DNA of 38,589 nt from Clostridiales bacterium (GTDB lineage Bacteria > Bacillota > Clostridia > Oscillospirales > Oscillospiraceae), in assembly GCA_021202775.1 (NCBI GenBank), contig JAJQCJ010000102.1, positions 1 through 38,589 on the forward strand, read 5' to 3'. Shown here piece after piece: positions 1-38,589 of this stretch. Numbering within the stretch: the stretch's first letter is position 1; each line of letters begins with the position of its first letter. The notes below the pieces were generated by a model. It was given only the letters and a program-made list of their open reading frames with translations, did no database searches and was not told where the DNA came from. The translations under genes were made by a program, and so were the position numbers.

Positions 1-385
1 GGCCTACTTTTCTTGCTCCGCCAAGAAAAGTAGCAAAAGAAGGCGGCTCAGGGGGGAGCTTCGGGGCCTCGCTCCCCCCTAAGAACCCCTCTCCTATCCC
101 GCTGGGGCTTCGCGCTGTCCAGCCTGGAAGTGGTCTATCAGGCAACAGACGATGTAACTTCTAACTGGTGAGACTGCCGCCGATGGCGGCTGGCAGGGAT
201 TGCCGTTCCGCCCTGCCAAGGGCGGGCGGAACGAGCAATTTTATTGTCCTCTGGTCGCGGAAATCTGACTATAAGGGTACGTTTTTACTCCTAATGAAAA
301 AAACAGTAGAGTATCACGCTTTCTCATCAGAGGTTGTTGCTTTACAGTTCAGGCCGATGTTATCTGTTGTTGGATTATAAAATTG
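1..385 (+). repeat. composite intergenic repeat, copy 1 (left end cut by window)
   Basis: This stretch closely matches 15027-15403. Its left part (1-235) is a string of hairpins. Arms 4-15/22-33 give a 12-bp stem with a 6-nt loop. Arms 51-59/71-79 give a G/C stem. A short GCCGCC-GAT-GGCGGC hairpin follows, and arms 205-217/221-232 close on a triloop. Conserved blocks include TATCCCGCTGGGGCTTCGCG and AAGTGGTCTATC. The right part (236-385) is a separate module described in its own entry. There is no credible coding sequence: the small reading frames shared with copy 2 simply follow the conserved DNA. It sits downstream of coaBC. It could be a non-autonomous mobile element or a structured RNA; the family is not recognised. 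Confidence 0.8.
236..385 (+). mobile_element. MITE-like ~150-bp module with inverted ends (copy 1)
   Basis: The module begins CAATTTTATTGTCC (236-249) and ends GGATTATAAAATTG (372-385), an imperfect terminal inverted repeat. Its body matches the reverse complement of 15255-15403 across the full length (150 versus 149 bp), including shared words such as TCATCAGAGG, ATTCAGG/GTTCAGG and GATGTTATC. It therefore lies in the opposite orientation, relative to the flanking hairpin part, in the other copy. No transposase is encoded. It may be an invertible segment or a MITE inserted both ways at the same site. Confidence 0.65.
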
Positions 386-403
386 ACGCCATCGCCCTGG
401 CGT
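386..403 (-). terminator. weak hairpin terminator after coaBC
   Basis: Reading the minus strand, 15 nt after the coaBC stop, ACGCCA and TGGCGT form a 6-bp stem with a 6-nt loop. It is followed by CAATTTTAT, which belongs to the end of the adjacent repeat module. The U-tract is interrupted, so this is a modest terminator candidate. Confidence 0.4.
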
Positions 404-418
404 GAAGGCAGGCGGTTT

Positions 419-1612
419 CTACCCCATCCGCTGCAAAATGGCGTCCAGCAGGGCGTGGGCGGCCTCCTCCTTGGTCAGGAGGGGCAGCTCCTCCATGCTG
501 TCGGGAGAGATCAGGGTGAGGATGTTGGTGTCCCCGGCGAAGCCTGCCCCCGCCACCTTCACGTTGTTGGCGGCGATCAGATCCAAGTGCTTCTTTTCCA
601 GCTTTTTCCGGCTGCTCGCCACCATGTCCCTGGTCTCCATGGAGAAGCCGCACAGGAACTGGCCGGGGCGCTTATGGTCCCCCAGATACTGCAAAATGTC
701 CCGGGTGCGGGTCAGGGGGATGGAGAGGTCGCCGTCCCCCTTCTTCACCTTGTCCTCCGCCACGGTGGCGGGGCGGTAGTCCGCCACGGCGGCGGCCTTG
801 ATGATGATGTCCATCTCCCCGCTGCGGCCGGTGACGGCGTCATACATCTCCGACGCGGAGCGGACGTTCACCACCTCCACATAGGGCGGTTTCGGCAGGT
901 GCACCGGGCCGGAAACCAGCGTCACCTCCGCCCCCCGGGCGGAGGCGGCCTTCGCGATGGCGTAACCCATTTTGCCGGAGGAGCGGTTGGTCAGGTAGCG
1001 GACGGGGTCGATGTCCTCCTGGGTGGGGCCCGCCGTCACCAGCACCCGCTTCCCCGTCATGTCCTTCTCATGGGACAGGGCGTGGAGGCAGACCTGGAGC
1101 AGCTCCTCTGGCTCCGGCATCCGGCCCTTGCCCTCGGTGCCGCAGGCCAGGTGGCCGCTGGCCGGCTCCACAATCTCCCAGCCGTAATGGCGGAGCTTCT
1201 CCAGGTTGTCCTGGGTCACCGGGTTTTCGTACATTCCGGTGTTCATGGCCGGGGCGGCGATCTTGGGGCAGCAGCAGGCCAGCACGGTGGTGGTCAACAT
1301 ATCGTCCGCCAGACCATTGGCCAGCTTCGCCAGCACGTTGGCGGTGGCCGGGGCGATCAGCACCAGGTCGGCCTGGCTGGCCAGGGAGATGTGGCCCACC
1401 TGGTAGGAAAAGCTGCGGTCAAAAGTGTCCGCCGCCACCCGATGGCCCGTCAGCTGCTCAAAGGTCAGGGGGGTGATGAACTCGGTGGCGTTTTTCGTCA
1501 TCACCACCTGCACGTTGGCGTGCTGCTTCACCAGGGCGGAGGCCAGCATGGCGCTCTTGTAGCAGGCGATGCCGCCGGTGACGCCCAGAAGAATCGTTTT
1601 GTCTTTCAGCAT
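419..1612 (-). CDS. coaBC: bifunctional phosphopantothenoylcysteine decarboxylase / phosphopantothenate-cysteine ligase
   Basis: CoaBC performs two consecutive steps of coenzyme A synthesis: it ligates cysteine to 4'-phosphopantothenate, then decarboxylates the product with FMN. The protein is about 397 residues, normal for the family. The N-terminal CoaC half shows GVTGGIACYKS (10-20), the catalytic His74 in QVGHISLA, the PAMNTGMYENP motif around Asn124 and Cys157 in the substrate flap (SGHLACGTEGKGRM). The CoaB half starts near residue 188 (KRVLVTAGPTQEDIDPVR) and carries KAAAVADYRP. The ATG at 1612 is chosen because homology begins there and AGAGGG precedes it; the frame stays open upstream but that part is not family-like. 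It is last in ispD-ispF-coaBC, 71 nt behind ispF. Confidence 0.96.
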   Translation of the reverse strand: MLKDKTILLGVTGGIACYKSAMLASALVKQHANVQVVMTKNATEFITPLTFEQLTGHRVAADTFDRSFSYQVGHISLASQADLVLIAPATANVLAKLANGLADDMLTTTVLACCCPKIAAPAMNTGMYENPVTQDNLEKLRHYGWEIVEPASGHLACGTEGKGRMPEPEELLQVCLHALSHEKDMTGKRVLVTAGPTQEDIDPVRYLTNRSSGKMGYAIAKAASARGAEVTLVSGPVHLPKPPYVEVVNVRSASEMYDAVTGRSGEMDIIIKAAAVADYRPATVAEDKVKKGDGDLSIPLTRTRDILQYLGDHKRPGQFLCGFSMETRDMVASSRKKLEKKHLDLIAANNVKVAGAGFAGDTNILTLISPDSMEELPLLTKEEAAHALLDAILQRMG

Positions 1613-1631
1613 AGGGGTTCCCTCTTTTGCG

Positions 1632-1661
1632 GGGCCGCCGAGCCCGATGCTCCGGCGGCCC
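1632..1661 (-). other. intercistronic hairpin between ispF and coaBC
   Basis: GGGCCGCCGAGC (1632-1643) and GCTCCGGCGGCCC (1649-1661) pair with one bulged base and a 5-nt loop. No U-tract follows on the minus strand, so it is not an obvious terminator. It may stabilise or separate the ispD-ispF and coaBC parts of the message. Confidence 0.5.
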
Positions 1662-1683
1662 GTGTGGCAATTTGTCATTTTTG

Positions 1684-2181
1684 TCAGTCCTGCTCCGTTT
1701 GTTCCAGCAGGGCCACGGCCTGGGCTGCCATGCCGGAGCCGTCTCCGGTGAAGCCCAGATGCTCCTCGGTGGTGGCCTTGACGTTGACCCGGCCCTCCTC
1801 CACCTCCATGTGCCGGGCCAGCAGGGCCCGCATGGCGGGCAGATAGGGGGCCAGCTTGGGGCGCTGGGCCACGATGGTGGCGTCCACGTTGACCACCCGG
1901 TACCCGGCCTCCTTCAGCAGAGCCATGGTCCTGTCCAGCAGCACCACGCTGGAGATGTTCTCCAGCGCCGGGTCATTGTCCGGGAAGGCCTTGCCGATGT
2001 CTCCCAGTCCGGCCGCCCCCAGCAGGGCGTCCATGATGGCGTGAATCAGCACATCGGCGTCGGAGTGGCCCAGAAGGCCCTTTTCCCAGGGGATGTCCAC
2101 GCCCCCCAGAATCAGCCTGCGGCCCTCCACCAGCCTGTGTACGTCATAGCCCTGGCCGATTCTCAATCCTGTTCCAGCCAT
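1684..2181 (-). CDS. ispF: 2-C-methyl-D-erythritol 2,4-cyclodiphosphate synthase
   Basis: IspF cyclises CDP-methylerythritol phosphate in the MEP pathway to isoprenoid precursors, releasing CMP. At 165 residues it has the usual length plus a few N-terminal residues. Visible motifs are GYDVHRL with metal ligands Asp13 and His15, [13 protein letters not shown] with the third ligand His47, the DIGKAFPD loop, and the C-terminal [19 protein letters not shown] segment. The ATG at 2181 lies inside the end of ispD (19-nt overlap), which implies translational coupling. IspD and IspF act two steps apart and are often adjacent or fused in other bacteria. Confidence 0.97.
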
Positions 2182-2897
2182 TGTAAGATCGCCTCCCCTG
2201 TCGCCAAGTCAATGGGCGTTGTGATTTTGATATTCTCCCGGCTGCCGGTGGTCAGCGTGACCTTCATGCCCATGGCCTCCACGGCGGAGCAGTCGTCGGT
2301 CAGCGGTGTCTTGTCCCGCAGGGCCCGCTCCAGTGCGCCGGTGATCAATCCGTATTCAAAGACCTGGGGGGTCTGCACCGCGAACAGCGTCTCCCGATCT
2401 GGGGTGCTGTCCACCAGTCCATTGTGGGCCACCTTAATGGTGTCCACCACCGGCACCGCCGGGGCGGCGGCGTTGGTGCGCTCCGCCGCATGGATGACCT
2501 CCTCCAGCAGCTCCCTGGTGACGAAGGGCCGGGCGCCGTCGTGGATAGCCGCCAGATCCACCTCTTTGGACACCTCCGCCAGCCCCAGCCGGACGGACTC
2601 CGCCCTGGTGTCGCCCCCCTTCACCACCGTTTTCACCTTGTTCAGGCCATGCTGTTTGACCAGGCCGCTGATGGGGACGATCAAATCCTCCCGGGTGACG
2701 ACGATGATCTCGTCGATCAGGTCGCAGTCATTCAGCGCCCCCAGGGTCCGAACAATCACCGGGACGCCGCCCAGCTCCGCCAAAATCTTATCCACGCCCT
2801 CCATGCGCCGGGCGCTGCCCGCCGCCGGTACCACCGCGGCGCAGTAGGGCCGTTCCTGCTTTGCCTTGCCTTTCAGCCAGGAAAAGAATTTTTCCAT
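2163..2897 (-). CDS. ispD: 2-C-methyl-D-erythritol 4-phosphate cytidylyltransferase
   Basis: IspD transfers CMP from CTP to methylerythritol 4-phosphate, the third MEP-pathway step. The nucleotide-binding motif [13 protein letters not shown] followed by DKIL starts near residue 19. Later markers are [37 protein letters not shown] and [10 protein letters not shown]. It has 244 residues, with a basic N-terminal extension of about 17 residues ([14 protein letters not shown]) that is longer than in most family members. GGAAGGGTG lies upstream of the ATG. It heads the ispD-ispF-coaBC operon, which has its own sigma-A promoter. Confidence 0.96.
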
Positions 2898-2943
2898 ACG
2901 TTTTCACCCTTCCTGTGGTATGCACGCTGCAATCATTTGTTCC

Positions 2944-2972
2944 AGTATACCAGCTTCTCCCGCCTTTGACAA
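2944..2972 (-). promoter_or_regulatory. sigma-A promoter of ispD-ispF-coaBC
   Basis: On the minus strand TTGTCA (2967-2972) and TATACT (2944-2949) are separated by 17 nt, with the ispD start about 45 nt downstream. A 7-bp inverted repeat, CCGCCTT/AAGGCGG (2960-2966/2971-2977), brackets the -35 box and might be an operator. Confidence 0.75.
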
Positions 2973-3027
2973 GGCGGATTTTTGCAGGAACGGAACGGCC
3001 CGGAACGCATGACAAAAAGGACAAAAA

Positions 3028-3058
3028 GCCGCCGCACGAAACAAGCTCGTGCGGCGGC
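3028..3058 (-). terminator. rho-independent terminator of the cmk-plsC-ispH-rpsA operon
   Basis: A perfect 12-bp stem (GCCGCCGCACGA with its complement) with a 7-nt loop is followed on the minus strand by TTTTTGTCCTTTTTG. It lies about 30 nt beyond the ispH-rpsA stop. Confidence 0.93.
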
Positions 3059-3090
3059 TCCTTACGCAGTCAGTTCAGCCGAAGAGGGCC

Positions 3091-5031
3091 TCAGTCCTCA
3101 TCGTCATAATCGTCCTCCGCGGCGCGCAGGGCGGCACGGCGGGACAGGGAAACCTTCTTGGTCTCCTCATTGATGTCGGTGATCTTGACCTCCACGATCT
3201 GGCCCTCAGACAGCTCATCCTCAGGCTTCTCCACCCGATGGTCGGCGATCTGGGAGATATGAATCAGGCCGTCCACACCGGGCACGATCTCGGCAAAGGC
3301 GCCGAAGCTCATCAGCTTGACCACCTTCACGCTGACAATGTCGCCCACGGCGCAGGTGTCCATGAAGTTCTGCCAGGGGGAGACGGTGCGGTCCTTCACG
3401 CCCAGGGAGATCTTCTTCCGCTCCGGGTCGTACTTGATGACGTACACATCCAAGGTGTCGCCCACGGAGACCACCTCGGAGGGGTGCTTGATGCGGGACC
3501 AGGACAGCTCGGAGATGTGAACCATGCCGTCCACGCCGCCGATATCCACGAAGGCGCCATAGGACGTCAGGCTCTTCACGGTGCCGGTGTAGTGCTTATC
3601 CACCTCAATGTTGTCCCAGATGGCCTGAGCCCTGGCCGCCCGCTCCTCAGCGGCTACGCTGCGGATGGAGCCCACCACGCGGCGGCGGCCACGGTTGACC
3701 TCGGTGATGTGCATACGGGCGGTGGTGCCCACCAGGCTGTCCATGGGCTCATTGCGGCGCAGACCGGTCTGGGAGGCGGGTATGAACACGCGGATGCCCT
3801 TGACGTTGGCAACGACGCCGCCTTTGTTCTCCTCCTTGATATAGCCCTCGACCACAGTCTTGTTGGCCTGAGCCTCTTCGATCATCTCCCAGTTCCGGTT
3901 GGCGTCCAGCTTCTTCTTGGACAGGGTGACGATGCCGTCCTGATCGTTGACCCGCTGCACGACGCACTCCAGCTGGTCGCCAATCTTGACAGCCTCAGAC
4001 ATCTTGACGGAAGGATCATCGGAAAACTCCGTTTCAGAGATATAACCGGTATGCTTGGTCCCCAGCTCCACCTGGAGCTCGGTCGGTGTGATATTCACAA
4101 CGGTACAAGTGACCTTATCCCCTGTATTTAAAGTTTTGATCGACTTCTCCAACATCTCTTTGAAGGATTCTTCGATCTCCATGATTTCTTCGCTCATTTT
4201 GTTTTTGACCTCCTTTATTATCCACCCGGGCGTAGATGCGCCCGCAGTGATACCAACACAAGCCGCGCCCTTCAATAAGTGCTCCGGCAAATCAGCAGCC
4301 TGCTCAATCCAAACCACATTATTGCATTCCGCCTCGCAAAGCTCTGCCAGGTGCCGGGTGTTGGAGCTCTCATGGTCTCCAATCACAATCATGGCATCGC
4401 ATTCCTTTGCAAGGCTGACCGCCTCCGCCTGTCTATGGTATGCCGCACCACACATTGTATCAAATATCTCGGCATTTGTACATAGTTTTTTTGCAATTTC
4501 CACAGATTTTTTCCAATTTTCTTTTGAGGCGGTGGTCTGGCAGACCAGGGTTATGGGTAATTCGTAACGTTTTTCCCCTTCTTTCAGCCAATTTTCCAAC
4601 TCTTCGGCGGTTTCCAGCACAATTGCGCCATGACACCACCCCGCTGTGGCCACCACCTCGGGATGGGATTTTCTTCCAATAATCACCGGAATCCGGCCAT
4701 TTTCCTCCGCTTTGCGAACTAAATCGTGAATCCGGGAGACATTTGGGCAGGTGGCGTCCAGCACGGGGATTCCTTTTTCTTCCAATGCCCGGTACACCGC
4801 CCGGCTCTCCCCGTGGGAGCGAATCAGCACGGTGCAGCCCTCCGGCACCTCCTCCACCGAGGAGACGCAGCCCATGCCCCGCCGGGCGAATTCCTCCACC
4901 ACATGGGCGTTGTGGATGATGGGCCCCAGCATGACGCAGGGGGTGCCCGCCTCCACCGTCTGCTCCGCCAGCTCCACCGCCCGGCGGACGCCGTAGCAGA
5001 AGCCGGCGGATTTGGCCAGTACGACCTTCAT
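3091..5031 (-). CDS. ispH: IspH (HMBPP reductase) fused to ribosomal protein S1
   Basis: Residues 1-278 are IspH, the [4Fe-4S] enzyme that makes IPP and DMAPP in the last MEP step. All three cluster cysteines are present: Cys12 (GFCYGV), Cys95 (ATCPNV) and Cys194 (DTMCGAAYHRQ). Residues 279-646 hold four S1 RNA-binding repeats (about 303-373, 390-456, 478-545 and 562-631) and an acidic tail. This is the IspH-S1 arrangement known from clostridia. The total of 646 residues fits that class. The start overlaps the plsC stop by 4 nt (ATGA). An AAAGGAGG site precedes the in-frame Met279, so free S1 could also be made. The IspH part from roughly 4440 to 4720 looks more AT-rich than its surroundings. 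Confidence 0.96.
   Translation of the reverse strand: MKVVLAKSAGFCYGVRRAVELAEQTVEAGTPCVMLGPIIHNAHVVEEFARRGMGCVSSVEEVPEGCTVLIRSHGESRAVYRALEEKGIPVLDATCPNVSRIHDLVRKAEENGRIPVIIGRKSHPEVVATAGWCHGAIVLETAEELENWLKEGEKRYELPITLVCQTTASKENWKKSVEIAKKLCTNAEIFDTMCGAAYHRQAEAVSLAKECDAMIVIGDHESSNTRHLAELCEAECNNVVWIEQAADLPEHLLKGAACVGITAGASTPGWIIKEVKNKMSEEIMEIEESFKEMLEKSIKTLNTGDKVTCTVVNITPTELQVELGTKHTGYISETEFSDDPSVKMSEAVKIGDQLECVVQRVNDQDGIVTLSKKKLDANRNWEMIEEAQANKTVVEGYIKEENKGGVVANVKGIRVFIPASQTGLRRNEPMDSLVGTTARMHITEVNRGRRRVVGSIRSVAAEERAARAQAIWDNIEVDKHYTGTVKSLTSYGAFVDIGGVDGMVHISELSWSRIKHPSEVVSVGDTLDVYVIKYDPERKKISLGVKDRTVSPWQNFMDTCAVGDIVSVKVVKLMSFGAFAEIVPGVDGLIHISQIADHRVEKPEDELSEGQIVEVKITDINEETKKVSLSRRAALRAAEDDYDDED
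4195..4216 (-). promoter_or_regulatory. rpsA: internal ribosome binding site before the S1 half
   Basis: On the minus strand AAAGGAGGTC (4216-4207) stands 9-11 nt before an in-frame ATG (4197-4195), which begins MSEEIMEIEE exactly at the IspH/S1 junction. Translation from here would give a 368-residue, four-repeat S1 protein, so the fusion and a free S1 may both be produced. That they are is inference. Confidence 0.55.
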
Positions 5032-5678
5032 GGAATTTCGTCCTCCAGCGCGTAAATTTTCTGCATCAGAATCTCCGCCTGCTCCTCATACTCCTGAGGG
5101 GTGGCCCGCTTCCCGGCGGGTTTGATGACGTAGGGCTCGCCAAACACCATGGTGCTCCGGTGGAACAGCCGCTTCTTCCGGGTGGAGAACACCGGCACCA
5201 CCGGCACCCCGGTTTTCATGGCCAGCATCACCGCGCCGGTGTGGGCGCTGCCCGACTGGCCCTCCGCCACCCGGGTACCCTCCGGGAACATCAGCAGCTT
5301 ATCCCCGCCCTTCAGCACCTTCATGGCCGTCTTGATGGCGTTCAGGTCGCTGTTGCCCCGGTCCACGCCGAAGGTGCCGATTTTGTTGAACACCCAGCCG
5401 ATCACCGGGATGTCCATCAGCTCCTGCTTGGCCATGATGCGGATAAAGTGCTTATGCCCCGCCGCCAGGCAGACCATGGGAGGGTCCGCGTTGGAGCTGT
5501 GGTTGGCGCAGATGAGGCAGGCCCCCTCCGGGATACGCTCCCGGTGCAGGGCCGTCACCGGGTACATGATCAGCTTGAAAATAGGGAACACCAGGTACCA
5601 CACCAGCTTGTACCACCGGCGCATGGTCTCCCTGGATTTGGGCGGCACACGCTTCTTGTGTGCCTTTTCTTCTGCCAT
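5028..5678 (-). CDS. plsC: 1-acyl-sn-glycerol-3-phosphate acyltransferase (PlsC family)
   Basis: PlsC acylates lysophosphatidic acid to phosphatidic acid at the membrane. The 216-residue protein shows the HX4D catalytic box (NHSSNADP), a second block around TFGVDRGN, the FPEGTR substrate motif and GVPVVPV. A hydrophobic segment near residues 22-42 (LVWYLVFPIFKLIMYPV) is the likely membrane contact. The ATG at 5678 follows GAGAGGATG and starts 4 nt after the cmk stop. The open frame continues 20 codons upstream inside cmk, but these are not family-like. It overlaps ispH by 4 nt. The order cmk-plsC-ispH-rpsA is common in Firmicutes. Confidence 0.94.
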   Translation of the reverse strand: MAEEKAHKKRVPPKSRETMRRWYKLVWYLVFPIFKLIMYPVTALHRERIPEGACLICANHSSNADPPMVCLAAGHKHFIRIMAKQELMDIPVIGWVFNKIGTFGVDRGNSDLNAIKTAMKVLKGGDKLLMFPEGTRVAEGQSGSAHTGAVMLAMKTGVPVVPVFSTRKKRLFHRSTMVFGEPYVIKPAGKRATPQEYEEQAEILMQKIYALEDEIP

Positions 5679-5682
5679 AGGC

Positions 5683-6354
5683 TCACATCCTCTCACGAAT
5701 CGTCCGAAGGAGCAACTGATAGCTCTCCTCCAGGTCATACTCTGTGGTGTCCACCAGCACTGCGTCCTCCGCCTGTTTCAGCGGGGCGATGGCCCGGTGG
5801 GTGTCGTTTTCGTCCCGCTGCACCACGTCCGCCAGCACCTGGTCATAAGTGATGGGGTCGCCCTTCTCCCGCAGCTCCAGCCAGCGGCGCTTCGCCCGGG
5901 CCTCCGGCGCGGCGGTGAGGAACAGCTTGATGTTGGCGTCAGGCAGCACCACGGTGCCGATGTCCCGGCCGTCCATCACCAGGTTCTTCCGCTTTGCCAT
6001 ATCCCGCTGCAGCTCCAGCAGAAAGGCCCGCACCGCCGGGATGGCGGACACGGCGGAGGTATACATGGAGATTTGGGGGGTGCGAATCTCCCCGGAGACG
6101 TTTTCGCCGTTCAAAATCATCTGCTGGGTGCCGTCCTCGCCGTAGGCCAGGTCGATGTGAATTTCCGGCAGCAGGGCGGCGATGCCCGCCCCGTCGGTGG
6201 GGGCAAGCCCCTTCCGGCAGGCGTACAGGCTGACGGTGCGGTAAATCGCCCCGGTGTCCACATATAAAAAGCCCAGCTCCTTCGCCAGGCGCTTTGCCAT
6301 GGTGCTCTTCCCCGCCCCGCTGGGGCCGTCGATGGCAATGCTGATGGTGTTCAT
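5683..6354 (-). CDS. cmk: (d)CMP kinase
   Basis: Cytidylate kinase phosphorylates CMP and dCMP to the diphosphates. The 223-residue protein has the P-loop GPSGAGKST at residues 10-18, YVDTGAIYR, the NMP-binding DGRDIGTVVLPDA, and the lid segment APEARAKRRWLEL. CMP is released at the IspF step and in phospholipid synthesis, so its position among isoprenoid and lipid genes is sensible. The start overlaps the stop of the upstream flavoprotein gene by 4 nt (ATGA). Confidence 0.97.
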   Translation of the reverse strand: MNTISIAIDGPSGAGKSTMAKRLAKELGFLYVDTGAIYRTVSLYACRKGLAPTDGAGIAALLPEIHIDLAYGEDGTQQMILNGENVSGEIRTPQISMYTSAVSAIPAVRAFLLELQRDMAKRKNLVMDGRDIGTVVLPDANIKLFLTAAPEARAKRRWLELREKGDPITYDQVLADVVQRDENDTHRAIAPLKQAEDAVLVDTTEYDLEESYQLLLRTIRERM

Positions 6355-7603
6355 GATTCCTCTCTCCTTTTTGCCTGCGCTGCGGCGGCCAGACCCGCCG
6401 CGTATCCGGTGGCCCAGGCCACCTGTAGGTTGAAGCCGCCGGTGTAGCCGTCCACATCCAGCACCTCTCCGGCGAAGTACAGCCCCTCTGTCCGTTTGGA
6501 CGCCATGGTGGTGGGGTTCACCTCGCTGAGCCTGACGCCGCCGGAGGTGACGATGGCGTCCTCCACCGGCCGGGGGCCGCTGATGTCTACCCGGAAGCCC
6601 TTCAGCTGCTCCAGCAATGCCCGGCGCTGGGCCTTCGTGATGTCGTGAATCTTCGTCTCCGGCGGGATGCCGGTGCGCTCGATCACCACCGGAATCATCA
6701 GCCGGGGCAGCAGGCCCCCCAGGCTGTTTTGAAGGGTGCGGTTCCGGTTCTCCCCGAAGTCCCGGAGGATGCGCTCATCCAACGTCCGCTCCTCCAGGGC
6801 AGGCTTCATATCTATTATAACAGAAAATTCGTTTTTGTCAAAATCCCGCAGGTGGGCGCTGGCGGAGAGGATCATAGGCCCAGACAGGCCGAAGTGGGTG
6901 AAGATCAGCTCACCAAAATCCCGGTACACCGTTTTGCCCTTCTGGTTCTTCACCTGTATGGCCACGTTTTTCAGTGCTAGGCCCTGCATTCTGGCGCAGG
7001 TATCCCCCCGCTCCACCAGCGGCACCAGGGAGCCCCGTACCGGCGTGATGGTGTGCCCCGCCTGACGGGCCAGGCGGTAGCCATCCCCGGTGGAGCCGGT
7101 GCCGGGATAGGAGCAGCCGCCGGTGGCGACGATCACCTGCCCGGCGGAATATTCTCTGCCGTCCTCGCAGGTCACGCCGGTCACGCAGCCGTCCGCAATG
7201 GTCAGCGATTCCACCCGGCTGTGGGCGATGGCCACCCCCAGCCGCTTCGCCTCAAAGAACAGGGCATCAATGATGTCCGCGGCCTTGTCGGAGGCCGGGA
7301 ACACCCGGTTGCCCCGCTCCGTTTTCAGCGGAACCCCCAGTTCGGTGAAAAACCGCTTCGTCTCCGCCGGCGGAAAGCGGCTCATGGTGCTGTACAAAAA
7401 CTTGCCCCCTGGGGCAGGTTTTGCAGCGCCTCCTCCGCCGTGCAGTCGTTGGTCACGTTGCAGCGGCCCTTGCCGGTGATATACAGCTTCCGGCCCACCT
7501 TCTCGTTGCGCTCCGCCAGGGTGACGGAGGCCCCGTGTCTGGCGGCGGTGATGGCCGCCATCAGACCGGCCGCGCCGCCGCCCACTACCAAAATATTGCT
7601 CAT
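6351..7603 (-). pseudogene. HI0933/YhiN-family flavoprotein, broken by a one-base frameshift
   Basis: This is a predicted FAD-binding NAD(P)-dependent oxidoreductase (HI0933 / BaiN-like). The true start is the ATG at 7603 (AAGGGAATG upstream). It reads MSNILVVGGGAAGLMAA with the dinucleotide-binding GGGAAG motif, then ITGKGRCNVTND. After ENLPQG-type sequence the frame is lost, and homology resumes one frame away at GKFLYSTMSRFPP and runs to the end (GGCSYPGTGSTGDGY, FTHFGLSGP, YTGGFNLQVAWATGYAAG). The lesion maps to the G-run at 7405-7409 (five G on the coding strand, six needed). Everything else is intact, so a sequencing error, a recent mutation or a slippery tract are all possible. It overlaps cmk by 4 nt. 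Confidence 0.85.
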
Positions 7604-7665
7604 CCACGCATTCCCTTCGCAAAAGCAGCGGAGCCATTCATTGACCCCGCCGCTCTATGTAGTGT

Positions 7666-8535
7666 TTACCGGTCTCCTCCCGGCTTTTCATAGACGTCAT
7701 ACTCGTCCCAGATCTGCTCCAGGCCGCTGAGGGTGGTCTCCAGCTGGTCATTCCGCTTGGCCCCCACCGCCACCAGCAGGGCGTTCAGCAGGCTCAGCGG
7801 GGCCACCAGGGAGTCCACAAAGGAGGCCATATCGCTCTTGGCCAGCAGGGCATAGTCCGCCACCGCCGCCAGGGGGGACGCCTCACTGTCCGTAATGGCA
7901 ATGACCTTGGCCCCCTTGTCCTTGGCGTACTGCATGGCCTTGATGGTGCGCTTGGAGTACCGGGGGAAGGACATGCCGATAAAGACGTCCCCCTCCCGCA
8001 CCTTGGCGATCTGCTCAAAGACCTCGCTCATGGCGCTGCTGTTCACCTGAATCACATCGTCAAACATGAACCGGAGGTAATACACCAGAAAGTCCGCCAG
8101 CGCCCCCGCGGAACGGATGCCCAGCACGAAAATGCGGTTGCCGGCGGACAGGGCGTCCACCGCCTCCTCGAAGTGTTTGCGGTCCGTCTCCTCCAGGGTC
8201 AGGCGAATCTTTTCGGTGTCCGACTGCATGACGGAGGAGATGATGTCCTGATTGCCCAGCCTGTCCCGAGACACCTCAATGCGCTGCACGCTGGTCAGCT
8301 TGTTGCGGATCATCTCCTGCAGGCATTTTTGCATACTGGGATAGCCGTCGAACCCCAGCTCCGCCGCGAAGCGCACCACTGTGGACTCGCTGACGTTCAC
8401 CGTTTTGCCCAGCTTGCTGGCCGTCATGAAGGCCGCCTTGTCATAGGAGTTTAAAATATAATTGGCAATGAGCTTTTGCCCCTTGGAGAAGCTGGACATA
8501 TTCTCCTGAATTGTGCCTAAAATATTGTTCGTCAT
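7666..8535 (-). CDS. MurR/RpiR-family transcriptional regulator
   Basis: Residues 1-77 form the RpiR helix-turn-helix domain (ASKLGKTVNVSESTVVRFAAELGF). Residues about 110-255 form a SIS sugar-phosphate-binding domain (IFVLGIRSAGALADF, DVFIGMSFPRYSKRTI, AKVIAITDSEASPLA). Length 289, normal. Such regulators usually sense a phosphosugar and control sugar or amino-sugar genes. No such gene is adjacent, so the target is unknown. Its promoter carries a near-palindrome over the -35 box, suggesting autoregulation. The HI0933-family gene starts 62 nt downstream and may be cotranscribed. Confidence 0.9.
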   Translation of the reverse strand: MTNNILGTIQENMSSFSKGQKLIANYILNSYDKAAFMTASKLGKTVNVSESTVVRFAAELGFDGYPSMQKCLQEMIRNKLTSVQRIEVSRDRLGNQDIISSVMQSDTEKIRLTLEETDRKHFEEAVDALSAGNRIFVLGIRSAGALADFLVYYLRFMFDDVIQVNSSAMSEVFEQIAKVREGDVFIGMSFPRYSKRTIKAMQYAKDKGAKVIAITDSEASPLAAVADYALLAKSDMASFVDSLVAPLSLLNALLVAVGAKRNDQLETTLSGLEQIWDEYDVYEKPGGDR

Positions 8536-8606
8536 CTTGGCTGACCGCTCCCTCTGTTCAAAATTGCAGTTTCGCCGCGCCGCTGCATCGGTATTACAAC
8601 AGCATT

Positions 8607-8639
8607 ATCATACCGAATTCAGACGGAAATTGCAATTCC
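8607..8639 (-). promoter_or_regulatory. promoter and putative operator of the RpiR-type regulator
   Basis: On the minus strand TTGCAA (8630-8635) and TATGAT (8607-8612) are separated by 17 nt. The -35 lies in the near-palindrome GGAAATTGCAATTCC (8625-8639), a size and shape seen for RpiR-family operators. The operator role is inference. Confidence 0.6.
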
Positions 8640-8652
8640 TTTTTGCAAGGTT

Positions 8653-9405
8653 TTAAAATTTTCTTGCATTTTGGCCGGTCTGCTCCCCCAGGTTGGCCCT
8701 GTTTTTCAGCAGTTCCACCTCACTGTCCTGCAAATAGCGCCACTGGCCGCTGCCCAGGCTGCCCAGGCGCAGCGGCCCCTCCCGGACGCGCTTCAGGCGA
8801 TGGACCCGCAGCCCCGCCGCGGCGCACATCCTGCGGACCTGCCGGTTCTTCCCCTGGGTAATGGTGACGGAGAGGAGGCTTGTCCCCGGCTCCCGGGAGG
8901 GGCGCACCGCCACGGCGGCGGCGTTGTACCGCACCCCTTCCACCGTCATAGGACGACTCAGCAGCGGGACAGCCGCCGCCACGTCGCCGGACACCCGGAC
9001 AAGATATTCCTTCTCCACCCCGTGGCTGGGATGGGTCAGGCTCTGGGCCAGGGCGCCGTCGTTGGTCAGCAGCAGCAGCCCCTCGGAGTTGCAGTCCAGC
9101 CGCCCCACCGGGTAGACCCGCGCCGGGCAGTCCGCCACCAGCTGGGCCACGGTGGGCCGCCCCCGCTCATCGGAGAGGGTGGTCACATAGCCCCGGGGCT
9201 TGTTCAGCATCAGGTAAACCGGCCTCTGTCCGCCGGGGATGGGGACGCCGTCCACACAGATCAGGTCCTGCTCCGGGTCGGCACGGTCGCCGGGGCTGGC
9301 CGGAACGCCGTTCACCGTCACCCGGCCCCGGTTCATCAGCTCCTCCGCCCCCCGGCGGGAACAGACCCCCCGGGCGGAGAGAATTTTTTGCAGACGCTCC
9401 TCCAT
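8653..9405 (-). CDS. rluB: 16S/23S rRNA pseudouridine synthase, RsuA/RluB family
   Basis: The protein isomerises a specific rRNA uridine to pseudouridine. The first 60 residues are an S4 RNA-binding domain (RLQKILSARGVCSRRGAEELMNRGRVTVNG). The catalytic core follows with KPRGYVTT, GRLDCNSEGLLLLTNDG (catalytic Asp104), KEYLVRV and GKNRQVRRM. Length 250 fits RluB/RsuA. ATG 9405 shares its A with the dacF stop (TGATG); a TTG one codon upstream is possible but less likely. It is last in the site-2 protease-scpAB-gerW-dacF operon; rluB beside scpAB is a known Firmicute arrangement. RluB versus RsuA specificity cannot be told from sequence alone. Confidence 0.9.
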   Translation of the reverse strand: MEERLQKILSARGVCSRRGAEELMNRGRVTVNGVPASPGDRADPEQDLICVDGVPIPGGQRPVYLMLNKPRGYVTTLSDERGRPTVAQLVADCPARVYPVGRLDCNSEGLLLLTNDGALAQSLTHPSHGVEKEYLVRVSGDVAAAVPLLSRPMTVEGVRYNAAAVAVRPSREPGTSLLSVTITQGKNRQVRRMCAAAGLRVHRLKRVREGPLRLGSLGSGQWRYLQDSEVELLKNRANLGEQTGQNARKF

Positions 9406-10472
9406 CAATAGACCACTTCCCCGTAATACAGGGTGGCGGAGGCGATCTCCTCCCCGTCCAGGTAGTAGGTGACGGACCCCGCCTCGTCCCCCGCCTGGAT
9501 GACGCTGGGGACGTTGGAGGGGCAGATGATTTTACAGCTCAGACCGCTCTCCTCCCCCTCCGACAGGGGCCAGGTGAGGTCCTCCGCCGTCACCAGGGTG
9601 GCGGTAGCCCCGTTCCCGGCAAAGGTCAGGGTGGTCAGCGTCTCCCCGGCGGTGCAGAGGGTTTTGGGGGTGTAGGTGGCAAAGGCCCAGTCATAGACCG
9701 CCATATGGTCGTTAAAGTCATAGGAGTCGTTCAGGGTGACGCAGACCACCCGGGCCCCCGTGTCCGGGTCCTGGGCGCAGGAGACCAGCGTCCGCCCCGC
9801 CAGGGTGGTGAAGCCGGTTTTGATGCCGATACACCGGTCGTCATAGGACAGGAGCTTGTTGTGGTTTTCGATGGCGTAGCCGTCCTCGGTGGTGATGAAC
9901 CAGGTGCCGCAGATCTCCGCGAACAGCTCGTTCTGGATGGCGTAGGCCCCCAGCAGGGCCATGTCGTGGGCGGTGGAATAGTTGTCCTCATCCACCAGGC
10001 CGTTGCAGCTGACGAAGTGGCTGCTGGTCATGCCCAGCTCTGCCGCCTTCTCGTTCATCAGGTCGGTGAAGGCCTCCTCGCTGCCGGCGATGGCCTCGGC
10101 CACCACCACGGCGCAGTCGTTGCCGCTGCGGAGCAGGCAGCCGTAGAGGGCGCTGAGGAGGGTGATCTCATTCCCCTCCACCAGGTACAGGGAGCTACCC
10201 CCCACTGAGGCAGCGTAGGCGGAGACGGTGCAGACCTGCGCCAAATCCTCCTGGGTGCTGGCCTCGATGGCCACCAGGGCGGTCATGATTTTGGTGATGC
10301 TGGCGATGGGCCGCTGCTCATCGGCGTTGTCCTCATAGAGGACCCGCCCGCTGTCCACGTCAATGACATAGGTGGAGGTGGCGGAGGTGGAAACGGCGCT
10401 GGCCGACGTCCGGCAGACCGAAACAAGCAGCACGATACACAGCGCCAGGGACAGGGCTCTTTTCCATCTCAA
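9405..10472 (-). CDS. dacF: D-alanyl-D-alanine carboxypeptidase (penicillin-binding protein, DacF/S11)
   Basis: A low-molecular-mass PBP that removes the terminal D-Ala from peptidoglycan stem peptides outside the membrane. It has an N-terminal signal peptide (residues 3-26, cut near ASA), then SITK (58-61), SGN (116-118) and KTG (218-220), the complete S11 active site. After about residue 275 comes a beta-rich C-terminal domain. The start is a TTG at 10472 with GAGGTG 8 nt upstream; no in-frame ATG precedes the signal sequence. Length 355. It sits between gerW-like and rluB genes, consistent with a sporulation or vegetative wall-trimming role (DacB/DacF type). Confidence 0.93.
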   Translation of the reverse strand: MRWKRALSLALCIVLLVSVCRTSASAVSTSATSTYVIDVDSGRVLYEDNADEQRPIASITKIMTALVAIEASTQEDLAQVCTVSAYAASVGGSSLYLVEGNEITLLSALYGCLLRSGNDCAVVVAEAIAGSEEAFTDLMNEKAAELGMTSSHFVSCNGLVDEDNYSTAHDMALLGAYAIQNELFAEICGTWFITTEDGYAIENHNKLLSYDDRCIGIKTGFTTLAGRTLVSCAQDPDTGARVVCVTLNDSYDFNDHMAVYDWAFATYTPKTLCTAGETLTTLTFAGNGATATLVTAEDLTWPLSEGEESGLSCKIICPSNVPSVIQAGDEAGSVTYYLDGEEIASATLYYGEVVY

Positions 10473-10493
10473 AACGACTTCACCTCATCTGTA

Positions 10494-10955
10494 TTACTGC
10501 GGCTTTTCCTCCGCAGGCTGGGCCGCCTGCTGGGCTTCCGCCTCGGCTGCGGCCTTGTCCGCCTTTTCTGCCTTCTTCTTGTCCACCATACCGGCCACTT
10601 TGTCCACCATTTCGGGCACCATGTCGATGACCTTCTCCACCGGGCCGCCGGGGACGGGGGCCACGGGAATCAGCTTCACCGTATCGTTGCGGATGACCAG
10701 GAAGCCCACCGGGTCGATGTTGACCCCGGCCCCGGCCCCGCCGCCGAAGGCGTTGTCCTTATCGGCGGGCTGGTTCTTGGTGGCGAAATCGCTGCCGCCG
10801 GAGGCAAAGCCGAAGCTGACCTTGGAGATGGGCACAACGGTGATACCCTCCGCGGTGGTGATGGGGGTACCGACGATGGTGTTGACGTCCACCATTTCCT
10901 TGACCTTTTCCATGGTGATGCCCATGACCTCACTGATGGGATGCTTCTTTTCCAT
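10494..10955 (-). CDS. ytfJ: GerW/YtfJ-family sporulation protein
   Basis: The GerW (YtfJ) family is found in endospore formers; B. subtilis YtfJ affects spore germination. The 153-residue protein has the family core: a helical start (ISEVMGITMEKVKEMVDVNTIVG), GITVVPISKVSFGFASGGSDF, a glycine-rich segment (AFGGGAGAGVNIDPVGFLVI) and a C-terminal Lys/Ala/Glu-rich tail. ATG 10955 has an AGGAGGGTC site. The DUF2953 gene ends one base upstream. The pair DUF2953 (YtfI)-GerW (YtfJ) is conserved and supports the assignment. The long charged tail is variable in the family. Confidence 0.9.
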   Translation of the reverse strand: MEKKHPISEVMGITMEKVKEMVDVNTIVGTPITTAEGITVVPISKVSFGFASGGSDFATKNQPADKDNAFGGGAGAGVNIDPVGFLVIRNDTVKLIPVAPVPGGPVEKVIDMVPEMVDKVAGMVDKKKAEKADKAAAEAEAQQAAQPAEEKPQ

Positions 10956-10956
10956 A

Positions 10957-11673
10957 TTATTGACCCTCCTGTTTGGATTTATGTTTCTTTTCCTGCCGGT
11001 CGGCAAGATAAATACGAAGGAATTTGATGCCAGCAGCCACCAGGAAGCGGAGCAGCCGCCCCACGGACATGGTGATAGTCAGGCGGACGTAGACCAGCGC
11101 CTCGGTGGTGGTGAAGTCCACCCAGGCGGAGACCTCCCGCCTGCGAATCCTCAGATTGTTCTCCAGAAGCGCCGTCACCGCGCCGCCTCCGGCGCAAATC
11201 ATGCCGTACATCCTGGCGGCCCCCGCCGGGTCTGGCTGGCCCGCGATGGTGTAGTGCACATACAGGTCGTCAAACCGCAGGACGTTTTTCAGGTCGCCCA
11301 GGGTCTCCAGGGCGGCGGGAATCATTTTTAAAATCAGCTGGAGGCTGCCGCCCTTTTTGGGCTTTTGGGCCTGCTCCTGCTCCGGCTGCTTCTTTTTCTT
11401 TTTGGCCTTCTGTTCCGCTCTGGCCTTGTGCTTTTCCTCTTTGGCTTTGCGTTTTTCTTCGGCCTTTTTCTTTTTTTCCTCGGCCTTTTTCTTCTTTTCC
11501 TCGTCGGCGGCCTGCTGCTCCGGCGTCTTTTCCGGTCTGGGGAATACCTTGATCTTGAAGCACAGGACCCTGACCAGGACGGTCAGCCCATCCGCCGAAT
11601 ACTCCACCGTGCCGCCGAACCGGATGAAGCCGATGAGCAGCAGCACGATCAGAATGATGAGCAGCACCTTCAT
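10957..11673 (-). CDS. DUF2953 domain protein (YtfI-like)
   Basis: Function unknown; DUF2953 proteins are found in spore formers next to GerW. The protein opens with a membrane helix (MKVLLIILIVLLLIGFIRF). Residues 48-103 are an extreme Lys/Glu/Ala stretch, likely a long charged helix or coiled coil. The conserved C-terminal part contains LRFDDLYVHYTIAGQPDPAGAARMYG and a VDF-TTTEALVYVRLTI block. Length 238. Start and stop overlap or abut both neighbours (4 nt with scpB, 1-nt gap to the GerW gene), so it is translationally coupled. A role with GerW in spore envelope development is inferred from context only. Confidence 0.85.
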   Translation of the reverse strand: MKVLLIILIVLLLIGFIRFGGTVEYSADGLTVLVRVLCFKIKVFPRPEKTPEQQAADEEKKKKAEEKKKKAEEKRKAKEEKHKARAEQKAKKKKKQPEQEQAQKPKKGGSLQLILKMIPAALETLGDLKNVLRFDDLYVHYTIAGQPDPAGAARMYGMICAGGGAVTALLENNLRIRRREVSAWVDFTTTEALVYVRLTITMSVGRLLRFLVAAGIKFLRIYLADRQEKKHKSKQEGQ

Positions 11674-12254
11674 CCTTCCTCACCCTGACCTTCCTGCATC
11701 AGCTTCATTCTGGCCGCCGCGTCCTCCATCTCCCTGGTCAGCTTGGCCTCCTCCCCCGTCTTAGGCAGGGGGGGCAGGTCGTCCAAGCTGTCCAGAGAGA
11801 AGCACCGCAAAAACTGCTTTGTGGTGCGGAACAGGGTGGGGCGGCCCGGCACGTTCAGCCTGCCCGCCTCCTCGATGAGGCCCCGCTCCAGCAGCTGTTT
11901 CACGGTGTAGGCGGAGTCCACCCCCCGCACCTGCTCCACAAAGCCCCGGGTGGTGGGCTGGAAGTAGGCAAAGATGGCCAGCACCTCCAGGGCAGTCTGG
12001 CTCAGCTGGGGCGGCTTCCGGGTCTCCATGGCGCGGCGGATGATGTCCCCATGCTCCGGGGCGGAGCAGAGCTGATAGGCCCCGTCCAGCTGCAGGAGCC
12101 GGATGCCCCGGCGCTCGAACTTGTACCCGTCCGCCAGGCTTTTCGCCGCGCCGTCCAGGGTCACCTTGTCCACATCCAACAGCTTGCACAGCCGGTCAGC
12201 CTCCACCGGCTCCCCCGCCGCAAACAGGATGCCCTCCAAAACGGATTCTATCAT
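11670..12254 (-). CDS. scpB: segregation and condensation protein B
   Basis: ScpB is the winged-helix kleisin-associated subunit of the SMC-ScpAB complex that compacts and segregates chromosomes. Markers are ESVLEGILFAAGEPV at the N-terminus, RGIRLLQLDGAYQLCS, LSQTALEVLAIFAYFQPTTRGFVEQVRGVDS and ERGLIEEAGRLNVPGRPTLFRTT. The ATG at 12254 has GGAAG 5-6 nt upstream; a TTG four codons earlier (12266, preceded by AGAAGGTG) is an alternative. It overlaps DUF2953 by 4 nt. scpA lies just upstream. Confidence 0.94.
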   Translation of the reverse strand: MIESVLEGILFAAGEPVEADRLCKLLDVDKVTLDGAAKSLADGYKFERRGIRLLQLDGAYQLCSAPEHGDIIRRAMETRKPPQLSQTALEVLAIFAYFQPTTRGFVEQVRGVDSAYTVKQLLERGLIEEAGRLNVPGRPTLFRTTKQFLRCFSLDSLDDLPPLPKTGEEAKLTREMEDAAARMKLMQEGQGEEG

Positions 12255-12314
12255 CTGCACTTCCAAACCGCCGTCACCTTCTTGTCTCTGTCAGCATAAA
12301 CGAGTTATCGTTTT

Positions 12315-13118
12315 TCAGTAGGAATCGGCGGACAGCTCCGTCCAATCGTCCTCCAAATCCTCCGCGTGAATCACCGTGACGGTGCAGTTGTCGTCCGTAC
12401 CGGCCAGGCGAATCTTCCGGCTTTTGCACAGCTCCAGCACCGCCAGGAAGGTGGCCACCAGCTCGCTGCGGGTCTTGCTGCCCAGAAACAGCGACTTGAA
12501 CCGGGTCACGCTGAACAGCATCAGCCGGTCCAGAATCTCTTTGGCCTTTTCCGTCACCGGGTAAGGCTCCCGGCCCACAATGCCGCTGAGCATCTCCTGA
12601 GGAGGCCGCGGCGGCTCCGCCCCCGTCTCGTACAGCCGCTTCATGGCCTTCAGCAAATCCTCCGGCCTGTGCTGATAGCGGTAGGTCCTGTCCGGGGCGA
12701 GGGTCTCCGGCGGCTTGGTGATATAGTTCCGGCCCTGTTCGAACCGGGCCTCCAACTGAGGCACCACCTGCTGCACTCTGGCGTAGGCCTCGCTGCGCTG
12801 CCGGGCCTCCAGGGAGGCAATCAGCTCCTCCATCTCGGACTGGGCCTCCTCGTCGTTGATGGAGAGGAGCATCCGCGTCTTGATATATACCAGATGGGAG
12901 GCCATGGTGACAAACTCGCTGGCCACGTCCAAATCCAGCGCCTTGCGCTGCTCCATCCAGGCAAAGTACTGGTCTAAAATCAGGGAGATCTGGATGTCCT
13001 GAATCTCCATCTTATTCTTGCTCAAAAGGCTGAGGATCAAATCCAGCGGCCCGTCAAAATTCTCCAGCTCAGAGCGGGTGTGAACCACCCCCTCCAGGTG
13101 GTAGACCGGCGTCTCCAT
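12315..13118 (-). CDS. scpA: segregation and condensation protein A
   Basis: ScpA is the kleisin that bridges the SMC heads. The N-terminal signature FDGPLDLILSLLSKNKMEIQDIQISLILDQY is clear, as is the C-terminal winged helix (FLGSKTRSELVATFLAVLELCKSRKI). Length 267. The ATG at 13118 shares a base with the stop of the upstream protease (TGATG); a GTG one codon earlier is possible. The 60-nt gap before scpB shows no notable structure. Confidence 0.95.
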   Translation of the reverse strand: METPVYHLEGVVHTRSELENFDGPLDLILSLLSKNKMEIQDIQISLILDQYFAWMEQRKALDLDVASEFVTMASHLVYIKTRMLLSINDEEAQSEMEELIASLEARQRSEAYARVQQVVPQLEARFEQGRNYITKPPETLAPDRTYRYQHRPEDLLKAMKRLYETGAEPPRPPQEMLSGIVGREPYPVTEKAKEILDRLMLFSVTRFKSLFLGSKTRSELVATFLAVLELCKSRKIRLAGTDDNCTVTVIHAEDLEDDWTELSADSY

Positions 13119-13807
13119 CACCCCACCCCCAACATGCTCATCAACTCGAAGGGGAATTGGGTCAGGGCGCAGAGCCCCTTCATGGCCCAGGAGATCAGGG
13201 CGCTCAGCGGCGCGTCCAGCACCCCGAAAAATACCAGGGCGAACAGCACCAGCATCACATAGCGCTCATAGCGCAAAATCTGAGCGTAAACGCGGTCAGG
13301 CAGCAGGGAGAGCAGAATCTTCGAGCCGTCCAGCGGGGGAATGGGGATCAGGTTGAACATCCCCAGCCCCGTGCTCATCACCGCGATGTACATCAGCAGC
13401 AGCATCCCATACACCGCCGCCTGTGTGGTCAGAAAGAAGTGATACACCACGCTGGCCAGCCCCAGCGCAACCAGGGCGATCAGCAGGTTGCACACCGGCC
13501 CGGCCAGCGCCGTGACAGCCATCCCCTGCTTGGGGTGACGGAAGTTGCCCATATTCACCGGCACGGGCTTGGCCCAGCCAAATCCCGCGAAAATCATCAG
13601 CAGCAGACCCAGAGGGTCGATATGGGACAGGGGGTTCAGGGTCAGCCGCCCCTGGCGCTGGGCGGTATGGTCCCCCAGGCGCAGGGCGGTGTAGCCGTGG
13701 GCCAGCTCGTGGGGCACAATGCACATGAGGGCGATGGCCGTCCGCAGCAGGTAGACCAGCAGCACGGTCACGTCAAAGTTTTCCAAAAAAGTGGACAGCT
13801 GATCCAT
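13118..13807 (-). CDS. site-2 protease family (M50) membrane metalloprotease
   Basis: An intramembrane zinc protease of the M50 class. HELAH (His33, Glu34, His37) provides the zinc site and catalytic Glu. NLIPIPPLDGSKIL (around Asp160) supplies the third ligand. Four or more hydrophobic helices are visible (about 14-32, 64-78, 104-124, 133-153 and 186-206). The 229-residue size, with no PDZ or CBS domain, fits the short YwhC/FtsH-independent subgroup rather than RseP. It starts the operon with scpA and scpB, a common Firmicute arrangement; its substrate is unknown. ATG 13807 follows GGAAG closely. The frame extends 22 codons upstream, but that part lies in the structured leader and is not family-like. 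Confidence 0.92.
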   Translation of the reverse strand: MDQLSTFLENFDVTVLLVYLLRTAIALMCIVPHELAHGYTALRLGDHTAQRQGRLTLNPLSHIDPLGLLLMIFAGFGWAKPVPVNMGNFRHPKQGMAVTALAGPVCNLLIALVALGLASVVYHFFLTTQAAVYGMLLLMYIAVMSTGLGMFNLIPIPPLDGSKILLSLLPDRVYAQILRYERYVMLVLFALVFFGVLDAPLSALISWAMKGLCALTQFPFELMSMLGVG

Positions 13808-13830
13808 ACTTCCAATTCGCACCCCTTTTG

Positions 13831-13910
13831 CAGGGGCCTCCCCCTGGCCTTGCAGCGCGCCTCTGCCCCGCAAAGGCGCAAACGCCGTATCCCTGCCTTT
13901 CCGGATACGG
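13831..13910 (-). other. hairpin-rich 5' leader of the site-2 protease-scpAB operon
   Basis: Between the promoter (start site about 13919) and the ATG at 13807 there are three successive stems: CCGTATCC/GGATACGG (13885-13892/13903-13910), GCGCCT/AGGCGC (13857-13862/13874-13879) and CAGGGG/CCCCTG (13831-13836/13841-13846). No riboswitch class is recognised and no terminator U-tract is seen. Confidence 0.45.
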
Positions 13911-13925
13911 ACTGCACTATTTCTT

Positions 13926-13954
13926 ATTATCCGTCAGATGGGCCGATTTGTCAA
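13926..13954 (-). promoter_or_regulatory. sigma-A promoter of the site-2 protease-scpAB-gerW-dacF-rluB operon
   Basis: On the minus strand a consensus TTGACA (13949-13954) and GATAAT (13926-13931) are separated by 17 nt. It lies in the gap after the CbiK-like gene. Confidence 0.8.
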
Positions 13955-13971
13955 CGTTTTTTCCGGAGTTC

Positions 13972-14775
13972 TCACAAATCCTGCCAGCCGGAACGCCCCT
14001 GCTCGGCCTCTCTGGCATGACGCACAAACAGGGCGGGAATCTGCCGGTTCTCCCCCAGACCCTGGAGCAGCGGCACCACCTCAAAATAGTACCGCCGCAG
14101 CTGGTTGGCCCAGGAATCCCCGTCCTTCCCCGCCAGGTCGTTGCAGGCCCCCGGCTCCGCCGTCACCATCAGCGGCATCAGGTAGACCCGGCGCACGTTC
14201 CAGGCCCCGGCCAGCCGGTTCAAAATTTCCGGTACGCCGGGGTAGCCCTCCAGCGCCGCCACAAACAGGTTCTGGTACCCCTTGTCCCGGAACACATAGT
14301 CCAGGCAGGCATAGGTGGGGTTCATGTACCGGTCTGTGCCCAGCCCCACCAGCACCAGGGCCTCGTTGTCATCCAGGTCGGGGAGGCCGGCGATCACCGC
14401 ATCCGCCAGAGCCAGATAGTCGTCTATGGTGGTCAGCAGCGGGTTGCCCATGGAGAAACGGGCGAACTGCTTCCGATAGAGCTGCGCCTCCCAGCGCAGG
14501 GCCTCCATCTCCTCCCCGTTTTCCAGGTAGGTGGGCTGCACCAGCACGTCCTGGTATCCCTCCATCCGCAGCGCCGTCAGCGCCTCCACCACGCCGTCCA
14601 CCGTCACGCCCCGCTTGGTGCGCAGCGCCCGGCGGACGTAGCCGGAGGTGAAGGCCCTGCGGAACGTCCGGTCGGGGAAGGCCCTGGCCAGCGCCCGCTC
14701 CAGGGTGCCGATGTCACGCTCCAGCGCGGCGGTGTCGTCCGTGCCGGAGGACACCGCCAAAAGTGCCTTTTTCAT
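13972..14775 (-). CDS. CbiK-like chelatase-fold protein lacking the catalytic histidines
   Basis: Colinear with sirohydrochlorin cobaltochelatase CbiK: MKKALLAVSSGTDD (family VSFGTSY), DRTFRRAFTSGYVRRALR, GYQDVLVQPTYLENGEE, YACLDYV, LEGYPGVPEILN, VYLMPLMVTA and NDLAGKDGDSW. Length 267, family-typical. However, the two histidines that bind metal and drive catalysis in Salmonella CbiK are replaced: His145 by Leu145 (in VGLGTD) and His207 by Gly209. Only the glutamate (Glu176) remains. The VQ-x-x-H histidine is also Tyr. It is unlikely to be an ordinary cobaltochelatase and may bind a tetrapyrrole or have another role. It stands alone, with its own promoter and structured leader, not in a cobalamin operon. 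Confidence 0.8.
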   Translation of the reverse strand: MKKALLAVSSGTDDTAALERDIGTLERALARAFPDRTFRRAFTSGYVRRALRTKRGVTVDGVVEALTALRMEGYQDVLVQPTYLENGEEMEALRWEAQLYRKQFARFSMGNPLLTTIDDYLALADAVIAGLPDLDDNEALVLVGLGTDRYMNPTYACLDYVFRDKGYQNLFVAALEGYPGVPEILNRLAGAWNVRRVYLMPLMVTAEPGACNDLAGKDGDSWANQLRRYYFEVVPLLQGLGENRQIPALFVRHAREAEQGRSGWQDL

Positions 14776-14838
14776 GGTCGTTTCCCCGCCTCTCTCTGTC
14801 TCTTTCTCATCTTTTCCGGCGACTTTTCGTTGTTCACA

Positions 14839-14895
14839 GGCTGTTAATAATTCTGCCGGACGGCCGGGGCCGCCCTGTGAGGGCAGAAAACAGCC
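14839..14895 (-). other. long bulged hairpin in the leader of the CbiK-like gene
   Basis: In the minus-strand transcript GGCTGTT pairs with AACAGCC (14889-14895/14839-14845). Stacked on it, TTCTGCC pairs with GGCAGAA (14882-14888/14851-14857), with a 5-nt bulge on one side. A GC-rich apex encloses 24 nt. No U-tract follows. It resembles a regulatory or stability element but matches no class I recognise; cobalamin-riboswitch motifs were not seen. Confidence 0.5.
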
Positions 14896-14910
14896 CCAAT
14901 CTCTCTGGCT

Positions 14911-14939
14911 ATTATACCCGAATTTTCCTGCCGTGTAAA
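14911..14939 (-). promoter_or_regulatory. sigma-A promoter of the CbiK-like gene
   Basis: On the minus strand TTTACA (14934-14939) and a perfect TATAAT (14911-14916) are separated by 17 nt. The predicted leader is about 128 nt. Repeat copy 2 begins about 90 nt further upstream. Confidence 0.85.
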
Positions 14940-15026
14940 GCGGCAGGAGGAGTTTTTATGGCCGACCGGCGGGGTTGTTTTCCTTAGACAAGGAATGAGA
15001 AAGGAACTACGTTTTGCCCTCCGGGC

Positions 15027-15403
15027 GGGCCCCATTTCTTGCGCCGCCAAGAAATGGGGGAAAGAAGGCGGCTCAAGAGGGCCGCTGTGCGTCCCTCTTA
15101 AGAATTTCCCTCTATCCCGCTGGGGCTTCGCGCTGTCCTATCGTCAAGTGGTCTATCCCGCTAGAGACGATGTGACTTGTTACGCACCAAAGCTGCCGCC
15201 GATGGCGGCTGGCTACGATTGCCGTTCCGCCCTGCCGAAGGCGGGCGGAACGAGCAATTTTATTGTCCAACGGTTGATAACATCTGCCTGAATCGCAAGG
15301 TGGCAGCCTCTGATGACAAAGCGCAATTATCCATTGTTTTTGCATTAGGGGCCATAGCCTACCCTTAAAGTTAGATTTTGGCGGCCAAAGAACAATAAAC
15401 TTG
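15027..15403 (+). repeat. composite intergenic repeat, copy 2
   Basis: Second copy of the element at 1-385, here inside the divergent region between the CbiK-like gene and metY. Hairpin 1 uses arms 15030-15041/15048-15059, the same 12-bp stem and 6-nt loop as copy 1 but with three compensatory base-pair changes. Hairpin 2 uses 15075-15081/15093-15099. The triloop hairpin is 15224-15236/15240-15251. The blocks TATCCCGCTGGGGCTTCGCG, AAGTGGTCTATC and the GCCGCC-GAT-GGCGGC hairpin are identical to copy 1. The right module (15255-15403) is inverted relative to copy 1. The 14776-15752 gap otherwise holds the two promoters and the metY leader. Confidence 0.8.
15255..15403 (-). mobile_element. MITE-like ~150-bp module, inverted orientation (copy 2)
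   Basis: The module is bounded by CAATTTTATTGTCC (15255-15268) and GAACAATAAACTTG (15390-15403). Its interior, read on the minus strand, aligns with the plus strand of 236-385: AATCTAACTTTAAGGGTA matches AATCTGACTATAAGGGTA, and CCTAATG, TCATCAGAGG and GATGTTATC are shared. The boundary with the hairpin part (GGCGGAACGAG) is the same in both copies. Confidence 0.65.
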
Positions 15404-15455
15404 CTATCCATCCCGCCGCAGCGGGAAAGTTTTTCCGCTTTCCCGAAAAAAAGGC

Positions 15456-15484
15456 TTGACAACCGCTCGTTCTTCTGCTATCTT
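15456..15484 (+). promoter_or_regulatory. sigma-A promoter of metY
   Basis: Consensus TTGACA (15456-15461), a 17-nt spacer and TATCTT (15479-15484). The predicted transcript has a leader of about 260 nt before metY. Just upstream is an 8-bp inverted repeat, CGGGAAAG/CTTTCCCG (15422-15429/15438-15445), of unknown role. Confidence 0.8.
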
Positions 15485-15594
15485 AATCATAGTAAATCCC
15501 TAGGAAATAGGGTTTTCAAACTTTCCCCCGCTCCGGCGGCGCCGGAACCCCTCATCTTCCCGCCCTGTTCTCTCGGCGTAAGGAGTGTAATACG

Positions 15595-15651
15595 ATGACT
15601 TTGACCTTTCCCGATGTGCTGCGGCACAACTTCCGTTTTGGACGAATGTGA
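15595..15651 (+). CDS. putative 18-residue leader peptide upstream of metY
   Basis: An ATG with a good Shine-Dalgarno (AAGGAGTG, 6 nt spacing) opens MTLTFPDVLRHNFRFGRM and stops at TGA. It lies in the metY leader, about 105 nt from the predicted start site. A hairpin followed by TTTTCTCCCTTCT starts 11 nt after its stop, so a ribosome at the end of this frame would cover the hairpin's base, as expected for attenuation. There is no run of Cys or Met codons; only the last sense codon is Met. Too short to identify by homology here. Confidence 0.45.
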   Translation: MTLTFPDVLRHNFRFGRM

Positions 15652-15661
15652 CCTCTTTCTC

Positions 15662-15688
15662 CCGGCGCAGTGGATGCGCACCGGTTTT
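15662..15688 (+). terminator. possible attenuator hairpin in the metY leader
   Basis: CCGGCGCA (15662-15669) pairs with TGCG and CCGG (15675-15678, 15681-15684) around a 5-nt loop and a CA bulge. TTTT, then CTCCCTTCT, follows immediately. It is weaker than a typical terminator, but its position right after the leader frame suggests premature termination control. A second stem, TTCCTGT/ACAGGAA (15700-15706/15714-15720), lies between it and the metY ribosome site. Confidence 0.35.
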
Positions 15689-15752
15689 CTCCCTTCTAAT
15701 TCCTGTCTTACCCACAGGAAAACCAAATTAAAACTGAAAGAGGTATTTTATC

Positions 15753-17054
15753 ATGGCAGCTATTACTGAGCAGACGAAACAGTCCTGGAGATTTGAAACC
15801 AAACAGCTTCACATCGGGCAGGAAAGCCCCGACCCCGCCACCGACGCCCGGGCGGTGCCCATCTACCAGACCACCTCCTATGTGTTCCACAACAGCCAGC
15901 ACGCCGCCGACCGGTTCGGCCTGGCCGACGCAGGCAACATCTACGGCCGTCTGACCAACTCCACCCAGGGGGTCTTTGAGGACCGGGTGGCGGCCCTGGA
16001 AGGGGGCGTGGCCGGGCTGGCCCTGGCCTCCGGTGCGGCGGCCATCACCTACACCATTCAGGCCCTGGCTACTGCCGGGGGGCATATCGTGGCCCAAAAG
16101 ACCATTTACGGCGGCTCCTACAACCTGCTGGCCCACACCCTGCCCCTCTACGGCGTCACCACCACCTTTGTGGACGCCCATGACCTGGCGGAGGTGGAGG
16201 GGGCCATTCAGGAAAACACCCGGGCCGTCTACATTGAGACCCTGGGCAACCCCAACTCCGACATTCCGGACATCGAGGCCATCGCCGCCATCGCCCACCG
16301 CCACGGCCTGCCCCTGGTGATCGACAACACCTTCGGCACCCCCTACCTGATTCGCCCCATCGAGCACGGCGCGGATATCGTGGTACACTCCGCCACCAAG
16401 TTCATCGGCGGCCACGGCACCTCCCTGGGAGGCGTCATCGTGGACGGCGGCACCTTCGACTGGGCCGCCTCCGGCAACTACCCCCAGATCGCCGCCCCCA
16501 ACCCCTCCTATCACGGGGTCTCCTTCGTCCAGGCCGCAGGGCCTGCCGCCTTCGTCACCTATATCCGGGCCATCCTGCTCCGGGACACCGGGGCGACTAT
16601 CTCCCCCTTCAACGCCTTCCTGCTGCTCCAGGGGCTGGAGACCCTCTCCCTGCGGGTGGACCGGCACAACGAAAACACCGCCAAGGTCATCGACTATCTG
16701 GTGAAAAATCCCAACGTGGAACACGTCAACCACCCCTCTCTCCCCGACCATCCCGACCACGCCCTGTATCAGCGCTACTTCCCCCACGGCGGCGGCTCCA
16801 TCTTCACCTTTGAGCTGAAGGGGGACGCCGAGGACGCCAAGGCGTTCATTGACCGGCTCCAGCTGTTCAGCCTGCTGGCCAACGTGGCCGACGTGAAGAG
16901 CCTGGTGATTCACCCCGCCTCCACCACCCACAGCCAGATGACCGCCCAGGAGCTGGAGGACGCGGGCATCCATCCCAACACCGTCCGGCTGTCCATCGGC
17001 ACCGAGCATATTGACGATATTCTCGCCGATTTGGAGCAGGCCTTCCGGGGCTGA
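15753..17054 (+). CDS. metY: O-acetylhomoserine aminocarboxypropyltransferase (sulfhydrylase)
   Basis: A PLP enzyme of the Cys/Met metabolism family that makes homocysteine (or methionine) directly from O-acetylhomoserine and sulfide or methanethiol. At 433 residues it matches MetY rather than the ~380-residue MetB/MetC proteins. Motifs: TKQLHIGQ near the start, [47 protein letters not shown], and the PLP lysine Lys216 in [11 protein letters not shown]. The MetY-type segment [16 protein letters not shown] and the [13 protein letters not shown] block are present. AAAGAGGT precedes the ATG. A long leader with a candidate leader peptide suggests regulation by attenuation. It is monocistronic, closed by the hairpins at 17084-17155. 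Confidence 0.95.
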
Positions 17055-17083
17055 ACCGTCAGCCCACCCTCAGCACCCCAGGA

Positions 17084-17155
17084 GGGCCTCTGAATCACCC
17101 GTTCAGAGGCCCCCTGCCTGCCGCTGTGAACTTTTGGTTTACAGCGGCGATTTTT
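17084..17155 (+). terminator. tandem terminator hairpins after metY
   Basis: An 11-bp stem, GGGCCTCTGAA/TTCAGAGGCCC (17084-17094/17102-17112), is followed by a second stem, GCCGCTGT/ACAGCGGC plus AAC/GTT (17120-17148), and then GATTTTT. The second hairpin is the likely rho-independent terminator; the first may add strength. Confidence 0.85.
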
Positions 17156-17166
17156 CGTGCTATGCT
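17138..17166 (+). promoter_or_regulatory. promoter of the symporter gene, embedded in the metY terminator
   Basis: TTTACA (17138-17143) lies within the right arm of the second terminator hairpin and is 17 nt from TATGCT (17161-17166). Transcription would begin about 50 nt before the symporter ATG. Confidence 0.6.
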
Positions 17167-17224
17167 ATTACCTGTGGTTCCTTCTGCGGCAATCCGCCGA
17201 AAAAATTTGAGAGGAGAAAAAGCT

Positions 17225-18454
17225 ATGAAACTTTTCAAGAAAGTCAACATCACCCTGGCCATCTTTATCGGCCTGGTGCTGGGCATCCTGCTGGGCCTGC
17301 TGGTGCCGGGCAGCGTGAGCTGGTTCTACAGCATTTTGTCCGTCATCAGCTCTCTGTACATGAACGCCCTGAACATGATGATCTACCCCCTGGTGTTCTG
17401 CTCCATCGTGGTGGGCATCCACGGCATCGGCAGCGTCAGCAAGACCGGGAAAATCGGCGGGCTGTCCCTGCTGTTCTTCCTGGTGACCACCGCTGTGGCC
17501 AGCGCCCTGGGGCTGGTGCTGCCCCGCATTCTGAACCTGGGCACCGGCGTCACCATTGAGATGACGGAGAGCACCGTGGAGGCCACCCAGTTCACCAGCC
17601 TGCTGGACACGCTGGAGAACCTGATCCCCTCCAACCCCATCGCCTCCTTCGCCGACGGCAATATGCTCCAGGTGCTGGTGTTCGCCCTCATCATCGGCTT
17701 CACCATTCTGGCCGTGGGGGAGAAGGGCGAGCCGCTGATGGCCGTCATCACCTCCGTGAATGACGTCTCCCTGAAAATCATCTCCGTGGTGATGTACTTC
17801 ACCCCCCTGGGCGTCCTCTGCTCCATCGCCACCGTGGTGGAGGCCAACGGCACCGACACCATCCTGTCCCTGGCCACCGTGATGATCGCCCTGTATGTCA
17901 CCTACTTCCTGTACGCCGTGGTGTTCTACGGCGGGCTGGTCAGGACGCTGGGCAAGTGCTCCATCCGGAAGTTCTTCTCCGCCGTGGCCCCGGCGGCGCT
18001 GAACGCCTTCGGCACCTGTTCCTCCTCCGCCACCATCCCCCTGAGCATGAAGTGCATGGAGGAGGAGCTGGACTGCCCCAATGAGATCACCTCCCTGGCC
18101 ATCCCCCTGGGGGCCACGGTGAACATGGACGCCGTCTCCATCGTCATGAGCTTTATGATCACCTTCTTCGCCTCCGCCTGCGGGGTGGAGGTCAGCATCA
18201 GCATGATGGTGGTGATTCTGCTGGCCAACGTGCTGCTGAGCATCGGCACCCCCGGCGTCCCCGGCGGGGCCATCGCCTCCTTCGCCGCCCTGTCCGCCAT
18301 GGCGGGCCTGCCCAGCGGCATCATGGGGGTGTACATCAGCGTCAACACCCTGGCGGACATGGGGGCCACCTGTGTCAACGTGCTGGGCGACCTGGCCTGC
18401 TGCCAGGTGCTGAGCGCCCAGCTGGGCAAGCATAAGCCCGCGGAGACAAAATAA
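17225..18454 (+). CDS. dicarboxylate/amino acid:cation symporter (DAACS / SLC1 family)
   Basis: A sodium- or proton-coupled transporter of the GltP/DctA/SstT superfamily. The 409-residue protein begins MKLFKKVNITLAIFIG and shows about eight membrane helices. The HP1 serine-rich loop is present (SSSAT, 266-270). The unwound TM7 motif is NMDAVSI (300-306) instead of the usual NMDGT. HP2-type sequence IGTPGVPGGAI and the TM8 segment DMGATCVNVLGD follow. These changes point to a substrate other than the classical glutamate/aspartate or C4-dicarboxylate set; which one cannot be told. ATG 17225 has AGAGGAG. It has its own promoter downstream of metY, so a link to sulfur metabolism is only positional. 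Confidence 0.88.
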   Translation: MKLFKKVNITLAIFIGLVLGILLGLLVPGSVSWFYSILSVISSLYMNALNMMIYPLVFCSIVVGIHGIGSVSKTGKIGGLSLLFFLVTTAVASALGLVLPRILNLGTGVTIEMTESTVEATQFTSLLDTLENLIPSNPIASFADGNMLQVLVFALIIGFTILAVGEKGEPLMAVITSVNDVSLKIISVVMYFTPLGVLCSIATVVEANGTDTILSLATVMIALYVTYFLYAVVFYGGLVRTLGKCSIRKFFSAVAPAALNAFGTCSSSATIPLSMKCMEEELDCPNEITSLAIPLGATVNMDAVSIVMSFMITFFASACGVEVSISMMVVILLANVLLSIGTPGVPGGAIASFAALSAMAGLPSGIMGVYISVNTLADMGATCVNVLGDLACCQVLSAQLGKHKPAETK

Positions 18455-18466
18455 CCCTCAACCCAA

Positions 18467-18500
18467 AACGCGCCCGCAGGCGGCTGCCTGCGGGCGCGTT
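18467..18500. terminator. bidirectional terminator between the symporter and XRE genes
   Basis: A perfect 15-bp stem, AACGCGCCCGCAGGC with its complement, has a 4-nt loop between two convergent genes. TTTTGGG follows on the minus strand and CGTCGCTTTT on the plus strand. Confidence 0.85.
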
Positions 18501-18511
18501 CGTCGCTTTTG

Positions 18512-19840
18512 TCAACTGAGCTTTCTCTTTTTCAGCTCGTGGCGGTACCAGAGAAGGCCCGCCGCCAGCTCCACGACGTAGGCCGCGCTGAAAATATTGC
18601 TGACCACCGTTTCGATGCGGCTGGCCTCTGCGAAGTCCTCCTCCGTCAGCACACGAACCGTCCAGCTGTCCCCTTCACCGCTGCTCAGGACCTCCCAGAC
18701 GTCGGTATTCCGCCACTCGTATTCCAGCGCGGTGCCGTCCGGACCTTCGAGTTCTTCCAGGTAGGTTTCCTCCTCGGTGCTATCTTCCTCTCCGGTGCCA
18801 TCCGCATTCTCGGCCGCAGCCTCATCGTCCTGAATTCTCACGATGTCGGATTCCACCGGACCAACGGTGCTGTTCTCGTCCCAGACCTCATCGCTTTGCT
18901 CCGGCTCCGTCGCCATGTAGGTCTGGAAGCTCTCGAAGTCGGTAAAGACAGTGCCCTGCACCAGGTCGGCCGCCTCCGCATTCCCGTTGAACATCAGCTG
19001 GCCCACCAGGGTCACCGCCATCACCAGCGCCGTGACGCCAAGGGTCTTGCCTCTCGCCTTCCACAGGTTGGTGCGGCGGGTGGCCTCCGCCTCGCTGATG
19101 CGGTAGAAGCCCCGCTTCTCCGCCGTGCGGGAAACCACTATCGTCAGGATACCCCACAGCGCCGCCGCCAGCAGGCCGAACAGCAGCCCATAGGCCAGCC
19201 AGGTGACGCCCAGAATCCCCTGATAGGTGTCATAGGGGATTGCAATCAGGGGAACCGTCGCCCCCAGCAGCACCACCGCCAGGCCCACCACAGCCTTCGC
19301 CGTGCTCAGGAGGAACCGCCGGAAGCTGTTCAGCGCCTCCCCCTGGAAGTCCTCCCCATCGGTGCCGGCCTGGGCCAGGATGCAAAAGACCGCCTCGCAC
19401 AAAATCGCCGCCACATAGAACAGGCAGCCCACAAAGAAGCCGATATAGGCCCGGTTGAATCCGAAGTTCATCACCATGGCCCCCAGCAGCCCCGCCAGGC
19501 TCAGCCCCACGGACAGCATGCTCCGGGTCAGCAGCTTCGTCTTTCCGTCGGACAGGATGCGGGCAATCTGCTTCTCCGTCCTGGCGGGGGACGAGGCAGG
19601 CCGGGCCGCCCCGGCAGGCTCCCCGGCAGGGCTGCGCTCTCCCCGGAGCAGCTCGTCCGTCGTCACGCCGAACAGCTCCGCGATCACCGGAATCAGGGTC
19701 AGGTCGGGCAGGCTCTCGTCCCGCTCCCAGCGGCTCACCGCCTTATCGGAGACGTTCAGTTTCTCCGCCAAATCCTTCTGGGTCATGCCGTTGGCCTTCC
19801 GGAGGACGGCAATGAATTTCCCTATTGTTTTCGCTTCCAC
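18512..19840 (-). CDS. XRE-family regulator fused to a membrane domain
   Basis: Residues 5-65 are an XRE/Cro helix-turn-helix (FIAVLRKANGMTQKDLAEKLNVSDKAVSRWER). A Pro/Ala linker leads to several membrane helices (about 105-126, 131-155, 180-202, 206-235, 267-284). An acidic Glu/Asp-rich segment (about 285-410) that is probably outside the cell follows, and a final helix lies near 412-428. Length 442. It starts with GTG at 19840, 8 nt behind AAGGAGTG; no ATG fits. The architecture suggests a one-component, membrane-bound regulator that senses an envelope signal, but the signal and targets are unknown. It is monocistronic, with an inverted repeat in its upstream region. Confidence 0.85.
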   Translation of the reverse strand: MEAKTIGKFIAVLRKANGMTQKDLAEKLNVSDKAVSRWERDESLPDLTLIPVIAELFGVTTDELLRGERSPAGEPAGAARPASSPARTEKQIARILSDGKTKLLTRSMLSVGLSLAGLLGAMVMNFGFNRAYIGFFVGCLFYVAAILCEAVFCILAQAGTDGEDFQGEALNSFRRFLLSTAKAVVGLAVVLLGATVPLIAIPYDTYQGILGVTWLAYGLLFGLLAAALWGILTIVVSRTAEKRGFYRISEAEATRRTNLWKARGKTLGVTALVMAVTLVGQLMFNGNAEAADLVQGTVFTDFESFQTYMATEPEQSDEVWDENSTVGPVESDIVRIQDDEAAAENADGTGEEDSTEEETYLEELEGPDGTALEYEWRNTDVWEVLSSGEGDSWTVRVLTEEDFAEASRIETVVSNIFSAAYVVELAAGLLWYRHELKKRKLS

Positions 19841-19865
19841 GGTACTTCACTCCTTACGAATTTTA

Positions 19866-19886
19866 CTGTCCGGGCCCTTTGGACAG
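19866..19886. promoter_or_regulatory. inverted repeat, possible operator of the XRE gene
   Basis: CTGTCC and GGACAG (19866-19871/19881-19886) are spaced by 9 nt, 26 nt before the GTG start of the membrane XRE regulator. XRE proteins often bind such repeats for autoregulation. No clear -35/-10 pair was found beside it. Confidence 0.35.
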
Positions 19887-19982
19887 GTTTATCCTAGCAA
19901 ATTCCCGCAAAAAAAGCCACCCCGCAGACCGTAAATCACTCTCGCTTTGCGAGAATCGGCGGTTTGGGGGATGACGAAGGCG

Positions 19983-20456
19983 TTATTGGGCCGTGTTTCC
20001 CGCCTCCCAGGCGGTCTGGGCCAGGCGGTACACCGTCTGATAGCTCTCCCCGGTGGTCCGGCACAGGGCGGCCACGCTGTCGTACTCCGGGTAGGCCCGC
20101 TCCGACCCGTCCGGCAGGGTGCAGACCTTCACCGCCACCGGGCCGAGGGCCGTCTCCGCCTGGGCCATCCGCCGGGGGAGAACGGTCCGCTCCATCTCCA
20201 CCCGGCGGATGCCGATGGTGGTGGTGTGCTGAAAAATGAGGGCTTCCAGCGCCGTGCGCCGCTCCTCGGTGCAGATCACGCTGAGCAGGCAGGCCGGGCG
20301 GTTTTTCTTCATATAAATGGGCTGGTAGTACACGTCTCTGGCCCCGGCGGAGAGCAGCAGCTCCATGACGAAGCCCAGGTTTTCCCCAGTGCAGTCGTCC
20401 AGATTGGTCTCCAGCTTCCAGATGGTGTCTCTGCCCTCCCCGTCGCGGGATGTCAT
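19983..20456 (-). CDS. larC: LarC C-terminal domain protein (LarC2), standalone
   Basis: LarC inserts nickel into the pincer cofactor of lactate racemase and related enzymes. This 157-residue protein matches only the C-terminal half: LETNLDDCTGENLGFVMELLLSAGARDVYYQPIYMKKNRP, IFQHTTTIGIRRVEMERTVLPRR, and a V-KVCTLPDGSERAYPEYDSV tail. The N-terminal DUF111 half is not encoded upstream, where a NUDIX gene lies. In lactobacilli LarC1 and LarC2 are separate frames joined by frameshifting, so a partner may be elsewhere. ATG 20456 (AAGGGAG upstream) is preferred; an ATG 18 codons earlier lacks a ribosome site. Whether it acts with a distant LarC1 is unknown. Confidence 0.82.
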   Translation of the reverse strand: MTSRDGEGRDTIWKLETNLDDCTGENLGFVMELLLSAGARDVYYQPIYMKKNRPACLLSVICTEERRTALEALIFQHTTTIGIRRVEMERTVLPRRMAQAETALGPVAVKVCTLPDGSERAYPEYDSVAALCRTTGESYQTVYRLAQTAWEAGNTAQ

Positions 20457-20510
20457 ACCGGTTTGCTCCCTTCTGTTTCCACTTTGTTGCAGGCTGTTAC
20501 TGTTTGTCAT

Positions 20511-20531
20511 TTTTTCACAGGCTGTGAAAAA
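20511..20531 (-). terminator. AT-rich hairpin at the NUDIX stop codon
   Basis: TTTTTCACA and TGTGAAAAA (20511-20519/20523-20531) form a 9-bp stem with a 3-nt loop across the NUDIX stop. On the minus strand the second arm ends in an A-run rather than a U-run, so termination is uncertain. Confidence 0.3.
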
Positions 20532-21141
20532 CTCCGTCCACGCAGTTCAGAAGCTGCCAGGTGATGCGGGCGGTCAGCCCCCAGATGGTCTCCCCGTCCC
20601 AGCGCCAGTACAGCGCCTCCTGCCGGAACCGGTAGCCCTTCAAAAAGTCCTGTACCTCCGGGGGCTGCTCCTCCAGCCGCTCCGGGGCCAGGGTATACGC
20701 CGCCCGGCTGGGCGGGTTGTGCAGCAGCCAGTCCAGGGGGACGGTGAAGATGCGCCCCACCTCCGCCGGGGAGGGCCTGGCCCCCTCCACCGCCGCCTGG
20801 GGCAGCACCCCCACCACGGGGTACACCCGCCGCAGGGTACTGTGCACCGCCATGGGCAGCTCTCCCAGTAGGGTCACCCGCTCCGGGGGAATGGCCAGCT
20901 CCTCCCAGGTCTCCCGGAGGGCGGCCTCTGAGGGCGTCTCCGCCCCTTCGATGCCCCCGCCGGGGAAACACACCTCCCCCGGCTGGCGGCGCAGAGTGGC
21001 CGCACGCACCTCGTACAGCAGGGCATAGCCTCCTTCCGTCTCCACCAGCGGCACCAGCACCGCGGCCTCCCGGACCCTCTCCCCCGCCGGGGCAGTTTGC
21101 CGGGCCAGCGCCCGGCGCAGCCCCTCCAGTTCTTCTTTCAT
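20515..21141 (-). CDS. NUDIX hydrolase, CoA pyrophosphatase-like
   Basis: The protein has the Nudix box from Gly62: G-x5-E68-x7-R76-E77-x2-E80-E81, with the last conserved Gly changed to Ala83. The preceding LRRQPGEVCFPGG is the UPF0035 signature of CoA-specific Nudix enzymes, which split CoA into phosphopantetheine and 3',5'-ADP. Length 208, typical for this group. ATG 21141 has a strong AGGAGG site. It lies downstream of ftsZ after a terminator, and upstream of the LarC2 gene by 58 nt. The Gly-to-Ala change is mild, so activity is likely. Confidence 0.88.
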   Translation of the reverse strand: MKEELEGLRRALARQTAPAGERVREAAVLVPLVETEGGYALLYEVRAATLRRQPGEVCFPGGGIEGAETPSEAALRETWEELAIPPERVTLLGELPMAVHSTLRRVYPVVGVLPQAAVEGARPSPAEVGRIFTVPLDWLLHNPPSRAAYTLAPERLEEQPPEVQDFLKGYRFRQEALYWRWDGETIWGLTARITWQLLNCVDGVFHSL

Positions 21142-21157
21142 ACGTCCTCCTGACAAA

Positions 21158-21192
21158 ACGAGGGCCATCGGCCTGCAGCCGACAGCCCTCGT
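21158..21192 (-). terminator. rho-independent terminator of ftsZ / dcw cluster
   Basis: ACGAGGGC/GCCCTCGT (21158-21165/21185-21192), with an inner TCGGC/GCCGA stem, is followed by TTTTGTC on the minus strand. It lies just after the ftsZ stop. Confidence 0.88.
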
Positions 21193-21201
21193 CTTTATCT
21201 G

Positions 21202-22380
<1,179 letters not shown>

Positions 22381-22443
22381 ATCCAACTTCCTCCTATGTA
22401 CAGTTCCTGCAAGGTCTGCCCCAGACCATACTACGCTTCTTTT

Positions 22444-22472
22444 ATTTTAAACGCAAAGCGTGAGCAGGTCAA
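22444..22472 (-). promoter_or_regulatory. sigma-A promoter of ftsZ
   Basis: On the minus strand TTGACC (22467-22472), a 17-nt spacer and TAAAAT (22444-22449). The AT-rich gap between ftsQ and ftsZ stands out from the GC-rich genes, so ftsZ can be expressed apart from the rest of the cluster. Confidence 0.75.
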
Positions 22473-22522
22473 GGCATTTTTTGATTTTTTTCGTTTACTC
22501 ACATTTTTATTTTTTCGCCCCG

Positions 22523-23461
22523 TCAATTCTTTGTCAATCGGGGGTTTCCGTCGGAAAAGGTCATATCCAGGGTGCCGGTGTCCCCGTCCTCCCAGTTGGC
22601 GTCCACGTAGTTCTCCAGCACGCCCAAAATCAGCTTCGCCTTGTAGTCGTAGTCCTCATCCTGTAACAGCCGGATGGTCAGGCGGTTTTGGTAGTTGACA
22701 ATGATCTCACTCTCTCCGCTGAGGTCGATGGAGACCACTTCCTCCAGCAGCCCCCGGTTCTGGAAGGAGGGCAGCAGGTTCAGCAGGCTTTCCAGCATCA
22801 GGCTCTGGCTCCGCTCTCCGTCCCCTTCCACGGAGATGACACTTCCCGTCTCCGGCGCGGCCAGGGTCAGGCCGATGATGTAGGGGTAGCCCTCCGGCGG
22901 GTCGGGCATTTCCACCGCCTCCGTTTCCGGCTCCGCGCCGGAGGAGGCTTCGGCCCCGGAGACGTCCGCTTCTTCTGCATCCTCCTCCGGCTCCAGGTCG
23001 CCGGAGGCCGTCTCCCCGTCCTCCACAGCGCTGCCGGTGTCGGAACTCAGAAGCTCCAGCAGCTTGCCGCTGCTGTCCATCAGCCACCAGCTGCCGCTGC
23101 CGTCATAGATGGCCGCCTGGGCGTCGGACTCCGCCACCGTGATCACCAGGGTGTCCGGCAGCTTGTGGGACAGTGTGACGCTGCTGACATAGGGCAGCTG
23201 GGTCAGGAGCCGGGCCACCACGGTGGTGTCTCTGGTCAGGAGCAAATTGTCCCCCAGATTCACGCCGGAGGCAGAGACGATCTCCTCCTCGGTATAGTGG
23301 ACGTTGCCCTCCACCCGGATGGTGTTGATTTTAAAGAACACAATGGAGCCGCCCAGAATCACGGCCAGAATCAGCACCACGGAGATAGCCAGATACAGTC
23401 CGTTCAGGTTGCCGCCATTTTTTCGCTTGCTCTGATGCTTTCGGGTTCTCTCTGTCGCCAC
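22523..23461 (-). CDS. ftsQ: cell division protein FtsQ/DivIB
   Basis: A single-pass division protein of the FtsQ-FtsL-FtsB (DivIB-FtsL-DivIC) complex. It has a short basic cytoplasmic tail, a membrane helix (about 22-44), then a POTRA domain (INTIRVEGNVHYTEEEIVSASGVNLGDNLLL). FtsQ beta-domain sequence follows (LPYVSSVTLSHKLPDTLVITVAE). Residues about 140-190 are an unusual acidic insert rich in Glu, Ala, Ser and Asp. Length 312. GTG 23461 is the start (GGGAGCGAGGG upstream). It follows murA by 24 nt. Confidence 0.9.
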   Translation of the reverse strand: MATERTRKHQSKRKNGGNLNGLYLAISVVLILAVILGGSIVFFKINTIRVEGNVHYTEEEIVSASGVNLGDNLLLTRDTTVVARLLTQLPYVSSVTLSHKLPDTLVITVAESDAQAAIYDGSGSWWLMDSSGKLLELLSSDTGSAVEDGETASGDLEPEEDAEEADVSGAEASSGAEPETEAVEMPDPPEGYPYIIGLTLAAPETGSVISVEGDGERSQSLMLESLLNLLPSFQNRGLLEEVVSIDLSGESEIIVNYQNRLTIRLLQDEDYDYKAKLILGVLENYVDANWEDGDTGTLDMTFSDGNPRLTKN

Positions 23462-23485
23462 GCCCTCGCTCCCCTTCGTTCTCTC

Positions 23486-24745
23486 TCAGTCGTTCCGTTT
23501 TCTTCGGGTCACCGCGCCCCCCAGGGCGGTCAAATCCGCCTCCAGGCTGGCATAGCCCCGGTCGATATGGGCCAGGCCGGTGATATGGCTCTCGCCGTCG
23601 GCCCCCAGGGCGGCCACCACCAGCGCCGCCCCGCCCCGCAGGTCCGGGGCCTCCAGCTGGGCACCGCAGAGCCGCCTCACGCCGCAGACCACCGCCACCC
23701 GGCCTTCCACCCGGACGTCCGCCCCCATGCGGAGCAGCTCCCCCACGTAGCGGAAGCGGTTTTCAAAGATGGTCTCCACAAAGACGGCGGTGCCGTCCCC
23801 TTTGCACAATGCGGCCAGCACCACCGGCTGGGCGTCGGTGGGGAAGCCGGGATAGGGGGAGGTGCGCACCGGGCGCACGCTATGTAACGGCCCGCGACAG
23901 GTCAGCTCCGCCCCATCCGCCCAGCTGCGGACCAGGCAGCCCGCCTCCCGGAAGGTGTCCAGCACCGGCAGAAGCTGCCGCCGCTGCACCCCCAGCACCT
24001 GCACCTGCCCTCCGGCGGCGGCGCAGGCGGAAAGATAGGTGGCCGCCACAATGCGGTCGGCGATGATGGTATGGTTCCCGCCGTGGAGGGGCTTTTTGCC
24101 GTGAATCACCACGGTGGAGCTGCCCGCACCGGAGACCTCCGCCCCGATGGTGCGGAGGAAGCGCTGCAGATCCTCGATCTCCGGCTCCCTGGCGGCGTTG
24201 GTGATCACCGTCACCCCCTCTGCGGCGGTGGCGGCCAACATGATGTTCTCCGTGGCCCCCACGCTGGGGATGGACAGGGTGATCTCCGCGCCGTGGAGCG
24301 GGCCGGAGCAGCGGAGGGTGCCCCCCTCCTCCCGAATCTCACAGCCCATGGCGGTCAGGGCCTTCAGGTGCAGGTCAATGGGCCTCGGCCCCAGCTCGCA
24401 CCCGCCGGGCAGGGAGATCTCCGCCTCCCCGCACCGGGCCAGCACCGCCCCCAAGAAAATCACCGAGGAGCGCATCTCCCGCATCAGCCGATGGGGAATC
24501 TCCGTCCCGGTGACGGCGGCGGCGTCCACCGTGATGCAGTCCCCCTCCCGGGTCACCCGGCAGCCCAAATGCTCCAGAATCACCAGGGAGGCCGTCACAT
24601 CGCTGAGGGCCGGGCAGTTGTGGAGGACGCTGACCGAGCCGGTCAGCAGCGTCGCCGCCAGAATCGGCAGGACGCTGTTCTTCGCGCCGTGTACCGCTAC
24701 GCTGCCGGACAGAGGCTTCCCTCCTGTGACGATCAGTTCTTCCAT
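23486..24745 (-). CDS. murA: UDP-N-acetylglucosamine 1-carboxyvinyltransferase
   Basis: MurA makes the first committed peptidoglycan precursor by adding enolpyruvate to UDP-GlcNAc. Lys22-Asn23 (HGAKNSVLPIL) and the catalytic Cys116 (LPGGCELGPRPIDLHL) are present, with PSVGATENIMLAA and TIIADRIVAATYL following. The cysteine means the standard fosfomycin-sensitive type rather than the Asp variant. Length 419, normal. ATG 24745 has GGAGG 8 nt upstream; a GTG five codons earlier overlaps that site. murA between murG and ftsQ is an uncommon place, where murB or murC is more usual. Confidence 0.95.
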   Translation of the reverse strand: MEELIVTGGKPLSGSVAVHGAKNSVLPILAATLLTGSVSVLHNCPALSDVTASLVILEHLGCRVTREGDCITVDAAAVTGTEIPHRLMREMRSSVIFLGAVLARCGEAEISLPGGCELGPRPIDLHLKALTAMGCEIREEGGTLRCSGPLHGAEITLSIPSVGATENIMLAATAAEGVTVITNAAREPEIEDLQRFLRTIGAEVSGAGSSTVVIHGKKPLHGGNHTIIADRIVAATYLSACAAAGGQVQVLGVQRRQLLPVLDTFREAGCLVRSWADGAELTCRGPLHSVRPVRTSPYPGFPTDAQPVVLAALCKGDGTAVFVETIFENRFRYVGELLRMGADVRVEGRVAVVCGVRRLCGAQLEAPDLRGGAALVVAALGADGESHITGLAHIDRGYASLEADLTALGGAVTRRKRND

Positions 24746-24801
24746 AGACCATTCCTCCACATTCCGATATAGGGCAGACTATGCGGTGGGAAGAATATTG
24801 G

Positions 24802-25923
24802 TTACTTCAAAAGGCCCTTCAATACCTTATAAATCCGCTCATTGGCGTCGGTGACGGAGATTTTCCGGAGGTTTTGCCCCATCTGCCGCAGGCCCTCCAC
24901 GTCGGAGAGCATCTTCGTCACCTGGTCATAGAGTGCGTCGCCGGAGCAGTCCTTCTCCAGCATCAGCACGGCGGCGTCCTGGTCGGACAGCACCCGGGCG
25001 TTTTTCTCCTGATGGTTGGCCGCCACGTTGGGGGAGGGCACCAGGATGCTGGGATGGGCGATGGCGGAGATCTCCGCAATGGTGGAGGCCCCGGCCCGGC
25101 TCATGATGACGTCGGCGCTGTCCATCACCACCGGCATATCGTAGATATACTCCCGGATGTCCAGCTCCGGATGCTCCTCCAGGTTGACGCCCCGCTGGGC
25201 CAGCCCCTCCAGCACCCGCTGGTAGTACCGCTGGCCCACACCGTAGATGTGGTGGAAGGGGCAGCCCTCCGCCACCTCACGGGCCACGAAGTCCACCATG
25301 TACTGATTCATGACCTGCGCCCCCAGAGAGCCCCAGGTGGTCACCACCACCGGCTTCTGGTCGTTGATACCCAACATCTTTCTGGCCTCCACCCGGTTCT
25401 GGGCGAAGAACTCGCTGCGCACCGGGGTGCCGGTGACCTCCACCCGCTCCGGGTGGGGGTACAGGCTGCGGCACTCCTCAAAGCCCACCATCACCTTATC
25501 CACCCGCCTGGCCAGCATTTTCGTGGTCAGGCCGGGCTGTGCGTTGGACTCATGCACCGCCGTGGGGATGCCCCGCCCGGCGGCGGCCTTCACCACGGGG
25601 TAGGAGGCGTAGCCGCCGGTGCCCACCACCAAGTCTGGCTGGAACTCGTCCAGAATCTTCCGGGCCTGGGCGGGGGAGACCATCAGGTTTTTCGCCGTGG
25701 TCAGGTTGTGTTTGATGCCGTTCCAGTTCATGCTTCGGTAGAAGCTGGAGATCTGCACCGTGCGGATGTCATACCCCTCCCGGGGCACCAGGGAGCACTC
25801 CATGCCCCCTTCCGCGCCCACGAACAGCACCTGGGCGTTGTCCCGCTCCGTCAGCATACCGGCCAGAGCCACCGCAGGGTTGATATGTCCGGCGGTTCCG
25901 CCGCAGGTAAAAAGCACTTTCAT
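24802..25923 (-). CDS. murG: lipid II synthase MurG (GlcNAc transferase)
   Basis: MurG transfers GlcNAc from UDP-GlcNAc to lipid I on the inner face of the membrane. Glycine-rich loops GGTAGHINPAVALA (8-21) and VVGTGGYASYPVV are followed by HESNAQPGL, VTGTPVR, the nucleotide-binding TTWGSLGAQVMN, and SRAGASTIAEISAIAHPSILVPSP with the UDP-contact residues. The ANHQEKNAR stretch is also typical. Length 373. AAAGGAACG precedes the ATG; the ftsW stop is 31 nt upstream. Confidence 0.97.
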   Translation of the reverse strand: MKVLFTCGGTAGHINPAVALAGMLTERDNAQVLFVGAEGGMECSLVPREGYDIRTVQISSFYRSMNWNGIKHNLTTAKNLMVSPAQARKILDEFQPDLVVGTGGYASYPVVKAAAGRGIPTAVHESNAQPGLTTKMLARRVDKVMVGFEECRSLYPHPERVEVTGTPVRSEFFAQNRVEARKMLGINDQKPVVVTTWGSLGAQVMNQYMVDFVAREVAEGCPFHHIYGVGQRYYQRVLEGLAQRGVNLEEHPELDIREYIYDMPVVMDSADVIMSRAGASTIAEISAIAHPSILVPSPNVAANHQEKNARVLSDQDAAVLMLEKDCSGDALYDQVTKMLSDVEGLRQMGQNLRKISVTDANERIYKVLKGLLK

Positions 25924-25954
25924 GATTACTCGTTCCTTTCTCCTTCAAAACCCG

Positions 25955-27247
25955 TCACCCCTGGGGCGGCGCGGCGATCTGCCGGGACACCGCCAGGACA
26001 ATCCCCATCTCCGCCAGCTGTATCGCCAGCGCCGTGCCGCCATAGCTGAAAAACGGCAGGGAGATGCCGGTGGAGGGGATGACGTTCAGCACCACCGCGA
26101 TGTTCAGAAACACCTGAGTGGCCAGCAGCGTGATGATGCCCACGATCAGCAGGGTGCCGAATTTGTCCTTGGCGTGGAGGGCCAGATAGTAGCCCCGGAT
26201 GATCAGCAGGGCAAACAGCAGGATGATCATCACCGCACCGATCAGCCCCAGCTCCTCGCAGATGATGGCAAAGATATAGTCGTTCTGTTCCTCCGGCAGG
26301 TAGAGGTATTTCTGACGGCTCTGGCCGAAGCCCAGGCCGGTGAGCCCGCCGGAGGCCACCGCATAGATGGATTGCAGCACCTGATAGCTCTTGTCCGTGG
26401 GGTCCCACCACGGGTCCAGCCACGACTTGATACGGGTGCCGTTGTAGCCCACGATCACCAGCACATAGTAGACGATGCCCGCCAGCCCTCCGGCCCCGGC
26501 GATGAACCAGCCGATGCGGACGCCTGCGGCGAACAGCACCGCCGCGGCGGCCGCCGCCACCAGAATCATGCAGGACAGGTGGGGCTGCATACCGATCAGC
26601 GCCAGCACCACGCCCAGCACTAGCACATAGGGGATCAGTTCCTTCAAGTCGCTCCAATAGAAGAACCACCGCAGCCCCTCCAGAGGCTGGCGGAGCCGCT
26701 TCTGGAAGGTGGGCACCCCCGGCCGCCGCTTGGACAGCCCCGCCGAGAAGAACAGGATGACCCCCATCTTGGCAATCTCCGAGGGCTGGAAGGTGGGGCC
26801 GACCACCAGGAGCATCCGCAGCCACCGCTTCGCGTTGTTGGCGGTGACGCCCAGGGGCGTCTGAACCAGCACCAGCAGGACGATGGAGATCACCAGCACT
26901 GGCACGGACAGAATCCGCAGATACTGATAGTCCATCCGGGAAATCAGCAGCATGGCCACGACGCCGATGACGGCGTAGATGGCCTGATGTTTGAAGTAGT
27001 ACATGGCGTCGCCGTAGGTGATGACGCCGTCCACCACCTTGTAGCCCGCCGCCGAGTCATACAGCGCCGCATAGGAGGATGCGGACAGCAGCATAATCAG
27101 CCCAACGGCCAGCAGCATCATGGTCAGCATCAAAAAGGGCAGGTCGATGGGCCCTCTGCGGAGCTTTTCCGCCTGGGTCAGGTCACGGCCGCGTCTCCGT
27201 TTGGCGCGGCCCTGCCTGGTCCGCACAGTGCTTGCCTGAGTTGCCAT
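25955..27247 (-). CDS. ftsW: SEDS peptidoglycan polymerase FtsW/SpoVE
   Basis: SEDS proteins polymerise lipid II together with a class B PBP. The 430-residue protein has about ten membrane helices after a basic N-terminal tail. It carries the QPSEIAKMGVILFF signature, the catalytic-Asp region PEEQNDYIFAIICEELG, and IPSTGISLPFFSYGGTA near the C-terminus. Its place with pbpB, mraY and murG supports FtsW (division); SpoVE of spore cortex synthesis is the close alternative. AAAGGGGC lies upstream of the ATG. Confidence 0.93.
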   Translation of the reverse strand: MATQASTVRTRQGRAKRRRGRDLTQAEKLRRGPIDLPFLMLTMMLLAVGLIMLLSASSYAALYDSAAGYKVVDGVITYGDAMYYFKHQAIYAVIGVVAMLLISRMDYQYLRILSVPVLVISIVLLVLVQTPLGVTANNAKRWLRMLLVVGPTFQPSEIAKMGVILFFSAGLSKRRPGVPTFQKRLRQPLEGLRWFFYWSDLKELIPYVLVLGVVLALIGMQPHLSCMILVAAAAAAVLFAAGVRIGWFIAGAGGLAGIVYYVLVIVGYNGTRIKSWLDPWWDPTDKSYQVLQSIYAVASGGLTGLGFGQSRQKYLYLPEEQNDYIFAIICEELGLIGAVMIILLFALLIIRGYYLALHAKDKFGTLLIVGIITLLATQVFLNIAVVLNVIPSTGISLPFFSYGGTALAIQLAEMGIVLAVSRQIAAPPQG

Positions 27248-27294
27248 ATGCCGTTTGCCCCTTTCTGTCGCAGGATTTACACCGGTTTGCCCGT

Positions 27295-28275
27295 TTAGTA
27301 GCGGAACATGACCCCCAGGAAGGCCAGCACGCAGGCCAGCAGGGTCACACCGGAGAATACGGTGAAGAGCTTCTCCTCGCTCCAGCCCCCCATCTCAAAG
27401 TGATGGTGCAGGGGGGCCATGCGGAAGATGCGCTTGCCGTGGGTGGCCTTGAAGTAGGTCACCTGAATGATGTCGCTCATGGTCTCACAGATATAGATGA
27501 TGCCCACCAGAATCAAAATCAGCGGCATATCCAGGCTGAAGGCCAGGCCGCAGACCACGCCCCCCAGGAACAGGGAGCCGGTGTCCCCCATGAACACCTT
27601 GGCGGGGTGGAAGTTGTACACCAGGAACCCGGCCAGGCCCCCCAGCAGCGCACCGGAGAACACCCCCAGCTCCACCTTGCCCCACAGCAGGGAGACCACC
27701 AGGAAGAACAGCGCCACAGGCATGGTCACGCCGGTGGCCAGGCCGTCCACGCCGTCGGTGATATTCACCGCATTCACGGTGCCCACCATGACGAAGGCCG
27801 CAAAGACCATATACACCGGCCAGGGAATCGTGAAGCTGACGTTGGCGAAGGGGATATACAGGTCAGGGGTCAGGTAGCCGGTGTAGCGCAGCAGCACCAC
27901 AAAGGCGATGGCCGCCGCCAGCTGCAGCAGGAACTTCTGGGGGGCGGTCAGCCCCTCGTTCTTGTGGTACTTCACCTTGCAGAAGTCATCCACAAAGCCG
28001 ATGGCCCCGAACACCAGGGCAAAGAGGTAGACAAAGAGGCCGCCGAGATCCCCCTGGAGGAAGTCGGTGAAGCCGCAGACCACCAGGGCGATCAAAATGC
28101 CCGCGATGAACATCAGCCCGCCCATGGTGGGGGTGCCCTGTTTGGACATATGCCAGGTGGGGCCGTCCTCCTTGATGGACTGGCCCGCCTTCATCTTTCG
28201 CAGCCAGGGGATGACCACCTTGCCCAGCAGATAGGTCGCCACAAACCCGATCACAACACTCACAATTGCTTTCAT
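27295..28275 (-). CDS. mraY: phospho-N-acetylmuramoyl-pentapeptide transferase
   Basis: MraY moves phospho-MurNAc-pentapeptide from UDP onto undecaprenyl phosphate, making lipid I. Catalytic and binding motifs: GPTWHMSKQGTPTMGG, FGAIGFVDDFCKV (Asp pair), NAVNITDGVDGLA, VFMGDTGSLFLGG and MAPLHHHFEMGGW (histidine motif). About ten hydrophobic helices; length 326. ATG 28275 has AAGGAGCG; the open frame extends 76 codons further, into the upstream gene, but is not MraY-like. Confidence 0.97.
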   Translation of the reverse strand: MKAIVSVVIGFVATYLLGKVVIPWLRKMKAGQSIKEDGPTWHMSKQGTPTMGGLMFIAGILIALVVCGFTDFLQGDLGGLFVYLFALVFGAIGFVDDFCKVKYHKNEGLTAPQKFLLQLAAAIAFVVLLRYTGYLTPDLYIPFANVSFTIPWPVYMVFAAFVMVGTVNAVNITDGVDGLATGVTMPVALFFLVVSLLWGKVELGVFSGALLGGLAGFLVYNFHPAKVFMGDTGSLFLGGVVCGLAFSLDMPLILILVGIIYICETMSDIIQVTYFKATHGKRIFRMAPLHHHFEMGGWSEEKLFTVFSGVTLLACVLAFLGVMFRY

Positions 28276-28319
28276 CTTTCGCTCGCTCCTTCGGAAACCG
28301 GTTCCGGCTTCCTTTCCGT

Positions 28320-29375
28320 TCAATTTTGCCGTCTGTAACCGGCAGAGGCAGGCGCACGGGTCCGGGCCAAAAGCGCATCCCAGTCCGCCCGTCCCACAAA
28401 GGCGATGATGTCCTCCGGCTCCCCGCAGCAGCGGGCCGCCTCCACGGCGGCGGTCAGGTCCGGCCCGCCGGTGCGGTCTCCCGCGGCGGGAATCAGGGCG
28501 CACCAGTCCGCCCCCTGCAAGGCGATCCTCCGCAGCCTGCGGTCGGCTCCCCCGGGGGGCAGAGCCAGCACCAGCAGCACCCGGCCCGACCCGGCCCTGC
28601 GGGCCGCCAGCAGCGCCGTCTCCAGCTGGCCCCCGGTGAAGCCGGTGTGAATCAGCTCATCCGGGCCGTCCGCCCGGCGGCGCAGCTCCAGCACGCCGGG
28701 AGCGCCCGGCGCGGCGGACACCGCCGCCGCCCCCTCTCGGAGGGGGTACCCCTCCAGCAGGCCGCAGCCCAGGGCCGCCAGGGCCATGTAGAAGTCATAG
28801 CTCCCCGGCAGCGGCAGGGAGACCCGGGCGATGGCGGAGTTCGTCACCGCCTCAAAGGTCATCCGGTCCTTCCCCAGACGGAGGTACCGGGCATTCAAAT
28901 CCGCCTCTCCCCGTCGCTCCGCATAGGTGAGCCGTTGCCCGCCCCACTGGGCCGCCAGGGCGCGGACCCGGCTGTCGTCCAGATTGGCCATCAGCAGGCG
29001 GCAGCAGCCCGTCAGGTAGCCCTTCAGGGCGTCGGTATTGTCATGCTCCCGGAGGCCGCCCACCACGGCGGCCCGGCAGCCCAGTCCTCTGGCCCACCCC
29101 GCCGCAATCTGGCTAGGGGACAGGGCCAGCACCACCCGCCGGCAGCCCTGGGCCGCCAGGGCGCGGAGCCGCGCCTCCAGCGTCTCCCGCCAAGTGGGCC
29201 ACGCCGGGGCGGGCAGACGCCGCCCACGCCAGAGGCAGTCCGCCTGAGTGATCAGGGCGGACTCCCCGGGGCGGCCATGCTCCAGCAGGTGCCAGATCAG
29301 CCGGGCGGTGCAGTCCGCCTCGGCGCCGCCGATGACGCAGTATAAATTGTCACTCGTCCATGTCATTGTCAGCAT
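28320..29375 (-). CDS. degenerate Mur ligase (MurE-like), likely inactive
   Basis: Found where murE or murF normally stands. Homology to MurE is visible but worn. LREHDNTDALKGYLTGCCRLLMANLDD (107-133) corresponds to the family's DHLDYH...Y..AK..LF...N.DD block. LPGSYDFYMALAALGCGLLEGYP (189-211) corresponds to the GxFNvyNaLAA block. IHTGFTGGQLETALLAAR (242-259) corresponds to DYAHTPDALENVL. The ATP P-loop GTNGKT is replaced by GGAEADC (16-22), and the carbamylated lysine by Cys. The N-terminal UDP-binding domain is missing. It probably does not ligate amino acids. Length 351. It overlaps pbpB by 26 nt, with no good ribosome site, so it depends on coupling. Confidence 0.72.
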   Translation of the reverse strand: MLTMTWTSDNLYCVIGGAEADCTARLIWHLLEHGRPGESALITQADCLWRGRRLPAPAWPTWRETLEARLRALAAQGCRRVVLALSPSQIAAGWARGLGCRAAVVGGLREHDNTDALKGYLTGCCRLLMANLDDSRVRALAAQWGGQRLTYAERRGEADLNARYLRLGKDRMTFEAVTNSAIARVSLPLPGSYDFYMALAALGCGLLEGYPLREGAAAVSAAPGAPGVLELRRRADGPDELIHTGFTGGQLETALLAARRAGSGRVLLVLALPPGGADRRLRRIALQGADWCALIPAAGDRTGGPDLTAAVEAARCCGEPEDIIAFVGRADWDALLARTRAPASAGYRRQN

Positions 29376-31746
29376 AATCCACGATGGTGTCGTCGGAGAA
29401 GTAGACCGTTACGGTGGTGCCCCGGTCCACCAGCTCTCCCGCTTCAACGCTCTGCTTATAGGCCAGGGTGCTGCTGGTGTAGTAGCTGGAGGAGCCTGAG
29501 GCCACCATGTACAAATCCAGCTCCCCCAGAACCTCCAGAACAATGTCGGGGGATTTTCCCGTCAGATCGGGCATGGTGACCTGATCCTCCGGGACCTCCT
29601 CCCCCATGTACAGAATCACTTCGCTGCCGGAGGGCAGGCTGACGCCGGCGGAGGGGATTTGGCCGGTGACGGTGCTGCCGTCCCCGACGATACGGTAGGT
29701 CAGGTTCTTCGCCGTCAGAATCTGCGACGCCGTGGCCTCGTCATAGCCGATGACCGTGGGCATGGAGACGCTGGCCCCGGAGAGGTCGTCTGCGGTGTAC
29801 TCCTTATCAAAGCCCCGGTAGTCCAGAATGTCGGCGATGAGCTGGCCCACCAGAGGGGCCGCCATGTTGCCGCCGGAGATGTAGAGGCCGTTGGTGCAGT
29901 AGTCGCTGCCCGGAGAGGCCACCTGGGGGGAATCCAGGGCCAGCAGGACAATGATCTCCGGGTCGTCCGCCGGGGCAAAGCCCACGAAGGAGACCACATA
30001 TTCATCGTCCACCAGCGTCTGAGAGGTGCCGGTCTTGCCGCCGATGCGGTAGCCCTCCATATAGGCGTTCTTGCCGGTGTAGCTGGTGACCACGCCCTCC
30101 AGCAGGTTGGCCACCCGTTCGCTGGTCTCCTCACTGATGACCTGGCGCACGGCGGTATTGTCCGCCTGATAGGTGATGGTGCCGTCCTCGGACACAATAT
30201 GGTCCACCACATAGGGCTGCCGGAGGTAGCCGCCGTTCACCGCCGCGTTGATGGCAGTGATCAGGGTGATGGGGGTGACGGTGAAGCGCTGACCGAAGGA
30301 GGCGGTGGCCAGCTGGACGATGCCGAAGTTATCCTCGCTCCACACCACGCCCTGGCTCTCGCCGGGAACGTCGATGCCCGTGGTGGACATCAGCCCGAAT
30401 GCCTCCATGTACTCATAGAAGGTATCCGTCCCCAGCTTCTGGCCGATGGTGATGAAGGCCGGGTTGCAGGAGTTGCCCACCGCCTCCGCCAGGGTCTGGC
30501 TGCCGTGGCCGCTCCGGTCGGAGCAGTAAATGGGGGAGGACCAGCCGCTGACCATGATGCTGCCGGTGCAGTTGAAGGTAGAGCTCTCCGACACCACCCC
30601 CTCCTCCAGGGCGGCGGCCAAGACGAGGCTCTTGAAGGTGGAGCCCGGCTCATAGGTGTCGTTCACCGCCTTGTTCCGCCACATGGTGTTCAGGGCAGTG
30701 CTCTCGGTGATCTCGCCGCTGGCGACCTCGCTTTGCAGCACGCTGTCAATGACGGTGCTGTAATCGTTCAGATCGTAGGTGGGGAAGCTGGCCATCCCCA
30801 GGATGGCGCCGGTGTCGCACTCCATGACGATGACGAACCCGCCGTTCTGCACATCGTTGGCCTCGATGCCCTCCTCCAGATACTTTTCACAGTAGGCCTG
30901 GATGGTGGCGTCCAGGGTCAGGTAGACGTCGCTGCCGTCCTCGGCGTCATAGTAGTCCTGATAGAAGTTTTTCAGGTCGGTGCCCCGGTTGTTCTTCGCC
31001 GTCATCAGCAGTCCGGCGGTGCCGGAGAGGGTGTCCTCCAGCTGGGCCTCCAGGCCGTAGGCGCCGCCGCTGTCGTTGGTGAAGCCGATGACCTGGGCCG
31101 CCAGGGTGGAGTAGGGGTAGAACCGCTTGCTGTTGGGGGTCATGTAGATGCAGCCGGACAGGCTGTATTCCGAAATCAGGCTGCGGATGCTTTCCGCCAC
31201 GCTGTCGCTGACCTTGCTGGCCAGCTTCTTGTATTGGCTGGAGGTGTCCTCACACTTTTCCACAATGCTCTCGGCAGTGACGTTCTCCAGAATCTCCTCC
31301 AGCCCCTGAGAGACGACCTCCACCACGTCATAGTCGTAGCTCTCCGCCTCCTCGGTGTAGGCGTCTCTGGTCTCCTCGTCCTCCGCCTCCGCCGCCTGTG
31401 CCAGCGCCTCCTGCCGGGCGGTGTCCAGCGCGCTCTGCTTTTCCAGAATGGCCTTGGGGGAGATGATCACGTCATAGGCCGTGGAGCTGATGGCAAGCAC
31501 GTTGCCGTTGGCGTCGTAAATGGAACCGCGGTTGGCCGTGACGGAGAGCTCGCTGGTCTGCTGCTCCACCGCCTCCTCCTCCAGCTCCTCATGGCGCACA
31601 ATCTGCCAGTAGTATAGCTGATACACCAGGGGAATAAACAGGATAACACCAAAAACGCAGAGAAGCACCACCGTCCTGCGAAAGATACGGCGTTTTGCCT
31701 CCCTGCCCTGATTGCTTTTTGCGCGTTTTGGTTGTTGTCTGCTCAT
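29350..31746 (-). CDS. class B penicillin-binding protein with PASTA domains (PbpB/SpoVD)
   Basis: The transpeptidase partner of FtsW/SpoVE. A membrane helix at 24-46 is followed by the dimerisation domain with ANRGSIYDANG. The transpeptidase has STFK (369-372), SCN (426-428) and KTG (571-573). Two PASTA domains follow (about 659-715 and 722-784). The 798 residues include a long Glu/Ala-rich helical insert (about 98-190). ATG 31746 is preferred (GAGG 6 nt upstream); a GTG six codons earlier is possible. PASTA domains occur in both PbpB and SpoVD; the dcw position supports division, but SpoVD cannot be excluded. Confidence 0.93.
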   Translation of the reverse strand: MSRQQPKRAKSNQGREAKRRIFRRTVVLLCVFGVILFIPLVYQLYYWQIVRHEELEEEAVEQQTSELSVTANRGSIYDANGNVLAISSTAYDVIISPKAILEKQSALDTARQEALAQAAEAEDEETRDAYTEEAESYDYDVVEVVSQGLEEILENVTAESIVEKCEDTSSQYKKLASKVSDSVAESIRSLISEYSLSGCIYMTPNSKRFYPYSTLAAQVIGFTNDSGGAYGLEAQLEDTLSGTAGLLMTAKNNRGTDLKNFYQDYYDAEDGSDVYLTLDATIQAYCEKYLEEGIEANDVQNGGFVIVMECDTGAILGMASFPTYDLNDYSTVIDSVLQSEVASGEITESTALNTMWRNKAVNDTYEPGSTFKSLVLAAALEEGVVSESSTFNCTGSIMVSGWSSPIYCSDRSGHGSQTLAEAVGNSCNPAFITIGQKLGTDTFYEYMEAFGLMSTTGIDVPGESQGVVWSEDNFGIVQLATASFGQRFTVTPITLITAINAAVNGGYLRQPYVVDHIVSEDGTITYQADNTAVRQVISEETSERVANLLEGVVTSYTGKNAYMEGYRIGGKTGTSQTLVDDEYVVSFVGFAPADDPEIIVLLALDSPQVASPGSDYCTNGLYISGGNMAAPLVGQLIADILDYRGFDKEYTADDLSGASVSMPTVIGYDEATASQILTAKNLTYRIVGDGSTVTGQIPSAGVSLPSGSEVILYMGEEVPEDQVTMPDLTGKSPDIVLEVLGELDLYMVASGSSSYYTSSTLAYKQSVEAGELVDRGTTVTVYFSDDTIVDYADNDMDE

Positions 31747-31765
31747 AGTGTCCTCGCTTTTCACG

Positions 31766-31803
31766 GGATAAGGGCGTAAGAGAGTATTCTTACGCCCTTA
31801 TCC
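31766..31803 (-). other. 16-bp perfect hairpin between ftsL and pbpB
   Basis: GGATAAGGGCGTAAGA (31766-31781) and its exact complement (31788-31803) enclose a 6-nt loop. No U-tract follows on either strand, and the pbpB start is 20 nt downstream. It looks like an RNA processing or stability element, or a translational control element, inside the operon rather than a terminator. Confidence 0.6.
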
Positions 31804-31840
31804 GATGTGTGTTCGCTCTGTCGCTAAAAGATATATGCGC

Positions 31841-32401
31841 TTACCGGGCGAAGTATGTAAGCACGCTTCTCCAGAAGCTCTCCAGATCCTCTGCCACCTG
31901 CTCAATCACCCCGGGGTCCTCCGTCTGCTCATAGACTACGGCGTTGTCCGGCTCCGCCAGCTCCAGGTACACCTTCTGGCTGTAGCTGGGCTCCACCAGC
32001 CCCGCCTCCTCCGCCACCTCCTGCAGGGTGGCGGTGTCGAACAGGTCGTTGTACTCTGACCGCAGCGAGGCCTCCTCATCCACCAGATCGCTGAGGTAGT
32101 CCTCCATGGTGCCGGTGGCGGCGTAGACGCTGTTGAGCTGAACGTAGCTGGTGAGCACCAGCACCGCCATCAGCGCAATCGCCGCAAAGCCTGTGACCGC
32201 AAACAGGGAAATGCCCTGCTGAGGGCGCACCTGGGGCTGGGCCGCAGCCCTCCGGCCGGACTGCCGCCTGGGCTCCGGCGCGGGCTGGGGCGCCTGCCGC
32301 TCCTTCCGCTGGGGGGCAACCATCGTATTGCTCAGATCATACGCCGCGTTGCCAAAGCTGGTGTTTGCCATCTGTGCCGCCGTCCGTTTCCTGTCTGCCA
32401 T
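31841..32401 (-). CDS. ftsL: FtsL-like cell division protein
   Basis: A small bitopic protein with a basic Pro/Gln/Arg-rich cytoplasmic tail (about 1-62), one membrane helix (about 64-86: ISLFAVTGFAAIALMAVLVL) and an external coiled-coil segment (about 95-130: MEDYLSDLVDEEASLRSEYNDLFDTATLQEVAEEAG). This layout, the 186-residue length and the position between rsmH and pbpB identify FtsL, whose sequence is poorly conserved. AAGGGG precedes the ATG. Confidence 0.82.
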   Translation of the reverse strand: MADRKRTAAQMANTSFGNAAYDLSNTMVAPQRKERQAPQPAPEPRRQSGRRAAAQPQVRPQQGISLFAVTGFAAIALMAVLVLTSYVQLNSVYAATGTMEDYLSDLVDEEASLRSEYNDLFDTATLQEVAEEAGLVEPSYSQKVYLELAEPDNAVVYEQTEDPGVIEQVAEDLESFWRSVLTYFAR

Positions 32402-32475
32402 TCGTAAAACCCCTTTTCTCTATACAATGAACCGTCATCGTATGTATTGACTCATTCGTTTGCCCGCCCCGTGGG

Positions 32476-33411
32476 CTACAGCTTTTCGCAGATGCGGAGC
32501 TTGGCGCTTCTGGCCCGGGGATTCCGGGCCACCTCCTCCGCCGTGGGAAGCAGCGGCTTCTTCGGCATCTGCCGAATCTCCGGCGTCTTCCCGCAGACAC
32601 AGACGGGGAAATCCGGCGGGCAGGTGCAGCCCTGGGCGTGGTTCTGATAGCCGATCTTCACCATCCGATCCTCCAGGCTGTGAAAGGTGATGATGCAGAG
32701 CCGTCCGCCGGGCTTCAACCGGGGAATCACCCGGTCGATCACCGTTTCGATGCAGCTCAGCTCGTCATTGACGGCGATACGGAGGGCCTGGAAGCACCGC
32801 TTGGCCGGGTGCTGCTTCTCCCGCAGGGCCTGGGCGGGCATGGCCGATTTGATGACCTCCACCAATTCAAATGTGGTGTCAATGGGGGCCTGTCCCCGTC
32901 TCCGACAAATCGCCGCGGCAATCTGCCTTGCGTACCGCTCCTCCCCGTAGTGGGAGAAGCACCATTTCAGCTGGGTTTCGTCCCAGGTGTTCACCACCTC
33001 GTGGGCGGTAAGGGCCTGGGTCTGGTCCATCCGCATATCCAGCGGCGCGTCGTGCATATAGGAGAAGCCTCTGGCCGGGTCGTCCAGCTGGGGGGAGGAG
33101 ACCCCCAGGTCCAGCAGCATCCCGTCGATCTGGTCAATGCCCAGCCCGTCCAGGATGTCCGCCACGTCGCCAAAGTTGCCATGCACCAGCGTCACCCGCT
33201 CCAGCCACAGCTCCAGCCGCCGGGGGGCCGCGTCCAGCGCAGCTTGGTCCCGGTCAATGGCAATGAGCCGCCCGGTGGTCAGCCGCCGGACGATCTCCCG
33301 GCTGTGGCCCGCCCGGCCCAGGGTGCCGTCCACATAGACGCCCTCCGGTTTGATTTGCAGCCCCTCGATACATTCGTCCAGCAGGACGGGAACATGAGTC
33401 CTCTCCTCCAT
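32476..33411 (-). CDS. rsmH: 16S rRNA (cytosine(1402)-N(4))-methyltransferase
   Basis: RsmH (MraW) methylates C1402 of 16S rRNA using SAM. Motifs: HVPVLLDECIEGL, the SAM-binding VDGTLGRAGHS, AIDRDQAAL, LLDLGVSSPQLDDPARGFSYM, DMRMDQ, GRLCIITFHSLEDRMVK and a C-terminal NPRARSAKLR. Length 311. GGGAG precedes the ATG. It is second in the dcw cluster after mraZ. Confidence 0.97.
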   Translation of the reverse strand: MEERTHVPVLLDECIEGLQIKPEGVYVDGTLGRAGHSREIVRRLTTGRLIAIDRDQAALDAAPRRLELWLERVTLVHGNFGDVADILDGLGIDQIDGMLLDLGVSSPQLDDPARGFSYMHDAPLDMRMDQTQALTAHEVVNTWDETQLKWCFSHYGEERYARQIAAAICRRRGQAPIDTTFELVEVIKSAMPAQALREKQHPAKRCFQALRIAVNDELSCIETVIDRVIPRLKPGGRLCIITFHSLEDRMVKIGYQNHAQGCTCPPDFPVCVCGKTPEIRQMPKKPLLPTAEEVARNPRARSAKLRICEKL

Positions 33412-33477
33412 GTGAATCTCCCGTTCTCTATCATACTACATTTCGGCAAAAACTCAACCGATTTTTTTCAAAAAAAG

Positions 33478-33927
33478 CTAAAGTCCGCGGGACAACGTTC
33501 TCCGCACGCGGATGGGTTTCAGCGTCACCCTCTGGTGGGCCTGCCAGCTGTCCGCATCCCAGATGTCGGCGGTGCGGTTGTTGCCATTTACCACCACCGC
33601 CTTGGTGATGCCGGCGTACTCCCGCTGCTCCGCCGTCAGGGGGACACGGCCGGAGGAGTCCGGCGTGCACTCCGAGGCGTAGGCGAAAATCATGGCGGCC
33701 TCTGCGGCGGCCTCGTCGTCCTCCTGACACTGGGCGATCTTCTCCTGGAACTGCGCCCAGACCGCCGCCGGGAAGATGGTCAGGTGGGGACGCATCTCCC
33801 CTGCCGGGTCCGCGTCGGCGGTGGCGTTGATGGTGATATAGAACTTATCCCCCAGCTCTTCCGTGAGGCGGGCAGGGATGCACAGCCGGCCTTTTGCATC
33901 CAGATTATGCTCCGACTTGCCGTACAC
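33478..33927 (-). CDS. mraZ: transcriptional regulator MraZ
   Basis: MraZ is a ring-forming AbrB-like protein that binds repeats upstream of its own gene and tunes the dcw cluster. The two half-domains are visible: EHNLDAKGRLCIPARLTEELG (residues about 6-26) and TPDSSGRVPLTAEQREYAGI (about 88-107). Length 149. It starts with GTG at 33927, after GAGGGGCG. Four MraZ-box-like repeats with 10-bp phasing lie between it and its promoter, so autoregulation is very likely. Confidence 0.95.
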   Translation of the reverse strand: MYGKSEHNLDAKGRLCIPARLTEELGDKFYITINATADADPAGEMRPHLTIFPAAVWAQFQEKIAQCQEDDEAAAEAAMIFAYASECTPDSSGRVPLTAEQREYAGITKAVVVNGNNRTADIWDADSWQAHQRVTLKPIRVRRTLSRGL

Positions 33928-33947
33928 CGCCCCTCACCTCTTTGCTC

Positions 33948-33997
33948 TGCCACTTTCTGGACCTGAAGTGCCATTTCATGCTACTTCATGCCACTTT
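33948..33997 (-). promoter_or_regulatory. MraZ box array
   Basis: On the minus strand the motif (A)AAGTGGCA or a one- or two-base variant recurs at 33989-33997, 33979-33986, 33969-33976 and 33948-33956. The first three are spaced exactly 10 bp and the fourth 21 bp away. It is placed just downstream of the -10 box, matching known MraZ operator arrays. Confidence 0.85.
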
Positions 33998-34005
33998 GTT
34001 TTTAT

Positions 34006-34034
34006 AGTATACCCCCTCTCACCTAAAAAAGCAA
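34006..34034 (-). promoter_or_regulatory. sigma-A promoter of the dcw cluster (mraZ)
   Basis: On the minus strand TTGCTT (34029-34034) and TATACT (34006-34011) have a 17-nt spacer. The MraZ boxes begin about 9 nt past the -10. The 375-nt gap 33928-34302 holds this promoter, the boxes and the divergent promoter at 34166. Confidence 0.85.
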
Positions 34035-34165
34035 CCCCCGATTTCCGGTTTCCAGGAAAAAAAGTGAGGGCGGACCGGGGCGGCCGGCGGAATTTTCCTG
34101 ATTTTTCCTCCCGGAGCGCAAAAATGAAGGAATCATTAAATTCTGATGAAATCTCCAAAACCCCC

Positions 34166-34194
34166 TTGTATTGCCGAACTTTTCATGGTATAAC
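34166..34194 (+). promoter_or_regulatory. sigma-A promoter of the GlsB-like gene
   Basis: TTGTAT (34166-34171), a 17-nt spacer and TATAAC (34189-34194), about 109 nt before the ATG. It diverges from the mraZ promoter. Confidence 0.7.
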
Positions 34195-34302
34195 AAAAGT
34201 ACGGGACAGAATCCCCCGCGTTTTGACCGCATACAACACCATCAGACGGCACGCAGCATCCTTCGCCTGCAGTCTGTGTCAGTCAGTAAAGGAGGTTTTC
34301 CT

Positions 34303-34551
34303 ATGTTTTCCCTTATCTCCACGTTGATTCTGGGCCTGCTGGCCGGCTATCTGGCCTGCCGCATCATGGGCCATGGCAGCAGTATGGTGATGAACCTGAT
34401 CGTAGGCGTCATCGGCGTAGGCGTGGGCAGCTTTCTGTTCAGCCTGGTGGGCATCTACGCCTACAGCTGGATTGGTCAGCTGCTGGTGGCCATCGTTGGG
34501 GCCTGCGTGCTGCTGTGGCTGGTGAACTACCTGGCCGGCCATCTCCGCTGA
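34303..34551 (+). CDS. GlsB/YeaQ/YmgE-family small membrane protein
   Basis: An 82-residue protein with three hydrophobic helices (about 3-22, 29-50 and 57-79) and the glycine-rich LGLLAGYLACRIMG and VGVIGVGVGSFLFSLVG motifs of the transglycosylase-associated (GlsB) family, often linked to stress. The biochemical role is unknown. AAAGGAGG sits 7 nt before the ATG at 34303. It is followed by holA after 50 nt and may share its transcript. Confidence 0.88.
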   Translation: MFSLISTLILGLLAGYLACRIMGHGSSMVMNLIVGVIGVGVGSFLFSLVGIYAYSWIGQLLVAIVGACVLLWLVNYLAGHLR

Positions 34552-34601
34552 GGGGTATGATAGGGGAAACAAGGCTGCGTCGCAGCGGATGGGAGGCTGT
34601 C

Positions 34602-35636
34602 ATGGCCGCAAAAAAATCCCCCTCTGACGGGGGGCTGACAAAACTGAAGGCCGCGCTGCGGGCCGGTACCCCCGGCCGCTGCTACCTGTTCTATGGGGAG
34701 GAGACCTACCTGCGGGACTATTACCTCGCAGAGCTGAAAAAGCAGCTGCTGACCCCCGGCCTGGAGGCCTTCAACCTCCACACCTTCCAGGGGAAGGAGC
34801 TGGACGTTCGGGATCTGCAGGACGCCGTGGACGCCTTCCCCATGATGGCGGAGCGCTCCATGGTCATCGTCTACGACTACGACCTCTACGCCAATGAGGA
34901 GCGGCGCACCCGGCTGGAGGGGCTGCTGGGGGACCTGCCGGACTACCTCTGTCTGGTGTTCGTCTACGACCAGACGGAGTACAAAACTGGCGGCAACACC
35001 CGGCTGGGCAAGCTGGTGAAGCAGGCGGCCCTCCCTGTGGAGTTCCGTCCCCAGAGCCAGAGCGACCTGAACGCCTGGATTCGCCGCCGGTTCAAGTCCT
35101 TCGGCAAGGAAATCGACAACCCCACGGCGGAGTATCTGACCTTCCTCTGCGGCGGGCTGATGACCGGCCTGGCCAACGAAATTGAAAAAATCGGCTTCTA
35201 CGCCCCCAGCAAGAACATCACCCGGCAGGACATTGACGCTGTGGCCGACCCTGTGCTGGACGCCCGGGTGTTCCAGATGACCGACGCCATTGCAAACCAG
35301 AACTTCCCTCAGGCGGCGGCGGTGCTGTCCGACCTGTACCAGCTGAACAATGAGCCGATCATGATTCTGGCGGTGCTGGGCAAGCAGCTGCGGCAGCTGT
35401 GGAGCGCCCGGCTCTACCTGGAGCAGCGCAGGAGCCAGGCCGCCCTGGCCCAGCTGTGGGAGATGCGGAGCGACTGGCAGGCCCGGAAGCTGATGGACGC
35501 CGCCCGGCGCTTTGACCTGCCCTGGTGCCGCAGGGCGGTCATTCTGGCGGAGGAGACCGACGTGGCCATGAAGTCCACCGGCCTGAACCCGGAGGAGCTG
35601 CTGGTGGACCTGCTGCTGAAGCTGGCGGTGAACTGA
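34602..35636 (+). CDS. holA: DNA polymerase III subunit delta
   Basis: The delta subunit opens the beta sliding clamp in the clamp loader. The 344-residue protein matches the family: LKAALRAGTPGRCYLFYGEETYLRDYYLAELKK at the N-terminus, FPMMAERSMVIVYDYD, LCLVFVYDQTEYKTGGNTRLGKLVKQ, LCGGLMTGLANEIEKIGFYA, and the C-terminal DVAMKSTGLNPEELLVDLLLKLA. ATG 34602 follows GGGAGG; the frame is open 29 codons earlier, overlapping the GlsB end, but is not delta-like. The next gene starts 1 nt after its stop. Confidence 0.93.
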   Translation: MAAKKSPSDGGLTKLKAALRAGTPGRCYLFYGEETYLRDYYLAELKKQLLTPGLEAFNLHTFQGKELDVRDLQDAVDAFPMMAERSMVIVYDYDLYANEERRTRLEGLLGDLPDYLCLVFVYDQTEYKTGGNTRLGKLVKQAALPVEFRPQSQSDLNAWIRRRFKSFGKEIDNPTAEYLTFLCGGLMTGLANEIEKIGFYAPSKNITRQDIDAVADPVLDARVFQMTDAIANQNFPQAAAVLSDLYQLNNEPIMILAVLGKQLRQLWSARLYLEQRRSQAALAQLWEMRSDWQARKLMDAARRFDLPWCRRAVILAEETDVAMKSTGLNPEELLVDLLLKLAVN

Positions 35637-35637
35637 G

Positions 35638-36252
35638 ATGACCCCGCGGATTCGGCTGAAAGAGGCCATTGTGGTGGAGGGCCGCTATGATAAGAACACC
35701 CTGTCCCAGCTGGTGGACACGCTGATCCTCACCACCGAGGGCTTCCAAATCTTCCACCGGGCCGACCAGGTGCGGCTGCTGCGCCGGGTGGCCAGGGAGC
35801 GGGGGCTCATCCTGCTGACGGACAGCGACGGGGCGGGCTTTGTCATCCGGAACCATTTAAAAGGTATGCTGCCGCCGGAGCAGGTGAAGCACGCCTACAT
35901 CCCCGACCTGTACGGCAAGGAACGCCGGAAGGCCCGCCCCGGCAAGGAGGGCAAGCTGGGGGTGGAGGGCATGACGCCGGAGGTGCTGGAGGAAGCCCTG
36001 CGGCGGGCCGGGGCCACCTTTCTGGAGGAATCGGAGGCCGCCCCCTCCCCTGTCGGCGGCATTACAAAGGCCGACCTCTACCGTCTGGGCCTCACCGGCG
36101 GGCCGGACAGCCGGGCCAAACGGGCCGCCCTGTACCGGGCGCTGGACCTGCCGGAGCATCTCAGCAGCGGCGGGCTGCTCCAGGTGCTGAACACCTTCTA
36201 CACCCTGGAGGAGGTGGAGAAGGCAGTGGAGGAGATTGGCGTCATGCCTTAG
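35638..36252 (+). CDS. rnmV: Toprim/DUF4093 protein, ribonuclease M5-like
   Basis: RNase M5 matures 5S rRNA in Firmicutes. Toprim motifs are present: VVEGRYDKNTL with the catalytic Glu, and LLTDSDGAGFVIRNHL with the DxD pair. The C-terminal part has GLTGGPDSRAKRAALYRALDLPEHLSSGGLLQVLNTF, the DUF4093 signature. Length 204, slightly longer than B. subtilis RnmV. It is coupled to holA by a 1-nt gap. The M5-like name is by family; cleavage of 5S precursor here is inferred. Confidence 0.88.
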   Translation: MTPRIRLKEAIVVEGRYDKNTLSQLVDTLILTTEGFQIFHRADQVRLLRRVARERGLILLTDSDGAGFVIRNHLKGMLPPEQVKHAYIPDLYGKERRKARPGKEGKLGVEGMTPEVLEEALRRAGATFLEESEAAPSPVGGITKADLYRLGLTGGPDSRAKRAALYRALDLPEHLSSGGLLQVLNTFYTLEEVEKAVEEIGVMP

Positions 36253-36320
36253 GCACCCTCGGAATAGCTTCACTGCCTTGTATGCTGTCACATTCTCACA
36301 CGGAAAGGACGGAAGCAACC

Positions 36321-36797
36321 ATGAAAGAAAGAAATCCAATCCGTATCCGCCCCTATGAACAGCCAGATTTTGAACGCCTGTGCCAGATTCATGACTTTGC
36401 CCGAAAAAACGAATTGGCTCTGTCCAAATTGACCGATGCGTTTGTCCCGCTCAACATCGCAGCAGAACGAGAGGGCTTGTTTGAATATCAGCTCTATGTA
36501 GCAGAATATCAGGGCATTGTTGCAGGCTTTGTGGCCTTTACGGAGGACGAATTGGCGTGGCTTTATGTGGATACAACGCTCAGCCGCAGAGGGATCGGCA
36601 GTAGCCTGATGGCGTTCGCGCTAAACAGGATGGTGTCGGACGCAAGCATTGAAGTACTCTCCGGTAATCTACCCGCCATTGCGCTATATACCGGCTTCGG
36701 CTTTGAAATTTGCCAGACGCTGACCGGCGTCATGCCCGGAAACGAGGCTTTTCCCGTCACAGTTCATGTAATGAAACGGTTGCAGTCACTAACATGA
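36321..36797 (+). CDS. GNAT-family N-acetyltransferase
   Basis: A 158-residue acetyl-CoA-dependent acyltransferase fold: IRIRPYEQPDFERLCQIHD at the start, AGFVAFTEDELAWLYVDTTLSRRGIGSSLMAFAL with the R/Q-x-x-G-x-G/A CoA loop (RRGIGS), and NLPAIALYTGFGFEI at the end. The substrate is unknown. ATG 36321 has GGAAG. The gene is visibly poorer in G+C, with more A/T-ending codons than its neighbours, which hints at later acquisition. It ends before a strong bidirectional terminator. Confidence 0.88.
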   Translation: MKERNPIRIRPYEQPDFERLCQIHDFARKNELALSKLTDAFVPLNIAAEREGLFEYQLYVAEYQGIVAGFVAFTEDELAWLYVDTTLSRRGIGSSLMAFALNRMVSDASIEVLSGNLPAIALYTGFGFEICQTLTGVMPGNEAFPVTVHVMKRLQSLT

Positions 36798-36842
36798 CGA
36801 TGGAAGAAACCGTTTTCGTTGGCAGTAGTCTGCCCGCCGCGC

Positions 36843-36889
36843 AAAACAGACGCCGCTCCCCTGCATTGCAGGGAAACGGCGTCTGTTTT
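36843..36889. terminator. bidirectional terminator between GNAT and AstE-like genes
   Basis: AAAACAGACGCCG and CGGCGTCTGTTTT (36843-36855/36877-36889) enclose an inner CCCTGC/GCAGGG stem. TTTTTG follows on the plus strand and TTTTGCG on the minus strand, so it can serve both convergent genes. Confidence 0.9.
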
Positions 36890-36905
36890 TGTTGATCGGA
36901 TGTTG

Positions 36906-37865
36906 TCAGTCCACGTCCGCCGCCGAGAGGCTCCCCTCCTCGTCCGGCAGCAGCTTCACCGCCGCCGTATAGGCGTACACCATCGGCGCGTCGTGCTGGA
37001 AAAACACGGTGCCCGGTTTGGGGGCATGCAGGGTCTCCAGCAGCGTTCCGATGCAGGGGTCATAGATTTGGGCGCAGGGCTGCCCCGCCTCCACATGGCT
37101 GCCGGTGTCCACCAGGCTCCGGTACAGGCCGGACACCTCCGGACGGAGGGGGAACAGCGTCCACCGCTCAATGAGCCGGGCCGGAGGGCAGTCCTCCGCC
37201 GTCCCCCGGAGAATGCCGTTCTTGACCATGAAGCGCTCCATGCTGCGCACCAGCAGCCCGGCGCTGGCGGCGTCAATGCGGTCGGTGGTGGTGGAGTACA
37301 GGCTGTAGGCGTCCGTCTCCCAGATCTGCCAGTTGTAGTTCAGGGTGGTGGTGTCGTAGGGCCGGGGGGTGCGCAGGACGATGTAGGGCAGGCCGAAGTC
37401 CCTGGCCTTGTCCAGATTCTCAAAGCCGGTGCGCATCATCCGCACATGGGGGGAGAAGTTCCCCGGCATATAGTAGGAGGCCAGCTGGATGCCGCTGCGG
37501 TACTGGTTCACCACCTGAAACACCCCCGCTGCAATGCGCTGGGTGGTCTCCCCCAGGTCGTAGCCGGGGAACATCCGGTTGATGTCGGTGTTGTCCGTGG
37601 CCCAGAACCGCTTGCCCACGTTCATGGAGCTGGGGTTCGCAGAGGGGATGACCATGATCTCCACCCCCTCCGCCAACTGCCCTGTCTCCTCCAGCTCTTT
37701 CAGCCGCTGCACCATCCGGGAGGCGATGAAGAGCTGCTGATACTCGTTGCCCCGCATGCTGCCCACGATGCAGAGGGCCTTCTCTCCCTGGCCGAAGAGG
37801 TAGGCCTTCACCCGGAAGTCATCCCGATACAGGGAGGGGATGCTGTAAATCACACGCTCTCTCAT
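36906..37865 (-). CDS. AstE/AspA-family protein lacking the zinc and catalytic residues
   Basis: A 319-residue protein of the succinylglutamate desuccinylase/aspartoacylase family (M14-like): IVGSMRGNEYQQ, MVIPSANPSSMNVGKRFWATDNTDINRMFPG, and a C-terminal beta domain (GSHVEAGQPCAQIYDPCIGTLLETLHAPKPG). The HGNE zinc histidine is Arg38, the DxH histidine is Tyr131, and the catalytic VExG glutamate is replaced (YIVLRTPRP). Only Glu41 of the site remains. The following AstE-like gene (upstream in the operon, overlapping by 4 nt) keeps DIH and VEMG. The two may form an active/pseudoenzyme pair; the substrate is unknown. Confidence 0.82.
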   Translation of the reverse strand: MRERVIYSIPSLYRDDFRVKAYLFGQGEKALCIVGSMRGNEYQQLFIASRMVQRLKELEETGQLAEGVEIMVIPSANPSSMNVGKRFWATDNTDINRMFPGYDLGETTQRIAAGVFQVVNQYRSGIQLASYYMPGNFSPHVRMMRTGFENLDKARDFGLPYIVLRTPRPYDTTTLNYNWQIWETDAYSLYSTTTDRIDAASAGLLVRSMERFMVKNGILRGTAEDCPPARLIERWTLFPLRPEVSGLYRSLVDTGSHVEAGQPCAQIYDPCIGTLLETLHAPKPGTVFFQHDAPMVYAYTAAVKLLPDEEGSLSAADVD

Positions 37866-38589
37866 CGCTTTGCCTCCCGCACCAGAATCCGCCCCATCAG
37901 CGAGCCCTCGTCCACCAGCGGGTACTCCCGGATGGTGAAGAGCAGGCCGCTCTTAGTGGCGTTGACGTACTCCTTCACCTCGCCCCGGAAGGGGTCGAAG
38001 ATATAGCCCACGGACTCCCCCTTTTTCACCCAGGTGCCGTGGGGTTTCGTTTTCAGAAACATCCCGGAGGTGGGGGCGTTCAGGAAGGCCACCTCGTTGG
38101 GGTCGGAGGACACCAGCGGTTCCCGCACCTCCGGCACGGCTCCGTCCCACATCCCAAGGGTGTGCATCAGGTTCACCATGCCGTCGCAGAGCTGACGGCC
38201 GTATGCCTCCGTCAGCCGCATGCCCACCCCCATCTCCACCACCAGGCAGGGGATGCCCCTGCTGTTCATGGAGTGGGCGAAGGTGGACTCCAGCACGGTG
38301 CTGGCCCCATGCACCCAGATGAAGTCCACGTTGGCCTGTTTTGCCAGGGGCACCAGCCGTTCGGCGTGGAGCTCGTTGATGCGGATCTGGGGCAGCTCCG
38401 CCAGATAGATGTTGCTGGCGTGGATGTCCAGCACCAGGTCGGCCCCCGCCATGTCCTCCATGATTTTGGTGGCCACAAACTCCGTCATATCCCCGGAGTC
38501 GCTGCCGGGAAAGGTGCGGTTCATGTCCAGGTCGAAGCCGGGGATGCCCCGGGTAATGGAGTCGATGCCCAGGGGGTTCATGGCGGGGT
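37862..38589 (-). CDS. AstE/AspA-family zinc hydrolase, 5' end beyond the window
   Basis: The first residues visible (PAMNPLGIDSITRG) match the family's internal PAxNP block, so the start and the HGNE motif lie outside. Retained residues: FDLDMNRTFPG, the zinc histidine in LVLDIHASN, and the catalytic Glu in CLVVEMGVGMR. The C-terminal domain (TSGMFLKTKPHGTWVKKGESVGYIFDPF) is complete. Such enzymes hydrolyse N-acyl amino acids or related amides. It overlaps the next gene by ATGA, giving translational coupling. Confidence 0.85.
   Translation of the reverse strand, partial: PAMNPLGIDSITRGIPGFDLDMNRTFPGSDSGDMTEFVATKIMEDMAGADLVLDIHASNIYLAELPQIRINELHAERLVPLAKQANVDFIWVHGASTVLESTFAHSMNSRGIPCLVVEMGVGMRLTEAYGRQLCDGMVNLMHTLGMWDGAVPEVREPLVSSDPNEVAFLNAPTSGMFLKTKPHGTWVKKGESVGYIFDPFRGEVKEYVNATKSGLLFTIREYPLVDEGSLMGRILVREAKR

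Follow-up and report, generated by a model that had tools for sequence, protein, structure and literature searches.

One-armed copies of a palindromic intergenic repeat family likely account for an apparent module inversion on a Clostridiales contig

BIMEs are composite intergenic elements in which REP palindromes are arranged in alternating, facing orientation around spacers, and they occur in many copies per genome (PMC2817692). BOX elements of Streptococcus pneumoniae are modular (boxA-boxB-boxC) and of variable length, and they are reported to carry terminal inverted repeats and to generate target duplications (PMC3049150). The family described in this work is a composite written as L> M <L, in which hairpin-rich arms (L) of about 235 bp face each other around a module (M) of about 150 bp. 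Like BIMEs, it is composite, intergenic and multicopy with facing palindromic units, while its units are arms of about 235 bp and a palindromic centre of 150 bp and not short REPs (PMC2817692). The short REP unit (20-40 bp) with a GTAG-type head that marks BIMEs and REPINs was not found, the repeated arm being about 235 bp long, and a constant GTAG head was not seen by eye at the arm starts of two genomes. The other BIME/REPIN-type feature, two inverted repeats around a spacer, is present at 53 of the 68 modules analysed. In its modular composite build the family can be likened to BOX by description and not by sequence; unlike in BOX, the outer modules are the same module inverted, with one palindromic module between them (PMC3049150). 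Similarity to MITEs (PMC10969869) was seen in relatives bounded by a terminal sequence, T (GGCAATGTCATCAACTTAAG), which are short, have terminal inverted repeats of about 20 bp and in some cases 6-bp target duplications. Such ends were seen on the T-bounded forms and, in the window's genome, not on L> M <L, and the parent transposase was not found. M also resembles known invertible segments as it lies between inverted repeats and occurs in both orientations across species, whereas the two copies studied here have one long arm each, so that long inverted repeats do not stand on both sides of M there (PMC5903667, PMC10939037). No paper describing the L> M <L family was recognised in a literature search that covered few of the subscription journals. 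The family appears to be undescribed and of a known kind, the mosaic MITE/BIME-like intergenic repeats.

The window, that is the whole stretch of DNA analysed, is one whole contig of 38,589 nucleotides. It carries two copies of the repeat with distinct flanks. An earlier note on this DNA had reported that the left parts of the two copies share one orientation while their right modules align only after reverse-complementing one of them, and both observations held. The left parts are co-oriented, as seen from direct repeats of 72 nt (82%) and 97 nt (86%), the latter taking in the first bases of the module. The modules at 236-385 (150 bp) and 15255-15403 (149 bp) are identical at 112 of 150 positions, only with one of them reverse-complemented. 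The local score of the reversed alignment was 108, whereas the highest among 1000 shuffles was 26. A closer alignment on the same strand was not obtained, the best local match there being only the common 14-bp end CAATTTTATTGTCC with a score of 28. The module interiors scored +105 when reversed and -15 on the same strand. The inverted module ends were also confirmed, with the 14-bp CAATTTTATTGTCC present at the ends of M and conserved across copies. The extents proposed for the elements (1-385 and 15027-15403) were correct in the module coordinates and too short for the elements themselves, as about 50 bp more of copy 2 lies upstream of 15027 and copy 1 is truncated at base 1. Likewise, the junction described as identical in both copies is indeed a constant sequence and does not mark a clean boundary of the module. 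The sequence itself shows that the opening CAAT of M can also serve as the foot of the final stem in the left part (GATTGCCGTTCCGCC..GGCGGAACGAGCAAT).

Genomes were searched with the modules, and tabulation of orientation and junctions revealed a composite with inverted arms, for which five genomes supplied 68 full M modules. An arm was counted when it lay within 75 bp of M. On this basis 53 modules have two inward-facing arms, seven have the alpha arm only, seven have the beta arm only and one has neither; two nominally one-armed copies (G017 C39 and G020 C49) have a further arm farther out. Window copy 1 has the alpha arm only and copy 2 the beta arm only. The orientation of all 68 modules was clear-cut, with a margin of at least 56 bits in the oriented profile, which was built from the fetched loci in one orientation only. 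These loci comprised 59 of the 60 listed rows covering at least 100 of the 173 query bases (one G002 row was omitted) and one extra stretch. Among facing arm pairs at most 330 bp apart, 52 enclose M and none is without it, in a sample of sites that is non-random because the stretches were fetched around L or M matches. Of the 151 positions of the M consensus, 88 are self-complementary in register, compared with 38.4 +/- 7.5 in shuffled sequences (maximum 66, n=2000). M is an imperfect palindrome, and its two halves, alpha and beta, differ slightly. Because M is self-complementary, the complete element forms one large imperfect palindrome, and what is called the orientation of the module comes down to how its halves differ.

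The window's genome yielded 71 arm matches, some arms being split in two. A full M adjoins with its alpha end in 12 of these and with its beta end in 13, while a partial M adjoins with its alpha end in 30 and its beta end in 6. Seven of the remaining matches have no inner end and three have nothing beyond it, two of them at contig edges. Thus 61 of the 64 arm matches with an inner end adjoin a full or partial M. Many of the partial alpha cases are 'L-H' forms, in which about 56 bp of alpha is followed by a different hairpin tail, often T-ended.

Two types of junction between arm and module were distinguished. The alpha junction is mostly 'long' (..GGCGG|CAATT) and the beta junction mostly 'short' (..ACGAG|CAATT). 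The 53 two-armed elements comprise 37 with long alpha and short beta junctions, four with the reverse, eight with long junctions on both sides and four with one side unclassified. Both window copies keep a short junction; copy 2 follows the usual rule and copy 1 breaks it. The presence of the short junction at alpha in copy 1 and at beta in copy 2 means that M is flipped relative to the adjoining terminal hairpin. This requires a past exchange of either M or the terminal hairpin, which arm loss alone would not bring about. The arm cores fall into no alpha and beta kinds. Their mean identity within the same genome was 77.9 for alpha-alpha, 78.5 for beta-beta and 78.6 for alpha-beta comparisons (210 pairs each), and the two cores within one element had a mean identity of 76.9 (36 elements). 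The arms are interchangeable.

Table 1. Positions of the parts of the two window copies and of two T-bounded elements that contain L sequence
Feature	Position	Strand	Basis or remark
Copy 1, L arm, pointing right	1..235	+	L profile match at 1-233; outer end cut by contig start
Copy 1, terminal hairpin of arm, short-junction type (..ACGAG|CAATT), overlaps module edge	198..240	+	read from sequence
Copy 1, module M, alpha end adjoins arm, beta side armless	236..385	+	oriented profile, alignment
Copy 1, degenerate terminal repeat similar to T (GGCAATGTCATCAACTTAAG, 6 mismatches), joined to beta end of M in place of lost arm	377..396	-	
Copy 2, outer extension of arm (TTCCTTAGACAAGGAA..)	14979..15026 (start approximate)	+	
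Copy 2, L arm, pointing right	15027..15254	+	L profile match
Copy 2, terminal hairpin of arm, short-junction type, overlaps module edge	15217..15259	+	read from sequence
Copy 2, module M, beta end adjoins arm (alpha-first on minus strand), alpha side armless	15255..15403	-	oriented profile, alignment
Copy 2, possible decayed stub of lost alpha-side arm (CTATCCATCCCGCCGCAGCGG), tentative	15404..15424	.	by eye
T-bounded element with L arm and alpha	G000:C59:579-1301 (L196:579-1301)		duplication TTTCAG
T-bounded element with L arm and alpha	G000:C49:27144-27810 (L195:1501-2167)		duplication CTGAAA

It is likely that the window copies are one-armed halves of the palindromic L> M <L element which have lost opposite arms, against a background of slower flipping or exchange by recombination. 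The complete form would consist of interchangeable inward arms around an asymmetric palindromic M. An element that lacks the beta-side arm would then read as arm followed by M, and one that lacks the alpha-side arm would read as arm followed by reverse-complemented M. Copy 1 is of the kind without a beta arm and copy 2 of the kind without an alpha arm (Table 1). The apparent inversion of the module results from the opposite arms that were kept, at the alpha end in copy 1 and at the beta end in copy 2. No dedicated recombinase is required for the window copies, and nothing that was seen points to a programmed, recombinase-driven switch, the families searched being those of the transposases PF01609 and PF01797. 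Arm loss would give a plain anatomical answer to the apparent orientation paradox and exposes a trap in the reading of repeats, as one-armed relics of a palindrome mimic inversions.

The 15 one- or no-armed modules have 16 missing-arm sides, and 11 of these keep a clear stub of the terminal hairpin of the arm, as read by eye. The T-like sequence ATAAAATTGACGCCATCGCC follows directly on the beta end of M in copy 1. At the same site G017 has CTTAAATTGACGCCATTACC in an element with T-like ends, with its arm on the other side and facing the other way. Only a T-like remnant was seen by eye in G002, and no L or M was found at this site in G016 and G020. Judging from these relatives, a deletion from the module edge to the terminal T-like repeat probably removed the beta-side arm of copy 1. 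At the site of copy 2 (window 14950-15424), flanks which in the window are separated by the element alone lie about 1.0 kb apart in G017, G016 and G020. The intervening segment contains an ORF, 277 codons long in G017 and G020 and 307 codons long in G016, which is absent there in the window. Comparison with the relatives suggests that the alpha-side arm of copy 2 was probably removed by a deletion that also took the neighbouring gene. In the empty-site comparison of G020 with the window beside this gene, the G020 stretch never reaches the expected next gene.

The orientation of M between species was compared at shared sites using masked flanks, which gave 57 rows. The comparison added 27 of 54 named loci, 23 of them from isolate C.3_10 (CL3). 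To be kept, a pair had to have a full M in both members and a matching flank of at least 400 bp with an identity of 89% or higher, which gave 16 pairs at 14 sites; 35 rows were dropped, with flank matches of 185 bp at most that apparently belong to other repeats. Relative to the flanking genes, M has the same orientation in nine of the 16 pairs and is flipped in seven, as expected from random orientation (two-sided binomial p 0.80), and both flanks were matched in only one of the 16. Six further rows with good flanks and a partial M were divided into three same and three flipped. Outside the 16 pairs there were also a same-orientation pair with a 250-bp flank match (G016 C16 and G017 C101) and a flipped pair with a shorter piece of M (G000 C162 and G017 C105). 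M was the best match of its partner in three of the 16 pairs, two in the same orientation (89% and 93%) and one flipped (87%), and in two same-orientation pairs with partial M (97% and 92%). In the other shared-site pairs the identity of M was 73-83%, near the family background (mean 77, 1573 inter-genome pairs), which makes inversion indistinguishable from independent insertion or replacement. Something has flipped, replaced or re-inserted M over evolutionary time.

In the flipped pair of CL3 and G017, the two M modules match each other best (87%, rank 1 of 27). Identity is 91-96% in the right outer arm, which leads into the matching flank, and 74% in the left outer arm, which is non-orthologous. 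Two elements of G017, on C131 (L116:2081-2231) and C133 (L142:1500-1650), have M modules of 99% identity, and the nearest 120 bp of each arm is 92-93% identical while the outer arms are 69-83% identical. Conversion between copies seems to happen, in view of the near-identical M and inner arms next to diverged outer arms, and the two elements seem to share a gene-conversion-like tract. Flips of M most likely come from recombination or gene conversion between the interchangeable inverted arms. Over longer times, the orientation of M against its neighbours has changed too, probably by homologous recombination or conversion between facing or dispersed arms. The invertible segment suggested in the earlier note is right in a weak sense only, through the inverted arms around M and the interspecies flips, and opposite arm losses could account for the window copies.

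Among other explanations, the insertion of whole elements repeatedly into the same intergenic sites in random orientation, with the flips reflecting target preference, is unlikely and still has to be taken seriously. The near-even split of the shared-site pairs and the near-background identities of M at these sites agree with it, as do the two T-bounded elements with L sequence, which share one target (CTGAAA, with TTTCAG as its complement). However, the sharing of sites seems too common for chance in a rough estimate, and the right outer arm at the CL3 and G017 site is clearly orthologous though M is flipped. Programmed inversion, in which a recombinase encoded at another locus would cut M at the 14-bp inverted repeats CAATTTTATTGTCC that form its ends, appears very improbable. 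It could draw on the conservation of these ends, on the seven flipped pairs and on the four two-armed elements with exchanged junctions, which together with the short alpha junction of copy 1 need a change near the ends of M. Exchanged junctions are nevertheless rare (four against 37 canonical), which argues that M mostly travels with its terminal hairpins, as from crossovers farther out in the arms, and the flipped pairs mostly lack a closely related M. A wider form of this idea, in which M flips exactly at CAATTTTATTGTCC in dozens of dispersed palindromic repeats through a recombinase encoded elsewhere in the genome, is given hardly any weight; if true, it would make the family an array of small switches placed between neighbouring genes throughout the genome.

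The possibility raised in the earlier note that M is a MITE inserting either way at a fixed target within the L repeat could rest on the terminal inverted repeats of M and its constant junction. The data speak against it, as no facing arm pair was found without M in the fetched DNA, M lies mostly between two facing arms, 11 of the 16 missing-arm sides retain an arm stub by eye, and nearly all arms with an inner end in the window's genome adjoin M, two of the other three being at contig edges. Moreover, the bases outside the two ends of M mostly differ (37 of the 53 two-armed elements), so there is no target duplication around M in these, and we regard this reading as highly improbable. Even less weight is given to an assembly artefact, in which short-read contigs would be mis-joined through the facing inverted arms and M inverted at random. 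All sequences do come from drafts, and the window's genome has 174 contigs, several ending inside repeats of this family. But the two arm cores within an element are on average about 23% different (36 elements), judged enough for usual assemblers, the 37-to-4 junction bias would not survive random mis-joining, and both window copies are on one contig with distinct flanks. Loss of opposite arms from a palindromic element remains our preferred account of the window copies.

T was found at 72 sites with up to three mismatches in the window's genome, compared with none for a reversed control. The relatives G002, G016, G017 and G020 have 38, 105, 45 and 36 sites, and G022, G014 and G008 have 4, 1 and 4. 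T may resemble the ends of IS4/IS231-group elements. The reading of 30 T loci gave seven distinct T..T pairs shorter than 760 bp, four of which have clear target duplications of 6-7 bp by eye. Two of these four contain an L arm and alpha sequence (Table 1); the five other T..T pairs hold neither. The family probably spread by transposition of non-autonomous elements, for which no transposase was found. Transposition is proposed because T ends (GGCAATGTCATCAACTTAAG) and 6-bp duplications enclose some forms that contain L (two cases). At the ends of L> M <L composites, T ends were not seen in the window's genome, and no target duplication or clean empty site was found for the L> M <L element. 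The transposase families searched were PF01609 and PF01797. A single PF01609 match was found in the window's genome; its locus holds no T site, and its different ends speak against it as the autonomous partner of T. No T pair at IS-like spacing was seen by eye among the T places listed in the relatives. The PF01797 (Y1, RAYT) transposase occurs in one of six genomes and is absent from the window's draft (95% complete). Within the T-bounded MITE-like family (L195, L196, L205, L214), two members were seen by eye to lie within a hairpin of the CCCCTGAAAGGGG type that belongs to another repeat. A transposase with an open frame of 404 codons, presumably ISAs1-like, was noted at L225 (G000:C102:11793-12476), about 0.4 kb from an L arm and with the ends GCACGGAAATCAATTTT, by eye.

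The window's genome is a draft of 2.52 Mb. At least 59 matches to window 1-385 and at least 41 to 15240-15412 were found in it. Among 40 genomes, including the window's own, six have matches; these are the window's own and five of 24 others of the genus, while 19 of these 24 and all 15 genomes from other genera of the order gave none. The arm is also present in Clostridiales metagenome-assembled genome records (54 stretches). With tens of copies in some genomes, the family could serve as a natural collection of long inverted repeats for tracing arm loss, gene conversion and flipping of the centre between related species. The gene context of the 68 modules, taken from a crude ORF caller, was tandem in 18, divergent in 11, convergent in 10 and with a gene on one side only in 29, with no sign of a terminator-like preference for gene orientation.

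A conserved RNA was also considered and rejected. The window has no Rfam match at the gathering threshold, and the consensus fold of M was negligible (RNAalifold, 4 pairs). In single-sequence folds one of four strands stood out (z -3.4), the others being at about -1. Several G000 contigs, e.g. C3, C7, C101, C106, C143 and C147, begin or end in or beside L arms. The repeat appears to break short-read assembly, which matters for draft genomes of this group. A hairpin of about 30 bp, GGGAGCGCAGCGGAAATGCCGCTTGACGGC (up to 5 mismatches), was not found in the window and occurs 75 times in the fetched DNA, 52 of these in or near L arms. It lies in the hairpin loops of different repeats, e.g. on G000:C52 and G000:C122.
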